IMG/VR virus record: IMGVR_UViG_3300025168_000898
Coordinates: 1-20,230 of that record
Strand: one strand, 5' to 3'
DNA from: a virus
Length of the DNA: 20,230 nucleotides
The notes under the pieces are model-generated. The model saw nothing but the letters and a program-made list of their open reading frames with translations, had not been told where the DNA came from and ran no database searches. The number at the start of each line of letters is the position of its first letter. The stretch's first letter is position 1. This document shows, in pieces, positions 1 to 20,230 of this stretch. The translations under genes and the position numbers were made by a program.

Positions 1-665
1 GCTTTGAAGCGATGCAAATGAGAGCAGGAGCAGGTGCGCCTCCTCCAGCATCTTTTGATGACTATGTTATCTCTTATATGGGAGAAGTAATTGCTAGTGC
101 AACTGAAACTTCAATATGGGCAGGTGTAGCTAATGCAGGTGGAGACTTTATTGGTTTCACAGGAGCAGGAGCAGCAGGATGGTTAAGAGCAGGTAATGAC
201 GCAACAGTTAATCAAGCAGTATTAACAGGAGGTGCAGGTGTAGCTCCAGTTGTCGGAACAATTTTAGCAGACTTACAAGCAGCGATTGATGCAGTACCAG
301 CAGCAGTAATTGGGAAAGAAGATTTATACATCTTCATCAATCAACAAAATTGGCAATTATATATTCAAGCAGTTTCTGCTTTAACTGGTTTCCCTTACGG
401 AAATATGTCAGACGACTACAGTAGACAATTCAATGGAATTAAAATTGCAGTAGTTAATGGATTACAAAATGCAGCAATCGTAGTAGGTGCTAAGTCAAAT
501 ATGTTCTTCGGTACGGATCTCTTAAGTGATGGATTAAGTTCTTCGCCTCGTATTCAACTTTTAGATATGGCTAATCTTGACGGAAGTGATAATATGAGAA
601 TGGTTTGCAGATACTCAGCAGGAACACAAACAGGAGTAGGTGCTGATTTAGTTCTTTGTTCATAA
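1..665 (+). CDS. Major capsid protein, C-terminal part (5' end outside window)
   Basis: The reading frame is open from the first bases of the window (first full codon at 3), so this is the C-terminal 221 or so residues of a longer protein; the ATG at 12 is probably internal. The sequence is rich in Ala and Gly. It has the layout of HK97-fold capsid proteins from Bacteroidota phages: a helical stretch (ILADLQAAIDAVPAAVIGKE), then a beta segment (DLYIFINQQNWQLY), then a C-terminal part with GIKIAVVNGL, a KSNMFFGTDLLSD strand-loop and a closing RMVCRYSAGTQ segment. Each virion would contain hundreds of copies forming the icosahedral shell. A hairpin follows the stop codon, and virion genes follow in the same direction. 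I am fairly sure of the capsid assignment from the pattern and context; which capsid subfamily it belongs to cannot be judged from this fragment. Confidence 0.72.
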   Translation, partial: FEAMQMRAGAGAPPPASFDDYVISYMGEVIASATETSIWAGVANAGGDFIGFTGAGAAGWLRAGNDATVNQAVLTGGAGVAPVVGTILADLQAAIDAVPAAVIGKEDLYIFINQQNWQLYIQAVSALTGFPYGNMSDDYSRQFNGIKIAVVNGLQNAAIVVGAKSNMFFGTDLLSDGLSSSPRIQLLDMANLDGSDNMRMVCRYSAGTQTGVGADLVLCS

Positions 666-676
666 TAATAAAAAAT

Positions 677-698
677 GGGAGTGTGTAAAAGCACTCCC
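677..698 (+). terminator. Hairpin after the capsid gene
   Basis: A perfect 7-bp stem GGGAGTG / CACTCCC with an 8-base loop begins 12 bases after the capsid stop codon. It is followed by TTAAC and A-rich sequence rather than a T run. It may therefore be a weak terminator or an mRNA-stabilising or processing hairpin that sets capsid expression apart from the downstream genes. Confidence 0.55.
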
Positions 699-720
699 TT
701 AACTTAAAAAAAATTAAAAA

Positions 721-1302
721 ATGGCTTGTGGAATATTATCAAAGGGGCGTGGATTGGATTGCAATAGAACGAGTGGCGGCATCAAGTATGTCTACTTCGG
801 AGTCTATGACCAATTTACAGCACCAATAGAAACAGTAGGAATAGTACAGGCAACGGGAGAAATTTCAGATATTGAAATGTCTACTAATGTACTATACAGA
901 TATACTATGCCTTTAGGTGTAGCTAGTATGACAGAAACAATAGTAGGTTCTCGTGAAAACGGAACTATTTACTATACTCCAACTTTAAGTGTAATTCTTA
1001 ACAGACTTACTAAAGAGGATCAAAATCAAATTAAATTATTAGGGGCAACTAAAGTGGTATGTTTTGCTCAATTAAACTCACAATTACCAAACGGACACGA
1101 TGTTATTGTTGGATTAGGTGTTACTAATGGAATGGAGCTTAATGCAGGTACAATGGATTCTGGAGCTGCTTGGGGAGACAGAGGAGGTTACACTCTTACC
1201 TTTGACGGAATGGAGAGTATTCCTTTTCCAATGGTTGCGGACTACACTACAGACCCTTTCGATAATGCAGCATTTACAATGGGAACAATCGTAACTTCTT
1301 AA
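721..1302 (+). CDS. Virion structural protein, probably tail tube
   Basis: A 193-residue protein with no signal peptide or membrane segment. It starts MACGILSKGRGLDCN, then a predicted beta-rich body with the motif ENGTIYYTPTLSVIL (about residues 80-94), and ends with SGAAWGDRGGYTLTFDGMES (about 147-166). A beta-rich body followed by a 'GD-x-GGYTLTF-x-G-x-E' end is a pattern I associate with tail-tube or major tail proteins of Bacteroidota phages, but this is recognition by eye. The gene stands between two hairpins, as expected for a highly expressed virion protein with its own mRNA segment. Its start follows an A-rich leader directly. Alternative: another abundant head or neck protein. Confidence 0.5.
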   Translation: MACGILSKGRGLDCNRTSGGIKYVYFGVYDQFTAPIETVGIVQATGEISDIEMSTNVLYRYTMPLGVASMTETIVGSRENGTIYYTPTLSVILNRLTKEDQNQIKLLGATKVVCFAQLNSQLPNGHDVIVGLGVTNGMELNAGTMDSGAAWGDRGGYTLTFDGMESIPFPMVADYTTDPFDNAAFTMGTIVTS

Positions 1303-1329
1303 TTAGTAGTTTTCATATATTCTTGGATT

Positions 1330-1357
1330 AGGGGGCTTTTAAGCCCTCTTTTCTTTT
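1330..1357 (+). terminator. Rho-independent terminator
   Basis: An 8-bp stem, AGGGGGCT (1330-1337) with AGCCCTCT (1342-1349), including one G-T pair, closes a TTTA loop and is followed directly by TTTCTTTT. This is a classic intrinsic terminator for the capsid/tail-tube transcript. Transcription of the next genes would need read-through or a promoter in the 60 bases before 1409, where I see no good TAnnTTTG box. Confidence 0.75.
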
Positions 1358-1408
1358 AAAAAGAAGTAATAAGCAAATAAATACAAGCCTTTTCTATATA
1401 TATAGTAG

Positions 1409-1885
1409 ATGATACAAGCAATACGAGAAACAAACTTTAATGCCTATATAGAAACTAAGGCGAATAGAATAGGCACTCAAACTTCAGCTAAGACTAGACA
1501 CTTAGTTAAATTCATAAACGACTTGGATGAGGCTGTATTCTATTCTTATGCAGCAGTAGAAACTATTAATAATAGATATACAAAATTAGAGTTCACTTAT
1601 AATGCAACTCCTGATATTTATACAGGAAGAACAAAATTAATCCCTGCTGGTTACTATAAGTATGAAGTCTATGAAGTTAGTTGGATAGGTGCAGTAGTAG
1701 TAGCTTTACATACAGCCCCAGCAACAGAGATAGATGTATTACCTGTGGCAAATACAAATGGAGTAGTAGAAGGGCTTGTAGCCATAGGCATACTATACTT
1801 AGGAGAAAAAGCAGGAAGTGAAGAAGTACAATATACAGAATATGAAGCACCGACTTCAACAAATACAATATATTACGGACAATAA
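1409..1885 (+). CDS. Small virion protein, function unknown
   Basis: A 158-residue protein without signal peptide or membrane helix. The central part has the pattern RYTKLEFTYN (about 50-59), then a PDIYTGRTKLIPAGYYKYEVYEVSW block (about 63-87) and a C-terminal VLPVANTNGVVEGLVAIGILYL stretch. Alternating hydrophobic residues suggest a beta sandwich. I recognise this layout from marine phage genomes, where such genes lie among structural genes, but no function is established that I know of. Position between capsid/tail-tube genes and the LamG-like surface protein makes a head or neck accessory protein the most likely role. The ATG at 1409 is the first of the frame. Confidence 0.6.
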   Translation: MIQAIRETNFNAYIETKANRIGTQTSAKTRHLVKFINDLDEAVFYSYAAVETINNRYTKLEFTYNATPDIYTGRTKLIPAGYYKYEVYEVSWIGAVVVALHTAPATEIDVLPVANTNGVVEGLVAIGILYLGEKAGSEEVQYTEYEAPTSTNTIYYGQ

Positions 1886-1896
1886 AATAAAATAAA

Positions 1897-2172
1897 ATGG
1901 CAGCAATAGAAAACGTACAACAGCTCTTAATGGAGCAACTAGGTAAAAATAATGCTACTGAAATATTCGCAACAGTAGCTCAAACAAGTAAAGATTGGTA
2001 TTGTGTCAATTTTCCTGTTGAAAGTGTAGTGGCTTCAATAACAGTTGCTAATGCAACAGGAGAGGCTGCTTTAGTTACGACTTTACCTGCTGGAACAACA
2101 CTCTTTATGAATGTAACGGCTATTACTCTCACGAGTGGCGTGGGAATAGGCTATCAAGAGCAACCTTCATAG
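1897..2172 (+). CDS. Small virion-associated protein, unknown
   Basis: A 91-residue protein: a helical N-terminus (ENVQQLLMEQLGKNNA), then a beta-rich part ending in TLPAGTTLFMNVTAITLTSGVG. The 'tLPAGTTLFMNVTAITLTSG' end resembles short phage head or fibre-attachment proteins. The start is preceded by three AATAAA-like repeats, a strong form of the A-rich initiation region of Bacteroidota. Its stop codon TAG shares its last base with the GTG start of the next gene, so the two are probably translated together. No function can be given. Confidence 0.55.
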   Translation: MAAIENVQQLLMEQLGKNNATEIFATVAQTSKDWYCVNFPVESVVASITVANATGEAALVTTLPAGTTLFMNVTAITLTSGVGIGYQEQPS

Positions 2173-2846
2173 TGTTAGCACTTAAACTAGGATTAAGTTT
2201 AGTATCAACTCCAGTACTAGGAGGATGGTCTCCTGATGATGAATCAAGTCTTGAGGCTTGGTATCAGAAAGGGGAAGGGATAACTCTTGATGGTGCTGAT
2301 GTTAAAATTTGGGCGGATAGTTCTAGTAATAGCTATGATATGACACAAACCACGGCTACGGAACAACCTGCTTACTCAGGAGGAGTGTTGAGTTTTGTAA
2401 GTGGTGATGTAAATAATCTTCAAACATCAGGCCAGATTTCTTTACCAGATGAATTTACAATAGCTATAAGATTTAATCCTGATACCTTTTCTAATGTAGT
2501 TATTGCTGACAATACAATAGCAAATGAATTTATCAAAATCATAGCTAGTGATAAAATAAGAATAAAAGTAGATGGTTCTTCTGCTGATTTTGATTTAGAT
2601 AGTGGTACTTTTGGTGATGATTATATAGTATTCACCAGAGATGCCGTTGATAAAGTAGTTTTGTGGAAAAATGGAATAGAACAAGCTGACACAAACACAA
2701 GAGCAGGAACGGTAGATATTGATACAATAGGAGTAAGATTTCCAGATACTAATGCCTATAGTGGAACAATATCAGAAATACAGATATACACTTCAACAAG
2801 TGAAGCCTTAACGGCTAATATAAACGATAGACTTGCAGGTTTATAA
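2172..2846 (+). CDS. LamG / concanavalin A-like surface protein
   Basis: A 224-residue protein starting at a GTG that overlaps the previous stop by one base (TAGTG). It begins ALKLGLSLVSTP, then WSPDDESSLEAWYQKGEGITL (about 19-39) and VKIWADSSSN, and later DEFTIAIRFNPDTF, DKIRIKVDGSS, VVLWKNGIEQ and a final YSGTISEIQIYTS. The order 'sLeaWY', 'WaDsSgN', 'ftia.rf', 'lykNG', 'G.isEi.iY' is the signature of LamG/ConA-like jelly-roll domains. On phages these domains sit on the virion surface and are thought to bind glycans on the host or its surroundings. It lies directly before the portal gene, which suits a head-surface or neck fibre rather than a tail-tip protein. The glycan is unknown. Confidence 0.68.
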   Translation: MLALKLGLSLVSTPVLGGWSPDDESSLEAWYQKGEGITLDGADVKIWADSSSNSYDMTQTTATEQPAYSGGVLSFVSGDVNNLQTSGQISLPDEFTIAIRFNPDTFSNVVIADNTIANEFIKIIASDKIRIKVDGSSADFDLDSGTFGDDYIVFTRDAVDKVVLWKNGIEQADTNTRAGTVDIDTIGVRFPDTNAYSGTISEIQIYTSTSEALTANINDRLAGL

Positions 2847-2856
2847 AAAATAAAAT

Positions 2857-4815
2857 ATGAAAGATAATATCATAAATATCAATTTAGAAACAAGCACAGC
2901 TCCACTTGTAACAGAAGTAAGAGGTAAGGAATGGATAAGCTATGGAGATGCTAATGGTGAGTGGTCTAATTTGTACCCTCAGTTCTTAATTGACCTTTAC
3001 TATTCTAGTAGTATCTCAGCTGCTATTATAAACGCTACTGCTGAGATGATTAGTGGAAAAGACATTATTATAGAGGATGAAGAAGATAGAGATTTAGAAG
3101 CTAGAGTTAAGTTGCAGCATTTTTTAGATAGAGCAAACGGAAATGAAACTCTACACGAAGTATTAGTTAAGGCTTCTTTTGACTTTAAGCTACAAGGGGC
3201 TTTTGCCTTAAACATAGTATGGTCAAAGGACAGGACACAAATTGCTGAAGTCTATCATATTGATGTTTCTAAAATAAGATGTGCAAGACCTGATGAACTT
3301 GGAAAGACTACAGGTTACTATGTAAGTACTGATTGGTCTAATACTAGACAAAACAAGCCGTACTATGTTCCTGCTTTTAATACTAATGATAGGACTTCAC
3401 CTAATCAAATCTTATATTCAGGGCTTTATAGTCCTAATATGAACAGCTACTACATTCCTGATTATGTTTCTTGCAATAATTGGAGTCTTTTGGATGGTAG
3501 GATCTCTGAGTTTCATCTCAATAATGTGAGTTCAGGATTTTCAGGGAGCTTTATGGTTAATTTTTCTAATGGAATCCCAACACAAGAGGAGCGTTTTCAA
3601 ATAGAACAAAGCCTAGCTGATAAGTTCACAGGACAGAACAATGCAGGGAAATTTATTTTGACATTCTCGGATGACAAAACTAGGACACCTGAAATACAAG
3701 CTATAACTCCTTCAGATTTGGATAAGCAGTACCTTGCACTCCAGGAGCTTCTGACTTCAAACATCTGTTCAGGACACAGAATTACCAGTAAAACTCTTAT
3801 GGGCTTAGATTCAAAAAACGGATTTTCAAGTAATGCAGACGAATTAAATAGTGCCGCAAATTTTTATCATAATACAGTAATTGTAGGCTTCCAATCTCAA
3901 ATACTAAAGGTCTTGCATAAAATATTCAAAGTAAATAATATGGATATGCCTGTTCAGTTCGTACAAATGAAACCTATTACTACTAAGTTTACTAATCAAG
4001 ATCTTGCTGCGGTGCTTACCCCTAATGAAATTCGGGAAGAAATGGGATATGAGCCTTTAGACGTAGATGTAGAGGTTAGGGAGGACTTATCTAAGACAAG
4101 TAAGTTTACTGCCTTAGAGAGCTTCCTAGACACCTTAGAGGACATCCCTGATGATTGGGAGTTAGTAGAAGAAGAAATAGTAGATGGAGAACACCAAGAT
4201 TTTGACTTTGAGAAAACTTTAAATGAAATAGCAAATGATAAAATAGAACTAGCCTCAACAGGAACAGCCAGACCTAATGCTAGAAGTAGTCAGGATGGAG
4301 TGAATAAGTCTTATAATGATTTTTACAAAGTTAGATATGTATATGCAGAAGATCAGTTTTTAGTAAATGAAACAGGTCAAGAAAGACCATTTTGTACTAA
4401 AATGATGTCAGCTAAAAAGATATATCGTAAAGAAGATATTTTACAAATGTCAGATATTGTAGTAAACGACTATTACTATTCTGACAAGCAAGGTAGAAAT
4501 ATTGGATGGGGTGCTGGTGGTGATTTAAAATATTCTATATGGCTGTCTGATCAAGACAAAGATTGTTGTAATTCATTGAAACCCAGCAAGTTAGAGCTTT
4601 ATAAAGGAGGAGGTAATTGCCACCACTTCTGGTTAAGACGAATCTATAAAACTTCTTTAAGAAATGCCAAAAGCAAGATTTCAGATAGTCAATTAATTGG
4701 CTACACAGATGCAAGATCAGAAGGCTTTACTGCTGAAAAGAATGATAACTTAGTAGCAAGACCACCAAAAAGAATGGATAACAACGGATTTTTACCAGGA
4801 AATACAAAACACTAG
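2857..4815 (+). CDS. Portal protein with C-terminal minor-head-like Cys/His domain
   Basis: A 652-residue protein, longer than a typical portal of 400-500 residues. Residues 1-430 fit a portal: YPQFLIDLYYSSSISAAIINATAEMISGKDI near 40-70 (stem/clip start), GAFALNIVW (114-122), the helical region QALQEL-like near 290-300, and LTPNEIREEMGYEPL (387-401), typical of the portal end. An acidic linker follows (about 410-465). From about 490 there is a second domain: RYVYAED, ERPFCTKMM (509-517), IYRKEDI (522-528), NIGWGAGG (548-555) and GGGNCHHFWLRRIY (584-597). The pattern 'RPFC..M....Y...DI ... GG.C.H.W' resembles minor head proteins (MuF-like) that sit next to the portal. The portal forms the DNA entry ring at one capsid vertex. 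Confidence 0.75.
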   Translation: MKDNIININLETSTAPLVTEVRGKEWISYGDANGEWSNLYPQFLIDLYYSSSISAAIINATAEMISGKDIIIEDEEDRDLEARVKLQHFLDRANGNETLHEVLVKASFDFKLQGAFALNIVWSKDRTQIAEVYHIDVSKIRCARPDELGKTTGYYVSTDWSNTRQNKPYYVPAFNTNDRTSPNQILYSGLYSPNMNSYYIPDYVSCNNWSLLDGRISEFHLNNVSSGFSGSFMVNFSNGIPTQEERFQIEQSLADKFTGQNNAGKFILTFSDDKTRTPEIQAITPSDLDKQYLALQELLTSNICSGHRITSKTLMGLDSKNGFSSNADELNSAANFYHNTVIVGFQSQILKVLHKIFKVNNMDMPVQFVQMKPITTKFTNQDLAAVLTPNEIREEMGYEPLDVDVEVREDLSKTSKFTALESFLDTLEDIPDDWELVEEEIVDGEHQDFDFEKTLNEIANDKIELASTGTARPNARSSQDGVNKSYNDFYKVRYVYAEDQFLVNETGQERPFCTKMMSAKKIYRKEDILQMSDIVVNDYYYSDKQGRNIGWGAGGDLKYSIWLSDQDKDCCNSLKPSKLELYKGGGNCHHFWLRRIYKTSLRNAKSKISDSQLIGYTDARSEGFTAEKNDNLVARPPKRMDNNGFLPGNTKH

Positions 4816-4818
4816 ATT

Positions 4819-5382
4819 ATGGCATACGTACTATTTATATCAGAAGAACGACTGAAAGATTCTACAACAATAGGGCTTAATGTTTCGACAGAACTTTTGA
4901 GCCCATATATAAAACAAGCACAAAAACTCTATATAGAAACCAAACTTGGCACGGACTTAAATCAGAAATTGAAAGACTTAATTGTAGCAGGAACAGTAAA
5001 CAATGTAGGGAACGAAGCCTATGCAACTTTACTTAACGATTATATTGCGGAAGTTTTGCCCTCGTACTGTTTATGGTTGGCAGTACCGTTTTTACGCTAC
5101 AAGATCGAGAATGGGAATATTTATTCCAAGACTTCAGAAACAGGAACGGCTTTAACTACAGAAGAAGCACAACAGCTTAGAAATGAAGTTTTGAATACTG
5201 CTGAATATTATATGGAAAGGATGGTAGATTATATTTGTAATAATACATCTAGTTTCCCTGAATATTCTACCAACACAGGGGCAGATGTAAATCCTGACAG
5301 GAACTCCTACTACTCTAATATGAATTTAGAAAGACCTAATCAGCAAGGAACTAGATTAACATTAAGAAACTTTCTAAACTAA
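4819..5382 (+). CDS. Head-tail connector-like protein
   Basis: A 187-residue, mainly helical protein starting four bases after the portal stop. It shows VSTELLSPYIKQAQKLYIETKLGTDL (about 22-47), a helical YATLLNDYIAEVLPSYCLWLAVPFLRYKI block (about 68-96), then EYYMERMVDYICNN and a low-complexity SFPEYSTN...NPDRN tail. This order, an N-terminal 'I..Aq...i...LG..L', a middle 'LL.dYI...L..y.' and a late 'Y...m..Y....' with 'PEY', is one I associate with connector proteins downstream of portal in Bacteroidota phages. It would bind under the portal ring and complete the head for tail joining. The assignment rests on pattern and position. Confidence 0.6.
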   Translation: MAYVLFISEERLKDSTTIGLNVSTELLSPYIKQAQKLYIETKLGTDLNQKLKDLIVAGTVNNVGNEAYATLLNDYIAEVLPSYCLWLAVPFLRYKIENGNIYSKTSETGTALTTEEAQQLRNEVLNTAEYYMERMVDYICNNTSSFPEYSTNTGADVNPDRNSYYSNMNLERPNQQGTRLTLRNFLN

Positions 5383-5525
5383 TGAAGAAAAATTACAAAG
5401 TAAAAGAGGTAAACAAAACTAAACTAAAATCATACTTAAAAGATGGCACTAAAACAACTAGGAAAGGAGGTGGGAGACGTACTGATATTAAATACAACAA
5501 TCCTAAGTGTAGCAACATTCAGTAA
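5382..5525 (+). CDS. Possible 47-residue basic peptide overlapping the holin-like gene
   Basis: The ATG overlaps the stop codon of the connector gene (TAATG), which favours coupled translation. The 47 codons give a very basic peptide starting MKKNYKVKEVNKTKLKSYL, with TRKGGGRRT in the middle (about 26-34) and CSNIQ at the end. It overlaps the 60-residue membrane protein gene by 83 bases in another frame. No known family. It could be a genuine overlapping gene, or the upstream part may only serve as the leader of the membrane protein. The one-base overlap and 20-codon stretch before the overlap argue for translation. Confidence 0.35.
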   Translation: MKKNYKVKEVNKTKLKSYLKDGTKTTRKGGGRRTDIKYNNPKCSNIQ

Positions 5526-5625
5526 TTTAGAAATTCTTTTAAAGATTTTACTTTTAATTTTATCTATTATGTACACGGCAGATAAGTGGTATTTTCAAAA
5601 GAAGAAACGAGATGGCAAAAAATAA
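5443..5625 (+). CDS. Small membrane protein, holin-like
   Basis: A 60-residue protein with a polar N-terminus (MALKQLGKEVGDVLIL), a weakly hydrophobic stretch (LNTTILSVATFSNLE) and one strong membrane helix, ILLKILLLILSIMYTADKWYF (about 31-51), followed by a highly charged tail, QKKKRDGKK. A short helix plus basic tail just before a predicted cell-wall-acting protein is the usual form of a small holin or holin-like protein, which would make lesions in the inner membrane at lysis. The 'ytadkWyfqkKK' end resembles small membrane proteins in other Bacteroidota phages. Alternative: a membrane accessory protein of the lysis genes. Confidence 0.55.
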   Translation: MALKQLGKEVGDVLILNTTILSVATFSNLEILLKILLLILSIMYTADKWYFQKKKRDGKK

Positions 5626-5737
5626 GGTAGTTGAAACTGTTAAATCAAATAGCAAAAAGCGTAAAGGAGTTCATTCTAAAAATGCTTCAAAATCTCAAAA
5701 TGCATACAAAAAAAAGTCAAGAGGTCAAGGGCGTTAA
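5612..5737 (+). CDS. 41-residue basic peptide overlapping two genes
   Basis: This frame starts 14 bases before the end of the holin-like gene and encodes 41 residues, MAKNKVVETVKSNSKKRKG at the start, then VHSKNASKSQNAYKKKSRGQGR. I recall short peptides with the same 'GVHSK...S...YKK..RGQGR' ending from Bacteroidota phages, which suggests a conserved gene. It overlaps the longest form of the DUF5675 gene by about 100 bases in another frame; the overlap falls to 38 bases if that gene starts at 5700. Function unknown; the charge suggests RNA, DNA or membrane-surface binding. Confidence 0.5.
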   Translation: MAKNKVVETVKSNSKKRKGVHSKNASKSQNAYKKKSRGQGR

Positions 5738-6134
5738 TCTATTAATTATAAGGGATGAGTTTACTGACAACTCTACTGTTGGAAAGTTATTTGTTAATGG
5801 AGAGTTTTTCTGCCATACCTTAGAACTACCCTACCTTGACAATAAAAGAAGCATAAGCTGTATTCCTGATGGCCAATACAAAGTTAGAATGAGATATGCT
5901 AGGGAATCAGCAACAAGAGACTATCTTCACTTATTAGTTGAAGATGTAAAAGACCGCACTTATATACTCTTTCATAGGGGAAATTCAGCTAAAGACACAA
6001 GGGGTTGCATCCTAGTAGGAATAGGACATCAACAGGACTTTGTTAGTAATTCAACATTGGCTATGGATTTACTGATGAAAGAAATAATTAATTTAGGCGG
6101 CACTAATATAAATTTAATAATCAAAAATAAATAA
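5700..6134 (+). CDS. DUF5675 family protein, candidate lysis enzyme
   Basis: From the ATG at 5700 the protein has 144 residues; the frame also has ATGs at 5631 (167 residues) and 5682, but the extra N-terminus lies on top of the 41-residue basic peptide and is outside the domain. The domain starts LLIIRDEFTDNSTVGKLFVNGEFFCHTLELP, continues CIPDGQYKVRMRYAR and reaches the motif LFHRGNSAKDTRGCILVG. These are the marks of DUF5675. The His-x-Gly-Asn ... Asp-Thr-x-Gly-Cys order recalls L,D-transpeptidase-like catalytic sites (His and Cys), so a role in cutting or linking peptidoglycan is a reasonable inference, supported by the holin-like neighbours. The family itself is of unproven function. Confidence 0.7.
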   Translation: MHTKKSQEVKGVNLLIIRDEFTDNSTVGKLFVNGEFFCHTLELPYLDNKRSISCIPDGQYKVRMRYARESATRDYLHLLVEDVKDRTYILFHRGNSAKDTRGCILVGIGHQQDFVSNSTLAMDLLMKEIINLGGTNINLIIKNK

Positions 6135-6135
6135 A

Positions 6136-6528
6136 ATGAAAAAAACAATTTTAACAACAATTATAGCATTATTTTGCTTAGGTGCTTCAGCACAAGTAAG
6201 AGTAATGAGTAATATCACACAACCTGCTGAAGATGAAGCTTGGGGTGTTGATAATTTTACCAACAGCATAGGAGTTGGCTACCACTTAAATAGTAACATT
6301 ATGGTAGGGGTTCAACAAAATGGTGATAACTATGATTTCATAGGTAGATACAACTTTAATGACAACATCTATTTGTCAGCACAAATGCCTGATGAAGATG
6401 GGGTAGAAAATATGACTGTAGGAGTTGGGTTTTCTATGAGGGTTTGGAATAACCTTTATATAGAACCAAGCTATACGACAAAAGATGAAGAAGGTTCATT
6501 TAATATAGGACTATCTTATAAACTTTAA
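6136..6528 (+). CDS. Exported outer-membrane-like protein
   Basis: A 130-residue protein with a clear signal peptide: MKK, a hydrophobic core ILTTIIALFCLG and the cleavage site ASA-Q (after residue 19). The mature 111 residues alternate hydrophobic and polar residues in short strands: SIGVGYHLNSNIMVGVQ, YDFIGRYNFNDNIYLSAQM, MTVGVGFSMRVWNNLYIEPSY and FNIGLSYKL at the end. That is the pattern of a small beta-barrel or beta-sheet outer-membrane or periplasmic protein, though the number of strands (about six to eight) makes a full barrel uncertain. The start follows AAATAAATAAAATG. Lying among lysis genes, it might help disrupt the outer membrane or change the cell surface during infection. No named family is claimed. 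Confidence 0.6.
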   Translation: MKKTILTTIIALFCLGASAQVRVMSNITQPAEDEAWGVDNFTNSIGVGYHLNSNIMVGVQQNGDNYDFIGRYNFNDNIYLSAQMPDEDGVENMTVGVGFSMRVWNNLYIEPSYTTKDEEGSFNIGLSYKL

Positions 6529-6549
6529 TAATAACTAAAAAACAAAATT

Positions 6550-6735
6550 ATGTTTAAAAAATGGCTGATCGCACAGATTTTCAAATCTAAGAAATTTTGG
6601 TACACCGTATCAAGTATTGTCGTTCCTATCATTGTAACCTATTTAGGCGTTGATGAAGAAACGGCTAGAAACTTATTTTACGCTTCTTTAACCTTAGTAA
6701 TCGGACAAGGTATAGCGGATAGTGGAAAAAAGTAA
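6550..6735 (+). CDS. Small membrane protein, possible holin
   Basis: A 61-residue protein: basic N-terminus MFKKWLIAQIFKSKKFW, one membrane helix YTVSSIVVPIIVTYLGV (about 18-34), an acidic turn DEETARN, a second hydrophobic helix LFYASLTLVIGQGIA (about 42-56) and a short tail DSGKK. Two helices with a short acidic turn suit a small class II-type holin, but many phage membrane peptides look alike. Its end overlaps the next gene's GTG start by 14 bases. With the other membrane protein at 5443 there are two candidates for the holin; which one makes the hole cannot be decided. Confidence 0.5.
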   Translation: MFKKWLIAQIFKSKKFWYTVSSIVVPIIVTYLGVDEETARNLFYASLTLVIGQGIADSGKK

Positions 6736-7444
6736 CAGGTACAGATTAAAACCCCACGAGGTAGCTGCTTTACAGAAGTTGCGAGAAACTGAAACTAGGA
6801 ACATCTTAGTCATAGGCGACCTGCACGAACCATTCTGTTTAGACGGCTACCTTGATTGGTGTTTAGAACAGTACGAAACTTTTAACTGTAATCAAGTCGT
6901 TTTTATAGGGGACATCCTTGATAATCACGCCTTTAGCTACCACGAGCCTGATCCTGATGGAATGTCAGCAGGGGATGAATTAGAAAAATCAATTAAAAGA
7001 GTTTCTGAATGGTATAAGGCTTTTCCTTATGCAGATGTTTGTATTGGCAATCACGATAGAATGGCTGCAAGAAAAGGTATGTCAGGTGGTATTCCTTCTG
7101 TTTGGATTAAGTCTTATAATGAAGTTTTGGGAACTCCTAATTGGAATTGGGTAGAATCAGTAGTTTATGATGACGTACTGTATGAACACGGGGAAGGAGG
7201 TCAGGCAGCTGCTAAGTCTAAGAATAACTTAATGTCCTCAGTTTGTGGTCATACTCATACTTTAGCTTATGTACAATGGTTTTGCGGTAAGAAATACAGA
7301 GTATTTGGAATGCAGGTCGGATGTGGTGTGGACTGCACCACTTATGCAGCAGCATACGCTAAGAACTTTAAGAAGCAATCAATCGGCTGCTCAGTCGTTT
7401 TGAATAATGGTACACTACCAATAAATCTTTTAATGCCTTTGTAA
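6722..7444 (+). CDS. Calcineurin-like metallophosphoesterase
   Basis: A 240-residue protein with the full metallophosphoesterase set: GDLHEP (32-37), GDILDNH (63-69), GNHDR (109-113), EHGEGG (155-160) and GHTH (176-179). These give the two-metal site (Asp, His, Asn residues) that hydrolyses phosphate esters. The substrate cannot be read from sequence; phage members have been linked to nucleic-acid ends, cyclic or modified nucleotides and protein phosphates. Translation probably starts at the GTG at 6722, inside the end of the previous gene; no ATG occurs before the first catalytic motif. The stop shares a base with the 25-residue membrane peptide (TAATG). Its place at the end of the late block is odd for a DNA-metabolism enzyme. 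Confidence 0.82.
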   Translation: MEKSNRYRLKPHEVAALQKLRETETRNILVIGDLHEPFCLDGYLDWCLEQYETFNCNQVVFIGDILDNHAFSYHEPDPDGMSAGDELEKSIKRVSEWYKAFPYADVCIGNHDRMAARKGMSGGIPSVWIKSYNEVLGTPNWNWVESVVYDDVLYEHGEGGQAAAKSKNNLMSSVCGHTHTLAYVQWFCGKKYRVFGMQVGCGVDCTTYAAAYAKNFKKQSIGCSVVLNNGTLPINLLMPL

Positions 7445-7521
7445 TGGAGGAGAACGCTGGACTTAGAATATTCTTAATATATATACTTATTCTCTTAGTA
7501 CTCCTAATTATTGCTTTGTAG
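7444..7521 (+). CDS. 25-residue membrane peptide
   Basis: The ATG overlaps the phosphoesterase stop by one base. The peptide MEENAGLRIFLIYILILLV followed by LLIIAL is a short acidic head and a single unbroken membrane helix of about 17 residues that runs to the C-terminus. This form matches tiny phage membrane peptides, some of which act in lysis or inhibit host enzymes. No family can be named. It is the last gene before the non-coding promoter region. The coupled start and clean helix make translation likely. Confidence 0.5.
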   Translation: MEENAGLRIFLIYILILLVLLIIAL

Positions 7522-7533
7522 CACCCCCGTATA

Positions 7534-7561
7534 GCCGTTTTAGGCACTTTCTTTTCTTTTT
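7534..7561 (+). terminator. Weak possible terminator of the late genes
   Basis: GCC (7534-7536) can pair with GGC (7543-7545) around a six-base loop, and a pyrimidine-rich tract, CACTTTCTTTTCTTTTT, follows. The stem is only 3 bp, so this is a weak candidate, suggested mainly by the T-rich tract and the change from late to early genes. Confidence 0.25.
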
Positions 7562-7620
7562 GACCCCTATATACTAGACAGCACCCAAAGTCTTTCCCTG
7601 AGTCAATACCTAATTGTTAA

Positions 7621-7628
7621 TAACTTTG
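7621..7628 (+). promoter_or_regulatory. Promoter -7 box TAACTTTG
   Basis: TAACTTTG fits the Bacteroidota -7 consensus TAnnTTTG exactly. AATTGTT lies just before it (7612-7618). A CTG about 20 bases upstream (7598-7600) is the best available -33 element but is imperfect. It would serve the early genes from 7719, about 90 bases downstream. Confidence 0.5.
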
Positions 7629-7648
7629 TAAGTAATTCTGTTTATAAC

Positions 7649-7679
7649 TCTGTTAATTCAAATAATTGTTGTATATTTG
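7649..7679 (+). promoter_or_regulatory. Main early promoter, -7 box TATATTTG
   Basis: TATATTTG (7672-7679) fits TAnnTTTG; a -33-like TCTG (7649-7652) lies 19 bases upstream, the usual spacing. AATTGTT precedes the box here too (7664-7670). The same TCTG is the end of another box-like sequence, TAACTCTG (7645-7652). The leader to the ATG at 7719 would be about 35 bases. Confidence 0.65.
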
Positions 7680-7718
7680 TACCATAATTAAAACGAATAT
7701 AAATTAAAGAACAAGAAA

Positions 7719-7952
7719 ATGGAAAAGTTAATCAAATTAGAAAGTGTAGGTAGTTTCTACAACAAACAAACAGGATGTGTTTATCCAATTATTACATTCC
7801 AAAGCGGTGGTTGTTCAGGAATAAGTTATAAAAATGATAAACCTGACTTAAAAATGGGAATGAAAATATCTGAATGTTCAGAAGAATTTATTGAAAGTTT
7901 GGACAAACAAGATTACAGAAAAATTGAAAAGATACACTTTTTAAAATATTAG
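7719..7952 (+). CDS. Early protein, unknown
   Basis: A 77-residue protein, the first gene after the early promoters, and so probably among the first made after infection. It starts MEKLIKLESVGSFYNKQTG, has a Cys-containing middle (CVYPIITFQSGGCSG) and ends EKIHFLKY. No signal peptide, membrane helix or known motif is visible. First genes of phage early operons often encode inhibitors of host functions, but nothing here shows that. The leader before the ATG is A-rich (AAAGAACAAGAAA). Confidence 0.6.
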   Translation: MEKLIKLESVGSFYNKQTGCVYPIITFQSGGCSGISYKNDKPDLKMGMKISECSEEFIESLDKQDYRKIEKIHFLKY

Positions 7953-8001
7953 AACAATAATAGCATAAAATTCCTTTGCGACTAATATAGGTAATAAGAA
8001 T

Positions 8002-8214
8002 ATGAAAGAGTTTAAAATGAAAGAAGCAATTACACACGAAGAAGCTATTATTAGCTTATTAGATGTGCAAAAGAACAAACCTGAATTATTACCAAAGTTG
8101 ATAAAGTTTGATGAAGAAGAACTTAAGGCTTTGGATTTTTCAGAAATAAGAGATTTATTTATTCACGTCAAAAGAATGTATTATAATTCTATTGATTGGA
8201 CAAAGAAATTTTAA
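8002..8214 (+). CDS. Small unknown early protein
   Basis: A 70-residue, acidic, probably helical protein: MKEFKMKEAITHEEAII, LLDVQKNKPELLPKLIKFDEEELKALDF and a Tyr/Trp-containing end VKRMYYNSIDWTKKF. No motif recognised. A second in-frame ATG occurs six codons later. Its stop lies one base before the ATG of the next gene, so they form an operon. Confidence 0.5.
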   Translation: MKEFKMKEAITHEEAIISLLDVQKNKPELLPKLIKFDEEELKALDFSEIRDLFIHVKRMYYNSIDWTKKF

Positions 8215-8215
8215 G

Positions 8216-8506
8216 ATGGATATACAAGACGCTGAATATCAAGAGTGGTTTAATGAACCTCAGATTGACCATTGGTCTAAGAAACCTTTAGATAATAAAA
8301 AAGTCCTTTGCGAATATTGGGCTTTAAAAAATGATCCTGATGTAAAAGTCATAGGTACGGAATTACAATGCTCTAATCTATTTACTAAGATGCTTAAAGA
8401 AGAAGGGTGGCAAATAAGACTAGACTACAAAGATGAACTACTGCCTGAATACCTTGAGGCATATAAAGACAATAACAAGAAACCAATAATAATAAATTTA
8501 AAATAA
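8216..8506 (+). CDS. Unknown early protein
   Basis: A 96-residue protein from the ATG at 8216; the frame extends upstream to a TTG at 8192, but that would overlap the previous gene and adds only eight residues. It starts MDIQDAEYQEWFNEPQIDHW, has LCEYWALKNDPDVKVIGTEL and ends KDNNKKPIIINLK. Aromatic-rich and acidic in the first half. No known family. The stop overlaps the next ATG (TAATG), indicating coupled translation. Confidence 0.55.
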   Translation: MDIQDAEYQEWFNEPQIDHWSKKPLDNKKVLCEYWALKNDPDVKVIGTELQCSNLFTKMLKEEGWQIRLDYKDELLPEYLEAYKDNNKKPIIINLK

Positions 8507-8763
8507 TGGGAATAAGACAAGAACTAGAGGATAAAATAGATGATTTGGAATTGCAATTAAAACCAGATGAACTAATACACAAAAGAATGAATGATATTAA
8601 TACATTCCAAGCACACGAAAATGAAGTTTATTTAAGAGGAACAGATGAATATGGAAAGGACTTTCAGATCTGTTTTGACTCTTATAACTTCTTAGAATGG
8701 ATTGATACAGAACACCTGAAGTACATTAAGAAACAATTAATCAAACACATCAAGTCAAGATAA
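8506..8763 (+). CDS. Unknown early protein
   Basis: An 85-residue protein: an N-terminal helical charged stretch (GIRQELEDKIDDLELQLKPDEL), a middle VYLRGTDEYGKDFQICFDSYNFLEWID and a basic end YIKKQLIKHIKSR. The middle could form a small beta sheet. No family recognised. It is the last of four small genes before the next promoter and overlaps the gene before by one base. Confidence 0.5.
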   Translation: MGIRQELEDKIDDLELQLKPDELIHKRMNDINTFQAHENEVYLRGTDEYGKDFQICFDSYNFLEWIDTEHLKYIKKQLIKHIKSR

Positions 8764-8778
8764 GTTGATAAGTTTGTT

Positions 8779-8786
8779 TATATTTG
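8779..8786 (+). promoter_or_regulatory. Promoter -7 box TATATTTG before the recombination genes
   Basis: TATATTTG matches the Bacteroidota -7 consensus and lies 15 bases after the stop of the previous gene and 52 bases before the ERF gene. No good -33 element is seen at 19-21 bases upstream. The transcript would begin near 8791, right at a GGG...CCC hairpin. Confidence 0.5.
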
Positions 8787-8792
8787 CAAAAC

Positions 8793-8821
8793 AGGGAAAG
8801 CCGAAGCCCTTTTAAGTAGGC
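8793..8821 (+). ncRNA. Possible pseudoknot in the ERF mRNA leader
   Basis: AGGG (8793-8796) can pair with CCCT (8807-8810), and GCC in the loop (8800-8802) can pair with GGC (8819-8821) downstream, which would make a small H-type pseudoknot just after the predicted transcript start and 16 bases before the ATG. The stems are short (4 and 3 bp), so this is only a candidate leader element. Confidence 0.3.
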
Positions 8822-8837
8822 ACAAAAAAAAGAATAT

Positions 8838-9389
8838 ATGAAAACAGAAGAAAAGATAGACTATTTAATAGCTATCCAAAGTGAGCTTAAAGCTCCAAAG
8901 AATCAATTCAACAGTTTTGGAAAATACAAGTACAGAAGTGCTGAAGATATACTAGAAGCTGTAAAGCCATTACTAAAGAAGTACAACTGTTATTTAACTA
9001 TTACAGAAACAACTTCAGAGATTGCAGGGTACTTAGTGTTAAATTCTAAAGTATCAATCTCAGATGGTGAAACCAATATGTCTGTAGAAGCACAAGCAGG
9101 TATTAATCCTGAAAGGAAAGGAATGGATATTGCTCAGAGCTTTGGATCAAGTAGCTCTTATGCTAAGAAGTATGCTTTAGGAAACCTATTTTTATTAGAT
9201 GACACTAAAGATGCTGATACTAATAGAGTAAACGAACCTATTGCTAAGAAAGAAAAACTAGATGAAGTGAAGTTTAAGGCTATGCTAAAGGCATTAGAAG
9301 AAGGTAAAGCTGAAGCAGTAAAAGAAAAGCTCCCTAACTATATATTATCAAAAAGTCAAGAAGGAATTATTAATCAATTAATTAAATAA
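8838..9389 (+). CDS. erf: ERF family single-strand annealing recombinase
   Basis: A 183-residue protein with the ERF pattern: IQSELKAPKNQFNSFGKYKYRSAEDILEAVKPLL (about 13-46), a beta-rich middle, then QSFGSSSSYAKKYALGNLFLLDDTKDAD (about 100-127). ERF proteins are ring-forming annealing proteins that pair complementary single strands during phage recombination and recombination-dependent replication. The C-terminal 50 residues are charged and variable, as usual. Slightly shorter than many ERF proteins (about 200). It is first in an operon with a small coiled-coil protein and an ssDNA-binding-like protein, which fits recombination. It has its own TATATTTG promoter. Confidence 0.85.
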   Translation: MKTEEKIDYLIAIQSELKAPKNQFNSFGKYKYRSAEDILEAVKPLLKKYNCYLTITETTSEIAGYLVLNSKVSISDGETNMSVEAQAGINPERKGMDIAQSFGSSSSYAKKYALGNLFLLDDTKDADTNRVNEPIAKKEKLDEVKFKAMLKALEEGKAEAVKEKLPNYILSKSQEGIINQLIK

Positions 9390-9390
9390 A

Positions 9391-9555
9391 ATGGTAAAGA
9401 AAAAAGTAAAAAAAGAAAATACCGACTTAGCAAGGCTAAAGGTCTTGCAGGACAGGTTAAAAGAAATTCAGGATAAATGGTCAGCTATGACACCTGAAGA
9501 ACAAAAAACTGTAGCAGAAGCAAAAACAGAAATTAATCAAATAAAAAATAAATAA
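9391..9555 (+). CDS. 54-residue coiled-coil protein
   Basis: A short frame one base after the ERF stop, with a basic start (MVKKKVKKEN) and a heptad-like helix TDLARLKVLQDRLKEIQDKW (about 11-30), then TPEEQKTVAEAKTEINQIK. All of it looks helical, probably forming a coiled coil. It is followed by the DUF3127 gene after one base, with a TAAATAAAATG junction on both sides, so it is translated as part of the operon. It may be an accessory of the recombination proteins; no family recognised. Confidence 0.6.
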   Translation: MVKKKVKKENTDLARLKVLQDRLKEIQDKWSAMTPEEQKTVAEAKTEINQIKNK

Positions 9556-9556
9556 A

Positions 9557-9865
9557 ATGAATATTATTGGAAAGCTAGTAAAGAAACTAGAAAGAGAAAC
9601 AGGAGTAAGTAAGGCAGGAAAGACTTGGGAAAAGCAATCTATCCTTGTAGAACAAAATGCAGAATATAATAAAGAAGTTGCCATAAGTTTCTTTGGCGAT
9701 AAGATCAAGAGCCTTAGAGATATTGAAGTTGGCTCTGATGTAAATGTTTCAATTAACTTATCCTCAAGGGAGTACAACGGCAAATACTTTCACAACATAG
9801 ATGGTTGGCTTATTGCTAAACTAGGCGAAGAAACAGTTGGGGAAACTCCTGATGATTTATTCTAA
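9557..9865 (+). CDS. DUF3127 ssDNA-binding-like protein
   Basis: A 102-residue protein with the DUF3127 pattern: IIGKLVKKLERETGVSKAGKTWEKQSILVE (about 3-32), VAISFFGDKIKSL, then VNVSINLSSREYNGKYFHNIDGWLI (about 62-86). The beta-strand pattern with W and aromatic residues suggests an OB fold, and the end ETPDDLF resembles the acidic C-terminal tail (DDxPF) by which SSB proteins recruit partners. This strongly suggests a single-stranded-DNA-binding protein for phage replication and recombination, next to ERF. DUF3127 is largely confined to Bacteroidota and their phages. The stop overlaps the next ATG by one base. Confidence 0.78.
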   Translation: MNIIGKLVKKLERETGVSKAGKTWEKQSILVEQNAEYNKEVAISFFGDKIKSLRDIEVGSDVNVSINLSSREYNGKYFHNIDGWLIAKLGEETVGETPDDLF

Positions 9866-10374
9866 TGACAGCAGAAGATAACTTTAAAAACCTATGCAAC
9901 CTCACTACTAGAGTTTTGGGGTTGCCTGATGGTTCTCTTGCTTTAAACACTAGAAGAAGTGAAGTGCAAATCCCAAGAAGTGTAGCTAGTGTTATTGCTA
10001 TAATGGAAGATGAGACCCACCCCTTAGTGATAGCTAAAGTAATTAAACGAAATAGATGTTCCGTTTACCATTATCGAGACACTCACAAATATAACTATGC
10101 AAATAAGGAAAAATACAGAAATACTTTTAATAAGATTTATAGGTCATATAAAGATCTAGAGGGTGCTAAAGATTTCTTTTTGGATGGTGATTTTATGAAA
10201 AGCTATTTGCTTAAAAATGGAGTAAAAGAAGCTAAAGAATCAAATGTATTGTTAGAGGTAAATAGTGATAAAGTAAAATGTATAATAAAAACTTCTTACT
10301 TTGACTACACTAATCAATTAGAAAATATTAATTTAGCCCTCAAGAATTATCACTATACAGTTAAGATTATATGA
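9865..10374 (+). CDS. DnaA domain IV-like DNA-binding protein
   Basis: A 169-residue protein. Its N-terminal 90 residues recall the DNA-binding domain IV of DnaA: TRRSEVQIPRSVASVIAIM (about 29-47; DnaA has 'R..ei..aR.ia.yl'), IAKVIKRNRCSVYHYRDTH (about 56-74; DnaA 'IG..f..RdHsTV.hA...'), then a helix NKIYRSYKDLE. The C-terminal part (about 95-169) is not recognised. Such proteins in phages are thought to recognise the origin. It overlaps the winged-helix initiator by four bases (ATGA), so the two would be made together and could cooperate at the phage origin. The likeness to DnaA is by eye and moderate. Confidence 0.5.
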   Translation: MTAEDNFKNLCNLTTRVLGLPDGSLALNTRRSEVQIPRSVASVIAIMEDETHPLVIAKVIKRNRCSVYHYRDTHKYNYANKEKYRNTFNKIYRSYKDLEGAKDFFLDGDFMKSYLLKNGVKEAKESNVLLEVNSDKVKCIIKTSYFDYTNQLENINLALKNYHYTVKII

Positions 10375-10988
10375 AACACCTTCTAAGTAGTACCGCTTTT
10401 ATAGTATTAAACAAAGAATTGGCAAAGCGAGTAGGATTAAAAGAAGCAGTCCTACTTGCTGACCTAATTTCAAAAGAAGAATACTTTATAGCAAATGGTA
10501 TGACTGATGGGTGGTTTTTTAATACTGAAGCTAACATAGAGAAAGATACTACACTAACCCCTTATCAGCAAAGAAAGTGCCTTACAACGCTTAAAAAGGA
10601 AGGACTTATAGAAGTTAAGCGCAAAGGAATACCTGCTAAACAATACTTTAAAATAAATGAACAACTAGTTATTAAGTTTCTAAACAACTTGAAAGGAAGT
10701 AACTCGACAACTATTAATAAGAATAAAGAAATAAGAATAATAAATAAATACTTTAATAAGCCCACTATTTTAGATGTTGAAAATTATTGTAAAGAACGAA
10801 AGAATAATATAGATGCAGAGGCTTTTATAAGTTTCTACGAATCTAAGGGTTGGATGATTGGTAAAAACAAAATGAAGGATTGGAAACAAGCTATAATTAC
10901 TTGGGAAAAAAGAAATTATAAGAAGCCTACAATGTCAAAGCTAGATGCACAAATAAATGCTTGGCAAGAAGCAAAGAAACTATTATGA
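10371..10988 (+). CDS. Replication initiator, winged-helix (replisome organiser-like)
   Basis: A 205-residue protein. Residues 1-100 form a winged helix typical of phage replication initiators: LNKELAKRVGLKEAVLLADLISKEEYF (about 13-39), GWFFNTEANIEKDTTLTPYQQRKCLTTLKKEGLIEVKRKGIPAKQYFKIN (about 47-96). A basic, Asn-rich linker follows, then a C-terminal domain: PTILDVENYCKERKNNIDAEAFISFYESKGWMIGKNKMKDWKQAIITWEKRN (about 130-181), resembling the DnaD/replisome-organiser end that loads the helicase. It would bind the origin and recruit the host helicase. ATGA overlaps join it to the genes before and after. Confidence 0.72.
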   Translation: MKHLLSSTAFIVLNKELAKRVGLKEAVLLADLISKEEYFIANGMTDGWFFNTEANIEKDTTLTPYQQRKCLTTLKKEGLIEVKRKGIPAKQYFKINEQLVIKFLNNLKGSNSTTINKNKEIRIINKYFNKPTILDVENYCKERKNNIDAEAFISFYESKGWMIGKNKMKDWKQAIITWEKRNYKKPTMSKLDAQINAWQEAKKLL

Positions 10989-11104
10989 AAACAATAATAA
11001 CTATTTTTATTTTTTTAATTTTGTCAAGTTGTTGCATACAAAAACAAGTTGATGATACAGAACAGATTTGGATAGGGAATAATAAAGAAACATTTTACGA
11101 ATGA
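10985..11104 (+). CDS. 39-residue lipoprotein
   Basis: A tiny gene that overlaps its neighbours by four bases on each side (ATGA). The peptide has a complete lipoprotein signal: MKT, the hydrophobic core IITIFIFLI and the lipobox LSSC, with Cys16 as the lipid-modified residue. The mature peptide would have only 24 residues, CCIQKQVDDTEQIWIGNNK and a short end, reaching the periplasm or outer membrane. Being set among replication genes it would be made early. Small early lipoproteins of other phages, such as Llp of T5, block the receptor against superinfection; that role is inferred here, not shown. Confidence 0.68.
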   Translation: MKTIITIFIFLILSSCCIQKQVDDTEQIWIGNNKETFYE

Positions 11105-11469
11105 AAGCATTAAAACAAGAAAACTTAGAAGAATTAAAAGGAAAGGTATTAGACTTAATAGCTAAGACCTCAGTAGAAATAGGACAGAAGCCTGATCCTC
11201 AAACTATGGCTAGTCTTAGTAAGATATTTGCACAAGATTTAATACAAGAAAAGAGGTTCGGAAATATGACCTTTAATCAAATTGAAGATGCCTTTGGACT
11301 TGGTGTAAGATTTAGCAAAGAAGAACCCTTTTTAAATATCAGAACTTTTTATCGTTGGGCTTATGCCCATAAGAAAGTAATAGACAATGCTTACTATGAA
11401 GTTCACACTCTCGGAAAACCAAAACAAGAAACCTTATATTATCAAGAACCCTTAAAACAAATAAGATGA
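11101..11469 (+). CDS. Unknown protein of the replication operon
   Basis: A 122-residue, mainly helical protein: MKALKQENLEELKGKVLDLIAKTS, then DPQTMASLSKIFAQDLIQEKRFGNMTFNQIEDAFGLGVRFSKEEPF (about 32-77) and NIRTFYRWAYAHKKVID. The 'qDL...kRFgnmtf.qI..aF..GvR' pattern recurs in Bacteroidota phages beside initiator genes. Position just after the winged-helix initiator suggests a helicase loader or another replication helper, but there is no Walker motif and no proof. It starts in an ATGA overlap. Confidence 0.55.
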   Translation: MKALKQENLEELKGKVLDLIAKTSVEIGQKPDPQTMASLSKIFAQDLIQEKRFGNMTFNQIEDAFGLGVRFSKEEPFLNIRTFYRWAYAHKKVIDNAYYEVHTLGKPKQETLYYQEPLKQIR

Positions 11470-11774
11470 AAACAAAAGAAATAATTAAACAACTTTTAAC
11501 TAAGTACCCAAACTTAAAAGATAATGACAATAAGCTAATAGCAAACTATTGGAATTTAGAATTAAAGAATAAAAATATAGATATAACTATAATGACTGCT
11601 TCAGAATTATTAAGTATGTATGCACAAAGCCAATTAACTAATGCAGAAACAATAAGGAGAATGAGAGCAAAGCTACAAGAAGATGTACCATCATTAAGGG
11701 GTAGAGCTTATGAATTAAGAAAAGGAACTATTCAGGATAAATGGCGTAAAGACTTAGGCTATGAAAACAATTAG
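11466..11774 (+). CDS. Unknown protein before ninG
   Basis: A 102-residue protein: helical start TKEIIKQLLTKYPNLKDNDNKLIANYW, middle LLSMYAQSQLTNAETIRRMRAKLQEDVPSLRGRAYELRKG (about 48-87) and a basic end. The 'R.R.klQe..PsLRG..Y..R' pattern is found in many phages just before nuclease or regulatory genes, with no established function that I know of. The end overlaps the NinG gene by 14 bases; the start overlaps the previous gene by four. Confidence 0.55.
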   Translation: MKTKEIIKQLLTKYPNLKDNDNKLIANYWNLELKNKNIDITIMTASELLSMYAQSQLTNAETIRRMRAKLQEDVPSLRGRAYELRKGTIQDKWRKDLGYENN

Positions 11775-12168
11775 CAAACTTAAAAAAGAACTAGACAAAT
11801 GTTTTAGTCTTTTCATAAGACTCAGAGAGGCTACTGATGAGGGGCTCGTACAATGCTTTACTTGTGGCAAGGTTAGTCATTACAAATCAGGAATGCAAAA
11901 CGGCCATTTTCAAAGCAGGAAGCACTTAGCTACAAGATGGAATCAAGAAAATTGCCAAGTCCAATGTGTTGGCTGTAATATGTTTAAGTCAGGAGAACAA
12001 TATAAATTCTCAATAGCTTTAGATGGTAAGTATGGTGAAGGAACTGCTGAAGAATTAGAGCTTTTAGCTAGAACAATTATGAAAGTTAGCCGTATAGATT
12101 ATGAAGATAAAATAAGTTATTACAAAGATCTTGTTGAAAAGTTAAAAAAAGAAAAAGGAATAGAGTAA
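11761..12168 (+). CDS. ninG: NinG/Rap-like recombination nuclease
   Basis: A 135-residue protein with the NinG layout: LDKCFSLFIRLREA (11-24), CFTCGK (32-37), the HNH-like core MQNGHFQSRKHLATRWNQENCQVQC (45-69) and VGCNMFKSGEQYKFSIAL (70-87). Cys32, Cys35, Cys65/Cys69 and Cys72 would bind zinc, with His49 as the catalytic base. In lambda, NinG (Rap) cuts branched DNA such as Holliday junctions during recombination. Shorter than lambda NinG (204 residues) because the N-terminal region is missing, as in many Bacteroidota phages. It fits the ERF/DUF3127 recombination set. Confidence 0.85.
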   Translation: MKTISKLKKELDKCFSLFIRLREATDEGLVQCFTCGKVSHYKSGMQNGHFQSRKHLATRWNQENCQVQCVGCNMFKSGEQYKFSIALDGKYGEGTAEELELLARTIMKVSRIDYEDKISYYKDLVEKLKKEKGIE

Positions 12169-12177
12169 ATATTTTTC

Positions 12178-12185
12178 TAACTTTG
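12178..12185 (+). promoter_or_regulatory. Promoter-like -7 box TAACTTTG before 12190
   Basis: TAACTTTG fits the Bacteroidota -7 consensus and is the same sequence as the box at 7621. It ends only four bases before the ATG at 12190, so a transcript would start at or near the start codon. No -33 element is seen at the right distance. Confidence 0.35.
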
Positions 12186-12189
12186 GAAA

Positions 12190-12546
12190 ATGACAAAGCC
12201 AATCTATGCAAGTGAAGAACACAAAATTATAATTGAATCCTATATAATAATGTGCCAAGAGTTTGCAAAAGATGTGAGTTCAAAAAATAGATACTATAAT
12301 TACTTAGATGTAGTAGAAACTATCGTGGAATATTCAAATAATTATGGTGCTGGAACTAGAGAAAATAATTGGTACGACTGGCTAATGATAATACCAATTA
12401 ATATGTCAGTCGTTACAAATGGGTTTTTTGCAGGATTAGAAACGAATAAAAACAGAGCAGTTATACGAGCATATAAAACAGTCCTGAATGAAATGGTAAG
12501 CGAAGTGGTAGATAAGATAGATAACCTAGAAGAACCAAGTGAATAA
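12190..12546 (+). CDS. Unknown protein before the sigma-like gene
   Basis: A 118-residue acidic, helical protein: EEHKIIIESYIIMCQEFAKD, RYYNYLDVVETIVEYSNNYGAGTRENNWYDWLMIIP (about 37-72), then a helix TNKNRAVIRAYKTVLNEMVSEVVDKIDNL. No signal peptide; the hydrophobic MIIPINMSVVTNGFFAGL stretch (about 68-85) is interrupted and probably not a membrane helix. No family recognised. It follows a TAACTTTG box almost directly and overlaps the GTG start of the sigma-like gene by eight bases. Confidence 0.5.
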   Translation: MTKPIYASEEHKIIIESYIIMCQEFAKDVSSKNRYYNYLDVVETIVEYSNNYGAGTRENNWYDWLMIIPINMSVVTNGFFAGLETNKNRAVIRAYKTVLNEMVSEVVDKIDNLEEPSE

Positions 12547-13105
12547 GATCTATCGTGAAATATCAAAGCTAAGTGATAAGTTCAGGAAAATGTGCTACAG
12601 GTTTACAAAGAACAAAGCAGATATTGACAATGCTGTGCAAGAACTATTTATTTATTTTTTAGAAAGACCAGAATTAGTCAGGAAAATTTATGATAAAGAT
12701 GGTGCAGAAGGAATAACAAAATATGGTTCAGTAGTTTTAAGAAGAGCTTTAACAAGTGAAAGAAGCCCTTTCTTTTATCAGTATAAAAAATATTACACTT
12801 ACCTAGATAAGTTTTCAAGCGATACAACTTATGATATAACTGAAACAGGAGAGGTAAGAAACAAAAAGCATATCTATAATATACCTGAAGAAGTAGTAGA
12901 GAATATAGGGTTTAAAAAGCTAGACAAGATTGACTTAGTTTTAAATGACTTATACTGGTACGATAGAAAAATATTCCAACTTTATTACTACGAGGGGAAC
13001 ACACTAGATACACTCGCAAAGAAAACAGGAATAAGTCGCAACAGTCTTTTCACTACAATAGATAAAGTAAGAACAATACTTAAAAAAGAATTAAGTGAAA
13101 AATAG
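12539..13105 (+). CDS. Sigma-70-like transcription regulator
   Basis: A 188-residue protein starting at a GTG within the previous gene. The N-terminal part resembles sigma region 2: CYRFTKNKADIDNAVQELFIYFLERPELVRKI (about 19-50) followed by KYGSVVLRRAL (61-71). The C-terminal part is a region 4-like helix-turn-helix: DRKIFQLYYYEGNTLDTLAKKTGISRNSLFTTIDKVRTILKK (142-183). Two such blocks separated by a 60-residue charged linker are the layout of small ECF-like sigma factors. Lying at the end of the replication genes, it is a good candidate for the switch to middle or late genes through host RNA polymerase. An alternative is a phage HTH activator without core binding. Confidence 0.6.
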   Translation: MNKIYREISKLSDKFRKMCYRFTKNKADIDNAVQELFIYFLERPELVRKIYDKDGAEGITKYGSVVLRRALTSERSPFFYQYKKYYTYLDKFSSDTTYDITETGEVRNKKHIYNIPEEVVENIGFKKLDKIDLVLNDLYWYDRKIFQLYYYEGNTLDTLAKKTGISRNSLFTTIDKVRTILKKELSEK

Positions 13106-13511
13106 AAATATAAAACACATTGACGATTGGGGAACTCCTGATTACATATACAACGAACTTAATAATGAATTTGATTTTAATTTTGATCCTTGTCCTTTAC
13201 AGCACGATACAAATAAATGGGATGGATTAGATATAAGTTGGGGGGATAGAAATTTTATAAATCCTCCTTATTCAAGAAAATTAAAAGAGGCTTTTGTAAT
13301 AAAGGCTATAGAAGAAAGTAAGAAAGAAAAACTATGTGTTATGCTTTTACCTGTATCAACATCAACAAAATTGTTTCATCATTATATTTTGCCTAATCAA
13401 AAAGAAATTAGGTTTGTTTATAAAAGGATTAAATTTAAAGGTGTCAATACTTTTGGAGAATATGTAGAAAACAAAGCAGGAATGCACGACAGTATGGTAA
13501 TAATATTTTAA
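13095..13511 (+). CDS. Dam-type DNA N6-adenine methyltransferase
   Basis: A 138-residue protein with the layout of phage adenine methyltransferases (PF05869 type): DDWGTPDYIYNELNNEFDFNFDPCP (10-34), DGLDISWGDRNFINPPYS (43-60, with the catalytic NPPY), KEAFVIKAIEES and a VMLLPVSTSTK strand. It would transfer a methyl group from S-adenosylmethionine to adenine N6, possibly to protect phage DNA from restriction. It is short for the family (about 170 residues), but all motifs visible in the family core are present. Start at GTG 13095, in an overlap with the sigma-like gene. The recognised site cannot be read from the sequence. Confidence 0.85.
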   Translation: MKNRNIKHIDDWGTPDYIYNELNNEFDFNFDPCPLQHDTNKWDGLDISWGDRNFINPPYSRKLKEAFVIKAIEESKKEKLCVMLLPVSTSTKLFHHYILPNQKEIRFVYKRIKFKGVNTFGEYVENKAGMHDSMVIIF

Positions 13512-13512
13512 A

Positions 13513-13914
13513 ATGAATAAGTTTTTTGTTACTGATGAAGTCTATAAAGACAGAATAGCTATCTGTAAGGAATGCGTTTACTATTCCAAGACTTTAGGTC
13601 AATGTAAAAGATGCCTTTGTTTTATGAAAATCAAGGCAAGGATTGGAAGTCAGGAATGTCCACACAAGTATTGGGCTAAGACTACTGAGATGAAAGCTCC
13701 TGATGACTTGCCACAAGAAATGATTGATGAAATATTAGACTTATGGAAAGACTTAAAAACAGGAAGGGCAAAAAATATAGCAGCTAAAAAGAAAATGATT
13801 GAATTATACAATACAATCTACAATACAAACTATGGAACAGGAACAAGTTGCGGATCTTGTTTATCAACTTGCTTTGATGGAATAAAAAAACTATATAATA
13901 AATACAATGACTAA
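13513..13914 (+). CDS. Zinc-binding Cys-rich protein
   Basis: A 133-residue protein with an N-terminal zinc cluster: ICKECVYYSKTLGQCKRCLCFMKIKARIGSQECPHKYW (17-54), i.e. CxxC ... CxxCxC ... C. A linker and charged helix (LPQEMIDEILDLWKDLKTGRAKN, about 65-87) follow, and the C-terminus has CGSCLSTC (about 118-125), another possible metal site. The N-terminal cluster with 'CkrCgCfmkiKar...CP...W' is common in phages; its function is unknown. It begins two bases after the methyltransferase stop and overlaps a 40-residue frame at its end. Confidence 0.65.
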   Translation: MNKFFVTDEVYKDRIAICKECVYYSKTLGQCKRCLCFMKIKARIGSQECPHKYWAKTTEMKAPDDLPQEMIDEILDLWKDLKTGRAKNIAAKKKMIELYNTIYNTNYGTGTSCGSCLSTCFDGIKKLYNKYND

Positions 13915-14029
13915 AGCAAAACTATACTGCCCTGAAACAAAAGGAAGTTTTATAATGATGTTCGGATTTAAACAGCCACTAAATTATGTAAAAGACAATA
14001 GAACTAAATATAAAAAAAGAAAACAATGA
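13907..14029 (+). CDS. 40-residue basic peptide
   Basis: This frame overlaps the Cys-rich gene by eight bases and the next gene by four (ATGA). It gives a 40-residue peptide, MTKAKLYCPETKGSFIMMF at the start and GFKQPLNYVKDNRTKYKKRKQ at the end; basic, no membrane helix. The tight overlaps fill what would otherwise be a 111-base gap in a dense operon, which supports it being a gene. No function is suggested. Confidence 0.5.
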   Translation: MTKAKLYCPETKGSFIMMFGFKQPLNYVKDNRTKYKKRKQ

Positions 14030-14217
14030 CAAAGACTTACAAGACAATTAAATGGGTTTTAAAACAACAAATTGAGAAAGCAACCAAAACTCTCTGGACT
14101 TGGAAACAAGGCAAGAACGAACAGTTTACTTGTATATATAAAAATTACAATGATGACTTACCTATCTATACCCCAGTACAATTATTAAAAGAAATAGAAG
14201 ATGCCAATACCAACTAA
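14026..14217 (+). CDS. Unknown small protein
   Basis: A 63-residue protein, basic at the start (TKTYKTIKWVLKQQIEKATKTLW) and acidic at the end (QLLKEIEDANTN), with four Trp residues, three of them near the middle. No family recognised. It overlaps the 40-residue peptide before it by four bases and the DUF3310 gene after it by 17 bases. Confidence 0.5.
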   Translation: MTKTYKTIKWVLKQQIEKATKTLWTWKQGKNEQFTCIYKNYNDDLPIYTPVQLLKEIEDANTN

Positions 14218-14443
14218 CTACTATGAAACTATGACAAAAGAAATACCTGAATACTATAAAGGAAAGAACGGATATATGGCTAAAGACGTAGTGTCTAATT
14301 TTGACCTAAGCTATAATATCGGAACGGCTGTTACTTACTTGCTAAGATCAAAGAACAAGCACGAGGACGGAGGGCTGGAAGATATTAGAAAGGCTATACA
14401 TCATTTACACTTTGAACTAGATGTCTTAACTTCTAAGAAATGA
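14201..14443 (+). CDS. DUF3310-like protein
   Basis: An 80-residue protein whose centre resembles DUF3310: DVVSNFDLSYNIGTAVTYLLRSKNKHEDGGLEDIRKAIHHLHFEL (about 29-73), i.e. the 'F..GNaikYl.R...K.g..eDl.KA..yl..el' pattern. DUF3310 is found in small phage proteins and in T7 gene 1.7 product, which affects nucleotide kinase activity; the activity of this short form is unknown. The NIG in place of GNA is a small departure. Overlaps neighbours on both sides. Confidence 0.65.
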   Translation: MPIPTNYYETMTKEIPEYYKGKNGYMAKDVVSNFDLSYNIGTAVTYLLRSKNKHEDGGLEDIRKAIHHLHFELDVLTSKK

Positions 14444-14694
14444 CTTTATATAAATGCAAGTGTGGAAAGACTAAAGACCTATCAGTAGCTACAATAGTTT
14501 ACATAGATGGGGAGTGGGAAACTAAAGAGGCTTTGTGCAAGTGTGGAAAGTATATGGATAGCAAACCACTTGAAGGAATGCCTAGTCAAATCAGAACCGA
14601 AGAATCACTAAGTAAAAAAAAAAGAGGTGATAAGCTATGGGATGGAGCTAAAGAAAAGCTGGTAGGAGATAGGGGAATAAATGAGGATTACTAA
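14440..14694 (+). CDS. Zinc-ribbon-like protein
   Basis: An 84-residue protein with CKCGK (5-9) and CKCGKYMD (about 33-40) about 28 residues apart, the two halves of a zinc ribbon. The rest is polar and basic, with KKKRGDKLWDG near the end. Small zinc-ribbon proteins of phages often bind nucleic acid or host enzymes, but no role can be assigned. It starts in an ATGA overlap with the DUF3310 gene and ends this gene block. Confidence 0.55.
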   Translation: MTLYKCKCGKTKDLSVATIVYIDGEWETKEALCKCGKYMDSKPLEGMPSQIRTEESLSKKKRGDKLWDGAKEKLVGDRGINEDY

Positions 14695-14724
14695 ATAAAT
14701 AACAACAAATTCTATTATAATACT

Positions 14725-15252
14725 ATGAAGCAACAAGTTAAGATAAGTAAGGTCAAAGGAAATCCAAGCAATCCTAGAATCATTAAGAACGATAAATTTA
14801 AAAAGCTAGTAAAGTCAATACAAGAGTTTCCTGAAATGTTAAAGATAAGACCAATAGTCGTTGATGAAGATATGATGGTCTTAGGTGGCAATATGAGATT
14901 AAAGGCTAGTAAAGATGCAGGGCTTAAAGAAGTATGGATAGAAGTAGCTGAAGGATTTACTGAAGATCAGAAGAAAGAGTTTATCGTAAAGGACAATGTA
15001 GGCTTTGGAGAATGGGAATGGGATATACTAGCAAACGAATGGGATAGCGTACAACTTGCTGAATGGGGATTAGATGTTTGGGAAAATGAAGATGACATAG
15101 AAGATATTGAAGAAGTAATTGATTTTAATGAAGATGTAAATTTCATAATCAAATGTGAAAACTTAAAAGAGCTTGAAGAACTAAAAGATAAACTTAAACT
15201 TACAGGAACTAAAACAAGTTATAGTAAATTCAAAGAGCTTTTAGATTTATGA
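14725..15252 (+). CDS. ParB-like nuclease-domain protein
   Basis: A 175-residue protein. The first 85 residues are a ParB/sulfiredoxin-fold domain: NPSNPRIIKNDKFKKLVKSIQEFPEMLKIRPIVVDEDMMVLGGNMRLKASKDAG (about 12-66), with the GGNMR loop that binds nucleotide in this fold, then EVWIEVAEGFTEDQKKEFIVKDN. The C-terminal part (about 90-175) is acidic (EDDIEDIEEVIDF) and ends with a small domain, NFIIKCENLKELEELKDKLK. No helix-turn-helix of chromosomal ParB is seen. Phage members often lie beside terminase or DNA-modifying genes. Here an ATGA overlap joins it to the glycosyltransferase-like gene. Confidence 0.75.
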   Translation: MKQQVKISKVKGNPSNPRIIKNDKFKKLVKSIQEFPEMLKIRPIVVDEDMMVLGGNMRLKASKDAGLKEVWIEVAEGFTEDQKKEFIVKDNVGFGEWEWDILANEWDSVQLAEWGLDVWENEDDIEDIEEVIDFNEDVNFIIKCENLKELEELKDKLKLTGTKTSYSKFKELLDL

Positions 15253-16172
15253 GAATAGCTATATTCGGAAATGAAAGAAGATTAAAAAAACAATACTTCA
15301 CCAAAAGAATAGACGCATACTTTAGAAACACTTTAATCATATCTGATTACTTAGATGCCACTTTTATATATAATGAGAATGAATATAATAAACATTTAGA
15401 AACAAAGTTTGATACGATATTAATTTTTTACTCTAACTATTATTCACCTATTAAACAAATGAAACAAATAGCAGATAATAATAATGAAGCAAGATTTTTT
15501 TGGATATTAAATGAATATGCAATATCAGCTAACTATACTTTTCTAAAAGATAAAAATGTAACACACATTAAAAATTGGGAAGAAGAAGGAGAGATAATGC
15601 TCAATCTAAACTTGTTATTTTCAAAGAAGCCTAATGAAGTAAAAGATAAGCCTTATGATTGTGTTTATTATGGTACATTTAGAACTGATAGAGCTGAATA
15701 CTGCAAAGAGTATCTTAAAGAAGATTTGTGTTTAAGCACAACTTCTAAAAACTTTAAAAAATACAGGCATATAGGGTGTACTGCAAAATTAATAAAAAAA
15801 CTATCTTGGGAAGAAAACAAAGAAACGCTTAATCTTTTTAAGTATCAGTTATATATAGAAGATAAATATACACATAAAGTATTTAATAACTTAGCTAATA
15901 GATACTATGAAGCAGGATTTTGTAACAATGTAGTGTTCTTTGATGTAAACTGTAGAAATACAATTAACAAATCGGAGCTTAATTATTACAAAGAACAAGT
16001 AGAAGATTATATAGTAAAAGGTTATGAAGATTTACAGAACAAAATAAAAGAATGCAATAAAGATTTTGACAAACATTTAGCAATACAAAAAAGTTGGAGA
16101 ATGAATGAAGCAACTGCAAGAACTAATATGCTAGAAGAACTAAAAAACATAATATACAATGGAACAGAATAG
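15249..16172 (+). CDS. Glycosyltransferase-like protein (GT-B form)
   Basis: A 307-residue protein that may have two Rossmann-like halves. N-terminal half: MRIAIFGNERR (1-11), LIISDYLDATFIYNE (29-43), TILIFYSNYYS (56-66) and ARFFWILNEY (81-90). C-terminal half: YDCVYYGTFRTDR (136-148), LSTTSKNFKKY (162-172), a KYQLYIEDKYTHKVFNNLANRYYEAG block (198-223) and VVFFDVNC. The two-domain form with a late 'YIED..th....nR.yEa' resembles the sugar-nucleotide-binding part of GT-B glycosyltransferases. Substrates are unknown; as it lies between ParB and TerS in one operon, DNA is a possible acceptor, a virion or host surface component another. I am unsure of the exact family. Confidence 0.5.
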   Translation: MRIAIFGNERRLKKQYFTKRIDAYFRNTLIISDYLDATFIYNENEYNKHLETKFDTILIFYSNYYSPIKQMKQIADNNNEARFFWILNEYAISANYTFLKDKNVTHIKNWEEEGEIMLNLNLLFSKKPNEVKDKPYDCVYYGTFRTDRAEYCKEYLKEDLCLSTTSKNFKKYRHIGCTAKLIKKLSWEENKETLNLFKYQLYIEDKYTHKVFNNLANRYYEAGFCNNVVFFDVNCRNTINKSELNYYKEQVEDYIVKGYEDLQNKIKECNKDFDKHLAIQKSWRMNEATARTNMLEELKNIIYNGTE

Positions 16173-16512
16173 AACACAAATCAACAAAGAGAGAATGCTC
16201 AAAGCATTAGAGTCAAGTCTAGGAGTAATAACAACAGCTTTAAAGGCAACTGACCTAAGCAGAACAAACTTTTATAAGTGGCTAAAAGAAGATGAAGAAT
16301 TTGCAGCTCAGGTTGAAGAAATAGAAAACATACAACAAGATTTTATTAAGTCTAAGTATTATGAATGTGTTAAGGACAAAGTACCTTCAGTTGTTATACA
16401 CGCTGCTAAGACTAGACTTGGTTGGAATGAAACAAATAGACTAGACATAACTTCAGGTGACAAAGCTATCAATATGCCTGTAATAACATTTGTTGAAACT
16501 GATACTGAATAA
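16159..16512 (+). CDS. terS: Terminase small subunit
   Basis: A 117-residue protein: LKALESSLGVITTALKATDLSRTNFYKWLKEDEEFAAQVEEI (about 14-55), a helix-turn-helix of the small terminase type, then a helical DFIKSKYYECVKDKVPSVVIHAAKTRLGWNE (about 62-92) and a polar tail. The 'vt.A...t.lsr.nfY.WlkeD..F' and 'K..LGW' patterns fit TerS. It would recognise the packaging site on phage DNA and regulate TerL. It starts inside the end of the glycosyltransferase-like gene and ends inside TerL. Typical TerS are 110-170 residues. Confidence 0.75.
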   Translation: MEQNRTQINKERMLKALESSLGVITTALKATDLSRTNFYKWLKEDEEFAAQVEEIENIQQDFIKSKYYECVKDKVPSVVIHAAKTRLGWNETNRLDITSGDKAINMPVITFVETDTE

Positions 16513-17701
16513 GAAATACAGCCCCTTATTTGAATCTAAAGCTAGGTACTTTATTATAACAGGCGGTAGGGGTTCAGGAAAGTCTTACGCTGTTACAGTC
16601 TTTCTAACTTTACTTACTATGGCAAAGGGTATTAGAATACTCTTTACAAGGTTCACAATGACATCAGCTCACTTATCAATCATTCCTGAGTTCTTAGAAA
16701 AGATAGGGCTTTTAGGTTTTGATGATGTCTTTAGTATTAATAAAGCAGAAGTATTAAATCAAAGCAACAACTCTGACATTCTATTTAGAGGGATAAGGAC
16801 TTCAGCAGGAAACCAAACGGCTAGTCTAAAGTCTTTGCAAGGAATCTCAACTTGGGTATTAGATGAAGCTGAAGAACTTGTTGATGAAGATATATTTGAC
16901 ACAATAGACTTAAGCATAAGAGAAAAGAACATACAGAATAGGATCATACTTATATTAAACCCTGTTACTAAAGAGCATTGGATTTACAAAAGGTTTTTTG
17001 AGGACAAAGGTGTTGAAGGCGGTTTTAATGGCGTTAAAGACAATGTATGCTATATCCATAGTACATACCTAGACAATGAAGATAATCTCTCTACGAGCTT
17101 CCTAGAGCGTATTAAGACTATAAAACATACTAACTTTAAGAAGTACACTCACAAAATCTTAGGGGGGTGGCTAGACAAAGCAGAGGGGGTGGTATTTGAT
17201 AATTGGAGTATAGGAGAGTTTAATCCTGATAACTTGCAGGTTTCTTGTGGTCTTGATTTTGGATTCTCAATAGATCCTGATTCTTTAACTTCTGTTGCTA
17301 TTGATAAGAAGCATAAAAAGATATATCTTAAAGAAGAAGTTTATCGTAATGGTTTAAAATCACACGAATTAGCTGCAATCATTTTAGATAAAGTAGCAGA
17401 TACACTTTGTATAGCAGACAGTTCTGAGCCACGCCTTATTGCCGATTTAAAACACTTAGGCGTAAATATTAAGCCTGTAAAGAAAGGAACTATTGAAAGT
17501 GGTATAACTAGAATGCAAGACTATCATTTAGTAGTAAGTCCTGAATCAACTAACATAGCTAAAGAGCTGAACAATTATATTTATAGTGATAAGTCATCTA
17601 AATTATATGTGGATTCATATAACCACGCCATAGACGGAATAAGGTATAATGTCATTTATCATTTAGACAATCCTAATGCCGGAAAGTATTTTGTGCAATA
17701 A
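16490..17701 (+). CDS. terL: Terminase large subunit
   Basis: A 403-residue ATPase-nuclease that cuts concatemers and drives DNA into the head. ATPase part: Walker A GGRGSGKS (25-32), Walker B TWVLDEAEE (121-129, catalytic Glu after Asp125), and a coupling motif ILNPVT (155-160). Nuclease part, RNase H fold: GLDFGFS (254-260), ADSSEPR (309-315) and the final Asp in DSYNHAIDGIRY (375-386), three acidic metal ligands. The frame has no ATG near its start; TTG at 16490 or 16493 overlaps TerS by about 20 bases, and the next ATG (codon 44) lies beyond Walker A. Full length and intact. A long hairpin follows the stop. Confidence 0.95.
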   Translation: MLKLILNKKYSPLFESKARYFIITGGRGSGKSYAVTVFLTLLTMAKGIRILFTRFTMTSAHLSIIPEFLEKIGLLGFDDVFSINKAEVLNQSNNSDILFRGIRTSAGNQTASLKSLQGISTWVLDEAEELVDEDIFDTIDLSIREKNIQNRIILILNPVTKEHWIYKRFFEDKGVEGGFNGVKDNVCYIHSTYLDNEDNLSTSFLERIKTIKHTNFKKYTHKILGGWLDKAEGVVFDNWSIGEFNPDNLQVSCGLDFGFSIDPDSLTSVAIDKKHKKIYLKEEVYRNGLKSHELAAIILDKVADTLCIADSSEPRLIADLKHLGVNIKPVKKGTIESGITRMQDYHLVVSPESTNIAKELNNYIYSDKSSKLYVDSYNHAIDGIRYNVIYHLDNPNAGKYFVQ

Positions 17702-17702
17702 A

Positions 17703-17759
17703 AAAAGGAGCTACTTAAAGTTTTTAGGTTTATCCTACTGACTATAAGCAACTCCTTTT
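17703..17759 (+). terminator. Long imperfect hairpin after terL
   Basis: AAAAGGAGCTACTT (17703-17716) pairs with AAGCAACTCCTTTT (17746-17759) in a 14-bp stem with two mismatches. Inside the loop, AGT (17719) pairs with ACT (17743) and TAGG (17725-17728) with CCTA (17734-17737). The 3' arm ends in TTTT, so it may end the terminase transcript, but its size and inner stem are unusual for a plain terminator. Confidence 0.5.
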
Positions 17760-17855
17760 AACAAGAAAGAATATGAAGAACGCAGCAAATATACACTAAT
17801 AAAACAAACAGTAAACTAAAAACTAACTATTTCTTTAATATACACAGACACTACT
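17760..17855. other. Non-coding gap before the tail genes
   Basis: About 95 A-rich bases between the terL hairpin and the tail chaperone start. I see only an eight-codon frame (17773) and no TAnnTTTG box. A promoter for the tail genes may be of a phage-specific type if the sigma-like protein directs it. Confidence 0.4.
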
Positions 17856-18500
17856 ATGAAAGTAAAAATTAAAAAAGAAGGGAAGGAAAAGACTTATAGC
17901 ACAATCAACTCTTGGGAAGATGTAACTCTGGAAACTTGGATAGCTTTAACTGATATATCACAAGGGAGCAATGCAAAAGAGGCTGAAGAAACAATAGCTT
18001 TATTAACAGATATTCCTAGAAAGTTAGTTAAGGAATTATCTTTAAGAGATGTTACTACCATACTAAGTAAGATGGGAGAGGTACAGGGAGAGAAGGAAAC
18101 AATATTAAAAAAGGTTATTGAAATAGATGGAGTTGAATACGGAATGCATCCTGATCTTTCAGAAATTACCCTTGGTGAGTATGCAGATATTGAGACTTTA
18201 ATAAAAGAAGGTGTTGAAAAGAACTTACCTGAATTAGTGGCTATATTGTTTAGACCTATTATAGAGAGAGGAGAAAGTGAGGATGTATATACTATAGAAG
18301 CCTATGATGGTAATATTAAAATAAGGGCGGAGGTAATGGGGAAGATGTCAGCAAGTCAAGTACAAAGTGTGCTGGTTTTTTTTTACGCTTTAGGGACGGT
18401 ATTGTTAGAGATCACGCAATTATTTTTAACGGAACAGAGGCAGGAAACGAAAATATTACAGACGGAGACTTTGCAAGTAGATGGTCTTGGTTCGGAGTAA
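17856..18500 (+). CDS. Tail assembly chaperone, unshifted (0-frame) product
   Basis: The 0-frame gives 214 residues: INSWEDVTLETWIALTDI (about 17-34), KLVKELSLRDVTTILSKM (56-73), IEIDGVEYGMHPDLSEITLGEYADIETLI (88-116) and ELVAILFRPIIERG (125-138). This fits tail assembly chaperones of phages, which bind the tape-measure protein and guide tail-tube growth. At codons for VFF (174-176) there is a run of nine T. After it, the 0-frame continues for only 38 residues (YALGTVLLEITQLFLTEQRQ and on), rich in ACG codons that are rare in the neighbouring genes, while a conserved-looking sequence is found in the -1 frame. Both short and extended products are expected, as with lambda G and GT. Confidence 0.65.
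   Translation: MKVKIKKEGKEKTYSTINSWEDVTLETWIALTDISQGSNAKEAEETIALLTDIPRKLVKELSLRDVTTILSKMGEVQGEKETILKKVIEIDGVEYGMHPDLSEITLGEYADIETLIKEGVEKNLPELVAILFRPIIERGESEDVYTIEAYDGNIKIRAEVMGKMSASQVQSVLVFFYALGTVLLEITQLFLTEQRQETKILQTETLQVDGLGSE
18377..18383 (+). promoter_or_regulatory. -1 frameshift site T TTT TTT
   Basis: The run of nine T (18376-18384) contains the slippery heptamer T_TTT_TTT in the 0-frame (codons GTT TTT TTT TAC). After a -1 slip the next codon is TTA and the frame stays open for 83 residues. This is the X_XXY_YYZ form used for tail chaperone frameshifts. Confidence 0.7.
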
Positions 18501-18634
18501 TGCATAGATTGTGTAACGAAAGTATAGTAAATTTAGATGCAGTAACTAAGCTGAATTTATTAGAGTGCTTAACTTGGTTAAGTTATGAAACAGATTTAAA
18601 TTTAAGTAAAACAGTAAATAGAGATGATAGATAA
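18383..18634 (+). CDS. Tail assembly chaperone, C-terminal extension in the -1 frame
   Basis: Open frame without its own start at the T run, read by slipping back one base on T TTT TTT. It adds 83 residues: LRFRDGIVRDHAIIFNGTEAG first, then DGDFASRWSWFGVMHRLCN, IVNLDAVTKLNLLECLTWLSYETD and a polar end. The 'W.WF.v...l.n..i...d.vt.l....cl..LsYe.d' pattern is typical of phage tail chaperone C-termini. Codon use is like the neighbours. The shifted product would have 259 residues. An ATG at 18500 (TAATG with the 0-frame stop) could also allow a separate 44-residue start. Confidence 0.72.
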   Translation, partial: LRFRDGIVRDHAIIFNGTEAGNENITDGDFASRWSWFGVMHRLCNESIVNLDAVTKLNLLECLTWLSYETDLNLSKTVNRDDR

Positions 18635-19160
18635 TAAGACTTTTAATAATGCCATTGATACCCTCAAGCAACTCGGGGTGGAACACCAACAGATTAACAC
18701 CACCACCACAGGGGATATTTGGCGTATAGATATGGGAAATACTTTGTTTCCATTATTCCATATAAACCCAGTAAATGTAACAACAGGGCTATCTTCTTTG
18801 ACATACAATTTCCAACTGTTTGTTATGGATGCTGTAACCGAGAAAGAAAACTGGACTGAGGCTAACTTTCAATCAGCAGATTATTTAAGTAATGAGCAAG
18901 AGGTAATGTCTAGCTGCTTACAGATATGTACAGACATTATAGGAATGTTCAGGCATAGTAAATGGCAGTCAGCAAATGCAGATGGAACGCAAGATATTAA
19001 TGAGCCCGTTTACTTTACAGATGGAGAATATACTTTAGAGCCGTTTCAAGAACGCTTTGATAATCTTTTAACAGGATGGGTGTTCTCTATTGGAATAGTA
19101 GTGGAGAATGATTTTCAGACTTGTACGATACCTGTTGATAATACTTCAATAGGAAAGTAA
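18624..19160 (+). CDS. Tail completion / neck-like protein
   Basis: A 178-residue protein whose start lies within the last codons of the shifted chaperone product. Layout: NAIDTLKQLGVEHQQINTTTTGDIW (about 9-33), NTLFPLFHINPVNVTTGLSSLTYNFQLFVMDAV (about 39-71), then helical SADYLSNEQEVMSSCLQICTDIIGMF (about 84-109) and the end YTLEPFQERFDNLLTGWVFSIGIVVENDFQTCTIP. The 'fPlfhinP..v....l.tY.fql.v.D', 'll...GW...i.i' and '..C.iP' order is common among marine phage tail-terminator or neck proteins. It would close the tail or join it to the head. The name is inferred from pattern and place. Confidence 0.55.
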   Translation: MIDNKTFNNAIDTLKQLGVEHQQINTTTTGDIWRIDMGNTLFPLFHINPVNVTTGLSSLTYNFQLFVMDAVTEKENWTEANFQSADYLSNEQEVMSSCLQICTDIIGMFRHSKWQSANADGTQDINEPVYFTDGEYTLEPFQERFDNLLTGWVFSIGIVVENDFQTCTIPVDNTSIGK

Positions 19161-19228
19161 TGTGGAAATTCAAAATAGGAAAATATAAAATAGAAATAGG
19201 ATTTTTTAAAATAACAATAAAATTATAA
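19160..19228 (+). CDS. Possible 22-residue peptide
   Basis: ATG overlapping the previous stop (TAATG) and a 22-codon frame, MWKFKIGKYKIEIGFFKITI plus two residues (KL), basic with alternating hydrophobic residues as in a beta hairpin. It ends two bases before the next ATG. It fills the gap neatly, but 22 codons are few, and no homologue is known to me. Confidence 0.35.
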   Translation: MWKFKIGKYKIEIGFFKITIKL

Positions 19229-19230
19229 CA

Positions 19231-19680
19231 ATGGCAGACTTAACAACAACAGTAACCGAAAGCGTGGTCTTGAACGGAGCTATACGAGGCAGCTCAAATT
19301 CATTAACAACAACAGGAATAGTAGATGTATTTGAAAGAATAGTAACTTGTACACATTCGCAAGATACAATAATAGCAGTATTTGATACAGCTCCTTATAG
19401 TAGTCCAGGAGCAATAGACAGGGATAATGCTAAATACATCCGAGTAACTAATTTAGATACTACAACAGAAATTGAATTAGCAGTAGTAGGCGTGGCGACT
19501 TCATATATTGTAAGGCTAAGAGCAGGGGCTTCACACATTCTTTTTAATGGGGATGATATTATTAAGGGAGCAGGGAATACGACTATCGTATTTGGAGTTA
19601 CTGATGAATTAGCAAACTTAGAAGCCAGACCAATAGGCACAGCAGATGTACAATTAGAAATATTTGTAGGGCTTGTATAA
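19231..19680 (+). CDS. Virion structural protein, unknown
   Basis: A 149-residue beta-rich protein without a signal peptide. It starts MADLTTTVTESVVLNGA, then VDVFERIVTCTHSQDTIIAVFDTAP (about 31-55), KYIRVTNLDTTTEIELAVVGVATSYIVRLRAGASHILFNGDD (about 69-110) and a final VQLEIFVGL. The 'yirvtNlD...eIelavvg..t.y.vrL..G.shil' part recurs in small virion proteins of marine phages, perhaps tail or head decoration proteins. It lies between the tail completion protein and a gp10-like protein, supporting a structural role. Its stop overlaps the next ATG by one base. Confidence 0.6.
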   Translation: MADLTTTVTESVVLNGAIRGSSNSLTTTGIVDVFERIVTCTHSQDTIIAVFDTAPYSSPGAIDRDNAKYIRVTNLDTTTEIELAVVGVATSYIVRLRAGASHILFNGDDIIKGAGNTTIVFGVTDELANLEARPIGTADVQLEIFVGLV

Positions 19681-20230
19681 TGGACACTAAGAGTTTAGAA
19701 AAATACTTAGATAATTTTGGTCAGGATGTTATGGCTGGGGCTAAGGCTAAATTATCTAAAGACAAAGGGAATACGGCTTTAGGTCAGTCAATTAGATTTG
19801 AAGTAGTGCCTACTGCTAAAGGCTTTAGCACTAAATTTTATATGCTAGACTATGGAACTTTTTTAGATAAAGGGGTTTCAGGGAATAAAAATAAACGATC
19901 CTATGAAAACTACAAAGGGCAAACAAAATCAAGTCCTTACAGTTATACAACAAAAGGGCCGCCTATCGACATTTTATCTAAGTGGGTCAAAATGAAAGGA
20001 TTAAAACCAAAAGGATGGGGGAAGGGTAGGGATAAAGATACAGGGCGCTACTTGTCAGGACTAGCTATTTATATAAGCCACAAGATTAAAACAAGGGGAA
20101 TTAAAAGCCTTAGCTTCTTTCAAGTGCCTTTAGGAATAGAATATGACAAGCTAAAAGATGGGCTACTAACAGAATTAAAATTAGATATTGAAAGTTATCT
20201 TACTACTTTTTACAGACCTAAACAAAAAAA
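19680..20230 (+). CDS. HK97 gp10-like tail or neck protein (3' end outside window)
   Basis: A frame open to the end of the window, giving at least 183 residues from the ATG at 19680 (TAATG overlap). Features: LEKYLDNFGQDVMAGAKAKLS (6-26), FYMLDYGTFLDKGVSGNKNK (51-70), then WVKMKGLKPKGWGKGRD (about 105-121) and GRYLSGLAIYISHKIKTRGIKS (about 125-146). The 'LdyGtFlDkGvsG' turn and the later 'a.yi...I...Gi' pattern recall HK97 gp10-like proteins, which act at the head-tail junction or tail end. The strongly basic character in the middle is notable. Assignment from pattern and context only. Confidence 0.5.
   Translation, partial: MDTKSLEKYLDNFGQDVMAGAKAKLSKDKGNTALGQSIRFEVVPTAKGFSTKFYMLDYGTFLDKGVSGNKNKRSYENYKGQTKSSPYSYTTKGPPIDILSKWVKMKGLKPKGWGKGRDKDTGRYLSGLAIYISHKIKTRGIKSLSFFQVPLGIEYDKLKDGLLTELKLDIESYLTTFYRPKQK

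Follow-up and report, generated by a model that had tools for sequence, protein, structure and literature searches.

Results

A chaperone-like gene spans two overlapping reading frames

The window analyzed here, a 20,230-nucleotide stretch of DNA from a marine Bacteroidota virus, contains a gene on its plus strand (17856-18634) that spans two overlapping frames. The 0-frame ORF (17856..18500, plus strand) encodes 214 aa, 38 of which follow the slip site, and corresponds to the G-like short form of a putative tail assembly chaperone. The slip site is a run of nine T (18376..18384, plus strand) with the codons GTT TTT TTT TAC, and within it lies the in-frame heptamer T_TTT_TTT (18377..18383, plus strand), the candidate site for ribosomal slippage. 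From here the -1 frame extends over 83 aa (18383..18634, plus strand) as a T-like C-terminal part, and joining it to the 0 frame yields a fusion of 259 aa. The overlap (18384..18500, plus strand) is read in both frames, as the 38-codon 0-frame tail and as part of the -1 extension. The open -1 frame is limited upstream by a stop codon at 18317-18319, and the window sequence holds no ATG, GTG or TTG in this frame upstream of 18500, so the shift into the -1 frame has to fall within 18320-18500. By this reading, the two frames can be joined only through a -1 shift at the T9 run.

No other run of eight or more T occurs within the whole window. The longest homopolymer of the window is a run of ten A's (14614-14623) inside the ORF at 14440-14694, possibly a second slip site or mere chance. 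A -1 frame that is open for at least 38 codons before and at least 40 codons after the ORF stop was found in 11 of 266 ORFs from 16 sources, and nine of these 11 are the chaperone-like gene described here; in this gene, an open -1 frame across the stop occurs more than chance would give.

The 5' neighbor of the chaperone-like gene is the terminase large subunit, with no recognizable major tail protein in that place. Long relatives share the order terL, chaperone-like gene, a 180-aa gene and one or two more genes, followed by genes of 470, 900 and 280 aa and a tape-measure-like gene, such that about five genes separate the chaperone-like gene from the tape-measure-like gene. Directly upstream of the chaperone-like gene is a promoter-like element (17813..17842, plus strand; consensus AAACTAAA..AACAA..WTTTCTATTATATA), whose function is putative. 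Nearly all relatives whose gene start is in view have it at this position; it is present in at most one copy per source (eleven scanned) and is lacking in the Nonlabens phage P12024S. The element often lies very close to the ATG, and the chaperone mRNA could therefore be leaderless. A protein resembling Sigma-70 region 4 (Pfam E 2.4e-4, below the cut-off) is encoded elsewhere in the window (12539-13105) and could be a candidate reader of this element; gp33 of P12024S is annotated with Sigma-70 region 2. An inverted repeat between terL and the chaperone gene (AAAAGGAG...CTCCTTTT, window 17703-17759), similar to repeats in some relatives, is perhaps a terminator. There was no Rfam match anywhere in the window.

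The T run and the -1 extension are conserved among relatives

Relatives were collected from IMG/VR (80 + 77), GTDB contigs (three), and the phages collection (P12024S/L). The resulting 163 aligned copies include some that are near-identical, and a non-redundant subset below 88% identity (n = 49) was used where stated. Three relatives (L086, L087 and L088) come from MAG contigs assigned to Euryarchaeota and Pseudooceanicola; these are probably misbinned phage contigs. The preliminary description of this DNA had placed a -1 frame transition at the nine T's of a chaperone-like gene and had called for homologues to be aligned across the run and both frames; this alignment bore the transition out. 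The run consists of nine T in 155 of the 163 copies and of ten in the other eight, with none shorter, and the -1 extension is kept in every copy. The aligned relatives reach down to about 25% identity, represented by gp38/gp39 of the Nonlabens phages P12024S/L; the fused gp38/gp39 of P12024S has about 25% identity to the window protein. The extension follows the pattern LxFRxR ... FAxKWGWFGVMYRL ... LTWLSYETDLN, which is found in P12024S too.

All relatives that carry the T run also carry the in-frame heptamer. At the junction, eight copies read CTT TTT TTT TTC, and in three (L015, L036 and L161) a G follows the run and the preceding codon is TTT, with the run still at least nine long. Two more distant relatives differ further: L167 has ten T's (CAA TTT TTT TTT TCA), while L165 lacks the run and instead reads GTA AAT TTT ACA, which contains the classical heptamer A_AAT_TTT. 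Behind this heptamer the -1 frame is open for 84 codons, and the heptamer aligns at the same residue as the T9 junction.

A pattern search of IMG/VR with CARAGTGCRYTRG held fixed upstream matched at least 120 viral contig stretches with T9 and none with T7, T8 or in-frame T10. In this arrangement, T10 would give one continuous frame. By these counts, the unfused state is held by selection, and neither sequencing error nor switching between fused and unfused states accounts for the run. With the run conserved in well over a hundred viral relatives, the slip at T9 is, as judged from this conservation, a working part of the gene and not an error.

The downstream part of the 0 frame is also conserved. 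In the alignment of relatives, pN/pS in the overlap is 0.56, alike in the 0 frame and the -1 frame, as compared to 0.33 upstream, and the 0-frame tail is 25 or 39 codons long in most relatives. The tail had previously been regarded as an idle out-of-frame reading, a view that finds no support given its conserved end points and the value of 0.56 in each frame. The 0-frame tail thus appears to be under constraint too, and not junk, with the caveat that constraint may spill over from one frame into the other.

Unbroken homologues align through the junction

A BFVD search with the predicted 0-frame fold led to Flavobacterium phage 6H. Among its relatives, a single frame of 259-301 codons encodes the protein in FPSV-F7, 2A, laban6-1, Ingeline, Leef and a Microcystis phage; one-frame homologues occur in Duneviridae and Helgolandviridae phages, belong to phrog_25418, and are distant from the family with the slip site. 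A profile of the transframe protein aligned with the unbroken proteins over columns 4-239 of 259, straight through the junction (hhalign probability 97.5, E 5.4e-12). The junction residues are LFF or LYF and then A, G or E in four of five aligned unbroken proteins, and mostly VFF or LFF and then L in the slip family. Because the alignment continues through the junction, the fusion represents a real protein type. Homologues in one frame without a slippery run had been named beforehand as an observation that would speak against a frameshift; such homologues do exist, but given their distance and an alignment that continues through the junction, they support the fusion. Phages with the unbroken homologue seem to produce the long form alone, and their reading frames show that two products need not be universal in this protein family.

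The homologue in Flavobacterium phage 6H itself (L168, 10352-10927, minus strand) is broken near a T6 run. It was considered as a further frameshift case (AGN89393) and rejected, as its close relatives are unbroken, including the counterparts in FPSV-F7 and 2A. The break is either a mutation or a sequencing error.

The gene is probably a tail assembly chaperone

A Pfam search with this gene gave no match. The 0-frame part matches phrog_32199, whose function is unnamed (E 3.4e-9), with weaker hits to phrog_28731 and to phrog_166 (tail protein); gp39, the -1 part in P12024S, belongs to phrog_38404, again of unnamed function. A PDB sequence search gave no meaningful match with either half. AlphaFold2 predicts a fold for the 0-frame part with a pLDDT of 80, and for the -1 part alone with low confidence (pLDDT 55). 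While a Foldseek search of the predicted 0-frame fold against the PDB yielded nothing significant, a second look (VIA) ranked the HK97 tail assembly chaperone 2ob9 first, with a Z of 4.8, which is low on the scale of that tool, over 75 residues at 3.5 Å; the next row had a Z of 2.9. This predicted-fold match to the HK97 protein is suggestive only. Two BFVD matches (E 7.5e-3 and 0.12) carry the name tail assembly chaperone. The gene is therefore probably a tail chaperone by virtue of its architecture, its position and a weak structural match, rather than through a Pfam or PHROG name.

Features of the slip site bearing on RNA polymerase and ribosome

The junction has the hallmarks of two kinds of slippage. 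The in-frame T_TTT_TTT of the window and its relatives fits the X_XXY_YYZ form of a -1 ribosomal frameshift site, and the 9 or 10 T at every one of the 163 junctions match the roughly nine A/T associated with transcriptional slippage, a threshold (PMC5009743 and PMC6260861) that applies to the E. coli polymerase. E. coli RNA polymerase slips efficiently on nine A or T (PMC5009743), and slippage from seven T on, with a bias to poly(T), has been described (PMC6260861). In E. coli, U_UUU_UUU is less shift-prone than A_AAA_AAG and shifts weakly (PMC5009743).

The run is never shorter than nine in any local arrangement, although the heptamer requires only seven, which counts toward the polymerase. 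The remaining ORFs of these phages contain T_TTT_TTT in frame 38 times as a run of seven and three times as a run of eight. No T9 was found in these other ORFs, where about 1.6 runs of nine or more would be expected by chance, so this absence has little power; the two such runs counted in the ORF survey are the P12024S and L167 copies of the present gene. A runs of at least nine are depleted in other ORFs, with 13 observed against about 40 expected.

Among the 49 non-redundant sequences, no signal of pseudoknot-free RNA structure was detected within 120 bases downstream (mean z -0.11 to -0.25) or 80 bases upstream (mean z -0.06 to 0.58) of the site, and such structure was rejected as a stimulator. 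The upstream column consensus of these sequences likewise contains no conserved Shine-Dalgarno-like purine-rich stretch. Elements of both sorts often accompany -1 ribosomal frameshift sites but are not essential to them.

Discussion

Starting from the slip run, the -1 extension, the constraint on both frames and the unbroken homologues across the junction, all of which are seen at the sequence level, we infer a chaperone function, a ratio of two products and a slipping agent. The gene would encode a lambda G/GT-like tail assembly chaperone, with the 214-aa, G-like 0-frame protein as the main product. A minority would slip -1 at the nine T's and gain the 83-aa C-terminal domain, giving a GT-like protein of 259 aa. 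The slip itself may occur by RNA polymerase slippage on T9, which would add one U to some of the mRNAs. Leaving the slipping agent aside, we consider a programmed two-product frame transition in this chaperone-like protein very likely.

The identity of the slipping agent is more finely balanced. We lean slightly toward RNA polymerase, at about even odds, over ribosomal -1 slippage on U_UUU_UUU. The same two-product chaperone could arise by the ribosome only, through lambda-type tandem -1 slippage of two tRNA-Phe, and this comes close to an even chance as well. It accounts for the in-frame heptamer in every relative with the T run, and the ribosome is the agent in the chaperone frameshifts that PMC5009743 describes. 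L165 points the same way: its A_AAT_TTT aligns with the T9 junction and is a sequence on which the polymerase is unlikely to slip. A requirement for V/L ahead of the run and for L behind it could moreover preserve the first and ninth T, and the run-length argument for the polymerase is weaker for that. Against the ribosome acting alone, however, the run stays at nine or more where seven would be enough, even in the three copies with a shifted register, and the phages tolerate 38 in-frame T7 heptamers in other ORFs. Neither structure downstream of the site (mean z about -0.1 to -0.25) nor a conserved upstream purine-rich stretch is seen, and the U_UUU_UUU heptamer shifts less than A_AAA_AAG in E. 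coli (PMC5009743). The frameshift originally claimed for this chaperone stands as a transition at T9. A lambda-like ribosomal mechanism is one candidate for it; the run length fits polymerase slippage at least equally. Taken as a whole, the proposal that polymerase slippage at T9 sets the tail chaperone ratio in a large marine Bacteroidota phage group, with a distant relative using a ribosomal heptamer in the same place, falls just short of an even chance.

Three other explanations depart further from this proposal. That the frameshifted protein is another tail or neck protein, and not the tail chaperone, is unlikely; while terminase adjacency, the lack of a family name and the weak structural match leave room for it, the HK97 chaperone is the best PDB match in the second look, and both the two-product architecture and the tape-measure-like gene downstream favor a chaperone. 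Much less probable is a pair of separate genes, as gp38 and gp39 of P12024S are annotated, with the downstream protein made from ATG 18500 by translational coupling. Such coupling would fit the TAATG at the 0-frame stop of the window and the start of P12024S gp39 on the last base of gp38, but most of the first 80 relatives stop the 0 frame earlier, at a TAG with no adjacent ATG, and reinitiation at TAATG was rejected because that sequence is not conserved. The -1 frame is also protein-conserved from the T run to that downstream ATG, a stretch without a start codon in the window, and the unbroken homologues run across the junction. Although homopolymers are error-prone and hypermutable, we give almost no credence to phase variation or sequencing error, in which the true or alternate state would be a single frame with ten T's: in-frame T10 never occurs in this arrangement, as opposed to at least 120 cases of T9, and the isolates P12024S and P12024L agree on the run.

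As in lambda G/GT, one gene would yield, at the level of sequence, a short form and a -1 fused long form by a slip before the first frame ends, and a tape-measure-like gene lies downstream. Here, in contrast, the slip site consists solely of T (nine or ten), the gene comes directly after the terminase and several genes before the tape measure, there is no detectable common sequence family, and the agent is proposed whereas the lambda slip is -1 ribosomal. Nonlabens P12024S/P12024L gp38 + gp39 (phrog_32199 + phrog_38404) share the homologous gene, the T9, the -1 extension and the post-terminase place, but are annotated as two hypothetical proteins and are about 25% identical. The Duneviridae and Helgolandviridae homologues (FPSV-F7, laban6-1, Ingeline, Leef) align with nearly the whole fusion through the junction, but in a single continuous frame without a long T run. 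A nine-base homopolymer slip site is also known from dnaX of Thermus thermophilus, where polymerase slips on nine T/A (PMC5009743). Homologous dnaX genes use different slip sites, that of E. coli being the ribosomal A_AAA_AAG (PMC5009743), and the present family apparently does so with T9 and A_AAT_TTT. Unlike the present gene, dnaX has another function, and its slippage has been measured. We found no literature on transcriptional slippage for a phage tail chaperone, on phages that fix the dosage of this protein through their mRNA, or on programmed frameshifting in flavobacterial phages, in searches that covered subscription journals thinly and thus give weak evidence of novelty.

These observations would add a widespread Bacteroidota phage group, one in which recoding has been little studied, to the phages with the G/GT chaperone design, and the T9 slip site permits a clean test of ribosome versus RNA polymerase. 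They also correct the annotation of P12024S gp38 + gp39 and of phrog_32199 + phrog_38404, each pair of which would make up a single protein. Should the slip be transcriptional, the dosage of the tail chaperone would be fixed at the mRNA level.
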